The notes under the pieces: model-generated
Databases searched by the model: none
Seen by the model: the letters and a program-made list of their open reading frames with translations, nothing else
What the model was told of the DNA's origin: nothing
Translations under genes and position numbers: made by a program
Part shown: positions 1-64,000 of the stretch, piece by piece
Position numbering within the stretch: position 1 is the first letter of the stretch
How the letters are laid out: each line of letters begins with the position of its first letter
Assembly: GCF_010093445.1 (NCBI RefSeq)
Contig: NZ_PDWW01000003.1
Location: 62,001-126,000, forward strand
Length of the DNA stretch: 64,000 nt
Origin: Pseudoxanthomonas japonensis
GTDB taxonomy: Bacteria > Pseudomonadota > Gammaproteobacteria > Xanthomonadales > Xanthomonadaceae
Direction of reading: 5' to 3'

Positions 1-441
1 GTAATCCGCGCGAATGGCCGCGCCTTCCTGCTGGGCGCGGCCGCGCTCGCTCTCGTCGAGCTGGTCCCAGTAGAGCTTGCGCTTCTCCACGAAGCTCAGG
101 TAACCGCGCTCCGCCGCCAGGTCCATCCAGACATAGGCGAGCGCGCGATCCTTGGGGACGCCAAGTCCGATCCACAGCATTTCCCCGACGATGGCCTGGG
201 AGGGCTTGTCAGAATAGTATGCAGCGCGACGGAACTGCTGGAATGCTTCTTCGAACTCACGCTCGCCATAGCGATCCAGTCCGCGCGAGCGATACATGAG
301 GTCGGGGTGGCTGTCGAGGAAGCCGGCGGCCACCATCGTCGAGTTGATCGTCGGATCGCGTTGGTTGGCTGGCTTTTCGCGTGCAAGCGCGGTTCCCGCG
401 CAAAGCGCCGCCAATGCCGCTATCAAGACAAGTTTCCGCAT
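1..441 (-). CDS. SEL1-like repeat protein, exported (partial, C-terminus outside window)
   Basis: The frame is open from an ATG at 439-441 to the window edge, giving 147 codons with no stop seen. The first ~20 residues are a signal peptide (MRK, a hydrophobic run, then AGTALA), so the product is probably periplasmic or surface-exposed. The rest is helical, with a stretch resembling a Sel1/TPR unit (AYVWMDLAAERGYLSF). A strong ribosome binding site (GAGGGAA) lies just upstream of the start. Sel1 repeats usually mediate protein-protein contacts, so no reaction is assigned. It lies downstream of and codirectional with the TonB receptor, but a terminator hairpin at 549-580 separates them. The family call is moderate because only one repeat-like unit is visible. 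Confidence 0.7.
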   Translation of the reverse strand, partial: MRKLVLIAALAALCAGTALAREKPANQRDPTINSTMVAAGFLDSHPDLMYRSRGLDRYGEREFEEAFQQFRRAAYYSDKPSQAIVGEMLWIGLGVPKDRALAYVWMDLAAERGYLSFVEKRKLYWDQLDESERGRAQQEGAAIRADY

Positions 442-548
442 GGTGTTCCCTCGAGTGCGTGCATTGCCAGCCTAGCGTTGAAGGAGGGGCCGAACATGCA
501 TCGGAAGTAATGCTGCCATCCGGCCAGTCGCCTGGTGCGCCGCAGAAA

Positions 549-580
549 CAAAAAAGGCGGCGCAGAGCGCCGCCTTTTTG
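549..580 (-). terminator. Rho-independent terminator after the TonB-dependent receptor
   Basis: A perfect 8-bp GC stem (GGCGGCGC/GCGCCGCC, 556-563 with 567-574) and a 3-nt loop are flanked by five A and five T. The A-rich side gives a U-tract on the minus strand, directly after the receptor stop codon at 598. The element could also terminate plus-strand transcription. Confidence 0.85.
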
Positions 581-597
581 TGTTGCTTGAAGAGCGC

Positions 598-3459
598 TTA
601 GAACTTGTAGTTCAGGCGCGCGAACAGCGTGCGGCCGTAGTAGTCGTACTGCGTGGCGAACGCGGGAACGTTGCCGTAGCGAGTCGCCACACCGGAGCTC
701 ACCTGCGGCGGATCCGCATCGAACACGTTGCGGACGCCCAGCAGAAGCGACCACTTCGGTTGCTCATAACGCACCGAGACCGCGTGGTACAGCCGCGACT
801 CGGCCCAAATATCACGATAGGCGTTGGGCGCCGTCGGAGCCACGACCTGATAGCGATAGTTGGGATCCAGGTCCAGGTTCTCAGTCTCGCCGATGTAGTC
901 CATGAACCAGGTGTAGGTGAAATCACCCCGGGTCAGGCCAGCACGGAAGCTGCCGACGAGTTGCGGATAGCCGATGTAACCGGTCTGATCGGAGCGCACC
1001 TGGCCGCCAGACTGTGGGTCGGCGAACAGCAGATAGTAGTTCTCCTTGGTATAGGTGAACTGCGTCTCCAGCTCGAGCTTGCCGAACGAGAAGTCGTCCT
1101 CGTAACGCGCCAGCAGGTCGTAACCGCGGGTCTTCTGTTTGTTGATGTTGATGTAGGTCGCATAGATGTCGGTGATCATATGCGCCTGTGGCCCCGTACC
1201 GGGGTTGCGATCGAACATGTTGCAGAAGTTGTTCGGGAACTGCGTCGATGCATAGCAGCCGTTCACGATCTGGGCAGCGCTCAGCGTGCCGATCTGGTCA
1301 CGCACGTCGTACTGGAAGTAGTCCAACGCAACGCTGATCGGGGCGAACGTCGGCGTCCAGACCAGGCCCACCGTCTCTGCCGTGGAGTGTTCCGGTTGCA
1401 GGAAGCCTGCACCACCACCCTGGAAAACTTCGGCAGAGGAGCCACCGGCTGCGGTGTAGTCGTTGGGAATGCCGATCGCTGCACAGTTCGCGCGGATCTG
1501 ATCGTTGTTCGACTCGCCCCAGCGGATGCAGGGATCGATCGCCGTCTGTGCGAAGAAGCCGGACAGGTTGCCCAGGTACAGCTCATACAGGCCCGGGGCA
1601 CGGTACGAGGTGCCGCGCGATGCACGCACGCGGAACGACGGGACGATCTGCCAGCTCAGGCCTGCCTTCCAGACGGTATCGGAATCACCGACGGAATCGT
1701 AGTCGAACCAGCGACCCGAGAAGTTGGCGTTCAGCGCTTCGAAGCCGGGAACACCCTTCAGCAGCGGCACTTCGAACTCGGCGAAGACTTCCTTCACCTT
1801 GTCCTCGCCCTTCGTCACCTGCGCACTGCTCTGGCCCCAGAGGCCACCAGAGACTTCGCGCTGGCTCGGCTGATCGTCCAGGCTGTACTTGCGGTACTCC
1901 ACGCCCACTGCCGCGCCCACCGGGCCGGCCGGCAGGTTGAACAGCTCGCCGGTCAGCACGCCATTGGCCACGAACTGGTCATAGACCGTGTTGCCGGTGT
2001 GCCAGCGACCAACGGCCGCAACCAGATCATCCATGCACGCGCCGCTCAGGACGCAGGGCTGGAAGTAGTCGATGGCGGCGGTGCCGCTGTTGGCGCGGGT
2101 CAGGTCGCCCGTCAGCTCATTGGCGATCGCCAGCGAGCTGTAGTCGCCGCTGGAGCGGGAGTACGACAGGTCCGCGGACCATGCCCAGCTGTCGGTGAAG
2201 GAAAGGAGACCGTCCAGCCCGGTGTTGACGTAGGCGTAATCGACTTCGACGGCCTGATCCGACGGGAACAGCATGATCGGATTCGCGTAACCCGACGGCA
2301 CCGGGCCTTCCACGACCGGGAAGAACTGGCGCAGGCGATGGGTGTCCGTGTTACGACGGTTGAACAGCCATTCCGTGTCCCAGTTGACGCTGCCGAACGA
2401 GAAGCTGGAGCTCGCGAAGATGCTGAAGCGCTCCTGGCGGTCGATCAGCTGCACATCTGCCCAGCGTGCATCGTTGAGGACCTGACGATGCGACGCCTGC
2501 GGCGAGTTGTCGTAGCGCGTCGAGATGTTCGGACGGTAACCCGGCAGCAGGCCGATGGTGGTGCCGTCCCAGGAGGGTACGTAGCGGACGCCGGTGAAGT
2601 AGTCGTCCACTGCGTTGATGACGCCGGTGTTGTTGCAGCCCGCCAGCGGCGTGCCGGCGAGGATCGACAGGTCGGCGCGATCGATACGATTGCCGTTAGC
2701 GTCGAACGCCAGATCTTCTGCGCAGCGCAGGTAGCGACGATCGCCCATGCGGAGCGGCTCGTGCAGGTAGTACTCACCCGCCAGGACGATGCTGCCGTTG
2801 TCGAAGTTCCAGCCGGTGGCACCGGACATGCTGAACACTTCGCCGCCGCCCACGAAGGGTGCGCGCGTGCTGATCGTGATCTCGGGACTGTCGATGTTCT
2901 TGCGCGTGATCAGGTTCACGACGCCGGCCACGGCATCGGAGCCGTAGATCGACGACGAACCGTCCTTCACGATTTCAGCGCGCTGCAGGATCGAGGAAGG
3001 CACGACGTTGAGGTCGAACGCGCCGACCTGGCCGCGCGTACCCGCCGGGCCAGGGCGATGGCCGTTCAGCAGCACGAGTGAACGCTGGGCGCCCAGGCCG
3101 CGTAGATCGACCGACTGGACGCCGGTGCCGCCCTCCACGACGAAGCCGGCGAACTGGTGGCTGATCTGCGTGGAACCCGAGGCAATGCTCGACTTCTGCA
3201 GGAACTCGGCGGTGTCCACCTGGCCGACCGACACGTTCGTATCGGCAGTGATGATCTGGACTGGCGAGACCGAGTCGTACTCCGCGCGGCGGAGCAGGGA
3301 GCCCGTGACGGTGATCTTGTCCAGCTCTACCGCTTTCTTCTCCTCTTGGTCATCGTTCGTTGTGTTTTGGGCCAGGGCGGTCGTGCCATACAGGCAGCCC
3401 AGGACGGCGACGAAAAGAGGTAACTTATTGATGACGCGAGATTTTTTTGCGTTGTGCAT
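598..3459 (-). CDS. TonB-dependent outer-membrane receptor
   Basis: The 953-residue protein has a signal peptide ending near ALAQ (about residue 31), a TonB-box-like segment (DKITVTGS, ~47-54) and a plug domain containing the VDLRGLGAQRSLVLLNGHRP-type motif and GSDAVAGVVNLITR. A long beta-barrel follows and ends in an aromatic residue (LNYKF), as expected for outer-membrane insertion. Family members import a ligand across the outer membrane using TonB-ExbBD energy. The substrate cannot be read from sequence. Large receptors of this type in Xanthomonadaceae are often linked to peptide, sugar or siderophore uptake, and the neighbouring secreted S9 peptidase makes peptides a reasonable guess. 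The start at 3459 is supported by a GGGGA ribosome binding site and the signal peptide. Confidence 0.93.
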   Translation of the reverse strand: MHNAKKSRVINKLPLFVAVLGCLYGTTALAQNTTNDDQEEKKAVELDKITVTGSLLRRAEYDSVSPVQIITADTNVSVGQVDTAEFLQKSSIASGSTQISHQFAGFVVEGGTGVQSVDLRGLGAQRSLVLLNGHRPGPAGTRGQVGAFDLNVVPSSILQRAEIVKDGSSSIYGSDAVAGVVNLITRKNIDSPEITISTRAPFVGGGEVFSMSGATGWNFDNGSIVLAGEYYLHEPLRMGDRRYLRCAEDLAFDANGNRIDRADLSILAGTPLAGCNNTGVINAVDDYFTGVRYVPSWDGTTIGLLPGYRPNISTRYDNSPQASHRQVLNDARWADVQLIDRQERFSIFASSSFSFGSVNWDTEWLFNRRNTDTHRLRQFFPVVEGPVPSGYANPIMLFPSDQAVEVDYAYVNTGLDGLLSFTDSWAWSADLSYSRSSGDYSSLAIANELTGDLTRANSGTAAIDYFQPCVLSGACMDDLVAAVGRWHTGNTVYDQFVANGVLTGELFNLPAGPVGAAVGVEYRKYSLDDQPSQREVSGGLWGQSSAQVTKGEDKVKEVFAEFEVPLLKGVPGFEALNANFSGRWFDYDSVGDSDTVWKAGLSWQIVPSFRVRASRGTSYRAPGLYELYLGNLSGFFAQTAIDPCIRWGESNNDQIRANCAAIGIPNDYTAAGGSSAEVFQGGGAGFLQPEHSTAETVGLVWTPTFAPISVALDYFQYDVRDQIGTLSAAQIVNGCYASTQFPNNFCNMFDRNPGTGPQAHMITDIYATYININKQKTRGYDLLARYEDDFSFGKLELETQFTYTKENYYLLFADPQSGGQVRSDQTGYIGYPQLVGSFRAGLTRGDFTYTWFMDYIGETENLDLDPNYRYQVVAPTAPNAYRDIWAESRLYHAVSVRYEQPKWSLLLGVRNVFDADPPQVSSGVATRYGNVPAFATQYDYYGRTLFARLNYKF

Positions 3460-3523
3460 TGATTGTATCCCCTAAAGAAGTGCTGCACAGCATCCCTCCT
3501 GCTCGTTATGCAGGGGTTAAGTG

Positions 3524-3553
3524 AGTATATGCACCGTTACACTCGCATAGCAA
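3524..3553 (-). promoter_or_regulatory. Putative sigma70 promoter for the TonB-dependent receptor
   Basis: On the minus strand TTGCTA (3548-3553) and TATACT (3524-3529) are separated by 18 bp, about 65 bp before the receptor ATG. The surrounding stretch is clearly more AT-rich than the neighbouring genes. Inferred from consensus match only. Confidence 0.5.
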
Positions 3554-3667
3554 TGCATCGTTAGAATTTTGTGACAGCACTGTTTTACAACCATGAAATT
3601 TTCTGATTCCGGCGCCTGACGGGTTCCGGGCAGATGCTCCCGAGCATGTAGGCAGGCACGAGAAACG

Positions 3668-3695
3668 ATGAGCCCCGCGCGGGGGCGGGGCTCAT
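3668..3695. terminator. Terminator-like perfect hairpin between S9 peptidase and receptor promoter region
   Basis: An 11-bp perfect inverted repeat (ATGAGCCCCGC/GCGGGGCTCAT) with a 6-nt loop lies 27 bp past the peptidase stop codon. There is only a weak T-run on the minus-strand side (TTTCTCGT), so it may be a weak terminator or an mRNA-stabilising hairpin. Confidence 0.5.
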
Positions 3696-3722
3696 TGGAC
3701 TGCTTAGAACGGGCGGGTCAGA

Positions 3723-5741
3723 TCACAGGCCGCCGGGGCCGCAATCCTTCGCGAGGAAGTTTTCCATCAGCCCCAGTGCCTGCTGCTGGTGGCGGTAGTA
3801 CCAGGGCATACTGTGCGGCATGTCGGCGATCAGCTCGAACTTCGCCGGCACCCTGCCCTTTACCGCATCGTAGAAGCCGCGGGCATGGAAGGAAGGCGTG
3901 CGGACATCCCGGTCGCCCACGTACAGCAGTACGGGAATGTTGGCCTTGTCCGTATTGAGCATCGGGTCCATGCCCTTGACGGTCCGGCCCTGCAGGATGC
4001 GTTGCAGCCGGTTCTCACTCCACGACCATCCCAGCTTGGTGAGGTCAGTCACCGGCGCGCCGGAGATTGCGCATTGATAAGGACTATTGGGGCGCACGAC
4101 CGCAGCGGCGGCGGCGAACCCGCCGTAGGAGTAGCCGAAGATCGCCAAGCGCTTCGGATCGGCGATGCCCTCCTTGACCAGCCAGGCGGCGCCGTCGTCC
4201 TTGTCGTCCTGCATCTTCTGGCCCCACTCGCCATCACCGGCAAGCCAGAGTTTGCGGCCCAGTTCGGCAGAACCCCGATACTGCGGGCGAAGCACGGCGT
4301 AACCCCGAGACGTAAAGAACGGCACCCATCCCGAGGCGTCCCAGCCACCGTAGTCGCGCGCCCAAGGGCCGCCATGCGGGTGGATGATCGTGGGAAGCGG
4401 GCCATCGCTCGCCTTCCAGCCCACGGGAAGATCGAGCAGGGCGGGGATGTTCAGGCCGTCACGGGCGGCGTAGTTCACCCAGCGCTGTTCGCCGATCTGC
4501 TTGGCGTCGATCCACGGCCGTTGCTCGCCGAGATCCACGATACGTTTACGGTCCAGCAGCAGCCGGTAAGCCGGGGCATGCTGGGCGCTTTCCGTGCTGA
4601 ACAGGACCCGCGACATCTCGTTGTTGTAGCTGCTGATGGCCACGGTCTGGCCGGGATAAGCCTTCTTGAGGCCGGCGTGTATCGCGCTCAGCTCGGGATC
4701 GACGTAGGTCGCTTCGGGCTCGGGACCATCGACGACAAAGCCCAAGACGCGGTTGAAGTTGCTGGGCTGGGCGCCGAGGATCAGACGGCTGATCGAGAAC
4801 TGCGGGTGCGCCAGCAATGGCTCGCTATCGAATTTCCGTGCAGCCGGGTCGTACATCCACGCTTGGACCAGATCAGAGAACTTGTCCGTCAAGATGTAGT
4901 ACTTGCCGGTCTGCTCGTCTATACCAACGATGTCGACGGCATTGCGCTCGCTGAGCTTGCTGGTTAGGGGGGCGTGGACTTCGAATTCCCCTGCCTTGTT
5001 GCGGATGAGCACGCGCTGCTCGTACTCGCCGGGCGAAATGGGTTCGAGCTGAGTGCGTGTCAGCAGTTCGCCGTTGCGCGGATTGAACAGGCCCGGACTG
5101 GTGCGGCTGTTCGCCTTGAACAGCAGCTTCGTTTCGTTGGTCCGCAGGTTATAGAGGTAGTAGGCGCCACTGAGCGACAGGCCGCTCATTTGCGAGATGA
5201 TCACGTTGTCCGGGTCCAGTGGCAACGTATGCACCAGGTTCGCGGTGCCGGCAATCTCAAGGCAGCGCTTCATGTCTTCGCCAACACCGATGCGGCGCAC
5301 GTTGTCGGCAAAGGCCTCATCGAACTTCTGTTGCTTGATATCCGTCAGGTAGGGCTTGACGACAAAGGTCTTGGTCGCGCCGACGTTGCTGCCCTCGCCA
5401 CATCCGCCCAACTGGCCGGTCCACTCCTGTCGGCCGAGCACCAGCACACGGTCGGCCTTCATGGCGTTGGCGGCAATGAACTTCATGCGATCACCCGATG
5501 GCGTGATCACGGAGCCGGCGTCGAGATTGTCTAGGTTCCAGGTGGCTAGGCCGGTTTCCTGGTTGTTGGAGTTGGGCATCGCCACGATGGCGACAAGATT
5601 CTTTCCATCCGTACTCATCGAGACGGACTGGATGTTCGGCAGGCGCGCGAACGACTCGATCGGGATCGCATCGCGTGCGGTGGCGGTTCCTGTCAGCAGC
5701 ATCAAAGACGCGGCGATTAAACGTACTTTCCCAATCTTCAT
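3723..5741 (-). CDS. Secreted prolyl-oligopeptidase-type (S9) serine peptidase
   Basis: A 672-residue exported peptidase. The chosen ATG at 5741 begins a clean signal peptide (MKIGKV, a hydrophobic core, then TATARDA); longer upstream frames lack one. The N-terminal ~370 residues form a beta-propeller-like region, and the C-terminal alpha/beta-hydrolase domain carries the catalytic Ser in GYSYGG (~538), Asp in GDRD (~610-612) and His in ADMPHS (~643). PHGGPWARD is a typical S9 oxyanion region. Relatives cleave short peptides, often after proline or as dipeptidyl/acylaminoacyl peptidases, in the periplasm. The TonB receptor lies downstream on the same strand, which suggests uptake and degradation of peptides. 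The two are separated by a hairpin and the receptor has its own promoter. Confidence 0.92.
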   Translation of the reverse strand: MKIGKVRLIAASLMLLTGTATARDAIPIESFARLPNIQSVSMSTDGKNLVAIVAMPNSNNQETGLATWNLDNLDAGSVITPSGDRMKFIAANAMKADRVLVLGRQEWTGQLGGCGEGSNVGATKTFVVKPYLTDIKQQKFDEAFADNVRRIGVGEDMKRCLEIAGTANLVHTLPLDPDNVIISQMSGLSLSGAYYLYNLRTNETKLLFKANSRTSPGLFNPRNGELLTRTQLEPISPGEYEQRVLIRNKAGEFEVHAPLTSKLSERNAVDIVGIDEQTGKYYILTDKFSDLVQAWMYDPAARKFDSEPLLAHPQFSISRLILGAQPSNFNRVLGFVVDGPEPEATYVDPELSAIHAGLKKAYPGQTVAISSYNNEMSRVLFSTESAQHAPAYRLLLDRKRIVDLGEQRPWIDAKQIGEQRWVNYAARDGLNIPALLDLPVGWKASDGPLPTIIHPHGGPWARDYGGWDASGWVPFFTSRGYAVLRPQYRGSAELGRKLWLAGDGEWGQKMQDDKDDGAAWLVKEGIADPKRLAIFGYSYGGFAAAAAVVRPNSPYQCAISGAPVTDLTKLGWSWSENRLQRILQGRTVKGMDPMLNTDKANIPVLLYVGDRDVRTPSFHARGFYDAVKGRVPAKFELIADMPHSMPWYYRHQQQALGLMENFLAKDCGPGGL

Positions 5742-5990
5742 GGTTGGCTCGTACCCCTGATTCGTGTTCTTAAGAAGGCGCCAAGCGCGCATCGCAGCAT
5801 GTTGCCGATTCCCGATGCTGAACGCATTGTTCATTCTCTGGCGCGCCGGCCAGAGTAGTGCAGCGAGGTCGAACAGGTAAAGCCCCCTGCTGGCGGGTGT
5901 GAGAAGATGTCGCGTTGCCGCACGCGTATCCAACAGATGCCCGGGTACCGCACACGCTGCGGCGGCTACTCACATACTGGAAATGCGTCG

Positions 5991-6830
5991 ATGTCTGTCC
6001 GATCCCACGCCGTCCAAGGCAACCTCACTCCCCACCCCCGCATCCGCAACGTCATCGCCGTCGGCTCCGGCAAGGGCGGGGTAGGGAAGTCGACCACCTC
6101 GGTGAACCTGGCGCTGGCGCTGGCGGCCGAAGGGGCACGGGTTGGGGTACTGGACGCCGACGTCTACGGGCCCAGCGTGCCGGTCATGCTCGGCCTGTCG
6201 GGGCGGCCGGAGAGCCACGACAACAAGTCGATCGAGCCGATGCGGGCGTTCGGGGTGGAAGCCATGTCGATCGGGTTCCTGGTCGACCCGGACACGCCGA
6301 TGATCTGGCGGGGGCCGATGGCAACCTCGGCACTGATGCAGTTGTTCACCGACACCCTTTGGAGCGACCTGGACTACCTGCTGGTGGACCTGCCGCCGGG
6401 CACGGGCGACATCCAGCTGACGCTGGCTCAGAAGATCCCGGTCGCGGGGGCGGTCATCGTCACCACGCCGCAGGACATCGCCACGCTGGATGCCAAGAAG
6501 GCGCTGAAGATGTTCGAGAAGGTCGAGGTGCCGGTGCTCGGCATCGTCGAGAACATGGCAGTCCACACCTGCTCCAACTGCGGCCATGTCGAACACCTGT
6601 TCGGCCAGGGGGGCGGCGAGCGCATGGCGGCCCAGTACGGCGTGCCGCTGCTGGGTTCGCTGCCGCTGGACATCGCCATCCGCGAGCAGGGCGACGCCGG
6701 CCAGCCGGTCGTGGTGGCCGCGCCGGATTCTGCCGTGGCACAGGCCTACCGGCAGACCGCGCGGGTCATGGCGGGCACGCTGGCACAGCGGCCGCGGGCC
6801 TCGATGTCCATCGCGTCCTCGCTGGTCTAG
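5991..6830 (+). CDS. mrp: Iron-sulfur cluster carrier P-loop ATPase Mrp/ApbC
   Basis: A 279-residue Mrp/NBP35-type ATPase that transfers Fe-S clusters to apoproteins in the cytosol. The deviant Walker A motif GSGKGGVGKST is at residues 25-35, and the cluster-binding CSNC motif has Cys194 and Cys197. DLPPGTGD and PQDIATLDAKKA match the family. It lacks the ~90-residue N-terminal DUF59 domain of E. coli Mrp, as expected for the short form. The start at 5991 was chosen because the conserved region begins about 20 residues later. A GGA lies 9 bases upstream. A longer in-frame start at 5907 would add a non-conserved arginine-rich leader. It is divergent from the S9 peptidase across a 249-bp gap in which I see no clear promoter. 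Confidence 0.93.
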   Translation: MSVRSHAVQGNLTPHPRIRNVIAVGSGKGGVGKSTTSVNLALALAAEGARVGVLDADVYGPSVPVMLGLSGRPESHDNKSIEPMRAFGVEAMSIGFLVDPDTPMIWRGPMATSALMQLFTDTLWSDLDYLLVDLPPGTGDIQLTLAQKIPVAGAVIVTTPQDIATLDAKKALKMFEKVEVPVLGIVENMAVHTCSNCGHVEHLFGQGGGERMAAQYGVPLLGSLPLDIAIREQGDAGQPVVVAAPDSAVAQAYRQTARVMAGTLAQRPRASMSIASSLV

Positions 6831-6845
6831 CCGGCTGGCGCAGAC

Positions 6846-6870
6846 GGCGGGCCGGGGCCCGCCCTACAAT
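6846..6870. repeat. GTAG-headed palindrome overlapping the dcd -10 box
   Basis: A perfect 8-bp inverted repeat (GGCGGGCC GG GGCCCGCC, 6846-6863) is followed by CTAC, so on the minus strand it reads GTAG plus palindrome. This is the layout of Stenotrophomonas-type GTAG (SMAG) elements. The CTAC head merges with the following AAT to make TACAAT (6865-6870), the best -10 candidate for dcd, whose ATG is 56 bp downstream. Confidence 0.6.
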
Positions 6871-6926
6871 TCCCCGTCCGCTGCGCGCCGCCCGCGCGGC
6901 CTTCGCCCCACCAGACCAGGATTTGC

Positions 6927-7499
6927 ATGAGCATCAAGAGCGACCGTTGGATCCGCCGCATGGCCGAGCAGCAGGGCATGATCGAGCCGTTCGAGCCCGG
7001 ACAGGTCAAGCAGGTCAACGGCCAGCGCATCGTCAGCTACGGCACCTCGAGCTACGGCTACGACGTGCGCTGCTCGCGCGAGTTCAAGGTGTTCACCAAC
7101 ATCAACTCCACCATCGTCGACCCCAAGCACTTCGACCCGAAGAGCTTCGTCGACATCGAAGCGGACGAGTGCATCATTCCGCCGAACAGCTTCGCGCTGG
7201 CGCGCACGGTGGAGTTCTTCCGCATCCCGCGCGACACGCTGGTGGTCTGCCTGGGCAAGAGCACGTACGCGCGCTGCGGCATCATCGTCAATGTCACGCC
7301 GCTGGAACCGGAGTGGGAAGGCCACGTGACGCTGGAATTCAGCAACACGACGCCGCTGCCGGCGCGCATCTACGCCAACGAGGGCGTGGCGCAGATGCTG
7401 TTCTTCCAGTCCGATGCCGACGACGTGTGCGAGACCAGCTACAAGGACCGTGGCGGCAAATACCAGGGTCAGACTGGCGTGACGCTGCCGCGTACCTGA
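6927..7499 (+). CDS. dcd: dCTP deaminase
   Basis: A 190-residue enzyme of the trimeric dUTPase/Dcd fold. It deaminates dCTP to dUTP, feeding dUMP and then dTMP synthesis. Length matches the usual 188-193. Family signatures are present: the [10 protein letters not shown] start, [20 protein letters not shown] and the active-site region [12 protein letters not shown] with its catalytic glutamate. The ATG follows a GC-rich leader and a palindromic repeat. It is codirectional with mrp (96-bp gap) and the RDD gene (34-bp gap) and could be transcribed with either. Confidence 0.97.
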
Positions 7500-7533
7500 C
7501 GCCGTCCGCTCCATCAACGAAAGGAAGCAACCG

Positions 7534-8073
7534 ATGCAAACTCCTCCGCCGATGCCGGAGCACGATCCTTACCGAACGCCAGAGGCACACCTCGTGATGC
7601 CAACCACAGGGCATCAGGAACTGGCCGACCGTTGGGCAAGGCTGGCGGCGGCGCTGATCGATGGCGTCATCGCTTTGGCCGTCATGCTGCCCCTGATGCT
7701 GGCGAGCGGGTACTGGCAGGCCGCGTTCGAGGCCGGCCAATCAGGTGGTTTCGGCTTCATGCCGGTGGGCACGATGGTGCTGTGGGCGGTCATCGGCTTC
7801 GTGCTGTTCGCCGCGATCCAAAGCTATCCGCTGCATGACAGCGGGCAGACCTGGGGCAAGAAGCTGCTGTCTATCAGGATCGTGGACCTGGAGGGACGCA
7901 CGCCGCCGCTGATGGATCTGTTGTTGAAGCGCTACCTGCCCACGCATGCCATCGTCAATGTTCCTTGCGTGGGCGGCCTGTATGCGCTGGTCGATTCGCT
8001 GATGATCTTCCGCCAGGATCAGCGTTGCCTGCATGACCTGATCGCGGGTACGCGCGTCATCCGCGCCGACTGA
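7534..8073 (+). CDS. RDD family membrane protein
   Basis: A 179-residue inner-membrane protein. After a polar, proline-rich N-terminus (~40 residues), the RDD domain has three hydrophobic segments at about 50-72, 78-98 and 140-158. The first carries the Arg and Asp pattern (RWARLAAALIDG) that names the family, and GQTWGKKLLSIRIVD is the conserved inter-helix loop. RDD proteins are widespread and mostly unassigned; some have been linked to ion transport. A good ribosome binding site (GAAAGGAAG) precedes the ATG. It is probably cotranscribed with dcd and ends 15 bp from the convergent pcp gene with no terminator visible between them. Confidence 0.85.
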   Translation: MQTPPPMPEHDPYRTPEAHLVMPTTGHQELADRWARLAAALIDGVIALAVMLPLMLASGYWQAAFEAGQSGGFGFMPVGTMVLWAVIGFVLFAAIQSYPLHDSGQTWGKKLLSIRIVDLEGRTPPLMDLLLKRYLPTHAIVNVPCVGGLYALVDSLMIFRQDQRCLHDLIAGTRVIRAD

Positions 8074-8088
8074 TCGAACCCGACGGGG

Positions 8089-8742
8089 TCAGTGCTCCGC
8101 GCCGGCCGCAAGGCGGGCGTCCGTGCGGGTCTTCAGCGCCACCTGCACTGCCAGGCGCAGTGCTTCCGTCACCGTTTCCACCGCTACGCTGGGCGTGCCG
8201 GCGTGCATCGACGCCTGCGCAGGCGAGTAGGGAATATGGATGAAGCCCGCCCGCACCGCACGCTGGCGCCGCAGTGCGTGCATCAACCCGTAGAACACGT
8301 GGTTGCAGACGTAGGTGCCCGCAGTTTGCGAGACCTCGACAGGAAAACCGGCACCGCGCAACGCCTCGCGCATCGCCTTGATCGGCAGCGTGGAGAAGTA
8401 GGCTGCCGGACCGTCCGCGACCACGGGGGCATCAATCGGCTGCTGGCCCGCGTTGTCGGGAATGCGTGCGTCGTCGACGTTGATCGCCACGCGCTCGAGC
8501 GAAAGCTGCGAACGACCGCCTGCCTGGCCGACGCAGATCGCCAGCGATGGTTGCGTTTCCTTCAGCGCCGCACGCAGGACCTTGAGCGAGGTACCGAAGG
8601 CGACCGGCAACTCGCGGGCCACCACGCGATGTCCCGCGATGCGTGCGCCATGCAGCGCGGACACGGCCAGCCAGCTGGGATTGACCTGTTCGCCCCCGAA
8701 CGGCTGGAAGCCGGTCAGCAGCACGGTGCGCGTCGTCGGCAT
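8089..8742 (-). CDS. pcp: Pyrrolidone-carboxylate peptidase (pyroglutamyl peptidase I)
   Basis: A 217-residue cytosolic cysteine peptidase of family C15 that removes N-terminal pyroglutamate from peptides, releasing 5-oxoproline. The catalytic triad is visible as Glu83 ([11 protein letters not shown]), Cys146 ([11 protein letters not shown]) and His169 (GFIHIPY). The substrate-loop motif [13 protein letters not shown] is at 12-24. It is the last gene of the minus-strand pyroglutamate cluster, 22 bp after the DUF979 gene. Its product is the substrate of the PxpABC enzyme encoded upstream, so the operon couples release and hydrolysis of pyroglutamate. Confidence 0.97.
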
Positions 8743-8764
8743 GGCAAGTCTCGCGGAAGCAGCA

Positions 8765-9730
8765 TCAGCGGAAGCACAGCCACGCCATCAGCAGCACATT
8801 GGTACCCATCAGCCACAAACCGGTCGCGGCCTGCGCGCGGATGACCCCGTACTGGTCGTCCAGTTCCAGCAGCACCGCGGGGACGATGTTGAAGTTCGCC
8901 GCCATCGGCGTGAGCAGCGTGCCGCAGTAGCCGGTCAGCATGCCGATGGCGCCGAGGATGGCGGGATCGGCGCCGTGGCGTTGCACCAGCAGCGGCAGGC
9001 CGATGCCGGCCATCATCACCGGGAACGCAGCAAATGCATTGCCCATGATGATGGTGAACACCACCATGCCCGCCGCGAAGGCCAGCAGGCAGGCCATGCG
9101 GTTGTCGGCCGGAATCACCATCGACACCAGCGATGCGACGGATTCGCCCACCCCGCTGGCCGCGAACACGCCGCCCAGCGTCGCCAGCACCAGTGGCAGC
9201 AGCGCTGCCCACCCCATCGTGTCGAGCAGTCGGCGTCCCTCGTCGGCGGCCCGTAGCGGGGGTTGGCGCGTCACCGCGATCGCCGCGATGGCCGAGATCA
9301 CGCAGGCCAAGGCCAGGCCGACCAGCGTCATGCCGGTGGGCGCGAACAGCGGGGTACCGCCGAAGAACAGATGTGGGCCGGCGAGCACGACGGTGATCGT
9401 CAGCGCCGGGATCAGCAGAGCCGGCACGAACAGGCGGTGGCCCAGCCGCAGCGCGGATGCCAGGCGTTCGGATTCCGGCGCCTCGTTCAGCGGTTCGCGG
9501 CGCATGCGCGTGGCCAGCAGGGCGAGCACCAGCACTGCGCCACCAGCGAACTGTGCCGGCAGGGCATCGCCGGCCTTGCTTGCGCGCAGCACGACGTCGC
9601 CGCCCGCGAACAGCGCCGCGATCACCGTCCAGAACGCGGCGTGCGCGTAGCGGCGCTGCTGCAGGTTGCGCCACCCGGCGTAGGCGAGGAAGGCCGCCAG
9701 TACCCAGTAGAAGTGCTCAATCGACAGCAT
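8765..9730 (-). CDS. DUF979 family membrane protein (candidate pyroglutamate permease half)
   Basis: A 321-residue, very hydrophobic protein with about nine predicted membrane segments. The start MLSIEHFYW was chosen because it overlaps the upstream DUF969 gene by 14 bp and because upstream residues in that frame are arginine-rich and unlike the family. DUF979 and DUF969 proteins almost always occur as adjacent genes. Here they sit between pcp and pxpA. Family knowledge gives no proven function. The inference from context is that the two proteins form a transporter for 5-oxoproline or pyroglutamyl peptides. The conserved segment [14 protein letters not shown] and the glycine-rich [18 protein letters not shown] loop look transporter-like. 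Confidence 0.85.
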
Positions 9731-10418
9731 CGGTCTTCGCCTCCGCTGCCAGAACCGCACGGTCCAGTCGGCGCTGGAACAGGACGATACGCACGGCATG
9801 GATGATGAAGGCCGCGATCGCCGTCGGCAGTGCCCACAGCGCGATCTGCAGCGGCTCCAGCTGGATGCCGTGCTGCGCGTAGAAGCCCTGGATCAGCAGC
9901 ACGGCGCCGAAGGCGAGGAACACGTCCTCACCGAAGAAGCGTCCGATGTTGTCGGTCGCCGCCGACATCGCATGCACGCGCTGCGTTTCCTCACGCGACA
10001 GGGGGGCGCGCGTCTTGCCCGCGGCGGATTCGGCCATCGGCGCCAGCAGCGGTCGCACGGTCTGCGCATGTCCGGCGATATCGATCAGCCCCACCATGCT
10101 CAGCCCTTGCCGCACCAGCAGGTAGCCCGCCAGCAGGCGCGACAGCGTCAGCCCGCGAAGCCGTGCGATCCAGCGCAGCGCATGCTCGCGCAGACCGGCA
10201 CGCTCCAGCAGGCCGATGGTCGGCAGCGTCAGCGCGAACATCAGCAGGGCGCGGTTGGATACGAAGCTCTCGCCCAGCAGCGCGAGCAGGTCCGGAATCG
10301 ACTTGCCTGCCGCCAGCCCGCTGACCAGGCCCGCCGTGACTACCACGATGACCGGATTGAAGCGCAGGACGAAACCCGCCACCACCACCACGATGCCCAG
10401 CAGGGGCCAGTAACTCAT
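9717..10418 (-). CDS. DUF969 family membrane protein (candidate pyroglutamate permease half)
   Basis: A 233-residue integral membrane protein. It starts with a hydrophobic helix pair (MSYWPLLGIVVVVAGF) and carries a central loop with RQGLSMVGLIDIAGHAQTVR and MSAATDNIGRFFGED, both conserved-looking polar motifs inside membrane context. It overlaps pxpA by 4 bp (ATGA, 10415-10418) and DUF979 by 14 bp, so the three should be translated together. The family is unassigned. Its fixed pairing with DUF979, and its place beside pxpABC and pcp, argue that it forms one subunit of a pyroglutamate-related permease. That is an inference, not a demonstrated role. Confidence 0.86.
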   Translation of the reverse strand: MSYWPLLGIVVVVAGFVLRFNPVIVVVTAGLVSGLAAGKSIPDLLALLGESFVSNRALLMFALTLPTIGLLERAGLREHALRWIARLRGLTLSRLLAGYLLVRQGLSMVGLIDIAGHAQTVRPLLAPMAESAAGKTRAPLSREETQRVHAMSAATDNIGRFFGEDVFLAFGAVLLIQGFYAQHGIQLEPLQIALWALPTAIAAFIIHAVRIVLFQRRLDRAVLAAEAKTDAVD

Positions 10419-11167
10419 GCGTGGCGCTCCATGGTGCGGATGGCGAAGCCGTTGGATTCGATGGTCTGTCGCAGTCCGCGCGCGAACGCGGCGGCGTCCG
10501 GTCGGTCGCCGTGCAGGCAGATGCTGTCCGCGCGCAACGGCACGGATTCACCCGTGCGAGCGACCACGATGCCGGCGTCCAGCATCCGCGTGACCTGCGC
10601 CGCGGCCGTCGGCAGATCCTCGATGCTGGCGTCGCTGTGCGTGCGCGGCGTCAACGTGGCGTCGGCCTCGTAGCGACGCTCGGCGAAGGCTTCGTGCGCC
10701 ACCTGCAGGCCGAGCCGTTCTCCGGCGGTCGTCAACGCGCTGCCCGACAAGCCGTACAACACCAGGCCCGTATCGTGGTCGCACACGGCGCGCGCGATGG
10801 CATCGGCTAGGCCGGCGTCGCGGGCCGCCTGGTTGTACAGGGCACCGTGCGGTTTGACGTGGTGGAGGCGCCCGCCGGCGGCCCGAACGAATCCATCCAG
10901 TGCGGCCACCTGGTACAGCGTCAGGGAATACGCTTCTTCCGAAGAAAGGGGGTGCGCGACGCGACCGAAATGCTCGCGGTCCGCGTGCGACGGGTGCGCG
11001 CCGATGGCAACGCCGTGCGCGAGACACAGCGCGACGGTGCGTCGCATGGTGTCCGGCGAACCGGCATGGAAACCGCAGGCGATGCTGGCGGAGCTGATGT
11101 ACGGCAGGATTGCCGCATCGTCGCCGCAGTCTTCGCCCAGGTCGCAGTTGAAGTCGATGGTGCGCAT
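10415..11167 (-). CDS. pxpA: 5-oxoprolinase subunit A (LamB/YcsF family)
   Basis: A 250-residue subunit of the prokaryotic ATP-dependent 5-oxoprolinase PxpABC, which hydrolyses 5-oxoproline to glutamate. The family start is clear (IDFNCDLGEDCGDD), followed by SIACGFHAGSP, GAHPSHADREHFGR and HVKPHGALYNQAA with the expected histidines. Length fits the ~245-255 norm. It lies 15 bp after pxpC and overlaps the DUF969 gene by 4 bp. Older annotations call it a lactam utilisation protein LamB. Confidence 0.96.
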   Translation of the reverse strand: MRTIDFNCDLGEDCGDDAAILPYISSASIACGFHAGSPDTMRRTVALCLAHGVAIGAHPSHADREHFGRVAHPLSSEEAYSLTLYQVAALDGFVRAAGGRLHHVKPHGALYNQAARDAGLADAIARAVCDHDTGLVLYGLSGSALTTAGERLGLQVAHEAFAERRYEADATLTPRTHSDASIEDLPTAAAQVTRMLDAGIVVARTGESVPLRADSICLHGDRPDAAAFARGLRQTIESNGFAIRTMERHA

Positions 11168-11182
11168 GCCCGCGAGCCTACC

Positions 11183-12136
11183 TCAGGCCTGCACGCGCTG
11201 CGCAATGGCGATGCGCAGCCGCGCGAGGCGGTACGCATGTTCCCTGGCCAGCGATCGGGCCTGGTCCAGCGTGACCGGTTCGAAGTGCACCGGTTCGCCG
11301 GGGCGCAACTGCGCGGCGCGCCCCAGGTCGCAGGCGATCACATGGCCCAGTCGCGGATAGCCGCCCACCGTCTGTGCGTCGGCCAGCAGCAGGATGGGCT
11401 GTCCGTCGGGCGGCAGTTGCAGCGTGCCGACGGCGACCGGTTCGGACACGCCGTCGCCTGTTCCCGCGGGCAATCCGGTGCCACGCAGCCGCACGCCCTG
11501 ACGATTGCTGTTCGGGTGCGTACGCCAGACCTGAGCGGCCAGCATGAGGGCGGCCGGAAGCGCGGACGGCACGTAGCGCAGGACGTGGCGATCCGCCGTC
11601 CATGGGTCGTCCACGTCGATCCACCATGCGGGAAAGGCGGGTTGCCGCGCGATGGCAACCTCCCTGCGGACCTCGCCGACAGGCAGGCGATCGCCGGTGG
11701 CCAACGCGCGTCCGTCCACGCCGCCGAACCCGCCGCGGAGATCGGTGCTGCGGCTGCCGAGCACGGCGGGTGTCGCGATGCCGCCCGCCACGGCGAGCCA
11801 GGCCCGCGCGCCATCGCGCAAGGGGCCGAGCGCGAGCTCGCCTGCGGGCAGATCGATGGGTCGCCCCATCGGCAGCGGCACATCATTCCACCGCGCCTGC
11901 ACCGTGGCGCCGGTCAGCGCGATGCGGCAGGCACGCGGCAACCGCAGGCGGGGACCTTGCAGTGCGATCTCCAGTCCCGCCGCGCCTTCATCGTTGCCGA
12001 CCAGCCGGTTCGCCATCGCCAGGGCGGAGGGATCCATCGCGCCGGCACGCGCCACGCCAAGATGGCGCCAGCCGTGGCGCCCCTGGTCCTGCACCGTCGT
12101 CTGCACGCCGGGCGACAGCACCTGCCACGCGCTCAT
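11183..12136 (-). CDS. pxpC: 5-oxoprolinase subunit C (biotin-dependent carboxyltransferase-like)
   Basis: A 317-residue protein of the allophanate-hydrolase subunit 2/KipA-like family. The motifs LSPGVQTTVQDQGRHGWRHL at the N-terminus and GAMDPSALAMANRLVGN are diagnostic. The ATG at 12136 was chosen because it starts four residues before this motif and overlaps the pxpB stop (ATGA, 12133-12136), as is usual for this pair. PxpC works with PxpB and PxpA to hydrolyse 5-oxoproline in the cytosol. A GGYPRLGHVIACDLG motif near the C-terminus fits the fold. Confidence 0.95.
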   Translation of the reverse strand: MSAWQVLSPGVQTTVQDQGRHGWRHLGVARAGAMDPSALAMANRLVGNDEGAAGLEIALQGPRLRLPRACRIALTGATVQARWNDVPLPMGRPIDLPAGELALGPLRDGARAWLAVAGGIATPAVLGSRSTDLRGGFGGVDGRALATGDRLPVGEVRREVAIARQPAFPAWWIDVDDPWTADRHVLRYVPSALPAALMLAAQVWRTHPNSNRQGVRLRGTGLPAGTGDGVSEPVAVGTLQLPPDGQPILLLADAQTVGGYPRLGHVIACDLGRAAQLRPGEPVHFEPVTLDQARSLAREHAYRLARLRIAIAQRVQA

Positions 12137-12831
12137 GGCGACGCTGCCAGGTGGCGGAACGTGGCTTCGTCGATCGGCACGAAACGCACCCGGTCGCCGG
12201 GTTGCAGCAGTGCAGGCTGCGCGCGGCCTGCATCGAACAGCATCGCAGGCGTTCGCCCCAGCAAGCGCCATCCTCCGGGGCTTTCGCGCGGATAGATGCC
12301 GGCCTGCGCGCCGCCGATCGCAACCGAACCGGCCGGCACCCGCGTGCATGGCGTCGCCAGCCGTGGCAGCGCCAATGCCGGATCCAGCCCGAGCAGATAA
12401 GGAAAGCCCGGTGCGAAGCCGATCATCGCCACCGTGTAAACGGGTGCGCTGTGGCGCGCGATCAGCGACGCCGTATCGCATCCCAGCGTCTGCGCCGCGT
12501 CGATGAGGTCCTCGCCGTATTCGCCGCCGTAGCACACGGGAATCTCGTGCAGCCCGGTGTCGCCGACGGATCGCGATGAGGGATCGGCAAGCAGGGCTTC
12601 AACCGATTCACGTACGACCGCATGCGCATCGCTGGCCGGCGCATGGTCGGTATCGAAGAACACCGCCAGGCTGGCGTAGGCCGGCACCAGATCGCGCAGC
12701 CACGGCGGCGAGCGGTCGCGCAGCCGCGCCGCCAGCGTGTGCACCTGCGCATTGGTCTCCGCCTCGATGCGCTCGCCGAAGCGCACCAGCAGGGCATCGT
12801 CGCCGAGCGGTTCGAAGCGCGGCGTGCTCAT
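12133..12831 (-). CDS. pxpB: 5-oxoprolinase subunit B (KipI-like)
   Basis: A 232-residue protein of the allophanate hydrolase subunit 1/KipI family. It begins FEPLGDDALLVRFG and contains the characteristic IPVCYGGEYGEDL and GFAPGFPYLLGLDPALALPR motifs, followed by GSVAIGGAQAGIYPRESPGG. Length is normal for PxpB. The start at 12831 overlaps the HIT gene stop by 4 bp and the end overlaps pxpC by 4 bp, so translation is coupled on both sides. It forms the nucleotide-dependent 5-oxoprolinase with PxpA and PxpC. A related B. subtilis protein inhibits a sporulation kinase, but the gene set here points to the enzyme role. Confidence 0.95.
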   Translation of the reverse strand: MSTPRFEPLGDDALLVRFGERIEAETNAQVHTLAARLRDRSPPWLRDLVPAYASLAVFFDTDHAPASDAHAVVRESVEALLADPSSRSVGDTGLHEIPVCYGGEYGEDLIDAAQTLGCDTASLIARHSAPVYTVAMIGFAPGFPYLLGLDPALALPRLATPCTRVPAGSVAIGGAQAGIYPRESPGGWRLLGRTPAMLFDAGRAQPALLQPGDRVRFVPIDEATFRHLAASP

Positions 12832-13235
12832 GCCAGGCGCAGGCGCCAGCGCTCGATCCCGGCAGCCAGTTGTTCCGGCGTATGGCGGACAGCATGCCCA
12901 TTGCCCCACACCGGTCCCGGCCACGCCGCATCGCCGTCACGACGCCCGACCAGGTGCACATGCAGCTGCCGCACGATGTTGCCGAGTGCGCCGATGTTGA
13001 GTTTCTCCACGCCGGGAGTCGCGCGGATCAACTGGCCGGCCTGGTTGATCTCCGCCAGCAGCAGGCGCTGCTGGCCGCCATCCAGGTCCAGCCATTCGCT
13101 GGCGCCATTCACGCGCGGCACCAGCACCAGCCAGGGATAGCGGGTGTCGTCCATCAATCGCACCTGCGACAGCGGGCCGTCGGCGATGAAGGCACTGTCG
13201 GCGGCCAGGCGCGGGTCGAGCAGGAAATCGGTCAT
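12828..13235 (-). CDS. HIT domain protein
   Basis: A 135-residue histidine-triad superfamily protein. The triad region reads QLHVHLVGRR (residues ~91-100), where the first His of the usual HxHxH is Gln, as in a proteobacterial HIT subfamily. The upstream TRYPWLVLVPRVNG strand and WLDLDGGQQRLLLAEINQAG helix match that subfamily. HIT proteins hydrolyse or transfer nucleotides, but this subfamily has no assigned substrate that I can name. It overlaps both neighbours by 4 bp (dienelactone hydrolase-like upstream, pxpB downstream), so it is built into the pyroglutamate operon. The functional link is unexplained. Confidence 0.85.
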   Translation of the reverse strand: MTDFLLDPRLAADSAFIADGPLSQVRLMDDTRYPWLVLVPRVNGASEWLDLDGGQQRLLLAEINQAGQLIRATPGVEKLNIGALGNIVRQLHVHLVGRRDGDAAWPGPVWGNGHAVRHTPEQLAAGIERWRLRLA

Positions 13236-13894
13236 GCGAGGTTCCGGGTGAAGAAGTCGAGCGTGCGCTCGCGTGCGAGCCGCGCACTGGATGGCTCGTA
13301 GTCCGCGCGCAGGTCGCAGTTGAAGCCATGCCCGGCCGGGTAGGTGAAGACCTCCATCCCGGGCAGCGCGTCGCGATGGGCCTGCACCATGTCCGGCGGG
13401 ATCGAGGCGTCCTGTTCGCCGAAATGGAACATCACCGGCGCACGCGGTGGTTCGTCGAGGAACGGCAGATTGCCCGCCCCGTAGTAACTGACCGACGGCA
13501 GTCCGATCCGCAGCGCCGCCAGCAGGGCGACGGTGCCGCCCCAGCAGTAGCCGACCGTGCCGACGCGGTGATGCGAAGCCGCCAGTGCATTGGCGGCGGC
13601 ATGCGTGATGTCGTTGGCCCGCTCGAGTCCGACGGCGGCTTTCAGTGCCTGCCCGCGTTCGACGCCGTCGGCGTCGTAGGCGAGTTCCACGCCAGGCTCG
13701 ACGACATCGAAACAGGCCGGCGCCAGCACCGCGTAGCCCTCCAGCGCAAACCCTTCGGCGACGCTGCGGATATGCGCGTTCACGCCGAAGATTTCCTGCA
13801 CCACGACCAGGGCGCCGCGCGGCGCGCCGGCCGGATCGGCCTGCCAGGCCGCGATGCGGCCGTGCGGTGTATCGAGGGTGGTCCAGTGGCCCAT
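13232..13894 (-). CDS. Dienelactone hydrolase family protein
   Basis: A 221-residue cytosolic alpha/beta hydrolase. The Cys-Asp-His triad of the family is visible: Cys117 in GYCWGG, Asp162 in FGEQDASIP and His189 in YPAGHGFNC, with Glu34 in the VVQEIFGVN motif. Length fits carboxymethylenebutenolidase-like enzymes, which hydrolyse lactones or esters; the real substrate is unknown here. The ATG at 13894 was preferred because the family core starts right after it. As the first gene of an eight-gene minus-strand run with 4-bp overlaps, its promoter region (13895-14032) is shared divergently with rimO. Confidence 0.9.
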   Translation of the reverse strand: MGHWTTLDTPHGRIAAWQADPAGAPRGALVVVQEIFGVNAHIRSVAEGFALEGYAVLAPACFDVVEPGVELAYDADGVERGQALKAAVGLERANDITHAAANALAASHHRVGTVGYCWGGTVALLAALRIGLPSVSYYGAGNLPFLDEPPRAPVMFHFGEQDASIPPDMVQAHRDALPGMEVFTYPAGHGFNCDLRADYEPSSARLARERTLDFFTRNLA

Positions 13895-13991
13895 GCGGTC
13901 AGTGTATGCCGGCGCCAGGGGCGACCCAAGGACGGCGTGCACCTGTCTGCCCGCCTGAACGCGCATTCCGGGCCAGACGAAGGCGGGAGGC

Positions 13992-13997
13992 TATAAT
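13992..13997 (+). promoter_or_regulatory. -10 box for rimO
   Basis: A perfect TATAAT lies 35 bp before the rimO ATG, in the divergent gap with the dienelactone hydrolase-like gene. No convincing -35 hexamer is seen at 16-18 bp. GGAGGC immediately before the box may act as an extended element. Confidence 0.5.
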
Positions 13998-14032
13998 CCG
14001 CGCCCCGTACACGCCGCCGCCGTACCGTCTCC

Positions 14033-15394
14033 ATGTCCCTGCAGAACCCCAAAGTCGGCTTCGTCAGCCTCGGCTGCCCGAAGGCCCTGGTCGACTCCGA
14101 GCGCATCCTCACCCAGCTGCGCGTGGAGGGCTACGACATCGTGCCGACCTACGACGCGGCGGACGTGGTGGTGGTGAATACCTGCGGCTTCATCGATTCG
14201 GCCGTGGCCGAGTCGCTGGATGCCATCGGCGAGGCGATGAACGCGAACGGCAAGGTCATCGTCACCGGCTGCCTGGGCAAGCGTCCGGAGCAGATCCGCG
14301 AGCAATACCCGGACGTGCTGGCGATCAGCGGTCCGCAGGACTACCAGAGCGTGATGGAGGCGCTGCATGAAGCGCTGCCGCCGAAGCACGATCCGTTCGT
14401 GGACCTGGTGCCGGACTATGGCATCAAGCTGACCCCGCGCCACTACGCCTATCTGAAGATATCCGAAGGCTGCAACCACCGCTGCAGCTTCTGCATCATT
14501 CCGTCGATGCGCGGCGACTTGGTGTCGCGTCCGGTCGATGACGTGCTGCGCGAAGCCGAGCGGCTGGTGCGCGGCGGTGTGAAGGAACTGCTGGTGGTCT
14601 CGCAGGACACGTCGGCCTACGGCGTGGACGTGAAGTACGCCGAGCGCGAGTGGCGCGGCAAGGCCTACCAGACCCGCATGAAGGCGCTGTGCGAAGGCCT
14701 GGGCGAGCTCGATGCCTGGGTGCGCCTGCATTACGTCTATCCGTATCCGCACGTCGACGACATCGTGCCGCTGATGGCGGAGAACAAGGTGCTGCCGTAC
14801 CTGGACATTCCGTTTCAGCACGCCAGCCCGCGCATCCTCAAACTGATGAAGCGCCCGGGTGCGGTCGACAAGACGCTGGAGCGCGTGAAGCGCTGGCGTT
14901 CGATCTGCCCCGACATCACGCTGCGCTCGACCTTCATCGTCGGCTTTCCCGGTGAGACGGACCAGGAGTTCGAAGAACTGCTGCAGTTCCTCGACGAAGC
15001 GCAGCTCGACCGCGTCGGCGCGTTCGCCTATTCGCCGGTCGACGGCGCCGCGGCCAACCTGCTGCCCAACCCCGTGCCGGAAGAGGTCAAGCAGGAGCGC
15101 CTGGCGCGTTTCATGGAGAAGCAGGCGGAGATCTCCGCCGCGCGCCTGGAAGCGAAGATCGGCACCGTGCAACAGTGCCTGGTCGACCTGATCGAAGACG
15201 ACATCGCCGTGGCGCGCTCCAAGGCCGATGCGCCGGAGATCGATGGCCTGGTGCATATCCAGAACGGTGGCGAACTGGGCCTGCGCGTCGGCCAGTTCGT
15301 CGACGTGGAGATCACCGAGAGCGACGAGCACGACCTGATCGGCGATGCCATCGTCGAGACGGCGGGTGCGCCGCTCGATCTCAAGGTGCTGTGA
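14033..15394 (+). CDS. rimO: Ribosomal protein S12 methylthiotransferase RimO
   Basis: A 453-residue radical SAM enzyme that adds a methylthio group to an aspartate of ribosomal protein S12. The N-terminal MTTase domain has Cys15 ([11 protein letters not shown], the RimO signature), Cys51 (NTCGFIDSA) and Cys80 ([10 protein letters not shown]) for one 4Fe-4S cluster. The radical SAM cluster Cys147, Cys151 and Cys154 lies in [12 protein letters not shown]-terminal TRAM domain ([11 protein letters not shown] onwards) completes it. The VDSE motif distinguishes RimO from MiaB. The DUF3025 gene overlaps its end (GTGA). Confidence 0.97.
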
Positions 15395-16218
15395 CCGCGC
15401 CAGACGCTGGAATCCGCGCTGGTGACGGCCGGCGTCGTTTCATCGCGCCTAGGCGTGGACAGGTGGATGCCGCGTGTTTCCGGCATCCGGTGTTCGGCGG
15501 GTACGGTGAGTACCTGGCCCTGCTGACGTCCGCGCGGTGGCCGGACATCGACGCCCTCAATGCGCGCATGCCGACGTCCGGTCCGCGTTTCGTGGCGCAG
15601 GACGCGGTCTTGCTCGGCGACGGTCTGCATTACGAAGCACGCATCGCGCAGGGGCGCATCGCCACGCGTGCGGAGAACTGGCACGACCTGTTCAACGCGA
15701 TGGTCTGGATGCGTCACCCAAGCCTCAAGCACGCCCTCAACCAACAGCAGTGCCGGCAGATCGAACGGATGGGCACGCGTGAGCGCAGTCCTGCGCAGCA
15801 GGCGCTGACGCAGTTCGATGAAAGCGGCGTCATCGTGCAGGTGCGCGACAGGGCGCTGCTGGACCTGTGGGACCGGCATGACTGGATGGCACTGTTCCAT
15901 GCCAACGCAGGTCGCTGGCGTGATGGCGGCATCAGCGTCGCGGCCGTGGTCGGGCATGCGCTGATGGAGCAGATGCTCGTGCCGGGGCGCCTGCTGGTCG
16001 GCAAGTGCCTGATGGTGCTGGGCGACCCGGTCGACAGCGTCGCACGCGTGGTCGAATCGATCGCGGCGGGGACGAGTCTCGTCACGCCGACGGAACTGCG
16101 TCCGTTGCCACTGTCCGGCATCCCCGGGTGGCATGCGGAGCAGGGCGAGTCTTTCTATAAGCAGGCGGACTACTTCCGGCCGCTGCGCGAGGGTCGTGTC
16201 TACCCGCGACCGCTGTGA
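15391..16218 (+). CDS. DUF3025 domain-containing protein
   Basis: A 275-residue protein of unknown function. The proposed GTG start at 15391 overlaps the rimO stop (GTGA), a common coupled arrangement; no ATG with better context lies before the conserved part ([15 protein letters not shown]). Recognisable DUF3025 features are [25 protein letters not shown] and a C-terminal [20 protein letters not shown]. There is no signal peptide and no membrane helix, so it is probably cytosolic. It ends 3 bp before the convergent greB stop. The coupling to rimO may reflect expression rather than shared function. Confidence 0.85.
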
Positions 16219-16221
16219 GGA

Positions 16222-16725
16222 TCAGCTCGCGTAGTCGACATCCACCAGTACGAACTGCGTGAGGCCGCCGGGCAGCTCCACGGCGAACTCGTCGTCGATG
16301 CGCTTCTTCAACAGCGCGCGCGCCATGGGCGAATCGATGCTGATCCAGCCACGTGCCGCGTCGGTCTCGTCCGGGCCGACGATGCGGTAGCGCGAGGTCT
16401 CGCCGCTGGCGACGTTCTCCAGTTCGACCGTCGCGCCGAAGAACACCGCCTCCGGATCGCTGGGCGCGGTGTCGACCACGCGCAGCACTTCCAGCCGCTT
16501 GCTCAGGTAGCGCACGCGGCGGTCGATCTCTCCGAGCTGCTTCTTGCGGTAGGTGTACTCCGCGTTTTCCGAGCGGTCGCCTTCGGCGGCGGCGGCGGCC
16601 AGCGCCTTCACCACCTCGGGACGGCGCACACGCCACAGGTCGTCGAGTTCCGCCTTCAGACGGTCGTGGCCTTCGCGGGTGATCAGGGCGGTGCTTTTCT
16701 CGCCCGGCGGGCGCCAGCGGGACAT
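16222..16725 (-). CDS. greB: Transcription elongation factor GreB
   Basis: A 167-residue Gre factor that enters the RNA polymerase secondary channel and stimulates cleavage of backtracked RNA. The N-terminal coiled coil carries the acidic tip ([20 protein letters not shown]), and the C-terminal FKBP-like domain ends with the Gre motif ([19 protein letters not shown]). A basic N-terminus and ~165-residue length favour GreB over GreA. Its start codon overlaps the stop of the upstream small exported protein by one base (TGATG at 16723-16727), indicating reinitiation. Confidence 0.96.
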
Positions 16726-17129
16726 CAGTCGTTCCCGGTGTCGTCGAGTGCGCGACGCAGTGTGCGGCCGCGTGGATCCTCGATAGGTTCGATGCAGCTG
16801 CCGGTGGTCTGCACCAGCAGGTCGTCGTCGTGGATCGCGAACTCCAGCGGCTGCGCCGGTACGTCGTCGGGCGTGAGCTGTACGCAGGTGCCGTTCCAGG
16901 TCACCGACCAGCGTCCGCGACTGACCGGCGTCGCTTGCAGATCATCCTGGCAATGCATCTGCAGCGCGTAGTGTCCGTCGGCTTGCAGCGACAGCAACGC
17001 ATCCTGCGACGCGCAGGCGCGGTCCTTCATGGTGCCGAAGAACTGGCCAGCGAAAGCCTCGGGCGTCGGATTGGCGGCGACGACGACAAGCGGCATCGAG
17101 CAGACCGGGAGAGCGAACAGCCACTTCAT
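16725..17129 (-). CDS. Small exported protein of unknown function
   Basis: A 134-residue protein that I do not recognise. It starts with a signal peptide ([19 protein letters not shown]), so it is probably periplasmic; the Cys at 10 does not sit in a good lipobox. The mature part has four cysteines (39, 60, 82, 112), enough for two disulfides, and reads like a small beta-rich domain ([33 protein letters not shown]), loosely like lipocalin or NlpE-type folds. It lies 8 bp after the HerA-like gene and shares a base with greB (TGATG). No role is assigned. Confidence 0.75.
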
Positions 17130-17137
17130 CCGTGCGA

Positions 17138-18640
<1,503 letters not shown>

Positions 18641-18775
18641 GTGCAACCTCGCGTGGTGATGCCGGGATTCTAGCGGCTGGAAACCGCCTCGGGGATAAAG
18701 CGATGCGACGCGCGACCTTGCCCCGGCCGCGCGGGCGGGGCTACCCTCCCGGCTCACACTCTGGATGCACACCTG

Positions 18776-20356
18776 ATGTCGCTTGCGGTTCCTGCCTGTC
18801 TGCGCCTGTGGCCCGTTGCGGTCGCCCTGTCCCTCCTTCTGGTCTCACCCGTGTCGCTGGCGCAACGCGTGTCCGCGAAAGACCGTGCCGCGGCCGAAGC
18901 GCTGGAACAGCGCATGGCGGCTGCCGAAAAGCGGTACCGCGACGGTCTGGTGCTGGTGGCCAACAGCGATCCGCGCGGTGCGACCGAGAGCGACGCCGCG
19001 CTGGAGGACATGGAGGACGTATTGGCGGCCTGCGTGCAGCAACGCGGCTGTCAGGTGCCCACGCTGCTGGCGACCTACAAGCGCCTGCTGAAGGGCAACG
19101 CCGACGCGCAGGGTGAAGGCGAGACGGAAGAGGGCGAGGCCATCGATGCGCTGGATGACGGCACCGACCACGCGGTTCCGACCGGATCGCCGGTACCCGA
19201 GACGGCACGCACGGCTGCACTGCTGAACGACCAGCGGCACGCCTTCGACCGCATGGTCGAATACAACCCGGCGATCCAGGCCGGCATCCGTCGCTGGCTG
19301 ACCGACATGCGCCCGGCGCTGATCGACAGCTACGAGAACTACCAGAACATGCGCGCCGAACTGTACCCGGCGTGGGAGCGCAGTGGTCTTCCGGAGGCGT
19401 TGCTGTTCGGCATCATGGCGAAGGAGTCCAACGGGCGCGTGCATTCCACCTCGCGCGCGGGTGCGGCGGGGCCGATGCAGTTCATGTTCCATACCGGCGC
19501 GCGCTTCGGACTGGGGCGCGATGCGAGCGGGTTCGACACGCGCTATGACCCGTATGCGTCCGGCCAGGCCAGCGCCGAGTACATGAACGAGCGCATGCGC
19601 GGGCTCAACAACAACATCGAGCTGGCACTGGCCGCCTACAACGGTGGCGAGGGCCGGGCGGCCCGTGTCTATCGGGAGAATCCCGGCCTGGGCTTCTGGG
19701 ACGACGTGGTCTACAGCCAGTTCCCGGGCGAGACGCGCGACTACGTGCCGATGGTGATCGCGGCGGCGTGGCTGTTCCTGCACCCGCGCCAGTACGGCCT
19801 GGAATTCCCCAAGGTCACGGCCCAGCCGGCGGCGCTCAAACTGGCACGCGACGCGTCGCTCTACGAACTGACCATCTGTCTGGGTAACGGCGGCACGCGC
19901 GAGGGCTACATGCGCACGCTGCGCAACCTCAATCCGCGCTATCAGCCGGAGGCCTGGATTCCGGCCGGTACCACGCTGAAAGCGAATGCGCGTATTGCGG
20001 GCCTGTACACGCGCTACTGCGTCAACGGTCCGCGCGCGGAACTGGCGCGCACGCTGGTGAGCGCCGATCCGGCCGCCGCCATCCGGCGTGCGTCGCGGGC
20101 AGGCAATGTCGCCGTCGGTGACGTGACCCCGGTCGCGGGCGTTCCGACGACCGTCGCCTCCGGCGAGCCGAAGCCCGCCGAGCCGAAAGCGAAGCAGGCG
20201 CGCGACTACCGCGTGGCGAAGGGCGATACGCTCGGCCGTATCTCGCAGCGGTTCCAGTGCGACCTGAAGAAGCTGGCGCAGGCCAACAGGCTGAAGGCGC
20301 CGGCATACGCGGTGCGGCCTGGGCAGGAGCTGAAGCTGGAGAGTTGCTCGAAGTAG
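18776..20356 (+). CDS. LysM-containing lytic transglycosylase (MltD-like)
   Basis: A 526-residue exported cell-wall enzyme. A signal peptide ends near SLAQR (~30). The SLT domain (~200-330) has the catalytic Glu217 in IMAKESNGR, then SRAGAAGPMQFM and LALAAYNGGEGR. A C-terminal LysM (~477-522, YRVAKGDTLGRISQRF) binds peptidoglycan. Such enzymes cleave the MurNAc-GlcNAc bond to form 1,6-anhydro-muropeptides. The gene is divergent from the HerA-like gene and single. Its TAG stop at 20354-20356 lies inside the head of a GTAG-type REP palindrome, so the repeat supplies the stop codon. Confidence 0.92.
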   Translation: MSLAVPACLRLWPVAVALSLLLVSPVSLAQRVSAKDRAAAEALEQRMAAAEKRYRDGLVLVANSDPRGATESDAALEDMEDVLAACVQQRGCQVPTLLATYKRLLKGNADAQGEGETEEGEAIDALDDGTDHAVPTGSPVPETARTAALLNDQRHAFDRMVEYNPAIQAGIRRWLTDMRPALIDSYENYQNMRAELYPAWERSGLPEALLFGIMAKESNGRVHSTSRAGAAGPMQFMFHTGARFGLGRDASGFDTRYDPYASGQASAEYMNERMRGLNNNIELALAAYNGGEGRAARVYRENPGLGFWDDVVYSQFPGETRDYVPMVIAAAWLFLHPRQYGLEFPKVTAQPAALKLARDASLYELTICLGNGGTREGYMRTLRNLNPRYQPEAWIPAGTTLKANARIAGLYTRYCVNGPRAELARTLVSADPAAAIRRASRAGNVAVGDVTPVAGVPTTVASGEPKPAEPKAKQARDYRVAKGDTLGRISQRFQCDLKKLAQANRLKAPAYAVRPGQELKLESCSK

Positions 20357-20421
20357 CGTGCGCCGCGCGCACGACCGCAGGATGCCGACCTGCCTGCCGT
20401 CGTGCGCATAGCGCACGCTAC
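20353..20421. repeat. REP pair 1 (inverted GTAG palindromes)
   Basis: Two 23-bp imperfect palindromes lie in inverted orientation, at 20353-20375 (GTAGCGTGCGCC...) and 20399-20421 (GTCGTGCGCATAG...), 23 bp apart. They share one consensus with copies on the far side of the RAYT gene. The first four bases, GTAG, include the TAG stop of the transglycosylase. The arrangement matches a bacterial interspersed mosaic element. Confidence 0.85.
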
Positions 20422-20511
20422 GCTGCGTGGGCGTCGGCAACATCGTCATCGCGGGTGCCGCCCGATGCTGCTGGAGGTTGCTCCATCGGCCTGCCGCACG
20501 GAGGCTTTGAC

Positions 20512-20580
20512 GTAGCGTGCGCCATGCGCACGACCACGCGATTCCGGCCTGCTTGAGGTCATGCGCTCGGCGCACGCTAT
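20512..20580. repeat. REP pair 2 (inverted palindromes, downstream of RAYT)
   Basis: A second inverted pair lies at 20512-20534 (GTAGCGTGCGCCATGCGC...) and 20558-20580 (reads ATAGCGTGCGCC on the minus strand). Spacing between the copies is 23 bp, the same as in pair 1. The ATAG head of the second copy contains the TAG stop codon of the RAYT gene (20577-20579). Confidence 0.85.
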
Positions 20581-21116
20581 GGTTCGCCGGCGTCGAAGGT
20601 ATCCATGTCGCGGGTGGCTCGCCAGTCCGGAGGATAAGTGCCTGTGCGGACGTGCCGGTCGAAACTCGAATAAGGCCATGACGCGGCTGCGTCCACATGG
20701 CCATGTTTAACGGCATTGAAGTGGATGTAGTCGATATGTCGGTGCAGGTCATCCGTGTCGCGGATTAGGTGCTCCCAGTAGCGTCGTTGCCACAGCCCGC
20801 TTTCGCGACGCGCGACCATCGCGCAGGTTCGTGCCATCGGCGGAAGCCCGGCCAGTTGGGATGTCCTGCGCTTGATGATCGACCAGCGTCGTGGATAGTC
20901 CGTATCGCCTTCCGGCAGTGTCCAGATCACGTGAAGGTGGTCCGGCAGCAGGACCCAGGCCGGCATCGAGAACGGCAGCGTCAACCGCACTTCGCGCATT
21001 GCCGTGCCGAAGGCCGAGATCACGCGCGTGTCGGTCAGCAGGGGGCGCCGTCGTGCGGCGACGACCGTGAAGAACCATGTTGCGCCGGGCGTGAATACGC
21101 GTCGGAACCTCGCCAT
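20577..21116 (-). CDS. REP-associated tyrosine transposase (RAYT)
   Basis: A 179-residue Y1 transposase of the TnpA_REP family, related to IS200/IS605 TnpA. The metal-binding histidine pair is His60-Leu-His62 in PDHLHVIWTLP, and the probable nucleophile is Tyr130 in IDYIHFNAVKHG; the WPYSSFDRHV tail is typical. RAYTs cut and join single-stranded REP DNA and are thought to spread REP elements. REP palindromes flank it on both sides, the expected context. There is no tnpB. Both key motifs are intact and the frame is open, so it may be active. It lies on the minus strand between psd and the convergent transglycosylase gene. Confidence 0.95.
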   Translation of the reverse strand: MARFRRVFTPGATWFFTVVAARRRPLLTDTRVISAFGTAMREVRLTLPFSMPAWVLLPDHLHVIWTLPEGDTDYPRRWSIIKRRTSQLAGLPPMARTCAMVARRESGLWQRRYWEHLIRDTDDLHRHIDYIHFNAVKHGHVDAAASWPYSSFDRHVRTGTYPPDWRATRDMDTFDAGEP

Positions 21117-21234
21117 CCTTGGCTGCCTTTCGGGGAGAACAGGCGGTCATGATGCGGTTCATGCGGCGTCGGCGCCATTAACAATGCCTGCCGGATGGCG
21201 AGCATGGCGTCTGTGCACCCGAGCGCGTCGCAGA

Positions 21235-21329
21235 GATGCATCGTGCGGTCGTGCGCACGGCCATGGGATGCATGGTGGGCTCTTGCGCGCGGGGATGTAT
21301 CGTGCGGTCGTGCGCATGGCGCACGCTAC
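21235..21329. repeat. REP copies upstream of RAYT: 59-bp direct repeat and one full palindrome
   Basis: A motif around CGTGCGGTCGTGCGCA occurs at 21235-21257 and again 59 bp later at 21294-21316. The second copy continues into a full 23-bp REP at 21307-21329, matching the copies on the other side of the RAYT gene. The first is truncated or diverged after its left half. The full copy ends 3 bp before the psd stop codon. Apart from these copies, I see no gene in 21117-21332. Confidence 0.75.
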
Positions 21330-21332
21330 CCG

Positions 21333-22175
21333 TTACTGCAGCCGCGCGAGCGCTTGTCCCAATCGCACCGGCGATTCCGCCTTCAACTCGGGCGCCAGTG
21401 TCGCTACCCCCGGCGGCAACAGCACGATGACGGTGGAGCCGTAATTGAAGCGGGCCATCTCCGCGAACCGTTCCAGCGTGATGCCCTTGCCGCGGTAATC
21501 CTTGCGCGTGATCGCGGTGCCGTAGGTGGGGATCTCCTCGCCGCTCCACACGGTTTCCACGCCGGAGACGAGCAGGGCGCCGACCATCACCGAGACCATC
21601 GGGCCGAAGTCGGTGTCGAAGTGGCAGACCAGGCGCTCGTTGCGCGCGAACAGGCGCGGCACGCTCGCCACCGCGTCGGTGCCCACGCTGAAGAGACGGC
21701 CTGGCACGTGCACGGTTTCGCGCAGCGTGCCGGTCCACGGCATGTGCACGCGGTGGTAGTCGCGCGGCGACAGGTAGACGGTGGCGAACAGGCCGTTGCG
21801 GAACGGCTCCGCGTCCGCCGCGTCGCCCAGCAGCTCGGCCGCGGTGAAGGACTGGCCCTTGGCCTGGAAGATGCGGCCGTCCTCGATCGGGCCGCACTGG
21901 CTGATATGACCATCGGCCGGCATCAGCAGCGCGCGCGGATCGGCGTCGGCGACGCGGGCGCCCGGCTTCAGCGCACGGGTGAAGAAGGCATTGAAGCTGG
22001 GATAGGAACGCGGATCGGGATTCGCGGCCTCACCGAGGTCGACGTTGAACTTCTTCGTCACCGTGTCGATCAGCCAGCGGCTGGTGCCCGGCGAAGTGGA
22101 ATACGCCAGCCGCCGCGCCAGCGACGACAGGAAGCGGTGCGGCAGGACGTAGGTCAGCGAGGTCAACAGGCTCAT
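21333..22175 (-). CDS. psd: Phosphatidylserine decarboxylase proenzyme
   Basis: A 280-residue membrane-associated enzyme that makes phosphatidylethanolamine from phosphatidylserine. It self-cleaves at Gly246-Ser247 to create the pyruvoyl group; the site here reads NYGST rather than the common LGST, with the scissile Gly-Ser kept. Asp88 (MPADGHIS) and His144 ([10 protein letters not shown]) complete the triad with Ser247. Length fits the short proteobacterial form. The ATG at 22175 overlaps the SCO gene stop by 4 bp (ATGA), so the two are translationally coupled. A REP palindrome follows immediately downstream. Confidence 0.96.
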
Positions 22176-22825
22176 TGCGTCGACGCCTCGGTCAGCGCAC
22201 GCATGTCGGCGGCGATCGCCTTGGGCTGGAAGGGCGGGCGGATCAGGCCGGCCAGGCGGCCCTGCGGATCCAGCACGCCGATCGCCGAGGAGTGGTCCAT
22301 GCTGTAGTCGTTCGGGTTCTGCTCGAAGCCGTCGCCCGGCACCTTCATGAAGACGAACCCCAGCGACTTGGCGAAGTTCTCCAGCGCCGGCACGTCGGCC
22401 GTGGCCGCCATCGTGTCGGGATGGAAGGCGTGGGCGTACTCGCCGATGCGGGTGGGCGTGTCGCGCTCCGGATCCACCGACACGAACAGCACGCGCGGGC
22501 GGGTGGAGTCGGGCAGGTCCTTCCACTGCGCCTGCGCCTGCGCCAGTTCGGCCAGCGTGGTCGGGCAGACATCCGGGCAGAAGGTGAAGCCGAGGAAGAC
22601 CAGCGTCCAGTGCCCCTTGAGTTCGCCGTCGGTCAGCTGGGTGCCGTCGGACTGGCGCAGCGAGAACGGCGGCAGCGGGCGCGCCTGCGGGAACAGGGGG
22701 ACGGTCTGCGTCGGCGGCCACACGGTGGCGGGCGTGGCCGGGCCGAAGAACTTCTGCGCGGCCAGCAGGCCCAGGCCGGCAGCCAGTGCCAGGACGAGGA
22801 TGAGGCCGATCTTCTTGTTGAACAT
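22172..22825 (-). CDS. SCO1/SenC family copper chaperone
   Basis: A 217-residue membrane-anchored thioredoxin-fold protein. The N-terminal helix (residues ~6-24) is an uncleaved anchor or signal. The copper-binding CPDVCP motif has Cys83 and Cys87, and His178 (YSMDHSS) is the third ligand, so all copper ligands are present. Family members deliver copper to the CuA site of cytochrome c oxidase or act as periplasmic thiol reductases. It precedes psd with a 4-bp overlap, a pairing with no obvious biochemical logic. It is divergent from prmB. Confidence 0.95.
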
Positions 22826-22917
22826 GCGCTGGGGATTCCCACGGAGGAGGGGCGCGGCCGGTGGGCCGGGGCCGCATGGGCGCGGCACGAAGGCGGCCAT
22901 GATACCGGGGCAGCCCC

Positions 22918-22923
22918 TATAAT
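22918..22923 (+). promoter_or_regulatory. -10 box for prmB
   Basis: A perfect TATAAT lies 41 bp upstream of the prmB ATG in the divergent gap with the SCO gene. It is followed by CGGCGGCC, a layout shared with the rimO box at 13992. No good -35 match is visible. Confidence 0.5.
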
Positions 22924-22963
22924 CGGCGGCCTTCGCCGTTCCGGCGTCTTCACAAGCATTGCC

Positions 22964-23893
22964 ATGACCGCCGACGTCGCCGCCGAACTGCACACCATCA
23001 TCGACCTGATCCGCTACGGCGCCAGCCGCTTCAACGCCGCCGGCCTGACCTTCGGCCACAGCTACGACAACGCGCTGGACGAGTCGTCGCACCTGGTGCT
23101 GCACACGCTGCACCTGCCGCCGGATCTGGGCCCCGCTTACGGTCAGGCGCGCGTCACCGGCGCGGAGAAGGCCCAGGTGCTGGCGCTGTTCGAGCGCCGG
23201 GTGAACGAGCGCATCCCGGTCGCCTACCTGACCGGCGAGGCCTGGTTCGCAGGCCTGAGCTTCAAGAGCGATGCGCGCGCGCTGGTGCCGCGCTCGCCGA
23301 TCGCCGAACTGATCGAGGCTGGTTTCGAGCCCTGGCTGGGCGGTCGCGAGGTCAATCATGCGCTCGACCTGTGCACCGGCTCCGGCTGCATCGCCATTGC
23401 GATGGGCCACTACCACCCGGACTGGCAGGTCGATGGCGTCGACATCAGCGACGACGCGCTGGCGCTGTCGGCCGAGAACAAGGCGCGCCTGCTGGCCGAC
23501 AACGTGCAGTTCATCAAGTCGGACCTGTTCGCCGGCCTGACCGGTCGCCACTACGATCTGATCGTCACCAATCCGCCATACGTCACCAACGACGAGACCG
23601 ACGCATTGCCGAAGGAGTATTCCTTCGAACCGGAACTCGGCCTGCGTGCCGGCGACGACGGCCTGGACCTGGTGCTGAAGATCCTGCGCGATGCGCCGCT
23701 GCACCTGAGCCAGGACGGCCTGCTGATCTGCGAGGTCGGCGAGTCCGAGCGCGCGCTGGTGAAGCTGCTGCCGGACGTGGAATTCGCGTGGATCGAATTC
23801 AAGGTCGGCCAGATGGGCATCTTCGCCGTCGAATGCGCCGAGTTGATCCGCCACAACGCGCAGATCAGCGCGCTCGCCGCCGCGCGAAAATAA
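22964..23893 (+). CDS. prmB: Ribosomal protein L3 N5-glutamine methyltransferase
   Basis: A 309-residue class I SAM methyltransferase that methylates a glutamine of ribosomal protein L3. The SAM-binding motif is DLCTGSGC (135-142) and the catalytic NPPY is at 203-206. The N-terminal helical domain and VPRSPIAELI loop match PrmB rather than PrmC, which has a shorter N-terminus. In Gammaproteobacteria prmB commonly precedes aroC, as here. Confidence 0.95.
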   Translation: MTADVAAELHTIIDLIRYGASRFNAAGLTFGHSYDNALDESSHLVLHTLHLPPDLGPAYGQARVTGAEKAQVLALFERRVNERIPVAYLTGEAWFAGLSFKSDARALVPRSPIAELIEAGFEPWLGGREVNHALDLCTGSGCIAIAMGHYHPDWQVDGVDISDDALALSAENKARLLADNVQFIKSDLFAGLTGRHYDLIVTNPPYVTNDETDALPKEYSFEPELGLRAGDDGLDLVLKILRDAPLHLSQDGLLICEVGESERALVKLLPDVEFAWIEFKVGQMGIFAVECAELIRHNAQISALAAARK

Positions 23894-23896
23894 GGC

Positions 23897-23951
23897 CGCA
23901 AGCGGCGCCGGCAGCGGTTGCGAACGCAACCGTCGCAGCCGGCGTTGGCGC
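23897..23951. other. Structured spacer between prmB and aroC
   Basis: An imperfect long hairpin is visible. Outer arms GCGCCGGC and GCCGGCGT enclose a perfect 7-bp inner stem GGTTGCG/CGCAACC (23916-23931). There is no T-run, so it is not a standard terminator. It could reduce read-through or stabilise the prmB transcript. Nothing else is evident in the 129-bp gap except a weak CACAAT that might serve as a -10 for aroC. Confidence 0.4.
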
Positions 23952-24022
23952 ACTGCACAATAGGGCGGCCGGCATGCGATGCTTCAACGCCCGGCACGGT
24001 AGGTCCACCCGCGGAGCGGCGC

Positions 24023-25126
24023 TTGAGCAGCAACAGTTTCGGAAAACTCCTCACCGTCACCACGTTCGGCGAATCGCACGGGCCGGCGATCGGCTGCGTG
24101 GTCGATGGCTGCCCGCCGGGACTGGAGATCGCACCGGAGGAGTTCCGCCACGACCTGGAGCGCCGCGCCACCGGTAAGTCGCGGCATACGTCCGCGCGCC
24201 GCGAGGCCGACGAGGTCGAGATCCTCAGCGGCGTCTACGAAGGGTGCACCACCGGCACGCCGATCGCGCTGCTGATCCGCAACACCGACCAGCGCAGCAA
24301 GGACTACGCCGACATCGCGCGGCAGTTCCGCCCCGGCCACGCCGATTACACCTACTGGCAGAAGTACGGGATCCGTGATCCGCGCGGCGGAGGACGCTCG
24401 TCCGCGCGCGAGACCACGATGCGGGTGGCCGCGGGCGTGATCGCAAAGAAGTGGCTGCAGCAGCGCTATGGCGTGACCGTGCGGGGTTACCTGTCGCAGC
24501 TCGGTCCGATCGTGCCGGCGGGCTTCGCCTGGGAGGCGGTGGAAGACAATCCGTTCTTCTGGCCGCACGCCGCGCAGGTGCCGGCGCTGGAAACCTACAT
24601 GGACGCGCTGCGGAAGTCGGGCGACTCCATCGGCGCGCGCGTCAATGTCGTCGCCGACGGCGTGCCCGCCGGCTGGGGCGAACCGATCTACGGCAAGCTG
24701 GATGGTGACCTCGCTGCCGCGCTGATGAGCATCAATGCGGTGAAGGGCGTGGAGATCGGCGACGGGTTCGCCGCGGTCACCCAGAAGGGCACCGAGCACC
24801 GCGACCTGATGACGCCGGACGGCTTCCTGTCCAACCATGCCGGCGGCATCCTCGGCGGCATTTCCACCGGGCAGCAGGTCACCGCCTCCATCGTGCTGAA
24901 GCCCACCTCCAGCCTGCGCCTGCCGGGCGCGACGGTGGACGTGGACGGCAATACGGTGGACGTCATCACCACGGGCCGCCACGATCCCTGCGTCGGCATC
25001 CGCGCCACGCCGATCGCCGAGGCGATGATGGCGCTGGTGCTGATGGACCAGGCGCTGCGCCATCGCGCACAGTGCGGCGATGTCGGTGAGGTGCCGCCCC
25101 ACGTTCCCGGCAGCGTCGATGGCTGA
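24023..25126 (+). CDS. aroC: Chorismate synthase
   Basis: A 367-residue FMN-dependent enzyme that converts EPSP to chorismate, the last step of the shikimate pathway and the source of substrate for the trp genes downstream in this window. Signatures are [16 protein letters not shown] at the start, [24 protein letters not shown] and [15 protein letters not shown] place the start at TTG 24023, since the conserved sequence begins within three residues and GGAG lies 6 bp upstream; no in-frame ATG is close. A TTG start may lower translation. The end overlaps the next gene by 8 bp. Confidence 0.96.
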
Positions 25127-26159
25127 GCCGCGGCCGCGCGTCTGGGTGTCGCAGCCGCTGTTCGACGACATCGTCGGACGGCTGGCGGCGCACTTCGACG
25201 TGCAGTCGACGGACGAGGTCACCGAGTACACGCCGCAGGCCATTGCCGACGCGCTGCGCGATTGCGCCGGCGCGCTGGTCACCTTGAACGAGCGCATCGG
25301 CCCGCGGGAAATCGCTGCGGCGTCGCAGCTGCGCGCCATCGCCAATGTCGGCGTGGGCTACAACAATCTCGATGTGGCCACGCTGACGCAGGCCGGCATC
25401 GTCGCCACCAACACGCCGGACGTGCTGACCGAGACGACGGCCGACTTCGGCTTCGCGCTGCTGATGGCTACCGCACGCCGCATCACCGAGGCCGAGCGCT
25501 GGCTGCGCGACGGCCAGTGGCAGCAGTGGTCGTTCGGCACGCTGCTGGGCGCCGACCTGCATGGCAGCACGCTGGGCATCATCGGCATGGGCCGGATCGG
25601 GCAGGGCATCGCCCGCCGCGCGCGCGGGTTCGACATGCGCGTGCTGTACCACAACCGCAGCCGGTTGCCGGACGCGGTCGAGCGCGAGTGCGGTGCGGCC
25701 TACGCCAGCTTCGACGACGTGTTCGCGCAGGCCGACCACGTGGTGCTGGTACTGCCGTACTCGCCGCAGGTCCATCACTTGGTCGATGCCGCAGCGCTGG
25801 CGAAGATGAAGCCCACCGCCACGCTGGTGAACATCGCGCGCGGCGGCATCGTCGACGAGGTCGCGCTGGCCGACGCGTTGGTGAACGGTCGCCTGGCCGC
25901 GGCCGGCCTGGACGTGTACGAAGGCGAACCCGCGGTTCGTCCCGAACTGCTCGCGCTGCGCAACGTGGTGCTGACGCCGCACATCGCCAGCGCCAGCCTC
26001 GCCACGCGCCGCGCGATGGTGTCGCTGGCGGTGGACAACCTGATCGCCGCGCTCGGCGAAGGCCCGGATGCCGGCCATCCGCCGACGCCGGTCAATCCGG
26101 ACGCACTGGCCATCGCCGGCGCCATCAAAACCACCATCGCCAAACGACAGGGAGCCTGA
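25119..26159 (+). CDS. D-2-hydroxyacid dehydrogenase (glyoxylate/hydroxypyruvate reductase-like)
   Basis: A 346-residue NAD(P)H-dependent oxidoreductase. The Rossmann GMGRIG is at 156-161. Catalytic Arg241 ([10 protein letters not shown]), Glu270 (YEGEP) and His288 (LTPHIAS) form the family triad. It resembles the GhrB/glycerate dehydrogenase subgroup, reducing glyoxylate or hydroxypyruvate, but phosphonate or phosphoglycerate substrates cannot be excluded by sequence. It overlaps aroC by 8 bp, so expression is coupled. It precedes asd with a 76-bp gap. Confidence 0.9.
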
Positions 26160-26235
26160 GGCACGCCCGCAGGTTCCCCGAACACAGCCTTCGCCTGTCT
26201 GCTGTCTTCACTCCCACTCTTCGCGAAACCCATCC

Positions 26236-27261
<1,026 letters not shown>

Positions 27262-27266
27262 GCGGC

Positions 27267-27272
27267 TATAGT
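27267..27272 (+). promoter_or_regulatory. -10 box for fimV
   Basis: TATAGT lies 5 bp after the asd stop and 27 bp before the fimV GTG, in a short gap with no room for coupling signals. Consensus match only; no clear -35. Confidence 0.4.
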
Positions 27273-27299
27273 CGTGGCCGGGAAACTTGGGGAAGGGCC

Positions 27300-29051
27300 G
27301 TGAAACCGAAGCACAGACCTCGGACGGCAAGACTCCGCCTGGCCGGCATGTTCGGGCTGGGGCTGGCGTTGCTGAGCAACGTCGCCCTGGCGCTCGGCCT
27401 GGGGGAGATAAGGGTCAAATCGCAACCCGGCCAGCCACTGCTGGCCGAGATTCCGGTCATTTCCAGCGAGCCGGGGGAGCTCGAGCAACTGCGTGCGCGC
27501 CTGGCCTCGCCGGTGACATTCGAACGTGTCGGCCTGCCTCGCCCGCAGGGCCTGGTGAACGAGCTGGACTTCGCGGTCGCGCTGGACGATGCCGGCCGCC
27601 CGGTCGTGCGCGTCACCAGCCGCACGCCGGTCGACGTGCCGGCGGTAAACTTCCTGATCGAAGTGGACTGGGGCCAGGGCCGGCTGGTCCGTGAGTACTC
27701 GGCGCTGGTCAGTGCGCCCGGCACGCTGGCCGCCGCCGAGCAGCCGATCATCGATGCGCCGGCCGCCGCGCCGACGGACATCATCAACCGCCCGGTCGAG
27801 CCGGTTGCCGCCGCACCGGAACCTGCGCCGACGCCGCCTGCGCCGGAAGCCCCGGTGCGGCCGACGCCCGCGCCGACACCCGTCGTGGCGGCGGCGCCGA
27901 CGCCATCCGTCGCGCCCGGCGACACGCTTGCGCCGGTTCGCCGCGGCCAGTCGCTGTCGCAGATCGCGGCGCCGCTGGCGCGAGAACAGGGCTACACGCT
28001 CGACCAGGCGATGGTGGCGCTGCTGCGCGCCAATCCCGAGGCCTTCATCAACGGCAACCTCAACCTGCTGAAGCAGGGCGCGGTACTGCGCGTGCCGGAG
28101 TCGACGGAAGCACAGACCATCCTGGAGAGCGAGGCAGCGGCGCTGGTCCGCAGCCAGATCGCCGAGTGGCGGCGCGCGCGCGCGCCGATCCCGCAACCGG
28201 CGGCCGTGGTCGAGCCGGCAGCGACCTCCACGCCAGCCGCGCCGTCGCGCGCGCCGGCAGTGGCGGACGCACGGCTGGAAATCGCACCCGCGGCGACGAG
28301 CACGTCGGGTTCTGGAACGCAGTCCGGCGTCAGCGCCGGCGGTGAGGGCGAGATGTTGGCGAACGAACAGTTGCAGCAGTCGAAGGAAGACCTGGCCGCG
28401 CGCGAAGCCGAAGTGCAGGAACTGCGCTCGCAGGTCGCGGACCTGGAAAAGCTGAAGGCGCAGCAGGAAAAGTTGCTGGCCATGAAGGACAGCGACCTGG
28501 CCGCCGCGCAGCAACGGCTGGCGCAGAGCAACGGCAGCGACGGTGGCGTGCCGGTGTGGGCATGGGCGGGCTTTGGCCTGCTGTTCGTCGGCGCGCTGGC
28601 CTGGGGATTCGCGCAGCGACGCCAGCGCCTGTCGCCGGCTCCCGTGCCGCGCAACCCGGTGTTCGGCAAGGCGCCGTCCGAGAGCCGTGCCGCGGAGCTC
28701 GCCGCCGTGATGCCGCAAGCCGCGCCCGAACCCGAGCCGGTGCATACGCCGAGTCCCGTACTGGAGCCGGCGGTCGTCCTGCCGCAGGCCGTGGCGCCAC
28801 GGCCTGCGCCGAAGGCTGCCCCCACACCCGCATCCACGCCGGGTCCCACCTGGCATGCCGGCGGCAGCACCACGCCTGCAGCGCCGGCCATGCCGCCACC
28901 GCCGGCAGGTCGCGACCGTCTGGAACTGGCGGTGGCTTACCTCGACCTGGGTGATGTCGCCACCGCGCGCGACCTGTTGAACGAGGTGGCGGCGGGCAAC
29001 GACGTGACGGCGCGCGACGAGGCCCTGCAGTTGCTCCGCGATATCGGATGA
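27300..29051 (+). CDS. fimV: FimV/HubP-type polar protein with LysM domain
   Basis: A 583-residue inner-membrane protein. In order: signal peptide (~1-32, ending LALGLGE), FimV N-terminal domain with IRVKSQPGQPLLAEIPV, a proline-alanine linker, a LysM domain (~205-265), a coiled coil (~350-412), a transmembrane helix (~416-438, WAWAGFGLLFVGALAWGF) and a C-terminal TPR-like FimV domain (~536-583, LAVAYLDLGDVATARDLL). FimV/HubP proteins organise type IV pili and polar proteins through peptidoglycan binding. This copy is shorter than Pseudomonas FimV (about 900 residues), mainly in the cytoplasmic linker. The GTG start follows GGGGAAGGG. Neighbours asd and truA match the Pseudomonas locus. Confidence 0.88.
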   Translation: MKPKHRPRTARLRLAGMFGLGLALLSNVALALGLGEIRVKSQPGQPLLAEIPVISSEPGELEQLRARLASPVTFERVGLPRPQGLVNELDFAVALDDAGRPVVRVTSRTPVDVPAVNFLIEVDWGQGRLVREYSALVSAPGTLAAAEQPIIDAPAAAPTDIINRPVEPVAAAPEPAPTPPAPEAPVRPTPAPTPVVAAAPTPSVAPGDTLAPVRRGQSLSQIAAPLAREQGYTLDQAMVALLRANPEAFINGNLNLLKQGAVLRVPESTEAQTILESEAAALVRSQIAEWRRARAPIPQPAAVVEPAATSTPAAPSRAPAVADARLEIAPAATSTSGSGTQSGVSAGGEGEMLANEQLQQSKEDLAAREAEVQELRSQVADLEKLKAQQEKLLAMKDSDLAAAQQRLAQSNGSDGGVPVWAWAGFGLLFVGALAWGFAQRRQRLSPAPVPRNPVFGKAPSESRAAELAAVMPQAAPEPEPVHTPSPVLEPAVVLPQAVAPRPAPKAAPTPASTPGPTWHAGGSTTPAAPAMPPPPAGRDRLELAVAYLDLGDVATARDLLNEVAAGNDVTARDEALQLLRDIG

Positions 29052-29069
29052 CGGACGCGGAGTGATGTC

Positions 29070-29894
29070 GTGACGCGCTACGCGCTGGGCGTCGAATACG
29101 ACGGCAGCGGATTCAAGGGCTGGCAACGGCTGAGCAAGTCCGGCACGCCGGACGACACCACCACCGTGCAGGCGGCGCTGGAAGCCGCACTGTCGTCGGT
29201 TGCCGATGCGCAGGTCGACACGATCTGCGCGGGCCGCACCGATGCCGGCGTGCATGCGCAATGCCAGGTGGTGCATTTCGACAGCGGCGTCGTCCGCACG
29301 CCGCGCGGCTGGCTGCTGGGCGCCACGGCACGGCTGCCACCGGCGGTCTGCGTGCGCTGGTGCCAGCCGGTCGCCGACGATTTCCATGCACGCTTCTCCG
29401 CACGCGCGCGTCGCTACCGCTACACGCTGGTCAACCGGCTGGCGCGACCGGCGCTGGAGCGGCAGTACCTCAGCTGGGAGCGGATGCCGCTGGACGCGGA
29501 CGCCATGCATCGCGCCGCGCAGGTGCTGCTGGGCGAAAACGACTTCAGCGCCTTCCGTACCGTGCACTGCCAGTCGCCGCATGCGATGCGCAACCTGCAT
29601 GCGATCACGGTGACGCGGCAAGGCGAGCGCGTGATTGTCGAGGTGCAGGCGAACGCCTTCCTGCACCACATGGTCCGCAACATCGTCGGCTCGCTGCTGG
29701 TGGTGGGGCGTGGCGAACGGCCCGAGGGCTGGATCGGCGAACTGCTGGCCGGCCGCGACCGGACTGTGGCCGGACCGACCGCGCCGCCGGACGGTCTGGT
29801 CTTCGTCAGTCCGCTGTATCCGGCGGAGTGGGCGTTGCCGATCGAAGTGACCTTGCAGGACACGCCAATCCCAGTCGCCACGCCCTCACTGTAG
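29070..29894 (+). CDS. truA: tRNA pseudouridine(38-40) synthase
   Basis: A 274-residue enzyme that isomerises uridines 38-40 of the tRNA anticodon stem. The catalytic Asp58 is in [10 protein letters not shown], and [16 protein letters not shown] and [11 protein letters not shown] are family motifs. The GTG start at 29070 gives the usual N-terminus [17 protein letters not shown]. It lies 18 bp after fimV. The TAG stop (29892-29894) is part of the GTAG head of a large inverted repeat. Confidence 0.95.
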
Positions 29895-29968
29895 GAACGG
29901 GCCATGCCCGCGATGCTTTTTATCCAACCCAGCCCTGCGGAAAAGCATCGCGGGCATGGCCCGCTCCT
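29891..29968. repeat. Large inverted repeat (28-bp arms) between truA and trpF
   Basis: Arms at 29893-29920 and 29941-29968 are complementary at all but one position (a G-T pair), with a 20-nt loop. The left arm is headed by GTAG, containing the truA stop. The arms read GGGCCATGCCCGCGATGC, itself partly palindromic. A further partial copy (GGCGGGCATCGCCCG) follows at about 29983-29997. As RNA it would form a long hairpin, possibly protecting or terminating the truA message. Confidence 0.85.
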
Positions 29969-30058
29969 GCAGCACCAGAAGTGGCGGGCATCGCCCGATC
30001 CCTCGCGATCTTCCGAAACCGGCTACGCTTCCGCGACGCCCGACAGGTCCTTCCCGCC

Positions 30059-30691
30059 ATGCATACGCGCATCAAGTTCTGCGGCCTGACCCGCGCCGAG
30101 GATGTCCGCCTGGCGGTGGAACTGGGCGTCGATTACGTCGGCCTGGTGTTCGCGCCGCATAGCCCGCGCCGGCTGCTGCTGGGGCAGGCGCGCATGCTGC
30201 GCGACCTGGTGCCCGAGGAGATCGCGGTCGTCGCCCTGGTGATGGACAACCCGCGCAGCGACATCGAGCACGTCGTCGAATCGCTGCAGCCGGATCTGCT
30301 GCAGTTCCATGGCAGCGAGGACGATGCGCTGGCGACGTCGTTCGGGCGTCCGTACTGGAAGGCGATCGCGATGGGTGGACAGGACGAGAGTGTGTTCGCC
30401 AGTCTCTCGGATTATCCCGGTGCGCACGGCTTTCTGTTCGATGGCCATGCGGCGGGCGAGCAGGGCGGAAGCGGCCAGCGGTTCGACTGGCGGCGCATGC
30501 CGACCTCCGCCGACAAACCGTTCCTGCTCGCGGGCGGCCTGTCGCCGGAGAACGTCGGCCTGGCCCTGCGCACGGCGCGGCCTTGGGGCGTGGACGTGTC
30601 CAGCGGCATCGAATCGGCGCCCGGCATCAAGGACGCGGAGAAGATGCGGCGCTTCGTCGATGCCGTGCGCGAGGCTGACGCCCGCGGCTGA
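30059..30691 (+). CDS. trpF: Phosphoribosylanthranilate isomerase
   Basis: A 210-residue TIM-barrel enzyme of tryptophan synthesis that converts phosphoribosylanthranilate to CdRP. Family motifs are IKFCGLTRAEDV (with the catalytic Cys), YVGLVFAPHSPR, LLQFHGSED, LAGGLSPENV and GVDVSSGIE. It is a stand-alone TrpF, not fused to TrpC. The gene lies in the usual truA-trpF-trpB neighbourhood, but here a minus-strand LysR gene lies between trpF and trpB. The trpF and regulator stop codons are only 2 bp apart, with no terminator visible. Confidence 0.96.
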   Translation: MHTRIKFCGLTRAEDVRLAVELGVDYVGLVFAPHSPRRLLLGQARMLRDLVPEEIAVVALVMDNPRSDIEHVVESLQPDLLQFHGSEDDALATSFGRPYWKAIAMGGQDESVFASLSDYPGAHGFLFDGHAAGEQGGSGQRFDWRRMPTSADKPFLLAGGLSPENVGLALRTARPWGVDVSSGIESAPGIKDAEKMRRFVDAVREADARG

Positions 30692-30693
30692 TC

Positions 30694-31578
30694 TCAGGCG
30701 AGCATGGCGCGCAGCCACGTCGCCAATGCCGGAATCCGGGGGTCCGGATTGCCGCGCCGGGTGCACAGCGCCCATTCCCCGCCGGTGTCCACGAAGCCCC
30801 ACGGCGCGACGAGGCGTCCGCTCTCCAGGTCGGCCTGCACCAGTTCCTGCGGCGCGATGGCCACGCCCAGGCCGGCGACGGCCGCTTCCAGCAGGTAGGT
30901 CAGATGATCGAAGCCGGCGCCCAGGCGGAGTTGGCCAGCATCCACGCCCCGGGCCTCGAACCAGCGCGGCCAGGCCTGCGGGCGCGAGGCGGTATGCAGG
31001 ACCGCTTCGTTCGCCAGCGCGCTGGCCGGCGCCCTTTCCAGTCGCACGAAGCCGGCATGGCGCGGGCTGACCACCGGCCCGATCCGCTCGGGTACCAGTG
31101 GGTGCACGTCCCAGCCCGTCGGCCACGGCGCTTCGCCGACCAGCAGGGCGGCATCGAGCCCGGTCAGCGCGTCGTCGAAGCCGCCCTCCTGTGCCGACAG
31201 GTGCAGGGTCAGCGTGGGCAGGTCGACCGCCAGCCGCTCCAGCCGCGGAATCACCCAGCGCGCCAGCAGGCTGCCCGGGCAGCCGAGGACGAAAGCGGAC
31301 GGCCGGCGGTCGCGCTGCAGCGCGGCCCAGCCGGACTGCAGGGAAGAGAACGCGTCGCCCGCCAGGTCACGCAGGCGCAGGCCGTCGGCGGTCAGCGCCA
31401 GGCCACGCCCGTCGCGGACGAACAGCGGACGCCCCAGTGCCTCCTCCAGCGTGCGTATATGCCGGCTGACCGCGCCATGGGTGACATGCAGCTCGCCGGC
31501 AGCCCGGCTGACGCTGCCCAGCCGGGCGGCGGCCTCGAAGGCGCGCAGGGCGTTGAGCGGGGGCAGGGGGCGCGACAT
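30694..31578 (-). CDS. LysR-family transcriptional regulator, probable trpBA activator
   Basis: A 294-residue LTTR. The N-terminal winged helix-turn-helix is clear ([25 protein letters not shown] at the start, then [16 protein letters not shown]), followed by an effector-binding domain. It is divergent from trpB across a 98-bp gap. This is the layout of Pseudomonas trpI-trpBA, where the regulator activates trpBA in response to indoleglycerol phosphate. The regulatory role here is inferred from position. The domain also resembles GcvA-type LTTRs, so naming it trpI needs comparison. Confidence 0.88.
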
Positions 31579-31582
31579 GGCG

Positions 31583-31613
31583 TGAGTTTAAGTCACGGGT
31601 TGGTGATATTTCA
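31583..31613. promoter_or_regulatory. Candidate LysR operator in the regulator-trpB gap
   Basis: TGAGTTTAAGTCA (31583-31595) is a 13-bp dyad with one mismatch, and TGATATTTCA (31604-31613) is a weaker TGA-N4-TCA dyad 21 bp further on. The spacing of about two helical turns is that of LTTR recognition and activation sites. The AT-rich stretch stands out in an otherwise GC-rich region. A weak -10 (TAGAGT, 31641-31646) for trpB follows. Confidence 0.5.
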
Positions 31614-31676
31614 TCGATTTAGTGGGAGGGACCTGTGCGCTAGAGTGACGGCTCATCCGCTCCCGTACGACCTGCC

Positions 31677-32888
<1,212 letters not shown>

Positions 32889-32897
32889 CGCGGTGCT

Positions 32898-33006
32898 CCC
32901 TCCCCTTCAAGGGGAGGGCCGGGGAGGGGAGGGTGTTTGTTTTGCCGAGCGTGCTGATCATTCCTCCCACACCATCCCCACCCAACCCTCCCCTTGAAGG
33001 GGAGGG
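32898..33006. repeat. Inverted intergenic repeat between trpB and trpA
   Basis: Two 21-bp palindromes (CCCTCCCCTT n AAGGGGAGGG) lie at 32898-32918 and 32986-33006. The GGGGAGGGGAGGGTG stretch after the first is the inverse of CACCATCCCCACCC before the second, so the whole block is one imperfect inverted repeat with ~40-bp arms. This is typical of dispersed repeats in Xanthomonadaceae. It replaces the usual direct coupling of trpB and trpA. Confidence 0.85.
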
Positions 33007-33036
33007 CTCTGAAGCTCGATCTCCTGGACGTTTCCG

Positions 33037-33834
33037 ATGAGCCGTTTCGAACAGAAATTCGCCGAACTGAAATCCGCAGGCCGCAAGGCCCTCGTGCCCT
33101 TCATCACGGCCGGCGATCCGTCGCTGGAATCCACGGTGCCGGTGATGCACGCATTGGTTGCGGCCGGTGCCGATGTCATCGAGCTGGGCGTGCCGTTCTC
33201 CGATCCCATGGCCGACGGGCCGACCATCCAGCGCAGTTCCGAACGCGCGCTGGCCCGGGGTGCCGGCCTGCGCTACGTGCTGGAGGCGGTCGAGGTGTTC
33301 CGCCAGCAGGACGACGGCACGCCGATCGTGCTGATGGGCTATCTGAATCCGGTCGAGATCCACGGCGCCGAGCGCTTTGCGCGTGAAGCGGTCGCGGCCG
33401 GTGTCGACGGCGTGCTGCTGGTCGATCTGCCGCCGGAGGAGGCCGAGGAGACGCGCGCGGTGTTCGACCGGGAAGGGCTGGCGCTGATCGCGCTGGCCTC
33501 GCCGACCACCTCGCCCGAGCGCCGGCGGATGCTGTGCGACGCCGCGCAGGGCTACCTGTACTACGTCAGTTTCGCGGGCGTCACGGGCGCCTCCGACCGG
33601 CTGGACACGGCCGCGGCGGGCGAACGACTGAAGCAGCTTCGTGCGGGTTCGCGGGCGCCCGTCGTGGCCGGTTTCGGCATCAAGGATGCCGACAGCGCCC
33701 GCGCGATGGCGGCCGATGCCGATGGCGTCGTGGTCGGCAGTGCGCTGGTGGCGGCGTTGGCAGAGGCAGGTAGCGACGCCCCGGCGCGGGCAGCGGCGTT
33801 CCTGGCCCCGTTGCGCGCGGCGCTGGATGGCTGA
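33037..33834 (+). CDS. trpA: Tryptophan synthase alpha chain
   Basis: A 265-residue TIM barrel that cleaves indoleglycerol phosphate and channels indole to TrpB. Catalytic Glu49 and Asp60 are in IELGVPFSDPMADGP, and PFITAGDP and GFGIKDADSARAM are family motifs. The upstream sequence has only a weak ribosome binding site (CTGGACG). With trpF and trpB it covers the late steps of the tryptophan pathway; trpE, G, D and C are not in the window. Confidence 0.97.
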   Translation: MSRFEQKFAELKSAGRKALVPFITAGDPSLESTVPVMHALVAAGADVIELGVPFSDPMADGPTIQRSSERALARGAGLRYVLEAVEVFRQQDDGTPIVLMGYLNPVEIHGAERFAREAVAAGVDGVLLVDLPPEEAEETRAVFDREGLALIALASPTTSPERRRMLCDAAQGYLYYVSFAGVTGASDRLDTAAAGERLKQLRAGSRAPVVAGFGIKDADSARAMAADADGVVVGSALVAALAEAGSDAPARAAAFLAPLRAALDG

Positions 33835-33921
33835 GCCTCCGTACGGTTGTGCATGGACGACTGAGCTAAACTGCCGCGCTAATCCACGAGGCCCCGCCAG
33901 GGGCAGGCAGCAAGACCACGC

Positions 33922-34815
33922 ATGAGCTGGCTCAGCAAACTGATGCCGTCGGGCATCCGCACCGAAGGCACCGCAGGCAAGAGCAAACGCAGCGTCCCCG
34001 AGGGGCTGTGGGAAAAATGCGACCGCTGCGGCGCGGTGCTGTACCGGCCGGAGCTGGAGGAAAACCTGGAGGTCTGCCCGAAGTGCAGCTTCCACATGCC
34101 GATCCGCGCCCGCGCCCGTCTGGCGGCGCTGTTCGATCCCGGCAGCACCCGCGAGATCGGCGCCACGCTCGGCCCGACCGACGTGCTGAAGTTCAAGGAC
34201 CAGAAGAAGTACGCCGACCGCATCAAGGCCGCGCAGAAGAGCACCGGCGAGCGCGATGCGCTGATCACGCTGCAGGGCACGCTCAAGGGTCGCGACCTGG
34301 TCGCCAGTTCCTTCGACTTCGCCTACATGGGCGGCTCGATGGGCTCGGTGGTGGGCGAGCGCTTCTCGCTGGGCGCGGAGCGCGCGCTGGAGATCGGGTC
34401 GCCGTTCGTGTGCTTCTCCGCCAGCGGCGGCGCGCGCATGCAGGAAAGCCTGTTCTCGCTGATGCAGATGGCGAAGACCTCCGCCGCGCTCGGACGCCTG
34501 CGCGAAGCCGGCCTGCCGTACATCTCGGTGATGACGCACCCCACCACCGGCGGCGTGTCGGCGAGCTTCGCGATGCTGGGCGACATCAACCTCGCCGAGC
34601 CGGAAGCGCTGATCGGCTTCGCCGGCCCCCGCGTGATCGAGCAGACCGTGCGCGAGACGCTGCCGGAAGGCTTCCAGCGTTCCGAGTTCCTCGTCGCGCA
34701 CGGCGCGATCGACCAGATCTGCGACCGCCGCGAGATGCGTGACCGCCTGGCGGACCTGCTGGCGTTGTTGATGCGACAGCCCAAGCCCGAAGACAGCGAA
34801 CTGGTGACCGCATGA
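33922..34815 (+). CDS. accD: Acetyl-CoA carboxylase carboxyltransferase subunit beta
   Basis: A 297-residue cytosolic subunit that, with AccA, transfers CO2 from carboxybiotin to acetyl-CoA to make malonyl-CoA. The N-terminal zinc ribbon has Cys33, Cys36, Cys52 and Cys55 (CDRC and CPKC). The crotonase-fold core has [11 protein letters not shown] and [22 protein letters not shown] -10-like TAAACT is at 33867-33872. It overlaps glmM by 4 bp (ATGA). Confidence 0.97.
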
Positions 34816-36161
34816 GCCGCAAGTACTTTGGCACCGACGGCATCCGTGGCCGCGTCGGTACCAGCCCGATCTCGGCGGATTTCGTGCTGCGCCTCGGCAA
34901 CGCGCTGGGACGCGTGCTGTGCGAGAACAGCAGCGGTGCCCGCCCGGTCGTGGTGATCGGCAAGGACACGCGCATTTCCGGTTACATGTTCGAAGCGGCG
35001 CTGGAAGCGGGTCTGGTCGCCGCCGGCGCCGACGTGCAACTGATGGGGCCGATGCCGACGCCGGCCGTCGCCTTCCTGACCCGTACGCTGGGTGCCGACG
35101 CCGGCATCGTCATCAGCGCCTCGCACAATCCGCACTACGACAACGGCATCAAGTTCTTCTCCGCCGAAGGCGAGAAGCTGGACGACGCCACCGAGGCGGC
35201 CATCGAAGCCGCGCTGGATGGCGAGTTCGTCACCGTCGAATCCGACAAGCTGGGCAAGGCGATCCGCACGCGCGACGCGGTCGGCCGCTACATGGAATTC
35301 TGCAAGGCCAGCGTGCCGCGCCGCTTCGACCTGAAGGGGCTGAAGCTGGTGCTGGACTGCGCGCACGGTGCGACCTACCACATCGCGCCGCTGCTGTTCC
35401 GCGAACTGGGCGCCGACGTGATCACCATCGGCGCGGAGCCGAATGGCATCAACATCAATGATGGCGTGGGTTCCATGCACATCGACAACCTGGCCGCGAA
35501 AGTGCGGGAGACCGGCGCACACCTCGGCATCGCGTTCGACGGCGACGGCGACCGCGTGTTGATGGCGGACGGGCAGGGTGCGCCGGTGGATGGCGATCAG
35601 CTGATCTACCTGCTGGCCCGCGACTGGCAGGCGAGCGGGCGGCTGCGCGGCCCGGTGGTCGGCACGCTGATGACCAACTACGGTCTGGAGCGCGCGCTGG
35701 GCAAGCTCGAGATTCCGTTCGTCCGCACCAAGGTCGGCGACCGCTACGTGCACCAGGCGCTGGTCGAGGGCAATGCGGTGCTCGGCGGCGAAGCGTCCGG
35801 CCACCTGCTGTGCCTGGACCGCACGACGACCGGCGACGCGATCATCGCGGCGCTGCAGGTGCTGGAAGCGTTGAAGCGTCGCAAGGTGACGCTGCGCGAT
35901 GCGCTCGACGGTCTCACGATGCTGCCGCAGAAGACCATCAACGTGAAGCTGGCCGCAGGCGCGAAGCCGACCGAGGCCGCGAGCGTGCAGGCCGCGCTGG
36001 CGCTGGCGCAGGCCGCGGTGTCCGGGCGTGGGCGCGCCTTCCTGCGTCCTTCCGGCACCGAACCGGTCGTGCGCGTCACCGTCGAAGCGGACGACGACAC
36101 GCTGGTGAAGAACACGCTGGAAACGCTGGCCGAGGCCGTGCGCGCCGCCGCCGCGGCCTGA
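34812..36161 (+). CDS. glmM: Phosphoglucosamine mutase
   Basis: A 449-residue phosphohexomutase that converts GlcN-6-P to GlcN-1-P for UDP-GlcNAc, peptidoglycan and LPS. The active phosphoserine region is ISASHNP (101-107), the Mg loop is FDGDGDR, and the sugar loop GEASGH and C-terminal [11 protein letters not shown] are present. It starts inside the accD stop (ATGA). In many bacteria folP or folC occupies this position, so accD-glmM coupling links fatty acid and cell-envelope precursor supply in this lineage. Confidence 0.97.
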
Positions 36162-36235
36162 GCCGGATCGATGAACCTCTGGCGCGGTGATGGTCCCCGG
36201 GCCTCCTGCGCCTTTCCCTTGTTGGAGCAGATTGC

Positions 36236-37174
36236 ATGAGTGCCCGAATTCCCACGCTGGACATCACCCGTTTCGATACCGACCGCGAGGCCTTCGTGGC
36301 CGAACTCGGCGCCGCGTATCGCGAATGGGGCTTCGCCGGCATCCGCAACCACGGCATCCCGCAGGCGCAGATCGACGCGGCCTACGATGTGTTCAAGCGC
36401 TTCTTCGCGCTGCCCGACGATGCCAAGAAGCGCTATCACGTGCCAGGCAGTGGTGGCGCGCGCGGCTATACCGCGTTCGGCGTGGAGACCGCGAAGGACT
36501 CCAAGCATTTCGACCTCAAGGAGTTCTGGCACATCGGTCGCGAGATCCCGGACGATTCGAAGTACCGCGACGTGATGCCGCCGAACCTGTGGCCCGATGA
36601 AGTGCCCGGCTTCCGCGAGCATGGCTATGGGCTGTACCAGGCGCTCGACCAGTTGGGTTCGCGCGTGCTGTCGGCGCTGGCGCTGCACATCGGCCTGCCC
36701 GAGACCTACTTCGCCGACAAGACCGATTCCGGCAACTCGATCCTGCGCCCGATCCACTATCCGCCGATCACCGCCGACGACATCCCGAACGTGCGCGCGG
36801 GTGCGCACGAGGACATCAACCTGATCACGTTGCTGGTGGGCGCCAGCGCCGCCGGCCTGGAAGTGCGGTCGAAGCAGGGCGAGTGGGTGCCGTTCACCTC
36901 GGACGCCGACACCATCGTGGTCAACATCGGCGACATGCTGCAGCGCCTGACCAACCACGTGTATCCGTCCACCACGCACCGCGTGACCAACCCGCCGGGC
37001 GAACAGGCGCGCCAGCCGCGCTATTCGGTGCCGTTCTTCCTGCACCCGAATCCGGACTTCCTGATCGACGTGCTGCCGTCCACGATCACCGCGGACAATC
37101 CGAAGCGGTACCCCGAGCCGATCACCGCGCAGGGCTACCTGGAAGAGCGCCTGCGCGAGATCAAGCTGAAATAG
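36236..37174 (+). CDS. 2-oxoglutarate/Fe(II)-type oxygenase, isopenicillin N synthase family
   Basis: A 312-residue non-haem iron oxygenase. The facial triad is His191-x-Asp193 (AHEDINLITLL) and His248 (STTHRV). The co-substrate motif RYS (Arg262, Ser264) precedes VPFFLHPNPD, and the N-terminal DIOX_N region is clear (YREWGFAGIRNHGIP). Family members include IPNS and plant-type dioxygenases. Bacterial homologues are mostly uncharacterised, so no substrate is given. The ribosome binding site is GGAG at 36223-36226. The TAG stop touches a palindromic repeat. There is no link to a biosynthetic cluster. Confidence 0.88.
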   Translation: MSARIPTLDITRFDTDREAFVAELGAAYREWGFAGIRNHGIPQAQIDAAYDVFKRFFALPDDAKKRYHVPGSGGARGYTAFGVETAKDSKHFDLKEFWHIGREIPDDSKYRDVMPPNLWPDEVPGFREHGYGLYQALDQLGSRVLSALALHIGLPETYFADKTDSGNSILRPIHYPPITADDIPNVRAGAHEDINLITLLVGASAAGLEVRSKQGEWVPFTSDADTIVVNIGDMLQRLTNHVYPSTTHRVTNPPGEQARQPRYSVPFFLHPNPDFLIDVLPSTITADNPKRYPEPITAQGYLEERLREIKLK

Positions 37175-37192
37175 GGCGGGCCCAGGCCCGCC
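37171..37192. repeat. ATAG-headed palindrome at the oxygenase stop codon
   Basis: ATAG (37171-37174, containing the TAG stop) is followed at once by a perfect palindrome GGCGGGCC CA GGCCCGCC (37175-37192). It has the same arms as the element at 6846-6863 and belongs to the same repeat family. It may also terminate the two convergent genes. Confidence 0.7.
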
Positions 37193-37244
37193 ATCGCACG
37201 ACACACGACGCCGGGATGTCCGGCTTCATGCGTTTGAGGCGGTC

Positions 37245-38057
37245 TCAATCCAGCGGGCGCACCTTGCGCGAGTTGCGCGCCATCATGCCCAGCGCCAGCC
37301 GGTGAGGCAGCAGCTTCACGATGGCGTGCAGCACCCGGTAGCGCCAGCCGGGGACCACCAGCACATCGCCCCGCTCTGTGCCGTCGATGCCGGCGCGCGC
37401 CACGTCGGCGGCCTGCAGCCACATGGACGGCGATACCCGCATCCGCGCGCGCGTGCCGGTGACATCGTGGAACTCGGAGTAGGTGAAGCCCGGGCACAGG
37501 GCAGTGACGTGCACGCCCTTGTCGTTGTTCTCCAGCGCAAGCGCCTCGCTGAACTTCAACAGGAAGGCCTTGGCCGGCGCGTACAGGGTCTGTCCGTCGG
37601 CGGCCGGCATCAGCGCGGCGAACGAAGCGACATTGAGGATGCGGCCATGGCCGGCGGTGCGGATCGAGGGCAGCAATCGCCAGGTCAGTTCGCACACGCT
37701 GGTCACCATCACCCGCAGGAAGGCGGCGTGGTCGGTCCAGTCGCTGCTGCGGTAACGCCCCGGTATGCCGTAGCCGGCGTTGTTGACCAGGATGCGGATC
37801 TTCACGCCGCGTCGCGCGAGTTCGGCCACCAGTGCCTCGGGCGCGGCGGGATCGGCCAGGTCCGCGGCCACGAGCTCCACCGGCACCTGCGCTCGCAGTT
37901 CCGTCGCCAATGCCTGCAACCGGTCCGCGCGCCGGGCCGTCAGCACCAGCGGGACGCCGCGCCTCGCGTACTCCCGTGCGATCTGCTCGCCGATACCGCT
38001 GGAGGCGCCCGTGACCAGGGCGTAGCCGGCAGGAGGGGCAGGGGTGGCGTCGGACAT
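37245..38057 (-). CDS. Short-chain dehydrogenase/reductase
   Basis: A 270-residue SDR. The cofactor motif TGASSGIG is at 16-23, NNAG at 92-95, and the catalytic set is Ser145, Tyr159 and Lys163 (YAPAK). ARRADRL after strand 2 suggests NADP(H). The ATG at 38057 was chosen from the family N-terminus and the short polar leader. The C-terminal extension (LHAIVKLLPHRLALGMMARNSRK) resembles the DltE/YqjQ-like group that acts on lipids or steroids, but the substrate is unknown. It is divergent from tpiA. Confidence 0.9.
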   Translation of the reverse strand: MSDATPAPPAGYALVTGASSGIGEQIAREYARRGVPLVLTARRADRLQALATELRAQVPVELVAADLADPAAPEALVAELARRGVKIRILVNNAGYGIPGRYRSSDWTDHAAFLRVMVTSVCELTWRLLPSIRTAGHGRILNVASFAALMPAADGQTLYAPAKAFLLKFSEALALENNDKGVHVTALCPGFTYSEFHDVTGTRARMRVSPSMWLQAADVARAGIDGTERGDVLVVPGWRYRVLHAIVKLLPHRLALGMMARNSRKVRPLD

Positions 38058-38127
38058 GCGGGCTCCTGGGCAAGCGAAGGGGTTCAGGCACGATAGCGCG
38101 CGGGTAGGTGTGCCGCCCAACATGGGC

Positions 38128-38133
38128 TAGACT
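38128..38133 (+). promoter_or_regulatory. -10 box for tpiA
   Basis: TAGACT followed by GCGCGCC lies 32 bp before the tpiA ATG, in the divergent gap with the SDR gene. It fits the general pattern of -10 boxes in this window (rimO, prmB, dcd). No clear -35. Confidence 0.4.
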
Positions 38134-38165
38134 GCGCGCCCTCGAACTGGACAGGAATTGGTCTT

Positions 38166-38924
38166 ATGCGTCGCAAGCTCGTGGCCGGCAACTGGAAGCT
38201 CCATGGCACCCGCGGTTTCGCCAACGCGCTGATGGACGAACTGGTCGCAGGCCTGCCGCTGGACGGCGTGGACCTGCTGATCCTGCCGCCGCTGCCCTAT
38301 CTGGGCGAGCTGATCGAGGACTACGCCGGCCGTGGCGTGGCCTTCGGCGCGCAGGACGTCAGCAGCAACGAAAAGGGCGCCTACACCGGTGAAGTCTGTG
38401 CCGCCATGCTGGTGGACGTGGGCGCGCGCTACGGGCTGGTCGGGCATTCCGAGCGTCGCCAGTACCACAACGAGAGCAGCGAACTGGTGGCGAAGAAGTT
38501 CGTCGCCGCCAAGAACGCCAGCCTGATCCCGGTGCTGTGCGTGGGCGAGACCGAGCAGCAGCGAAAGGACGGGCAGACCGAGTTCCGCATCCAGAAGCAA
38601 CTGCAGGCGGTGTTCGACCTGGCTGGCCCGCAGGCCTTCGATGGCGCCGTCATCGCCTACGAGCCGGTCTGGGCCATCGGCACCGGCCTGACGGCCACGC
38701 CAGCCCAGGCCCAGGCGGTGCATGCGTTCATCCGTGGCGAAGTCGCCGCGCGCGATGCTAGAATCGCCGGCTCGTTGCCTCTCCTGTACGGCGGCAGCGT
38801 GAAGCCCGACAACGCCGCGGAACTGTTCTCGCAGCCCGATGTCGATGGAGGGCTCGTGGGCGGCGCTTCCCTGGTCGCCCGGGATTTCCTGGCCATCGCG
38901 CAGGCGGCGGCCGGTCGGGGGTGA
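38166..38924 (+). CDS. tpiA: Triosephosphate isomerase
   Basis: A 252-residue TIM barrel that interconverts DHAP and glyceraldehyde-3-phosphate. Catalytic Lys11 (AGNWKLHG), His94 (VGHSERR) and Glu166 (AYEPVWAIGTG) are present, and YGGSVKPDNA is the phosphate loop. A GGA-rich site (ACAGGAATTGG) lies just upstream. The order tpiA-secG-tRNA-Leu-nuoA is widely conserved in Gammaproteobacteria. Confidence 0.98.
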   Translation: MRRKLVAGNWKLHGTRGFANALMDELVAGLPLDGVDLLILPPLPYLGELIEDYAGRGVAFGAQDVSSNEKGAYTGEVCAAMLVDVGARYGLVGHSERRQYHNESSELVAKKFVAAKNASLIPVLCVGETEQQRKDGQTEFRIQKQLQAVFDLAGPQAFDGAVIAYEPVWAIGTGLTATPAQAQAVHAFIRGEVAARDARIAGSLPLLYGGSVKPDNAAELFSQPDVDGGLVGGASLVARDFLAIAQAAAGRG

Positions 38925-38982
38925 CCCCGGCACGACCGGTCCATCGGGACCGGGCGACTCAACCGGTTGAGACTGATTCCAA

Positions 38983-39405
38983 ATGTGGATGTTGATCCTG
39001 AATGTGGTGTACGTGCTGGTGGCCATCGCCATCATCGCGTTGGTGCTGATGCAGCGGGGTTCCGGCGCCCAAGCGGGTTCGGGCTTCGGCGGCGGCGCCT
39101 CCGGCACGGTGTTCGGCGCGCGCGGCGCGTCCAACTTCCTGTCCAAGAGCACCAAGTGGCTGGCCATCGCGTTCTTCGGCATCAGCCTGTTCATGGCCTG
39201 GTACGCGACGCACAGCGCGCGTCCGACCACCCAGCAGAACCTCGGTGTGATGTCCGAGCTGCCCGCAGCGCCGGCTGCGCCGGTGGGCGAACTGCCGAAG
39301 CCGTCCACCGTGCCGAGCACGCCCATCCAGCAGGCGCCCGCCGCGCCGCAGGAGCCGGCGCCGGCAACCGGAACGCCGCCGGTGACGCCGCCGCAGGGCG
39401 GCTGA
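38983..39405 (+). CDS. secG: Preprotein translocase subunit SecG
   Basis: A 140-residue inner-membrane subunit of the SecYEG channel. Two transmembrane helices (~2-22 and ~55-74) flank the conserved loop MQRGSGAQAGSGFGGGASGTVFG. The C-terminal tail is long and rich in Pro and Ala (residues ~85-140), as in other Xanthomonadaceae but absent from E. coli SecG (110 residues). Confidence 0.95.
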   Translation: MWMLILNVVYVLVAIAIIALVLMQRGSGAQAGSGFGGGASGTVFGARGASNFLSKSTKWLAIAFFGISLFMAWYATHSARPTTQQNLGVMSELPAAPAAPVGELPKPSTVPSTPIQQAPAAPQEPAPATGTPPVTPPQGG

Positions 39406-39412
39406 TCGCGGA

Positions 39413-39418
39413 TACAAT
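39413..39418 (+). promoter_or_regulatory. -10 box for tRNA-Leu
   Basis: TACAAT followed by GGCGCGGCG lies 27 bp before the tRNA. The GC-rich stretch after the box may be a stringent-type discriminator. No good -35 is seen, and the tRNA may also be reached by read-through from secG. Confidence 0.4.
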
Positions 39419-39445
39419 GGCGCGGCGTACCGCGCAGGTTTCAAA

Positions 39446-39530
39446 GCCCAGGTGGCGGAATTGGTAGACGCACTACCTTGAGGTGGTAGCGGCGAAAGTC
39501 GTAGGGGTTCGAGTCCCCTCTTGGGCACCA
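39446..39530 (+). tRNA. tRNA-Leu (anticodon GAG)
   Basis: An 85-nt class II tRNA with encoded CCA. The acceptor stem GCCCAGG pairs with CTTGGGC (one G-U). The anticodon stem CTACC/GGTAG encloses loop TTGAGGT with anticodon GAG at 39480-39482. A variable arm is present and the T-loop GTTCGAGTC is normal. It reads CUC/CUU leucine codons. Confidence 0.97.
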
Positions 39531-39565
39531 ATCGGCGGGTCGGCGGCAACGTCGCTCCCGCATGG

Positions 39566-39597
39566 AAAAACCCGCCTTCCGGCGGGTTTTTTCTTTT
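39566..39597 (+). terminator. Rho-independent terminator after tRNA-Leu
   Basis: AAAAACCCGCC TTCC GGCGGGTTTTTT: an 8-bp stem with a stable TTCC loop and a six-T run, then TTTT again after C. A strong terminator that isolates the tRNA from the nuo operon. Confidence 0.93.
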
Positions 39598-39627
39598 GCC
39601 GACTGCGGTGATATGCGCCGGTAATCG

Positions 39628-39657
39628 TTTACTAGCGAGTTCACGAACCGTTACAAT
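39628..39657 (+). promoter_or_regulatory. Probable nuo operon promoter
   Basis: TTTACT (39628-39633) and TACAAT (39652-39657) are separated by 18 bp, starting 31 bp after the terminator and 173 bp before the nuoA GTG. This AT-richer patch is the only good promoter candidate in the 300-bp gap. The rest (39658-39830) is a GC-rich leader in which I see no gene or known riboswitch. Confidence 0.6.
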
Positions 39658-39830
39658 CCCGCCGATTCATCGGGCGCCCGGTACGTGTTGCGGAAGGGCT
39701 CCCGCCGAAGATGGGCCCGGTGGTTGCGCCACGGGTCGCGCACGGCCTGGCCGGACGCGGGCGATGCGAGCCCCATTCATGCCGTGCCGCGTCGTGCGCG
39801 CCGGCGGATAGGACAAGACGAGACAAGCGA

Positions 39831-40177
39831 GTGCTGGCCAATTACCTGCCCACCCTGTTGTTCCTGATCGTCGCCACCGGCATCGGCATCGCGCTGATGG
39901 TGGCCGGTCGCTTCCTCGGCCCGCGTCGCCCCGACGCCCAGAAGCTGTCCCCGTACGAATGCGGCTTCGAGGCCTTCGAAGACGCGCGCATGAAGTTCGA
40001 CGTGCGCTACTACCTGATCGCCATCCAGTTCATCGTGTTCGATCTGGAAATCATCTTCATTGTTCCGTGGACACTGGTGTTCCAGGAGCTGGGTCCGCGT
40101 GCGCTGGTCACGATGGGCCTGTTCGTGGGCATGCTGTTCCTCGGCTTCGTTTACGTTTGGAAGAAGGGAGCGCTCGA

Positions 40178-40187
<10 letters not shown>
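39831..40187 (+). CDS. nuoA: NADH-quinone oxidoreductase subunit A
   Basis: A 118-residue membrane subunit of complex I with three transmembrane helices. The conserved [28 protein letters not shown] loop and the FDLEIIF motif identify it. The GTG start at 39831 gives the usual N-terminus LANYLPTLL. It is the first gene of the operon and overlaps nuoB by 10 bp. Confidence 0.97.
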
Positions 40188-40732
<545 letters not shown>

Positions 40733-40774
40733 TCCTCCATTCCCCCGAATCCTTTCTAGAGCACGCCACGCCCC

Positions 40775-41500
40775 ATGGCTGAGCAAGCTGCAAACTTCAC
40801 CGACCAGCTGCGCGCCCGCTTCGCGGACGCCACGGTCAGCGTGGCCGAGCCGCGCGGCGAGATCACCCTGGAAGTACCGTCCGCCTCCTGGCACGCGGTC
40901 TGCCTGGCGCTGCGCGACGAGTTCGGTTTCGAACAGGCCGTCGATGTCAGCGGCGTGGACTACCTGGGCTACGGCAGCGCCGAGTGGGATACCGCCGACG
41001 TGTCGTCCGAAGGTTTCAGTCGCGGCGTCGAGGGCTTCGGTCCGGGCCGCTTCAACTGGGACCAGCGTCCGCGCGACGCCGCCCGTCCGAACCGCTTCGC
41101 CGTGGTCCTGCATCTGCTGTCGTACCAGCACAACCGCCGCGTGCGCGTGCGCTGCTTCGCGCCGGACGACGGCCTGCCGGTGGTCGCGTCGCTGTGCGAC
41201 GTGTGGCCGGGCCTGAACTGGTTCGAGCGCGAGGCGTTCGACCTGTACGGCATCATCTTCGAAGGCCATCCGGACCTGCGCCGCATCCTGACCGACTACG
41301 GCTTCGTCGGTCATCCGTTCCGCAAGGACTTCCCGCTGATCGGCAACGTCGAAGTCCGCTACGACGAAGAGAAGAAGCGCGTGGTGTACGAACCGGTCAC
41401 CTCGGTCGAGCCGCGTGTCGGCGTGCCGCGCGTGATCCGCGACGACGCCCGCTACCAGACCGCCGCCGGCGAGCAGGCCGCGCGCGAGGGCAAGGCATGA
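40775..41500 (+). CDS. nuoC: NADH-quinone oxidoreductase subunit C
   Basis: A 241-residue peripheral subunit that packs on NuoD near the quinone site and carries no cofactor. The 30-kDa subunit signature is ERE(A)[18 protein letters not shown] followed by [10 protein letters not shown]. NuoC and NuoD are separate genes here, unlike the E. coli fusion, and overlap by 4 bp (ATGA). Confidence 0.97.
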
Positions 41501-42801
41501 GCAATCCGCAATCCGGCGTCGCGTTCGCCAGCAATCCTGCCGAAAGCAAGCAGGAAATCCGCAACTACACGCTGAACTTCGGTCCCCAGCATCCGGCCGC
41601 GCACGGCGTGCTGCGCCTGATCCTGGAGATGGACGGCGAGACCATCGTCCGTGCCGATCCGCACGTGGGCCTGCTGCACCGGGGCACCGAGAAGCTGGCC
41701 GAGTCCAAGCCGTTCAACCAGTCGATCGGCTACATGGACCGCCTCGACTACGTGTCGATGATGTGCAACGAGCACGCCTACGTGCGCGCCATCGAAACCC
41801 TGATGGGCATCGAAGCGCCGGAGCGCGCGCAGTACATCCGCACGATGTACGACGAGATCACCCGCATCCTGAACCACCTGATGTGGATCGGCTCCAATGC
41901 GCTCGATCTCGGCGCGATGGCGGTCATGCTGTACGCCTTCCGTGAGCGCGAAGAGCTGATGGACTGCTACGAAGCGGTCAGCGGCGCGCGCATGCACGCG
42001 GCCTACTACCGGCCGGGCGGCGTGTACCGCGACCTGCCGGACCGCATGCCGAAGTACAAGGAATCGCCTTGGCGCAAGGGCAAGGCGCTGAAGCACTTCA
42101 ACCAGGCGCGCGAGGGCTCGCTGCTCGACTTCCTGGAAGATTTCACCAACGAATTCCCGAAGCGCGTCGACGAGTACGAGACGCTGCTGACCGACAACCG
42201 CATCTGGAAGCAGCGCACCGTCGGGATCGGCGTCGTCGCGCCCGAGCAGGCGCGCGCCTGGGGCATGACCGGCGCCATGCTGCGCGGTTCGGGCATCGCC
42301 TGGGACCTGCGCAAGAAGCAGCCGTACGCGAAGTACGATGTGGTCGATTTCGACATCCCGGTCGGCGTCAACGGCGACTGCTACGACCGTTACCTGGTCC
42401 GCGTCGCCGAGATGCGCCAGTCCAACCGCATCATCCAGCAGTGCGTGACGTGGCTGAAGGCCAACCCCGGTCCGGTCATGGTGCAGAACTTCAAGGTCGC
42501 GCCACCCTCCCGCGAGGAGATGAAGGACGACATGGAAGCGCTGATCCACCACTTCAAGCTCTTCAGCGAGGGCTACTGCGTGCCGGCCGGCGAGACCTAC
42601 GCCGCGGTCGAAGCGCCAAAGGGCGAGTTCGGCTGCTACCTGGTATCCGACGGCGCCAACAAGCCGTTCCGCGTGAAGCTGCGCGCGCCGGGTTTCGCGC
42701 ACCTCTCCTCGATGGACGAGATCGTGCGCGGCCACATGCTCCCCGACGTCGTCGCGATGATCGGTACCTATGATCTTGTCTTTGGTGAGGTGGACCGATG
42801 A
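41497..42801 (+). CDS. nuoD: NADH-quinone oxidoreductase subunit D
   Basis: A 434-residue 49-kDa-type subunit that forms the quinone-binding cavity with NuoB. It starts near [22 protein letters not shown] and includes [12 protein letters not shown], and it ends with the hallmark [17 protein letters not shown]. Length is normal for an unfused NuoD. Its ends overlap nuoC and nuoE by 4 bp each, giving coupled translation. Confidence 0.98.
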
Positions 42802-43325
42802 GGGCCACGGGTAATTTCGAAGCGGCGCAGAATGTCGATCCGCTGGTGGCGTTGAGCGACAAGACGCGCGCGCACATCGATCATTGGCTGACCAAGTTCC
42901 CGCCGGACCGCAAGCGTTCCGCGGTGCTGCAGGGCCTGCATGCCGCGCAGGAGCAGAACGAGGGCTGGCTGACCGACGAGTTGATCGCCGCCGTCGCCAA
43001 GTACCTCGACCTGCCGCCGGTATGGGCGTACGAAGTCGCCAGCTTCTACTCGATGTTCGAGACCGAGAAGGTCGGCCGCAACAACGTCGCGTTCTGCACC
43101 AACATCAGCTGCTGGCTCAACGGCGCCGAGGATCTGGTCGCGCACGCGGAGAAGAAGCTCGGCTGCAAGCTGGGCGAATCCACCGCCGACGGTCGTGTCT
43201 ACCTGAAGCGCGAAGAAGAATGCGTCGCCGCCTGCTGCGGCGCGCCGGTCGTGGTCATCAACGGCCACTACCACGAGAAGCTGACGCCGGCGAAGGTCGA
43301 CGAGCTGCTGGACGGGCTGGAGTAA
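42798..43325 (+). CDS. nuoE: NADH-quinone oxidoreductase subunit E
   Basis: A 175-residue 24-kDa subunit with a thioredoxin-like 2Fe-2S domain (cluster N1a). Ligands are Cys100, Cys105 ([13 protein letters not shown]), Cys142 and Cys146 ([10 protein letters not shown]). The N-terminal helical part carries [17 protein letters not shown]. It begins in the nuoD stop codon (ATGA) and ends 4 bp before nuoF. Confidence 0.97.
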
Positions 43326-43329
43326 GCGC

Positions 43330-44700
43330 ATGGCAGGCCATTCACACTATTCGGAAGGCTACGGCCCGGTCGGTCCCGCTCCCAAGGAGCACCAGGCCGT
43401 CTACACCACGCTGCATTTCGACAAGCCGTGGTCGTACGAGAACTACCTGAAGACCGGCGGTTACGCCGCGCTGCGCCGGATCATCGAAGAGAAGATCCCG
43501 CCGGCAGACGTGGTCGAGATGGTCAAGCAGTCCGGCCTGCGCGGCCGCGGCGGCGCGGGCTTCCCCACCGGCCTGAAGTGGAGCTTCATGCCCAAGGGCG
43601 ACATGCAGAAGTACATCCTCTGCAACTCGGACGAATCCGAACCGGGTACCGCCAAGGACCGCGACATCCTGCGCTACAACCCGCACGCGGTGATCGAGGG
43701 CATGGCCATCGCCTGCTACGCCACCGGTTCGACCGTCGGCTACAACTACCTGCGCGGCGAGTTCCACCACGAGCCGTTCGAGCACCTGGAAGAAGCCACC
43801 GCCGAGGCCTACAAGCACGGCTGGCTGGGCAAGAACATCCTCGGCTCCGGCGTGGACATCGACCTGTACAACGCGCTCGGTGCGGGCGCCTACATCTGCG
43901 GTGAGGAAACCGCGCTGATGGAGTCGCTGGAAGGGAAGAAAGGGCAGCCGCGCTTCAAGCCGCCGTTTCCGGCCAACTTCGGCCTGTACGGCAAGCCGAC
44001 CACGATCAACAACACCGAGACCTACGCCTCGGTGCCGGCGATCGTGCGCAACGGCGCCGAGTGGTTCATGAACCTCGGCAAGCCCAACAACGGCGGCTGC
44101 AAGATCTTCTCGGTCTCCGGCCACGTCGCGAAGCCGGGCAACCACGAGATCCGCCTGGGCACGTCGTTCGCCGACCTGCTGGAGCTTTGCGGTGGCATGC
44201 GCGAAGGCCGCAAGCTCAAGGCGGTCATCCCGGGCGGCTCCTCGATGCCGGTGCTGCCGGGCGAGGTGATGATGGGTCTGACGATGGACTACGACAGCAT
44301 CCAGAAGGCCGGCTCCGGCCTGGGTTCGGGCGCCGTCGTCGTGATGGACGACACCACCTGCATGGTGCGTGCCTGCCAGCGCATCGCGCGCTTCTACTAC
44401 AAGGAAAGCTGCGGCCAGTGCACGCCGTGCCGCGAAGGCACCGGCTGGATGTACCGCATGCTGACCCGCGTGGCCGAGCACAAGGCCACGATCGAAGACC
44501 TGCAGACGCTGCGCGCGGCGGCCGGCCAGATCGAAGGCCACACCATCTGCGCCTTCGGCGAAGCCGCTGCGTGGCCGGTGCAGGGCATGCTGCGCCACTT
44601 CTGGCACGAATTCGAATACGCGATCGTCAACAAGCGCTTCCTCGTCGACGACGAGCGCAACGGCACGGTGGTCCGTTCCAACCTGGAGGTGGCCGCGTGA
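43330..44700 (+). CDS. nuoF: NADH-quinone oxidoreductase subunit F
   Basis: A 456-residue subunit that binds NADH and FMN, the electron entry point. [16 protein letters not shown] binds FMN/NADH. The 4Fe-4S cluster N3 is held by Cys361, Cys364, Cys367 ([12 protein letters not shown]) and Cys407 (TICAFGE). The end overlaps nuoG by 4 bp (GTGA). Confidence 0.98.
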
Positions 44701-46931
44701 GTGCGCAGCCCGTGAATCCCAACCTGCCGCCGGACCACGTCACCGTCTTCATCGACGGGCAGGAGTTGGCCGCGCCCAAGGGTTCGATGATCATCCAGGC
44801 CGCCGACAAGGCCGGCATCCCGATCCCGCGCTTCTGCTACCACGAGAAGCTGCCGATCGCGGCCAACTGCCGCATGTGCCTGGTCGAAGTCGAGAAGATG
44901 CCGAAGCCGGCGCCGGCCTGCGCCACGCCGGTGATGGACGGCATGAAGATCGCCACGCGCAGCGACAAGGCGTTGAAGTCGCAGCGCAACGTGATGGAAT
45001 TCCTGCTGATCAACCATCCGCTGGACTGCCCGATCTGCGACCAGGGCGGCGAATGCGAGCTGCAGGACCTGTCGCTGGGGTATGGCCGTTCGGTCAGCCG
45101 TTTCCAGGAGCGCAAGCGCGTGGTGCCGGACGAGGACATCGGTCCGCTGGTCGCCACCGAGATGACCCGCTGCATCCAGTGCACGCGCTGCGTGCGCTTC
45201 ACCGCGGACGTCGCCGGCACCTATGAGCTGGGCGGCATGTACCGCGGCGAGAACCTGCAGATCGGCACCTACGACGGCAAGCCGCTGACCACCGAGATTT
45301 CCGGCAACGTCATCGACGTGTGCCCGGTGGGTGCGCTGACCAACAAGGTGTTCCAGTTCCGCGCCCGTCCGTGGGAGCTGATCGCGCGCGAGTCCGTCGG
45401 CTTCCATGATGCGATGGGTTCGAACGTGTTCTACCACTCGCGCCGGGGCCAGGTGCTGCGCACCGTGCCGCGCGAGAACGAGGCGGTCAACGAGTGCTGG
45501 CTGTCGGACCGCGACCGCTATTCGCACCAGGGCCTGTACGCCGACGACCGCGCGGTGAAGCCGCTGCAGAAGGTCAATGGCGAGTGGCGCGAAGTGTCGT
45601 GGGGCGAAGGCCTGGCGGCGGCTGCCGAGATCCTGCGCGCGAACCGCGGCGACAGCGTCGGCATGCTGGTGCATCCGGCCGTGTCGAACGAAGAGGGCGG
45701 CCTGCTGGCGAAGCTGGCCGGCGGCCTCGGCACCGGCAACCTGGACCACCGCATCAATACCCGCGACTTCTCCGACGGCGCCGTCGCCGAGCCGTTCGCA
45801 CTGCCGCTGGCGGAGATCGAACAGGCCGATGTCATCGTGCTGTTCGGCACCAACCTGCGCCACGAGCTGCCGCTGCTGCACCAGCGCATCCGCAAGGCCG
45901 TCCGCACGGGCGCCAAGGTGCACGTGGTCAATCCGGTCGACTTCGACTTCGCCTTCGGCATCGCCGGCAAGCACATCGTTGCGCCGTCGAAGCTCGGTGA
46001 CGCGCTGAACGATGCCGCGTTGCGCGACATCGCCAAGGCCGCGAACCGCGCCGTCGTGATCGTCGGCGGCATCGTCGAGAATCATCCGCAGGCGTCAACG
46101 CTACGCGCCGCTGCCGCGGCGTTCGCGGGCGCGACCGACGCGTCGCTGTGCCGCATTCCGCAAGGCGCGAACGCGGTCGGCCTGGCCCGTCATGGCGTGC
46201 TGCCGACCGGTCGCGACGTGGCCGGCATGTTCGCCGAGCCGCGCAGCGCCTACGTCATCTACGGCATTGAGCCTGGCCTGGACTTCGCCGATACGCCGGC
46301 CGCTTCGCGCGCGCTGGCCTCGGCCAAGGTCGTGGCCTTCAGCCACTTCGCCTGCAAGTCGACGCGCGACGTGGCCGACGTGATCCTGCCGATCGGCCTG
46401 CTGCCGGAAATCGAAGCGACGCTGACCAACCTGGATGGCAGGGACCAGCGCACGCAGGCGGCCGGCAAGCTGCCGGGTGAGGCGCGCGACGGCTGGAAGG
46501 TGCTGCGTGCCCTGGGTGGCGAGCTGCAGCTGGCCGGCTTCGAGTTCACCGACATCGCCGGTGCGCGCGAGGCCATCGGCGATACCAAGGCCGTCGCCGT
46601 CGCCAAGTCGGCCGCGCCTGCCGCCAATGGACATGGTCTGGAACTGGCGGTCACTGCGGCGATCTACCGCACCGACGGTACCGTCCGCCGCGCCGAAGCG
46701 CTGCAGGCGCACCCGCTGAACGTGGGCGACCGCATCGTGCTGAATCCTGCCGACGCGCAGGCCGCCGGCGTCGCCGAAGGCCAGATGGCGAAGGTCGGCA
46801 ACGGTGTCGGCACGGCCGCGCTGCCGGTGGTGGTGGATGCCCGCGTCGCCGCGGGCGTCGCCTGGATCGAGAGCGGCTACGGTGCCACGGCACCGCTGGG
46901 CGCTGGACGCGTCACGGTGGTGAGCGCATGA
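44697..46931 (+). CDS. nuoG: NADH-quinone oxidoreductase subunit G
   Basis: A 744-residue subunit holding several Fe-S clusters between NuoEF and NuoI. A 2Fe-2S ferredoxin-like domain ([15 protein letters not shown]) is followed by [14 protein letters not shown] and [10 protein letters not shown] clusters, then a molybdopterin-oxidoreductase-like region without a visible cofactor signature. It is shorter than E. coli NuoG (about 908 residues). The GTG start at 44697 sits in the nuoF stop (GTGA). Confidence 0.96.
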
Positions 46932-48019
46932 ACGAGATGTTGATCAACGCGGTCGGCCCCCTGCGCGAGTGGTTCTTCGGGCTGGGCGACATCGGCATGA
47001 TCCTGTGGATCGTGCTTAAGATCCTGGCCATCGCCATGCCGGTGATCATCTCGGTCGCGTTCTACGTGGTGTGGGAGCGCAAGCTGATCGGCTGGATGCA
47101 TGTGCGCCACGGACCGATGTACGTGGGCATGGGCATCTTCCAGGCCTTCGCCGATGTCTTCAAGCTGCTGTTCAAGGAAATCATCCAGCCCAGCAGCGCA
47201 CAGAAGACGATGTACATCCTGGCGCCGCTGATCACGCTGGCGCCGGCCTTCGCGGCGTGGGCGGTGGTGCCGTTCGACTACCAGCTGGTGCTGTCGAACG
47301 CCAATGCCGGCCTGCTGTACCTGCTGGCGATGACCTCGCTGGGCGTGTACGGCATCATCATCGCCGGCTGGGCCTCCAACTCGAAGTACGCCTTCCTCGG
47401 CGCGATGCGCTCGGCCGCGCAGGTCGTCAGCTACGAAATCGCGATGGGCTTCGCCCTGGTCGGCGTGCTGATCGCCGCCGGCAGCCTCAACCTGACCGAC
47501 ATCGTGATGGCGCAGGCGGGCGACTCCGGCTTCTTCGAGTGGTTCTGGCTGCCGCTGTTCCCGCTGTTCATCGTGTACTGGGTGTCCGGCGTCGCCGAGA
47601 CCAACCGCTCGCCGTTCGACGTGGTGGAAGGCGAATCGGAAATCGTCGCCGGCCACATGGTCGAGTATTCGGGCGCGGCGTTCGCGCTGTTCTTCCTGGC
47701 CGAATACGCCAACATGATCCTGGTCAGCTTCCTGGTGTCGCTGTTCTTCCTCGGCGGCTGGCTAAGCCCGCTGCAGGGCTGGATCACCGCCGACGTGTCG
47801 CCGTGGATCAACTGGATCTGGACCGGCGGCTGGCCGTGGCTGCTGTTGAAGGTGCTGTTCTTCGCCAGCGCCTACATCTGGTTCCGTGCCAGCTTCCCGC
47901 GCTACCGCTACGACCAGATCATGCGCCTGGGCTGGAAGGTGTTCATCCCGCTCACGATCTTCTGGATCGCGGTGACGGCAGTGATGGTGTTCTTCGGCGT
48001 GTTCGAGAAGGGTGTGTAA
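46928..48019 (+). CDS. nuoH: NADH-quinone oxidoreductase subunit H
   Basis: A 363-residue membrane subunit with about eight helices. It forms the membrane side of the quinone channel and links the arm to the proton pumps. Conserved loops are [15 protein letters not shown], the [20 protein letters not shown] motif and [20 protein letters not shown]. It overlaps nuoG by 4 bp. Confidence 0.98.
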
Positions 48020-48022
48020 GAC

Positions 48023-48511
48023 ATGAGCAAGGTTGTGCACTACTTCAAGAGCCTGATGCTGCTGGAGCTGCTCCAGGGCCTGTGGCTGACGCTGAAGTAC
48101 ACCTTCAAGCCGAAGTACACGCTGATGTACCCGATGGAGAAGTTCCCGCAGTCGCCGCGCTTCCGTGGCCTGCACGCGCTGCGCCGCTACCCGAACGGCG
48201 AAGAGCGCTGCATCGCCTGCAAGCTGTGCGAGGCGGTCTGCCCGGCGCTGGCGATCACCATCGACTCGGCCCCGCGCGAGGACGGCACCCGCCGCACCAC
48301 GCGCTACGACATCGACCTGTTCAAGTGCATCTACTGCGGCTTCTGCGAAGAGAGCTGCCCGGTGGACTCGATCGTGGAAACGCACGTGCTGGAGTACCAC
48401 TTCGACAAGCGCGGGCAGAACATCGTCACCAAGCCGCAGCTGCTGGCGATCGGCGACCGGCTGGAAGCCGAGATCGCCGAGCGCCGCGCCGCCGACGCCG
48501 CCTTCCGCTGA
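48023..48511 (+). CDS. nuoI: NADH-quinone oxidoreductase subunit I
   Basis: A 162-residue ferredoxin-type subunit with two 4Fe-4S clusters (N6a and N6b), bound by [12 protein letters not shown] and [16 protein letters not shown]. The N-terminal amphipathic helix ([15 protein letters not shown]) contacts the membrane. A 3-bp gap follows nuoH. Confidence 0.98.
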
Positions 48512-48521
48512 GGTCCGAAGA

Positions 48522-49175
48522 ATGGATTGGGTCCTAACCAGTTTCTACGCCTTCGCCACCGTCGCGGTCATCGCCGCCGGCGCGGTGATCAGCGTGCGCA
48601 ACCCGGTGCATGCCGTGCTGTGCCTCATCCTGACGTTCTTCTCGGTGGCCTGCATCTGGCTGCTGGTGGGCGCGGAGTTCCTGGGCGTGGCGCTCATCCT
48701 CGTCTACGTGGGCGCGGTGATGGTGCTGTTCCTGTTCGTGGTGATGATGCTCGACATCGACGTCACCGCCATGCGCGAAGGCTGGGTCAAGTTCCTGCCG
48801 GTCGGCCTGCTGGTGGCCATCGTCATGCTGGCGCAGATGCTGGTGCTGATCGGCATCAAGGCGAAGATGGCGGTGCCGTTCCAGGACAACGCCGCGTCCG
48901 CCGCGGCGGACGTCTCCAACACGGCCTGGCTGGCGCGCACGCTGTTCACCGAGTTCCTGCTGCCGTTCGAGTTCGCCGCCGTCATCCTCACCGTCGCCGT
49001 CGTGGCCGCCGTGATGCTGACGCTGCGCAAGCGCACCGGCATCAAGACGCAAGACCCGGGCGAGCAGTCGCGGGTCAAGGCGCGCGACCGCATCCGCATG
49101 GTGTCGATGCCGGCCGAGAAGCTGGTGCGCGAGACGCCGGCCAGCGCGCCGGTGGAAGGGGAGGGCAAGGCATGA
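48522..49175 (+). CDS. nuoJ: NADH-quinone oxidoreductase subunit J
   Basis: A 217-residue membrane subunit with five helices. The [20 protein letters not shown] segment holds the conserved helix with its pi-bulge, important for coupling. The C-terminal tail after ~170 is polar and variable. It overlaps nuoK by 4 bp. Confidence 0.96.
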
Positions 49176-49477
49176 TTTCCGTAGGCCACCTGCTGGCGCT
49201 CGGCGCCGTGCTGTTCTGCATCAGCCTGGCGGGCATCTTCCTCAACCGGAAGAACGTCATCGTGCTGCTGATGTCGATCGAACTGATGCTGCTGTCGGTG
49301 AACATCAACTTCGTCGCGTTCTCGCGCGAACTGGGCGATGCGGCCGGCCAGATCTTCGTCTTCTTCATCCTGACCGTGGCCGCGGCCGAGGCCGCCATCG
49401 GCCTGGCGATCCTGGTCACCCTGTTCCGCACCCGGCGCACGATCAACGTGGCCGACGTCGATACGCTCAAAGGCTGA
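49172..49477 (+). CDS. nuoK: NADH-quinone oxidoreductase subunit K
   Basis: A 101-residue, three-helix membrane subunit homologous to MrpC. Key acidic residues for proton transfer are in [20 protein letters not shown] (Glu36 region) and [17 protein letters not shown]. Length is exactly typical. It starts in the nuoJ stop codon (ATGA). Confidence 0.98.
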
Positions 49478-49484
49478 TGCACCG

Positions 49485-51716
49485 ATGACCGGTATGGAAG
49501 TCCTCCTCTCCAAGAACGTGCTGCTGGCCATCGTGCTGGCGCCGCTGCTGGGCAGCATCATCGCCGGCCTGTTCGGCCGCTTTGTCGGTCGCGCCGGCGC
49601 CCACACGGCGACGATCCTGGGCGTGGCGACCAGCTGCGCGCTGTCGTGCTGGGTGCTGTACCAGCTGGTGGCCGTGGGTGCATCGCCGTTCAACGAGAAC
49701 CTGTACACCTTCTTCGAAGTGGGCAGTATCAGCGGCCACGTCGGTTTCATGATCGACAAGCTGACGGCGATGATGATGGTCGTGGTGACCTTCGTGTCGC
49801 TGCTGGTCCACCTGTACACCATCGGCTACATGGCCGAGGATCCGGGTTACCAGCGCTTCTTCAGCTACATCTCGCTGTTCACCTTCAGCATGCTGATGCT
49901 GGTGATGAGCAACAACTTCCTGCAGCTGTTCTTCGGCTGGGAAGCGGTGGGCCTGGTCTCGTACCTGCTGATCGGTTTCTGGTTCAAGCGCCCCACGGCG
50001 ATCTTCGCCAACATGAAGGCGTTCCTGGTCAACCGCGTGGGCGATTTCGGCTTCCTGCTCGGCATCGGCTGCGTGCTGCTGATGTTTGGCACGCTGGACT
50101 ACGCCACCGTGTTCGCCAATGCCTCGCTGTTGGCGGGCAAGGCCATCCCGGTCTGGTCGGGCGCGGTCACCCTGTTCGGCAGCACCTTCCAGGTGCTCGA
50201 CGAGCCGATGATCTGGTCGATGGCCACGTTGACCTGCATCTGCCTGTTCATCGGTGCGATGGGCAAGTCGGCGCAGGTGCCGCTGCACGTGTGGCTGCCG
50301 GACTCGATGGAAGGTCCCACGCCCATCTCGGCCCTGATCCACGCCGCGACCATGGTGACGGCCGGCATCTTCATGGTGGCGCGCATGTCGCCGCTGTTCG
50401 AGCTGTCGCAGACCGCGCTGGATTTCGTGCTGTTCATCGGCGCGACCACCGCGCTGTTCACCGGCCTGATCGGCATCGTGCAGAACGACATCAAGCGCGT
50501 GGTCGCGTACTCCACGCTGTCCCAGCTGGGCTACATGACAGTGGCGCTGGGCGTGTCGGCGTACTCGGCGGCCGTGTTCCACCTGATGACGCATGCGTTC
50601 TTCAAGGCGCTGCTGTTCCTGGCAGCCGGCTCGGTCATCATCGGCATGCACCACGAGCAGGACATGCGGAAGATGGGTGGCCTGCGCAAGTACATGCCGA
50701 TCACCTGGATCACCAGCCTGATCGGCACGCTGGCGCTGGTCGGCACGCCGTTCTTCTCGGGCTTCTACTCGAAGGACACCATCATCGAGGCCGCCAAGCA
50801 CCACCAGCACGTCGCGCACGAGGTGGGCAGGGAAGTTGGCGAGATGGGCGTGATGGCGGCGCAGAACATCCAGGGGCCGAGCGAGTGGATCGCCACCTAC
50901 GGTTACTGGGCGGTGTTGCTCGGCGTATTCGTCACCAGTTTCTACAGCTTCCGCCTGTTGTACCTGACGTTCCACGGCAAGGAGCGCTTCCGCGACGCCC
51001 ATGCCGACGATCATGGTCACGGCCATGACGCGCACCATGATGCGGCGCATGACGACCACGGGCATCACGGCGCGCATGTGCCGCACGAGTCGCCGTGGGT
51101 GGTGACGGTGCCGCTGGTGCTGCTCGCCATACCATCGATCTTCATCGGCTTCTTCACCATCGGCCCGATGCTGTTCGGTACGGACTGGAGGGGACACCAC
51201 GAGGCGACGCCGTTCTTCCTGGGCGCGATCGATTTCCTGCGTGTCGACCCGAGTGTGGCGCTGTCGCCTCGCGATACCGTGATGGCGTTGAAGGAGGAGT
51301 TCTGGCACGGGCCGGTCGGCTATGCGATCCACGGCATGCAGATGCCGCCGTTCTGGCTGGCGCTGGGCGGTTTCCTGCTGGCCACGTTCCTGTATCTGTT
51401 CAAGCCGGAGCTGCCGGGCAAGATGCGTCGCAGCACCGTCGGCGCCTTCCTGACCAACATCCTGGACAAGAAGTACTGGGCCGACCATCTGTGGATCAAC
51501 GGGTTTGCCGGCGGCGGCGTAAAGCTGGGCAAGGCCTCGCGCGCCTTCGACACGTACGTGATCGACGGCGCGGCGGTGAACGGCACGGCGAAGCTGGTCG
51601 ACCTGGGCGCGCAGCTGCTGCGCAAGACCCAGTCCGGTTACCTGTACCACTACGCGTTCGCGATGATCGTCGGCCTGATCCTGCTGCTGGGCGTCGTCAT
51701 CAAGTTTTGGCAGTAG
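49485..51716 (+). CDS. nuoL: NADH-quinone oxidoreductase subunit L (with His-rich loop)
   Basis: A 743-residue distal proton-pump subunit of Mrp type, with about 16 helices and the long lateral helix near the C-terminus. LFFGWEAVGLVSYLLIGFW and GKSAQVPLHVWLPDSMEGPT are family motifs. An unusual segment at ~506-534 has 12 histidines in 29 residues (HADDHGHGHDAHH..), placed in a loop before the C-terminal helices. A second ATG 9 bp in could also start the protein. The stop is TAG. Confidence 0.97.
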   Translation: MTGMEVLLSKNVLLAIVLAPLLGSIIAGLFGRFVGRAGAHTATILGVATSCALSCWVLYQLVAVGASPFNENLYTFFEVGSISGHVGFMIDKLTAMMMVVVTFVSLLVHLYTIGYMAEDPGYQRFFSYISLFTFSMLMLVMSNNFLQLFFGWEAVGLVSYLLIGFWFKRPTAIFANMKAFLVNRVGDFGFLLGIGCVLLMFGTLDYATVFANASLLAGKAIPVWSGAVTLFGSTFQVLDEPMIWSMATLTCICLFIGAMGKSAQVPLHVWLPDSMEGPTPISALIHAATMVTAGIFMVARMSPLFELSQTALDFVLFIGATTALFTGLIGIVQNDIKRVVAYSTLSQLGYMTVALGVSAYSAAVFHLMTHAFFKALLFLAAGSVIIGMHHEQDMRKMGGLRKYMPITWITSLIGTLALVGTPFFSGFYSKDTIIEAAKHHQHVAHEVGREVGEMGVMAAQNIQGPSEWIATYGYWAVLLGVFVTSFYSFRLLYLTFHGKERFRDAHADDHGHGHDAHHDAAHDDHGHHGAHVPHESPWVVTVPLVLLAIPSIFIGFFTIGPMLFGTDWRGHHEATPFFLGAIDFLRVDPSVALSPRDTVMALKEEFWHGPVGYAIHGMQMPPFWLALGGFLLATFLYLFKPELPGKMRRSTVGAFLTNILDKKYWADHLWINGFAGGGVKLGKASRAFDTYVIDGAAVNGTAKLVDLGAQLLRKTQSGYLYHYAFAMIVGLILLLGVVIKFWQ

Positions 51717-51774
51717 CGACCTGACGCCGCCCCGTGCGGAGCGTCCTGGCGAAGAACTCAACGGATAACACAAC

Positions 51775-53286
51775 GTGTCGAACTGGCCCCTGCTTAGTGT
51801 TCTGATCTGGCTGCCCATCCTGGGTGGCGCGCTGGTGCTCGCCGTGGGCAACGCCCGCGCCGACGCGGCCCGCTGGCTGGGCCTGGCGGTCGCCGTGCTG
51901 ACGTTCGTCTTCAGCATCGGCCTGCTGACCGGCTTCGACTACGCGAATCCGGGTCTCCAGTTCGTCGAAACCCGCGCCTGGATCCCGAGCTTCGACATCC
52001 ACTACAACCTGGGCGCGGACGGCATCGCGGTGGCGCTGCTGCTGCTCAACACGCTGATCACCGTGCTGACGCTGGCCGGCGCGTGGGGTTCGGTGAACAA
52101 GCGCGTGGCGCAGTACGTGGCCGCGTTCCTGATCCTGGAAGGCCTGACCAACGGCATCTTCGCCGCCAGCGATGCGGTGCTGTTCTACGTGTTCTTCGAG
52201 GCGATGCTGATCCCGATGTTCCTGATCATCGGTGTCTGGGGCGGTCCGCGTCGCATCTATGCCTCGCTGAAGTTCTTCCTGTACACGTTCCTCGGCTCGG
52301 TGCTGATGCTGGTCGGCCTGGTGTACCTGTACATCAAGGGCGGCAGCTTCCAGCTGGCCGACCTGTACACGCTGCCGTTGAACGCCAAGGAACAGACCTG
52401 GCTGTTCTTCGCGTTCCTGATCGCCTTCGCGGTCAAGATCCCGATGTTCCCGGTGCACACCTGGCTGCCGGATGCGCACGTCGAGGCGCCGACCGCTGGC
52501 TCGGTGATCCTGGCCGCGATCGCGTTGAAGATCGGCGGCTACGGCCTGCTGCGCTTCAGCCTGCCGATCGTGCCGGACGCCGGCCACGAGTGGGCCATGT
52601 TCGTCATCGTGCTGTCGCTGATCGCCGTGGTCTACGTGGGCCTGGTGGCGCTGGTGCAGGACGACATGAAGAAGCTGATCGCCTATTCGTCGGTCTCGCA
52701 CATGGGCTTCGTCACGCTGGGCATCTTCATCGCCTTCAGCCTGGTGCGTGATTACGGCAACCTGGATGGTGCGCGCCTCGGCCTGCAGGGCGCGATGGTG
52801 CAGATGATCAGCCACGGCTTCATCTCGGGCGCGATGTTCACCTGCGTCGGCGTGCTCTACGACCGCATGCACACCCGCATGATCAAGGACTACGGCGGCG
52901 TCATCAACACGATGCCGTGGTTCGGCGCCTTCTTCATCCTGTTCGGCATGGCCAACTCCGGCCTGCCGGGCACCAGCGGTTTCGTCGGCGAGTTCATGGT
53001 CATCCTGGCCAGTTTCCAGCAGCATCCGCTGATCGCCTTCTTCGCCGCGACCACGCTGGTGATCGGCGCGGCCTACACGCTGTGGCTGGTCAAGCGCGTG
53101 ATCCTCGGCGACGTGGCCAACGCGCACGTGGCCGAGCTGCAGGACGTGTCCTTGCGCGAAGCGGTGGTGCTCGGCGGCTTCGCCGTGTGCGTGCTGGCGC
53201 TGGGCGTGTATCCCAAGCCGCTGACCGACCTGATGGAACCGTCGATCGCGCAACTGGCGATGCAGCTCGCCAACAGCAAGCTGTAA
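51775..53286 (+). CDS. nuoM: NADH-quinone oxidoreductase subunit M
   Basis: A 503-residue Mrp-type antiporter-like proton-pump subunit with about 14 helices. FFEAMLIPMFLIIGVWGG contains the key Glu, and FPVHTWLPDAHVEAPTAGSV and LIAYSSVSHMGFV are signatures. A GTG start at 51775 follows a 58-bp gap after nuoL, the largest spacing in the later part of the operon. Confidence 0.97.
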   Translation: MSNWPLLSVLIWLPILGGALVLAVGNARADAARWLGLAVAVLTFVFSIGLLTGFDYANPGLQFVETRAWIPSFDIHYNLGADGIAVALLLLNTLITVLTLAGAWGSVNKRVAQYVAAFLILEGLTNGIFAASDAVLFYVFFEAMLIPMFLIIGVWGGPRRIYASLKFFLYTFLGSVLMLVGLVYLYIKGGSFQLADLYTLPLNAKEQTWLFFAFLIAFAVKIPMFPVHTWLPDAHVEAPTAGSVILAAIALKIGGYGLLRFSLPIVPDAGHEWAMFVIVLSLIAVVYVGLVALVQDDMKKLIAYSSVSHMGFVTLGIFIAFSLVRDYGNLDGARLGLQGAMVQMISHGFISGAMFTCVGVLYDRMHTRMIKDYGGVINTMPWFGAFFILFGMANSGLPGTSGFVGEFMVILASFQQHPLIAFFAATTLVIGAAYTLWLVKRVILGDVANAHVAELQDVSLREAVVLGGFAVCVLALGVYPKPLTDLMEPSIAQLAMQLANSKL

Positions 53287-53295
53287 GGAAGAACC

Positions 53296-54759
53296 ATGAC
53301 GACGCCGATGCCCATCTCCGCCGCCGACCTGCAGCCGCTGCTGCCCGAACTGACCCTGATCGGGGGCGCGTTCGCGCTGCTGATGCTGGACCTGTTCCTC
53401 GACAATTCCCGCCGCTTCATCACCCACGGCATCGCGCTGGTCGTCATGGCCGCCGTCGTGTGGATGCTGGCAACGGGCGTGGGCGGGCAGGGCGCCGTGT
53501 TCAGCGGCATGTTCGTGCGCGACACGCTGGCCGATGTCAGCAAGGTCGTGATCGTCGCGGTCAGCGCGCTGTCGCTGGTCTACGGCTGGCCGTACCTGCG
53601 CGAGCGCAACCTGTATCCGGGCGAGGCGCCGGTGCTGGTCATGTTCGCCACCGCCGGCATGATGATGATGGTGTCGGCCGGCAGCCTGGTGATGGTCTAC
53701 CTGGGCCTGGAACTGCTGGCGCTGTGCTCGTACGCGCTGGTCGCGCTGAACCGCGACGATGGGCTGGCGACCGAGGCGGCGATGAAGTACATCGTGCTTG
53801 GCTCGCTCGCGTCGGGCCTGCTGCTCTACGGCATGTCGCTGGTGTACGGCGCGACCGGCTCGCTGCACCTGCCGGCGATCTTCGATGCCGCCGGTGCGGC
53901 ACTGGGCGGCAGCAGCGATGCCCGCATGCTGCTGCTGACGGGCGTGGTGTTCATGGTGGCAGGCGTCGCCTTCAAGCTGGGTGCGGCGCCGTTCCACATG
54001 TGGCTGCCGGACGTCTACCACGGCGCCCCGACGCCCGTGACGCTGTTCATCAGTGCGGCACCGAAACTGGCTGCCTTCGGCATGGCGTTCCGTCTGCTGC
54101 AGGACGGCCTGGGCCCGGCCGCGGCGCAATGGCAGTGGCTGCTGGCCGGCCTGGCTGCCGCGTCGCTGGTGATCGGAAACGTCATCGCCATCGCCCAGAC
54201 CAACCTCAAGCGCATGCTGGCGTACTCGACCGTCTCGCATGTCGGCTTCCTGCTGGTCGGCTTCGCCGGCGGCGGTGAAGTGGGCTACTCGGCGGCGCTG
54301 TTCTATGCGATCAGTTACGCGATCATGTCCGCGGCAGCGTTCGGCGCGATCATTGTGCTGTCGCGGCAGGGGTTCGAAGCCGACAGGATCGACGACTTCA
54401 AGGGCCTGAACGCGCGCAATCCCTGGCAGGCCGGCCTGGTGCTGTGCGTGATGGCGTCGCTGGCCGGTGTGCCGCCGTTCCTGGGCTTCTGGGCCAAGCT
54501 GGTCGTGCTGGGCGCGGCGGTCAATGGCGGTTTCCTGTGGCTGGCCATCGTCGGCGTGCTGTGCGCGGTGATTGGCGCGTTCTACTACCTGCGCGTCATC
54601 AAGGTGATGTACTTCGACGAGCCGGTGGGCGAAGTCCCGCCGCCGCGCGCCGACCGCGTGGTGCCGATGGTGTTCGGCGTCAATGCGCTGGCCCTGCTGG
54701 CGCTGGGCATCGCCTGGAACCCGATCATGGCGTGGTGCAAGCTCGCTTTCGCGGGCTGA
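53296..54759 (+). CDS. nuoN: NADH-quinone oxidoreductase subunit N
   Basis: A 487-residue Mrp-type antiporter-like subunit, the last gene of the operon. The YLGLELLALCSYALVALNRDD loop, FHMWLPDVYHGAPTPVTLF and MLAYSTVSHVGF are conserved. No terminator hairpin is obvious right after its stop codon. The next feature is the tRNA-fMet promoter about 90 bp later. Confidence 0.97.
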   Translation: MTTPMPISAADLQPLLPELTLIGGAFALLMLDLFLDNSRRFITHGIALVVMAAVVWMLATGVGGQGAVFSGMFVRDTLADVSKVVIVAVSALSLVYGWPYLRERNLYPGEAPVLVMFATAGMMMMVSAGSLVMVYLGLELLALCSYALVALNRDDGLATEAAMKYIVLGSLASGLLLYGMSLVYGATGSLHLPAIFDAAGAALGGSSDARMLLLTGVVFMVAGVAFKLGAAPFHMWLPDVYHGAPTPVTLFISAAPKLAAFGMAFRLLQDGLGPAAAQWQWLLAGLAAASLVIGNVIAIAQTNLKRMLAYSTVSHVGFLLVGFAGGGEVGYSAALFYAISYAIMSAAAFGAIIVLSRQGFEADRIDDFKGLNARNPWQAGLVLCVMASLAGVPPFLGFWAKLVVLGAAVNGGFLWLAIVGVLCAVIGAFYYLRVIKVMYFDEPVGEVPPPRADRVVPMVFGVNALALLALGIAWNPIMAWCKLAFAG

Positions 54760-54847
54760 GGGCTGGATCAGTCCCGGATGTTCCGTCGGCGAGGGACCGC
54801 CGGCACGCGTGATGAACGCGATGTTTCAAGTTGGTGCATGACAAGGC

Positions 54848-54876
54848 TTGCAATGCACCGGCGTATTCATCATAAT
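54848..54876 (+). promoter_or_regulatory. Promoter of tRNA-fMet / nusA operon
   Basis: TTGCAA (54848-54853) and CATAAT (54871-54876) are separated by 17 bp; the predicted start lies a few bases before the tRNA. This is one of the best -35/-10 pairs in the window. Confidence 0.65.
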
Positions 54877-54887
54877 TTCGCTTCTGC

Positions 54888-54964
54888 TGCGGGGTGGAGC
54901 AGTCTGGCAGCTCGTCGGGCTCATAACCCGAAGGTCGCAGGTTCAAATCCTGCCCCCGCTACCA
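54888..54964 (+). tRNA. Initiator tRNA-fMet (anticodon CAT)
   Basis: A 77-nt tRNA with encoded CCA. The anticodon stem has the three G-C pairs unique to initiators (GGG..CCC around CTCATAA). Base 1 (T) and base 72 (T) do not pair, another initiator trait, though the usual mismatch is C-A. The D-stem A11-T24 pair is present. Its place before rimP-nusA-infB corresponds to E. coli metY. Confidence 0.95.
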
Positions 54965-55059
54965 TGTTTATCCGAGGTCGCCGATACCGGCGACCGACGA
55001 AAAGCCTGGGCACGCAACGACGCATGTTCCCGTCGTTGCACCGACATCCAGCGTATCGG

Positions 55060-55091
55060 ACAAGGGGCCCATCGGGCCCCTTGTTTGTTTC
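55060..55091 (+). terminator. Terminator/attenuator between tRNA-fMet and rimP
   Basis: A perfect 10-bp stem CAAGGGGCCC/GGGCCCCTTG with loop ATC is followed by TTTGTTT. A smaller hairpin (CAACGACG...CGTCGTTG) precedes it. It would end most tRNA transcripts, and read-through gives the rimP-nusA mRNA. In E. coli, NusA controls its own operon at a comparable site; the same control here is inferred. Confidence 0.8.
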
Positions 55092-55129
55092 AGCGACATG
55101 CAGAACCACGAACCATCGGCAGCGAATCC

Positions 55130-55744
55130 GTGAGCGACAAGGCCAACGACATCGCCAACCTGCTGGCACCCACCGTCCAGGCACTGGGCGTTGAGTTGCT
55201 CGGCATCGAATACCTGCCGGCACCCGGCGGCGCGACCGTGCGCCTGTACATCGACGTGCGGGAGGCCGAGCGCGCCACGCGCCACGTCAACATCGAAGAC
55301 TGCGAAGCAGTCAGCCGTGAAGTGTCGGCGCAGTTGGACGTCGAGGACCCGATCTCCGGCAATTACACGCTGGAAGTGTCCTCGCCGGGCGTGGACCGCC
55401 CGCTGTTCCAACTGGCGCACTACGCGCGCTTCGTCGGCGAGTCGGCCAAGGTCGTGCTGAAGCTGCCGCAGGACCGTCGTCGCCGCCTGCAGGGCACGAT
55501 CAGCCGTATCGAAGGCGACAACATCGTCTTCACCGTGGACGACGCCGAGATGACGGTGGCGTTCGACAATATCGACAAGGGACGACTGGTCCCGGACTGG
55601 GCCGCCCTCGGCCTGGCGCCAGAGAAACCCGGTGGTGGCCGCAAGGCCGGCGCCAAGAAGGCAGCGGACGCCAAGCGCACCCCTGCCAAACAAGCCAAGA
55701 AAAAACCCAACCAACCGGCGGCCCGCAAGCCGCGCGCGGAGTGA
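55130..55744 (+). CDS. rimP: Ribosome maturation factor RimP, with basic tail
   Basis: A 204-residue protein for 30S subunit maturation. The conserved N-terminal domain ([15 protein letters not shown]) and the motif [13 protein letters not shown] are clear. The C-terminal SH3-like domain ends near GRLVPDW, after which an additional ~37 residues rich in Lys, Ala and Pro (168-204) follow; E. coli RimP (about 150) lacks them. The GTG start at 55130 has a weak ribosome binding site. It ends 4 bp before nusA. Confidence 0.95.
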
Positions 55745-55748
55745 TCGA

Positions 55749-57260
55749 ATGAGTAAGGAACTGTTGCTGGTCGTGGATGCGGTGGCCAACGAGAAGGGCG
55801 TGCCGCGCGAAGTCATCTTCGATGCCATCGAAGCCGCCCTGGCGTCCGCCGCCAAGAAGCGCTACCTGGACCAGGACGTGCAGGTGCGCGTCACCATCGA
55901 CCACAAGGATGGCAGCTACGAGACGTTCCGCCGCTGGGAAGTGGTGGCCGACGACGTGGTGATGGAGTCGCCCGACCGCCAGATCCGCCTGATGGATGCC
56001 GAGGACGAAGCGGAAGGCGCCGAAGTGGGCGACTGGATCGAAGAGAAGATCGAGAACCCCGATTTCGGCCGCATTGCCGCGCAGGCCGCCAAGCAGGTCA
56101 TCGTGCAGCGCGTCCGCGAGGCCGAGCGCGCGCAGGTGGTCGACGCCTGGAAGGACCGCGTGGGCGAACTGGTCACCGGCGTGGTCAAGCGTGCCGAGCG
56201 CGGCAACATCTACGTGGACCTGGGCGGCAACGCCGAGGCCTTCATCCCGAAGGACAAGGGCATTCCGCGCGACGTGCTGCGCGCCGGCGACCGCGTCCGC
56301 GGCTATCTGTTCGACGTGCGCTACGAACCGCGTGGCCCGCAGCTGTTCATCAGCCGCGCCGCCCCGGAATTCATGATCGAGCTGTTCAAGCTGGAAGTGC
56401 CGGAAGTGGGCCAGGGCCTGGTCGAGATCAAGGCCTGCGCACGCGATCCGGGCGACCGCGCCAAGATCGCGGTGCTGGCGCACGACACCCGCACCGACCC
56501 CATCGGCGCCTGCATCGGCATGCGCGGTTCGCGCGTGCAGGCCGTGAGCAACGAGCTCAACGGCGAGCGCGTGGACATCGTGCTGTGGAACGACAACCCG
56601 GCCACCTTCGTCATCAACGCGATGGCGCCGGCGGAAGTGCAGTCGATCATCGTCGATGAAGAGAAGCACTCCATGGACCTGGCCGTGGCGGAAGACCGCC
56701 TGGCGCAGGCGATCGGCAAGGGCGGCCAGAACGTGCGCCTGGCCAGCCGCCTGACCGGCTGGCAGCTCAACGTCATGACCGCCGACCAGGTGCAGGCCAA
56801 GAGCGAGGCCGAACAGGCCGTCGCCCGCCAGCTGTTCATGGACAAGCTGGAAGTGGACGAGGAAATCGCTGCCATCCTGGTCGCCGAGGGCTTCAGCACG
56901 GTCGAGGAAATCGCCTATGTCCCGGTCGGCGAACTGCTGGCCGTCGAGGGCTTCGACGAGGACATCGTCGAGGAGCTGCGCTCGCGCGCCCGCGACGCCC
57001 TGCTGAACGAGGCGCTGGCCGAGGAAGAGGGCCTGGAAGACGACCACCCGGCCGAGGACCTGCTGGCGCTGGAAGGCATGGACGAGGAAACCGCGTTCGC
57101 GCTGGCCTCGCACGGCGTCCGCACCAGCGAGGACCTGTCCGACCTGGCCGCCGACGAAGTGGTCGAGTTCGGCATCGAGGGCCTGGACGAGGGTCGTGCC
57201 GCGGCGCTGATCCTGGCCGCCCGCGCCGAGGAGATCGCTCGTCTGGAACGCGGCGCATGA
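55749..57260 (+). CDS. nusA: Transcription termination/antitermination factor NusA
   Basis: A 503-residue RNA polymerase-binding protein. The N-terminal domain begins MSKELLLVVDAVANEKGV; the S1 domain follows (~135-200, GVVKRAERGNIYVDLGGNAEAF), then KH1/KH2 (IGACIGMRGSRVQAV and IGKGGQNVRLASRLTGW), then two acidic repeats (~365-500) containing helix-hairpin-helix units (GFSTVEEIAYVP and GVRTSEDLSDLA). It acts in pausing, termination, and rRNA antitermination. Confidence 0.98.
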   Translation: MSKELLLVVDAVANEKGVPREVIFDAIEAALASAAKKRYLDQDVQVRVTIDHKDGSYETFRRWEVVADDVVMESPDRQIRLMDAEDEAEGAEVGDWIEEKIENPDFGRIAAQAAKQVIVQRVREAERAQVVDAWKDRVGELVTGVVKRAERGNIYVDLGGNAEAFIPKDKGIPRDVLRAGDRVRGYLFDVRYEPRGPQLFISRAAPEFMIELFKLEVPEVGQGLVEIKACARDPGDRAKIAVLAHDTRTDPIGACIGMRGSRVQAVSNELNGERVDIVLWNDNPATFVINAMAPAEVQSIIVDEEKHSMDLAVAEDRLAQAIGKGGQNVRLASRLTGWQLNVMTADQVQAKSEAEQAVARQLFMDKLEVDEEIAAILVAEGFSTVEEIAYVPVGELLAVEGFDEDIVEELRSRARDALLNEALAEEEGLEDDHPAEDLLALEGMDEETAFALASHGVRTSEDLSDLAADEVVEFGIEGLDEGRAAALILAARAEEIARLERGA

Positions 57261-57367
57261 GCCGTCCATGAACACCGCCCTGGTGTCCGCAGGGCTTAGA
57301 ATTCCCCCCTTCCAACAGGGTTGCCCCTCCACCGCCGGGGGGGCGAAACACAAAACCTAGGATCCGA

Positions 57368-60016
57368 ATGTCGCAGCAAACCACCATCCGCAAGCTCGCT
57401 GAACTGGTCAACACGCCGGTCGAGAAACTCCTGGAGCAACTGTCCGAAGCCGGCATGAGCTTCAGCGGTCCCGACCAGGTCGTGACCAGCATGGAAAAAG
57501 TGAAGCTGCTCGGCTTCCTCAAGCGCTCGCACGGCAAGAGCGATGCCGCGACGGATGAGGCTGCGCCCAAGAAGATCACGCTGAACCGTCGCAAGGTGCA
57601 GGAAGTCACCGTCGCGGCCGGCCGCAGCAAGACCACGGTGAACGTGGAAGTGCGCCAGAAGCGCACCTACACCAAGCCGACCGACGCAGAGTCGGTCGCC
57701 ACCAACTGGCAGAACGAAGCCGATCCCGAGCGCGCCGAGATCCTGCGCAAGCTGGAGGAATCCCGCCAGCGCAACCTCGACGAACAGCAGCGCCTGGCGC
57801 AGGAAGACGCCAAGCGCGCCGAAGAGCTCGAGCGTCGCCGCCAGGAAGAAGCCGCCGCCCGCGCCGAGGCCGAAGCTGCGCGCGCGCAGGCCGATGCCGA
57901 AGCCGCCGCGCTCGCCGCCGGTGCCGTCGCCGTCGATGGCGACGAGACCGCGCGTCCGGCCAAGCCGGCCACGCAGGGCCACCACGTGCCCAAGCTGGTC
58001 GTGCGCAAGGATCCGCCGCGCACCGACGACCGCAACAATGCCGCCGCGGCCAAGCACAAGACCCGCGGCTCGCACGCGATGGTCGCCGGCGTCGAGGACG
58101 ACGACAACACCAGCCGCTTCGCCGGCCAGCTGCACCTTTCCGCGGCCGATCGCGCCCGTCGCGGCGCGTCGCGTGGCAAGCCGAAGCCGCCGCGCCGCCA
58201 TGAGCAGAGCCGCGGTGGCGGCGGTGCGCACGGTTTCGAACGCCCGACCGCGCCGATCGTGCGCGAAGTGGCGATCGGCGAGACCATCACCGTGGCCGAC
58301 CTGGCGCAGAAGCTCGCGCTGAAGGGCGGCGACGTGGTGAAGGCGCTGTTCAAGATGGGCGTGATGGCCACCATCACCCAGACCATCGACCACGACACCG
58401 CCGCGCTGATCACCGAAGAGCTCGGCCACAAGGCCGTGCGCGCCGACGCCAACGACGTCGAGAACGAACTGCTGGCGCATTCGGAGGAGCAGCAGGGCGA
58501 CAAGGTCGCGCGTCCGCCCGTCGTCACCATCATGGGCCACGTCGACCACGGCAAGACCTCGCTGCTGGACTACATCCGCCGCACCAAGATCGCCAGCGGC
58601 GAAGCCGGCGGCATCACCCAGCACATCGGCGCGTACCACGTGGAAACGCCGAAGGGCGTCATCAGCTTCCTCGATACCCCGGGCCACGCCGCGTTCACCG
58701 CGATGCGTGCCCGTGGCGCCAAGCTGACCGACATCGTGGTGCTGGTCGTGGCCGCGGACGACGGCGTCATGCCGCAGACGCGCGAAGCCATCCAGCATGC
58801 GAAGGCGGCCAAGGTGCCGCTGATCGTGGCGGTGAACAAGATCGACAAGTCCGACGCCGACCCGCTGCGCGTGAAGAACGAGCTGCTGGCCGAGGAAGTG
58901 GTCGCCGAAGACTTCGGCGGCGACACCCAGATGGTCGAGATCTCGGCCAAGACGGGCCAGGGCGTGGACAACCTGCTGGACGCCATCTCCATCCAGGCCG
59001 AACTGCTGGAACTGAAGGCCGTGGAAGATGGTCGTGCCAGCGGCGTGGTCATCGAATCCTCGCTGGACAAGGGCCGCGGCCCGGTCGCGACGGTGCTGGT
59101 GCAGCAGGGCACCCTGAAGAAGGGCGATTACCTGGTCTGCGGCATCCAGTACGGCCGCGTGCGGGCGCTGTTCGACGAGACCGGCAACCAGCCGCCGTCG
59201 GCCGGCCCGTCCATTCCCGTGCAGGTCCTGGGCCTGTCCGGCGTACCGGAAGCGGGCGACGACTTCGTCGTGGTCGCGGACGAGCGGCTGGCCAAGGACG
59301 TGGCGCAGCAGCGCGACGCCAAGCGCCGCGAGTCGCGCCTGGTGCAGTCCGCCGGCAGCCGCATGGAAGACATCATGGCGCAGCTGGGCAAGGGCGAAGG
59401 CCAGCTCAGCCTCAACCTGATCGTCAAGGCCGACGTGCAGGGTTCTGTCGAAGCGCTGCGCCATTCGCTGGTCGCGCTGTCCAACGAATCGATCCGCATC
59501 AACATCATCAGCTCCGGCGTGGGCGGCATCACCGAGTCCGATGCCAACTCCGCGGTCACCTCCAAGGCCACCGTCATCGGCTTCAACGTGCGTGCCGACG
59601 CCTCCGCGCGTCGCATCATCGAAGCCAACGGCGTGGACCTGCGCTACTTCTCGATCATCTACGACGTGATCGACCAGGTGAAGCAGGTGGCCTCCGGCCT
59701 GCTGGGCGTGGAGATCCGCGAAGAGATCATCGGCATCGCCGAAGTGCGCGACGTGTTCCGCAGCTCCAAGTTCGGCGCGGTCGCGGGCTGCATGGTGGTC
59801 GAAGGCACGGTCAAGCGGAACAAGCCGATCCGCGTGCTGCGCGCGAGCACCGTGGTGTTCGAGGGCGAACTGGAGTCGCTGCGCCGCTTCAAGGAGAACG
59901 TCGACGAAGTGCGCAACGGCACCGAGTGCGGCATCGGCGTGAAGGCGTACAACGACGTGCAGCCGGGCGACCAGATCGAGTGCTTCGAGCGCATCGAAGT
60001 CCAGCGAACCCTGTAA
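57368..60016 (+). CDS. infB: Translation initiation factor IF-2
   Basis: An 882-residue GTPase that brings fMet-tRNA to the ribosome; initiator tRNA is encoded at the head of the same cluster. The N-terminal region has IF2_N domains and a highly charged Glu/Arg/Ala linker (~115-190). The G domain starts near 388 with GHVDHGKTS, then DTPGH and NKID, followed by domains II-IV. A GC-rich spacer of 107 bp precedes it, with an AGGA site before ATG. Internal starts for short forms are possible but were not assigned. Confidence 0.98.
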
Positions 60017-60038
60017 GGGTTCGCATGATTCGGGAGTG

Positions 60039-60126
60039 GTGATTCGTGATTCGCAGCAGCGGATCACGAGTCCTCCCAGTCCCGGCCCCGTTTTCTACGA
60101 ACCACGAATAGCGAATCACCCATCAC
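60039..60126. repeat. Imperfect inverted repeat (GATTCGTGATTCGC type) in the infB-rbfA gap
   Basis: GTGATTCGTGATTCGC (60039-60054) and GCGAATCACCCATCAC (60111-60126) are complementary at 13 of 16 bases, with related fragments (GATCACGAG, CCACGAATAG) between. The right arm ends directly at the rbfA GTG. The block resembles dispersed GATTC-rich repeats of Xanthomonadaceae. Confidence 0.55.
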
Positions 60127-60498
60127 GTGCCCACCAAGTCGTTCCATCGCACCGACCGCGTTTCCGCCCAGCTCCGTCGCGAGTTGGGCACGCTGGTGCA
60201 CGAGGCCGTGCGCGAGCACGGCCTGCCGTCGGTCAGCGTGTCCGACGTGGAAGTCACCCGCGACATGGCGCATGCGAAGGTGTTCGTCACCGCGCTGATG
60301 CAGGAACGTTCCGCCGAGGCGGTGAAGGGCCTGAAGGAACTGGCCTGGGGCCTGCGCATGGAACTGGCGCGCCGCGTGAAGATGCGCCACGTTCCCGAAC
60401 TGCATTTCCATTACGACGACTCCGTCGACCGTGGCGAGCGCATCGAAACCCTGCTGCGCGACAACCCGCCGGTCCCCGGGTCCGACGACGAAACCTGA
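60127..60498 (+). CDS. rbfA: 30S ribosome-binding factor RbfA
   Basis: A 123-residue KH-fold protein for late 16S rRNA maturation and cold adaptation. The family start is FHRTDRVSAQLRRELG, followed by SVSDVEVTRDMAHAKVFVT and PELHFHYDDSVDRGERI. The GTG start gives the correct N-terminus, but no Shine-Dalgarno sequence precedes it; an inverted repeat ends at the start codon instead. Confidence 0.95.
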   Translation: MPTKSFHRTDRVSAQLRRELGTLVHEAVREHGLPSVSVSDVEVTRDMAHAKVFVTALMQERSAEAVKGLKELAWGLRMELARRVKMRHVPELHFHYDDSVDRGERIETLLRDNPPVPGSDDET

Positions 60499-60509
60499 TA
60501 CGTCATGCC

Positions 60510-60591
60510 GTAGAGCGGAGCTTGCTCCGCTGCTCTCCGCTCCGGTGCCCGGATGCCTACTTCGCAAGCAGTCGAGCAAGCTCGACGCTAC
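60510..60591. repeat. Inverted GTAG palindrome pair in the rbfA-truB gap
   Basis: GTAGAGCGGAGCTTGCTCCG.. (60510-60531) and its inverted partner at 60570-60591 (reads GTAGCGTCGAGCTTGCTCGA on the minus strand). Each is a short palindrome headed by GTAG around a shared GAGCTTGCTC core. Same GTAG architecture as near the RAYT gene but a different stem sequence. Confidence 0.75.
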
Positions 60592-60633
60592 GATGCGGCG
60601 ACCCCCCGCCACGCCAACTGACCTGGACTGTGT

Positions 60634-61584
60634 ATGGCAGGACGCATCCAATTCCGCCCGCTGCACGGCCTGCTGCTGCTGGACAAGCCGCAGGGCATGA
60701 GCTCCAACGGCGCCCTGCAGGTCGCACGTCGCCTGTTCCGCGCAGAGAAGGGCGGGCATACCGGCAGCCTCGATCCGCTCGCCACCGGCCTGCTGCCGCT
60801 GTGCTTCGGCGAGGCCACCAAGATCGCCGGCCTGCTGCTGGGCTCGCGCAAGGCCTACGACACGGTTGCCGTGCTGGGCACCACCACCGATACCGACGAC
60901 GCCGACGGCGCGCCGCTGCGTGAGCGGCCTGTGCCGTCGCTGGACGTCGCCACGGTCGAGGCTGCGCTGGCGCCGCTGACAGGCCGCATCCGCCAGCGGG
61001 CGCCGATCTACTCGGCCCTGAAGCAGGGTGGGGAACCGCTCTACACCAAGGCTCGCCGCGGCGACGTCATCGAGGCGCCCGAGCGCGAGGTCGAGGTCCA
61101 CGGCATCGAGATCCTGGAGATCGCCTCCGACCGCCTGTCGTTGCGGGTGGAATGCGGGTCCGGCACCTATGTGCGCAGCCTGGTCCGCGACCTCGGCGAA
61201 GCGCTGGGATGCGGCGCCCACGTGGGGGCACTGCGGCGGCTCTGGGTCGACCCGTTCAGGCAGCCCCGCATGTACACCCTGGAAGCGCTGCAGGCGATCG
61301 CTGAACAAGGCGGCGAGGCGGCCCTCGACGCCTGCCTGCTGCCCGTCGAGGCCGGCCTGATGGGCTTCCCGCGTGTCGACGTCGATGCCGCCGGCGGGCG
61401 CCGGCTGGCGCAGGGCCAGCGGCTGCGTGGCTACCCCCCCAGCGATGGTCCGGTGGCCATCCATGGGCCGGAAGACCGTGTCCTGGGGCTGGGCACGGTC
61501 GATGCCGACGGCACGCTGTCGCCGCAGCGACTGTTCGCATGGGCGGTCGCCGGCACTGCCACCAGGGCCGGGCAGGATCAATAA
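60634..61584 (+). CDS. truB: tRNA pseudouridine(55) synthase
   Basis: A 316-residue enzyme that makes pseudouridine 55 in the T-loop of tRNAs. Catalytic Asp47 is in [13 protein letters not shown], and [13 protein letters not shown] and [19 protein letters not shown] are motifs. The C-terminal PUA-like part is present, so this is the proteobacterial TruB type. The ribosome binding site is poor. Confidence 0.96.
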
Positions 61585-61588
61585 AACC

Positions 61589-61617
61589 TTGTTTCACAAG
61601 GCCCCCGGGGCTACACT
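61589..61617 (+). promoter_or_regulatory. Probable rpsO promoter
   Basis: TTGTTT (61589-61594) and TACACT (61612-61617) are separated by 17 bp, just after the truB stop and about 120 bp before the rpsO start. Comparable to the separate rpsO promoter in E. coli. Inferred from consensus. Confidence 0.5.
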
Positions 61618-61734
61618 ACGCCGCCGGTTTTCACCGGTGATTTACATTTCCCAGCTTCATCAACGGCGAGCCAGGCGGTGCGCGCGGAGGACAGCCCGCG
61701 TTCCTGCAGGCCACGCATCCAACAGAGAGAAACC

Positions 61735-61995
61735 ATGTCCGTCGATACCCAGAAAGTGATTGCCGACAACGCCCGTGGCGCCAACGACACAGGCTCCCCG
61801 GAAGTGCAGGTCGCCCTGCTGACCGCCCGCATCGAGCACCTGAGCGGCCACTTCAAGACCCACAAGAAGGATCACCACAGCCGTCGTGGTCTGCTGCAGC
61901 TGGTCAACCGCCGCCGCAGCCTGCTTGATTACCTCAAGAAGAAAGACAACGAGCGCTACAAGACCCTGATCGAAAAGCTCGGTCTGCGTCGCTGA
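61735..61995 (+). CDS. rpsO: 30S ribosomal protein S15
   Basis: An 86-residue primary 16S rRNA-binding protein. [20 protein letters not shown] and the [19 protein letters not shown] motif are universal. The leader (61618-61734) is rich in possible stems (for example GCCGGTTTTCACCGGT). E. coli S15 represses its own mRNA through a leader structure; a similar control is possible but not shown. Confidence 0.98.
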
Positions 61996-62005
61996 TATAC
62001 CCCCG

Positions 62006-62040
62006 ACCGCGGCGCAGAGATGCGCCGCGGTTTGCATTTC
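62006..62040 (+). terminator. Terminator-like hairpin after rpsO
   Basis: A perfect 11-bp stem ACCGCGGCGCA/TGCGCCGCGGT with loop GAGA is followed by a weak T-rich run (TTGCATTTC). It lies 10 bp after rpsO, matching the partial terminator between rpsO and pnp in E. coli. Confidence 0.7.
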
Positions 62041-62099
62041 AGGGAACGGAATGCGCTGCATCCGCTGGCCGCATCGGGCCCGCCCCACACAGCATCACC

Positions 62100-62142
62100 G
62101 GCCGGACGCATCCGGCCAGCCACACGCGACAAGGGTCGCGTG
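62100..62142 (+). promoter_or_regulatory. Paired hairpins in the pnp leader
   Basis: GGCCGGA CGCA TCCGGCC (62100-62117) is followed by CACGCGAC AAGG GTCGCGTG (62123-62142), both with perfect stems, 38 bp before the pnp GTG. Their place equals the RNase III-processed leader of E. coli pnp, which is used for autoregulation. The function here is inferred. Confidence 0.45.
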
Positions 62143-62179
62143 AGGTCCAACCCGCACAAGGCATCCCAAGGAAACCCCC

Positions 62180-64000
62180 GTGGCAAAAATCACCAAAACC
62201 TTCCAGTACGGCAAGCACCAGGTCACCCTGGAAACCGGCGAAATCGCCCGTCAGGCCGGCGGCGCCGTCGTCGTCAAGTTCGACGACACCGTACTGCTGG
62301 TCACCGCCGTGGCGGCGAAGTCGGCCCGCGAAGGCCAGGACTTCTTCCCGCTGACGGTCGACTACCAGGAGAAGTTCTACGCCGGCGGCCGCATCCCCGG
62401 TGGCTTCTTCAAGCGCGAAGGTCGCGCGACCGAGAAGGAGACGCTGATCTCCCGCCTGATCGATCGCCCGCTGCGTCCGCTGTTCCCGGAAGAATTCCGC
62501 AATGAAGTGCAGGTCATCGCCACGGTGATGTCGCTGAACCCGGAAATCGACGGCGACATCCCGGCGCTGATCGGCGCCTCCGCCGCCGTCGCCCTGACCG
62601 GTGCGCCGTTCAACGGCCCGATCGGTGCCGCCAAGGTCGGCTACATCAACGGCGAGTACGTGTTGAATCCGACCGTCAGCGAACTGAAGGACTCCAAGCT
62701 GGAGCTCGTCGTCGCCGGTACCTCGAATGCCGTGCTGATGGTCGAATCCGAAGCCGCCGAGCTGTCGGAAGACGTGATGCTGGGTGCGGTGATGTTCGGC
62801 CATCGCGAAATGCAGAAGGTCATCCACATCATCAACGAGCTGGTCGTCGAAGCCGGCACCAAGAACTGGGACTGGTCCGCCCCGGCCAAGAACGAAGCGC
62901 TGGTCTCCGCGCTGAAGGAAGCCGTGGGCACGCAGCTCGACGGCGCCTTCCAGGTGCGCGACAAGCTGCAGCGCCGCGACGCCATCTCGGCGATCAAGAA
63001 GGACGTGCTGGCGCAGCTGGCCGGCCGTGCGGAATCGGAAGGCTGGGCCACCGGCGCGCTGTCGAAGGAATTCGGCGAGCTGGAATACCAGACCATGCGC
63101 GGTTCCGTGCTGGCCACCAAGGTCCGCATCGACGGCCGTGCGCTGGACACCGTCCGCCCGATCTCCTCGAAGGTCAGCGTGCTGCCGCGCGTACACGGCT
63201 CCTCGCTGTTCACCCGTGGTGAGACGCAGGCGATCGTCGCCGTCACCCTCGGCACCGCCCGCGACGGCCAGGTGATCGACGCCGTTGGCGGCGAGTGGAA
63301 GGACCACTTCCTGTTCCATTACAACTTCCCCCCGTTCTCGGTGGGCGAAGCCGGCCGCATGATGGGCCCGAAGCGTCGCGAGATCGGCCACGGCCGCCTC
63401 GCCAAGCGCGGCGTGCTCGCCGTGATGCCGACGATGGAAGAATTCCCGTACACCATCCGCGTGGTCTCCGAAATCACCGAGTCGAATGGTTCGTCCTCCA
63501 TGGCCTCCGTCTGCGGCAGCTCGCTGGCGCTGATGGATGCCGGCGTGCCGATCAAGGCGCCGGTGGCCGGCATCGCGATGGGCCTGGTGAAGGAAGGCAA
63601 CGACTTCGTCGTGCTGAGCGACATCCTGGGTGACGAAGACCACCTGGGCGACATGGACTTCAAGGTGGCCGGTACCGCCAACGGCGTGTCCGCGCTGCAG
63701 ATGGACATCAAGATCGAAGGCATCACCGAAGAGATCATGAAGCAGGCGCTGACGCAGGCGAAGGCCGGCCGACTGCACATCCTGGGCGAGATGGCCCATG
63801 CGATGACCGCACCGCGCCAGGAGCTGAGCGAGTTCGCGCCGCGCCTGATCACCATCAAGATCCACCCCGACAAGATCCGTGAAGTGATCGGCAAGGGCGG
63901 TTCGGTGATCCAGGCGATCACCAAGGAAACCGGCACGCAGATCGACATCCAGGACGACGGCACCATCACCATCGCGTCGGTGAACGGCGCCGCCGGCCAG
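62180..64000 (+). CDS. pnp: Polyribonucleotide nucleotidyltransferase (PNPase), partial
   Basis: 607 codons are visible of the usual ~700; the end lies outside the window. The phosphorolytic 3'-5' exoribonuclease and degradosome partner has two RNase PH-like domains ([14 protein letters not shown] in the first; [23 protein letters not shown] in the second). The KH domain begins near 555 ([14 protein letters not shown]); the S1 domain is not reached. The GTG start is preceded by AAGGAA, and the N-terminus [12 protein letters not shown] is typical. Confidence 0.97.

Follow-up and report, generated by a model that had tools for sequence, protein, structure and literature searches.

The eight-gene run on the minus strand of the window (the whole 64,000-nucleotide stretch of Pseudoxanthomonas japonensis DNA that was analysed) is best read as two modules, a resident DLH-HIT pair and a six-gene pyroglutamate cassette, a reading to which we assign a probability of roughly 0.83. 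Because the DLH-HIT pair stays where pxp is absent, the locus is largely ordinary; pxpB, pxpC, pxpA, DUF969, DUF979 and pcp represent a known set for uptake and recycling of 5-oxoproline. The features discussed are:

14033..15394, plus strand: rimO, the left-hand flank, divergent from DLH
13232..13894, minus strand: DLH-family alpha/beta hydrolase of 220 aa, which opens both the run and the DLH-HIT pair
12828..13235, minus strand: HIT protein of 135 aa with a QxHxH variant motif, second gene of the pair
12133..12831, minus strand: pxpB, 5-oxoprolinase subunit (CT_C_D; Pfam and NCBIfam)
11183..12136, minus strand: pxpC, 5-oxoprolinase subunit (CT_A_B; Pfam and NCBIfam)
10415..11167, minus strand: pxpA, 5-oxoprolinase subunit (LamB/YcsF; Pfam and NCBIfam)
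9717..10418, minus strand: DUF969 protein (Pfam), likely one half of a 5-oxoproline transporter (PMC12795558 and PMC11467057)
8765..9730, minus strand: DUF979 protein (Pfam), likely the other transporter half (PMC12795558 and PMC11467057)
8089..8742, minus strand: pcp, pyroglutamyl-peptidase I (Pfam and NCBIfam)
7534..8073, plus strand: RDD-family gene, convergent with pcp, at the far edge of the occupied gap
6927..7499, plus strand: the right-hand flank, which we take to be dcd and which faces HIT in many cassette-free genomes

All eight open reading frames lie on the minus strand and, as the original prediction had described, share one direction, from 13894 (DLH) to 8089 (pcp). By their coordinates, the junctions measure −4 (DLH/HIT), −4 (HIT/pxpB), −4 (pxpB/pxpC), +15 (pxpC/pxpA), −4 (pxpA/DUF969), −14 (DUF969/DUF979) and +22 (DUF979/pcp), which agrees with the prediction: four overlaps of 4 bp, one of 14 bp, and two gaps, of 15 and 22 bp. 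Another 15 nt separate the stop of pcp from that of the RDD gene. L192, L193, L194 and L196, four named Pseudoxanthomonas genomes, have the identical eight-gene order, and the run is therefore not an assembly accident. An extra DUF885 gene follows pcp in L194.

Every gene name is backed by Pfam, with E values of 5.1e-77 for Pcp (Peptidase_C15), 6e-98 for DUF979, 7.3e-82 for DUF969, 5.3e-87 for PxpA (LamB_YcsF), 3.1e-79 for PxpC (CT_A_B), 4e-69 for PxpB (CT_C_D), 3.6e-9 for HIT (37.6 bits, cut-off 21.5) and 7.3e-34 for DLH. In NCBIfam, PxpB scores above the cut-off of TIGR00370 and PxpA above those of two subfamily models (NF003814 and NF003816), with three equivalog models below theirs; PxpC passes only the broader TIGR00724 (242.9 bits against 230.2) and reaches 233.4 in the equivalog NF045499, under the cut-off of 500. 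No NCBIfam model matches HIT, DUF969 or DUF979, and the sole match of DLH is far below its cut-off. The matches for pxpA, pxpB and pxpC are adjacent on one strand, as in a PxpABC operon, and those for DUF969 and DUF979 adjoin each other beside pxp, the gene-level picture of a transporter. All six cassette genes were mapped in 34 of the 53 occupied loci that were fetched; the remaining 19 are truncated or without some of the genes.

In our model, which is built from gene content and position, the first module is the DLH-HIT pair between rimO and dcd, which nearly all genomes of the family and some others of the order retain with or without pyroglutamate genes; its two proteins would most likely serve general metabolite clean-up, independent of pyroglutamate. 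In the second module (pxpB-pxpC-pxpA-DUF969-DUF979-pcp), 5-oxoproline would be taken up by the predicted importer DUF969/DUF979 or released from peptide N-termini by Pcp, and PxpABC would open the ring to glutamate in an ATP-dependent reaction. The cassette fills the gap between HIT and dcd in some lineages, is missing from others, and lies elsewhere in the chromosome in still others.

The evidence for two modules comes mainly from a survey of 119 genomes of the window's family for matches to HIT, DLH (E ≤ 1e-25) and pxpB, which found HIT in 116, DLH in 110 and pxpB in 53. DLH is immediately 5' of HIT in all 110 genomes with both. The original prediction had placed all eight genes in one pathway, and for Pcp, PxpABC and DUF969/DUF979, a known set, this stands; the membership of HIT and DLH is not supported, as 61 of the 63 family genomes that have HIT but no pxpB retain the pair. 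In 40 such pxpB-free loci, hand-chosen from the 63, a convergent dcd or rdd is the next mapped gene past HIT in 38, and no mapped gene follows in the remaining 2. At two cassette-free Pseudoxanthomonas sites, the HIT stop is separated from the dcd match by 15 nt (P. mexicana) and 16 nt (MAG Gammapro3). Of the 48 occupied family loci that were fetched, dcd comes after the cassette in 31 and is unseen in 17 (contig end or too far). Three occupied loci (L041, L071, and L072) have HIT and pxp with DLH missing. Thus, DLH-HIT reads as a resident pair and pxp as a neighbor that comes and goes.

The opposite view takes HIT and DLH for accessory enzymes of pyroglutamate metabolism, which would, for example, remove an adenylylated or phosphorylated by-product of PxpABC or open a related lactam or lactone. 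It draws on the complete coupling within the window and on the finding that pxpB lies right behind HIT in 49 of the 53 family genomes with pxpB (two of the other four, G030 and G092, have weak or fragmentary matches); with these numbers, the position is far from random. However, not only does the pair persist where pxpB is absent, but the full six-gene cassette also occurs with neither DLH nor HIT nearby in 8 of the 14 fetched, hand-chosen pxp loci away from HIT. A weak DLH-family match (34%) is located 3.8 kb off and on the opposite strand in L155, an unlinked locus with three pxp genes.

Outside the family, 102 genomes of the order contain a HIT match in 55 and a DLH match in 36. Where both are present, DLH is immediately 5' of HIT in 33 of 34 genomes, and in the 19 genomes with HIT and no pxpB, it precedes HIT in 13. 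The association with pxp is far looser: pxpB is immediately 3' of HIT in 5 of the 36 genomes with both and elsewhere in 31, and in five genomes of the order that contain pxpB, no HIT gene was matched at E ≤ 1e-10. Elsewhere in the class, pxpB directly follows HIT in none of the 15 genomes with both, although in class and order genomes with HIT and pxpB on separate contigs, the two genes could conceivably be neighbors across the break. The expectation that HIT and DLH would be unlinked from pxp outside close relatives, which was to speak against their role in the pathway, is therefore largely borne out, with the exception of the five linked genomes, all of other families; because of these, linkage is not confined to close relatives. 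In their maps, rimO precedes DLH in 4 of 5 and dcd lies past the cassette in 3 of 5. A second tight arrangement is seen in two of the 31 genomes, with the cassette just 5' of DLH-HIT. These are G448 and G442, which belong to another family of the order; their eight genes are permuted, the cassette being followed tightly by DLH-HIT, with a possible DLH start 28 nt past the pcp stop in G448, and they are 2 of the 6 pxpB-containing genomes of that family. Linkage in other families and the permuted arrangement speak for accessory enzymes, yet we consider such a role improbable given the free-standing pairs and cassettes. Just as improbable, in our estimate, are facultative 5-oxoproline helpers that would benefit any cell by clearing side products of glutamate or its cyclised forms and for that reason were repeatedly joined to the pxp transcript, on either side. 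A link of HIT or DLH with pxp was not found in the open-licence PMC literature.

The pair itself also has a limited range. Among 35 named loci, DLH adjoins HIT in all 20 from Lysobacterales; of the other 15, DLH is missing beside HIT in 14, several of them on short contigs, and no gene was mapped in L226. No match to the window DLH (tblastn, E ≤ 1e-4) was found within about 5 kb on each side (three loci shorter) of 20 class HIT loci, mostly high-ranking matches from 100 HIT-containing genomes outside the family. The 25 order loci were hand-chosen.

Returning to the two modules, the history of the cassette was followed in trees built after removal of proteins outside set length bounds (with a floor of 70% length for the genus tree). 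A tree of flank genes from 91 genomes requires 21 or more changes of the state "cassette directly after HIT", and 11 of the changes are forced by starred branches; the state "none" in this tree means no cassette directly after HIT, and some such genomes carry pxp elsewhere. Either an ancestral cassette at the HIT-dcd site was lost many times, or the cassette was gained many times by recombination in the conserved flanks. We lean slightly toward an ancestral cassette; both histories would be compatible with two modules. The position behind HIT is common to the window's family and the five genomes of other families, in most of which rimO and dcd flank as described above, and in the quick pxpBC tree, the window groups with its congener G063 (98*). 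However, change counts are blind to gain versus loss, pxpBC of G042 falls outside the starred 26-row group that contains the window, and the cassettes of other families, whether linked or unlinked, are intermixed on this tree, whose group "order" includes the unlinked cassettes of G114, G034 and G014 from the window's family. The identity of pxpB to that of G063 is only 60%, compared to 83% for HIT, which had raised the suspicion that the window acquired its pxp genes by recent horizontal transfer; this idea was dropped in view of the 98* grouping. The Pseudoxanthomonas tree requires four state changes, two of them forced by starred branches; since a single clade of the occupied rows was not rejected (AU p 0.085), we do not claim repeated change within the genus.

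Why, then, is the cassette so often behind HIT? The adjacency may be kept for the use of a DLH promoter and for translational coupling, not for a shared enzyme function, a benefit that would be compatible with two modules and for which we see the odds as even. Consistent with it, the aligned gap between HIT and pxpB ranges from 5 to 133 nt in all but three of the 49 family genomes with linkage (46 genomes; the three exceptions are the window with −1 and two others with 220 and 338), and each of the five occupied Pseudoxanthomonas loci inspected has ATGA at the HIT stop, which makes a 4-bp overlap with pxpB possible. Given this overlap, the cassette is presumably transcribed from a putative DLH promoter, and its translation may be aided by ribosomes leaving HIT. 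However, unlinked cassettes exist, and the DLH promoter is therefore dispensable; also, a scan of positions 7900 to 14300 found no sigma-70-like promoter (0 sites against a shuffle mean of 0.6). Since no site was found, it is the spacing of the genes that suggests that all eight are probably co-transcribed. Terminator-like sites in the same region were not in excess (2, compared to 2.3 in shuffles).

The conserved residues give some indication of what HIT and DLH may do. The motif of the window HIT has Q90, H92 and H94, and in the alignment, Gln is at the first triad position in 114 of 114 proteins, H92 in 114 of 114 and H94 in 113 of 114; the full HxHxH triad is not present, and the second His is. 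The protein scores above the Pfam HIT cut-off, and Gln is also found in 3nrd and 3i4s, which places it in a QxHxH subgroup. The HIT proteins 3nrd, 3i4s, 3ohe and 3i24 match it at E values of 5.2e-32 to 4.5e-24, the first two sharing the QLHVH motif and a WPxPVWG stretch in their alignments, but their molecule names in the structure listing give no substrate. The second His of the HIT triad is catalytic, and because it is kept, hydrolysis of nucleotidyl conjugates would be the most likely activity. The DLH domain has its Cys-Asp-His triad, with C117 in 112, D162 in 111 and H189 in 112 of 112 aligned proteins, for which reason an ester, lactone or thioester is proposed as the likely substrate class. 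Dienelactone hydrolase 1din matches at an E value of 8.4e-25; in this alignment the GYCxGG cysteine and the AGHxF histidine coincide, and the 1din Arg four residues after the HxF His, presumably the substrate-binding Arg206, aligns with Cys193. With Cys193 in its place, dienelactone would be an unlikely substrate.

A run that resembles one pathway can thus be two modules with separate histories, which argues against labelling HIT and DLH as enzymes of pyroglutamate metabolism because of their neighbors. If they did belong to the pathway, this would give a QxHxH subgroup of HIT proteins a first physiological role.

How does the run compare with known systems? Niehaus et al. are said to have described PxpABC in 2017 as the prokaryotic 5-oxoprolinase. 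All three of its subunit families are encoded side by side and codirectionally in the window, but in the order B-C-A, with pcp last and the DLH-HIT pair in front. PxpABC operons are cited as containing DUF969/DUF979 in PMC11467057. Like the proposed operon of the window, the pxpTABC operon of C. glutamicum combines 5-oxoprolinase with dedicated uptake, but its transporter is PxpT of the APC superfamily and its regulator PxpR, unlike in the window; the passages on pxpTABC do not mention HIT or DLH (PMC13274462). C. jejuni cj0552-4 has the families DUF969 and DUF979 in common with the window, although encoded with DUF2891. The cj0552-4 mutant lost the use of 5-oxoproline as a nitrogen source in a preliminary experiment (PMC12795558), and for this reason, DUF969 and DUF979 are likely the two halves of a 5-oxoproline transporter.

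Our data point toward a pyroglutamate operon of known kind, the six-gene cassette pxpB-pxpC-pxpA-DUF969-DUF979-pcp, set behind a resident DLH-HIT pair; we give this two-module reading a probability of roughly 0.8. All eight open reading frames and all seven junctions were confirmed in the window sequence as the original prediction had described them, with 4-bp overlaps at DLH/HIT, HIT/pxpB, pxpB/pxpC, and pxpA/DUF969, a 14-bp overlap at DUF969/DUF979, and spacers of 15 bp (pxpC/pxpA) and 22 bp (DUF979/pcp). The names of all eight genes are backed by Pfam matches of the window proteins. Upstream of the run, rimO is divergent from DLH, and at the distal end, an RDD-family gene (rdd) is convergent with pcp, 15 nt from the pcp stop. 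The nearest named relatives of the window are Pseudoxanthomonas. Its RimO and Dcd proteins are 96 to 98% and 98 to 99% identical, respectively, to those of P. mexicana, PXM01, PXM02, 3HH-4, and MAG Gammapro3.

The original prediction had also suggested that HIT and DLH could serve the pathway, by removing a by-product or activating a related lactam or lactone. The family of the window was surveyed in 119 genomes, of which 108 are of good quality. HIT is present in 116 (108/108 of the good-quality ones), DLH (E ≤ 1e-25) in 110 (103/108), and pxpB in 53 (48/108). HIT is directly preceded by DLH in all 110 genomes having both and directly followed by pxpB in 49 of the 53 genomes with pxpB; the four exceptions are two genomes with weak or fragmentary pxpB matches (G030 and G092) and two with pxpB elsewhere, away from HIT (G114 and G034). 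In the family, pxp thus nearly always follows HIT, yet HIT and DLH are independent of pxp, because 61 of the 63 genomes with HIT and without pxpB keep the pair. Membership of the two enzymes in the pathway is therefore not supported, and we regard an accessory role as quite improbable.

The association of HIT and DLH with pxp held within the family but mostly not beyond it. The order sample comprised 121 genomes, 102 of them outside the family (HIT, E ≤ 1e-10; DLH, E ≤ 1e-25; pxpB, E ≤ 1e-20). Among these 102, HIT was found in 55, DLH in 36, and pxpB in 41, five of the latter having no HIT match at E ≤ 1e-10. DLH directly precedes HIT in 33 of 34 genomes having both and in 13 of 19 with HIT and without pxpB; pxpB directly follows HIT in 5 of 36 having both. 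The class sample comprised 274 genomes, 3 of them from the window's family; in the others, pxpB was found in 25, HIT in 100, and both in 15. HIT and pxpB were linked in none of these 15, lying on different contigs in 11 and more than 250 kb apart on one contig in 4, and none of 20 class HIT loci fetched had a DLH match nearby. In the genomes sampled, the DLH-HIT pair therefore characterizes the family together with part of its order, whereas linkage of HIT to pxpB is mainly a family trait. An order-wide distribution of the pair is not borne out, DLH-HIT not being universal among the 102 order genomes outside the family.

A loose functional link is left alive by two loci of another family (L138 and L139, from G448 and G442), in which the order is pxpB-pxpC-pxpA-DUF969-DUF979-pcp-DLH-HIT, with a candidate DLH start 28 nt past the pcp stop in G448. 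This order counts against a clean two-module split; it may have arisen from the other arrangement by circular permutation, or the two modules may have come together independently. Of the nine genomes of that family, 7 have DLH adjacent to HIT and 6 have pxpB, and 2 of these 6 show pxpB-DLH linkage.

Gene maps were drawn for the 48 linked family loci besides the window, 40 of the 63 pxpB-lacking family loci, 25 HIT loci belonging to the order's other families, and 14 pxp loci not linked to HIT. In 38 of the 40 pxpB-lacking loci, HIT is followed on the map by a convergent dcd or rdd, and the remaining 2 have no mapped gene there; the distance from the HIT stop to the dcd match is 15 nt in P. mexicana and 16 nt in MAG Gammapro3. 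The cassette comes after HIT in the occupied family loci; of these 48, 31 have dcd behind the cassette, and in 17 dcd was not seen within the stretch fetched. Of 53 occupied loci (48 from the family and 5 from the order), 34 show the complete cassette; the others run into contig or region edges or are without some cassette genes. Three occupied loci (L041, L071, and L072, the last from a 72% complete genome) retain HIT and pxp but have no DLH between rimO and HIT. Among the 14 unlinked pxp loci, eight (L145-L147, L149-L151, L156, and L157) contain the six-gene cassette without any DLH or HIT match in the fetched stretch; the other six have just two or three different pxp genes, and one of these six, L155, has a weak DLH-family match at a distance of 3.8 kb. 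The HIT-dcd gap of one empty locus (L080, from G117) is 409 nt long and has 50% GC against 66% for the locus, which sets it apart from the nine other empty sites with which it was compared (24 to 803 nt, 64 to 71% GC).

A quick tree of the flanking genes rimO, dcd, mrp, and greB from 91 genomes requires at least 21 changes in whether the cassette directly follows HIT, and starred (supported) branches force 11 of them. On this tree, the window lies closest to G117 (96% identical), which has DLH-HIT and no pxpB. The genus-level tree, with 5 occupied rows among 21, requires 4 changes; a single clade of occupied rows was not rejected (AU P = 0.085). These counts are compatible with either gain or loss of the cassette. 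The pxpBC tree groups the window with G063 of the same genus (98, starred) and so gives no sign of a recent transfer into the window's lineage.

Judged from their conserved residues, HIT and DLH both look like active enzymes. The HIT motif is QxHxH, with Gln replacing the first His in 114/114 aligned sequences and the second and third His retained in 114/114 and 113/114; HIT matches four solved HIT proteins (E below 1e-20), and a QxHxH-type motif is common to it and both solved-protein alignments inspected. DLH matches dienelactone hydrolase 1din and retains the triad (Cys117, 112/112; Asp162, 111/112; His189, 112/112), but has Cys at the position of a substrate-binding Arg of dienelactone hydrolase. 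There are 13 DLH-family matches in the window's genome. The role of the pair might be general metabolite clean-up.

In 11 of the 48 fetched occupied family loci, the cassette has a DUF885 gene with it, as in

L032:11911-13695, DUF885 gene

and in L034, L036, L051, L055, L057, L069, L070, L073, L077, and L078. It lies after pxpC in 10 (with pxpA next in 9 of those) and after pcp in 1; among the 40 empty family loci, it is near HIT in 1 (L110). In the genome of the window, five DUF885 matches lie away from this locus. As an accessory of the cassette, the DUF885 product, perhaps a peptidase, is more plausible than DLH or HIT.

The six cassette genes form a set of a kind already known, for which Niehaus et al. 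(2017) is reportedly the founding paper. Pcp frees pyroglutamate from peptide N-termini, and PxpA, PxpB, and PxpC belong to 5-oxoprolinase subunit families, PxpC via the broader TIGR00724 only. The original view of these six genes as a single pathway is supported. A passage in PMC11467057 proposes DUF969 and DUF979 as a 5-oxoproline transporter from operon context, as a predicted heteromer, and a preliminary growth experiment described in PMC12795558 found 5-oxoproline use lost in a Campylobacter jejuni cj0552-4 mutant, DUF969 and DUF979 included. Corynebacterium glutamicum, as described in PMC13274462, likewise has PxpABC but a different transporter.
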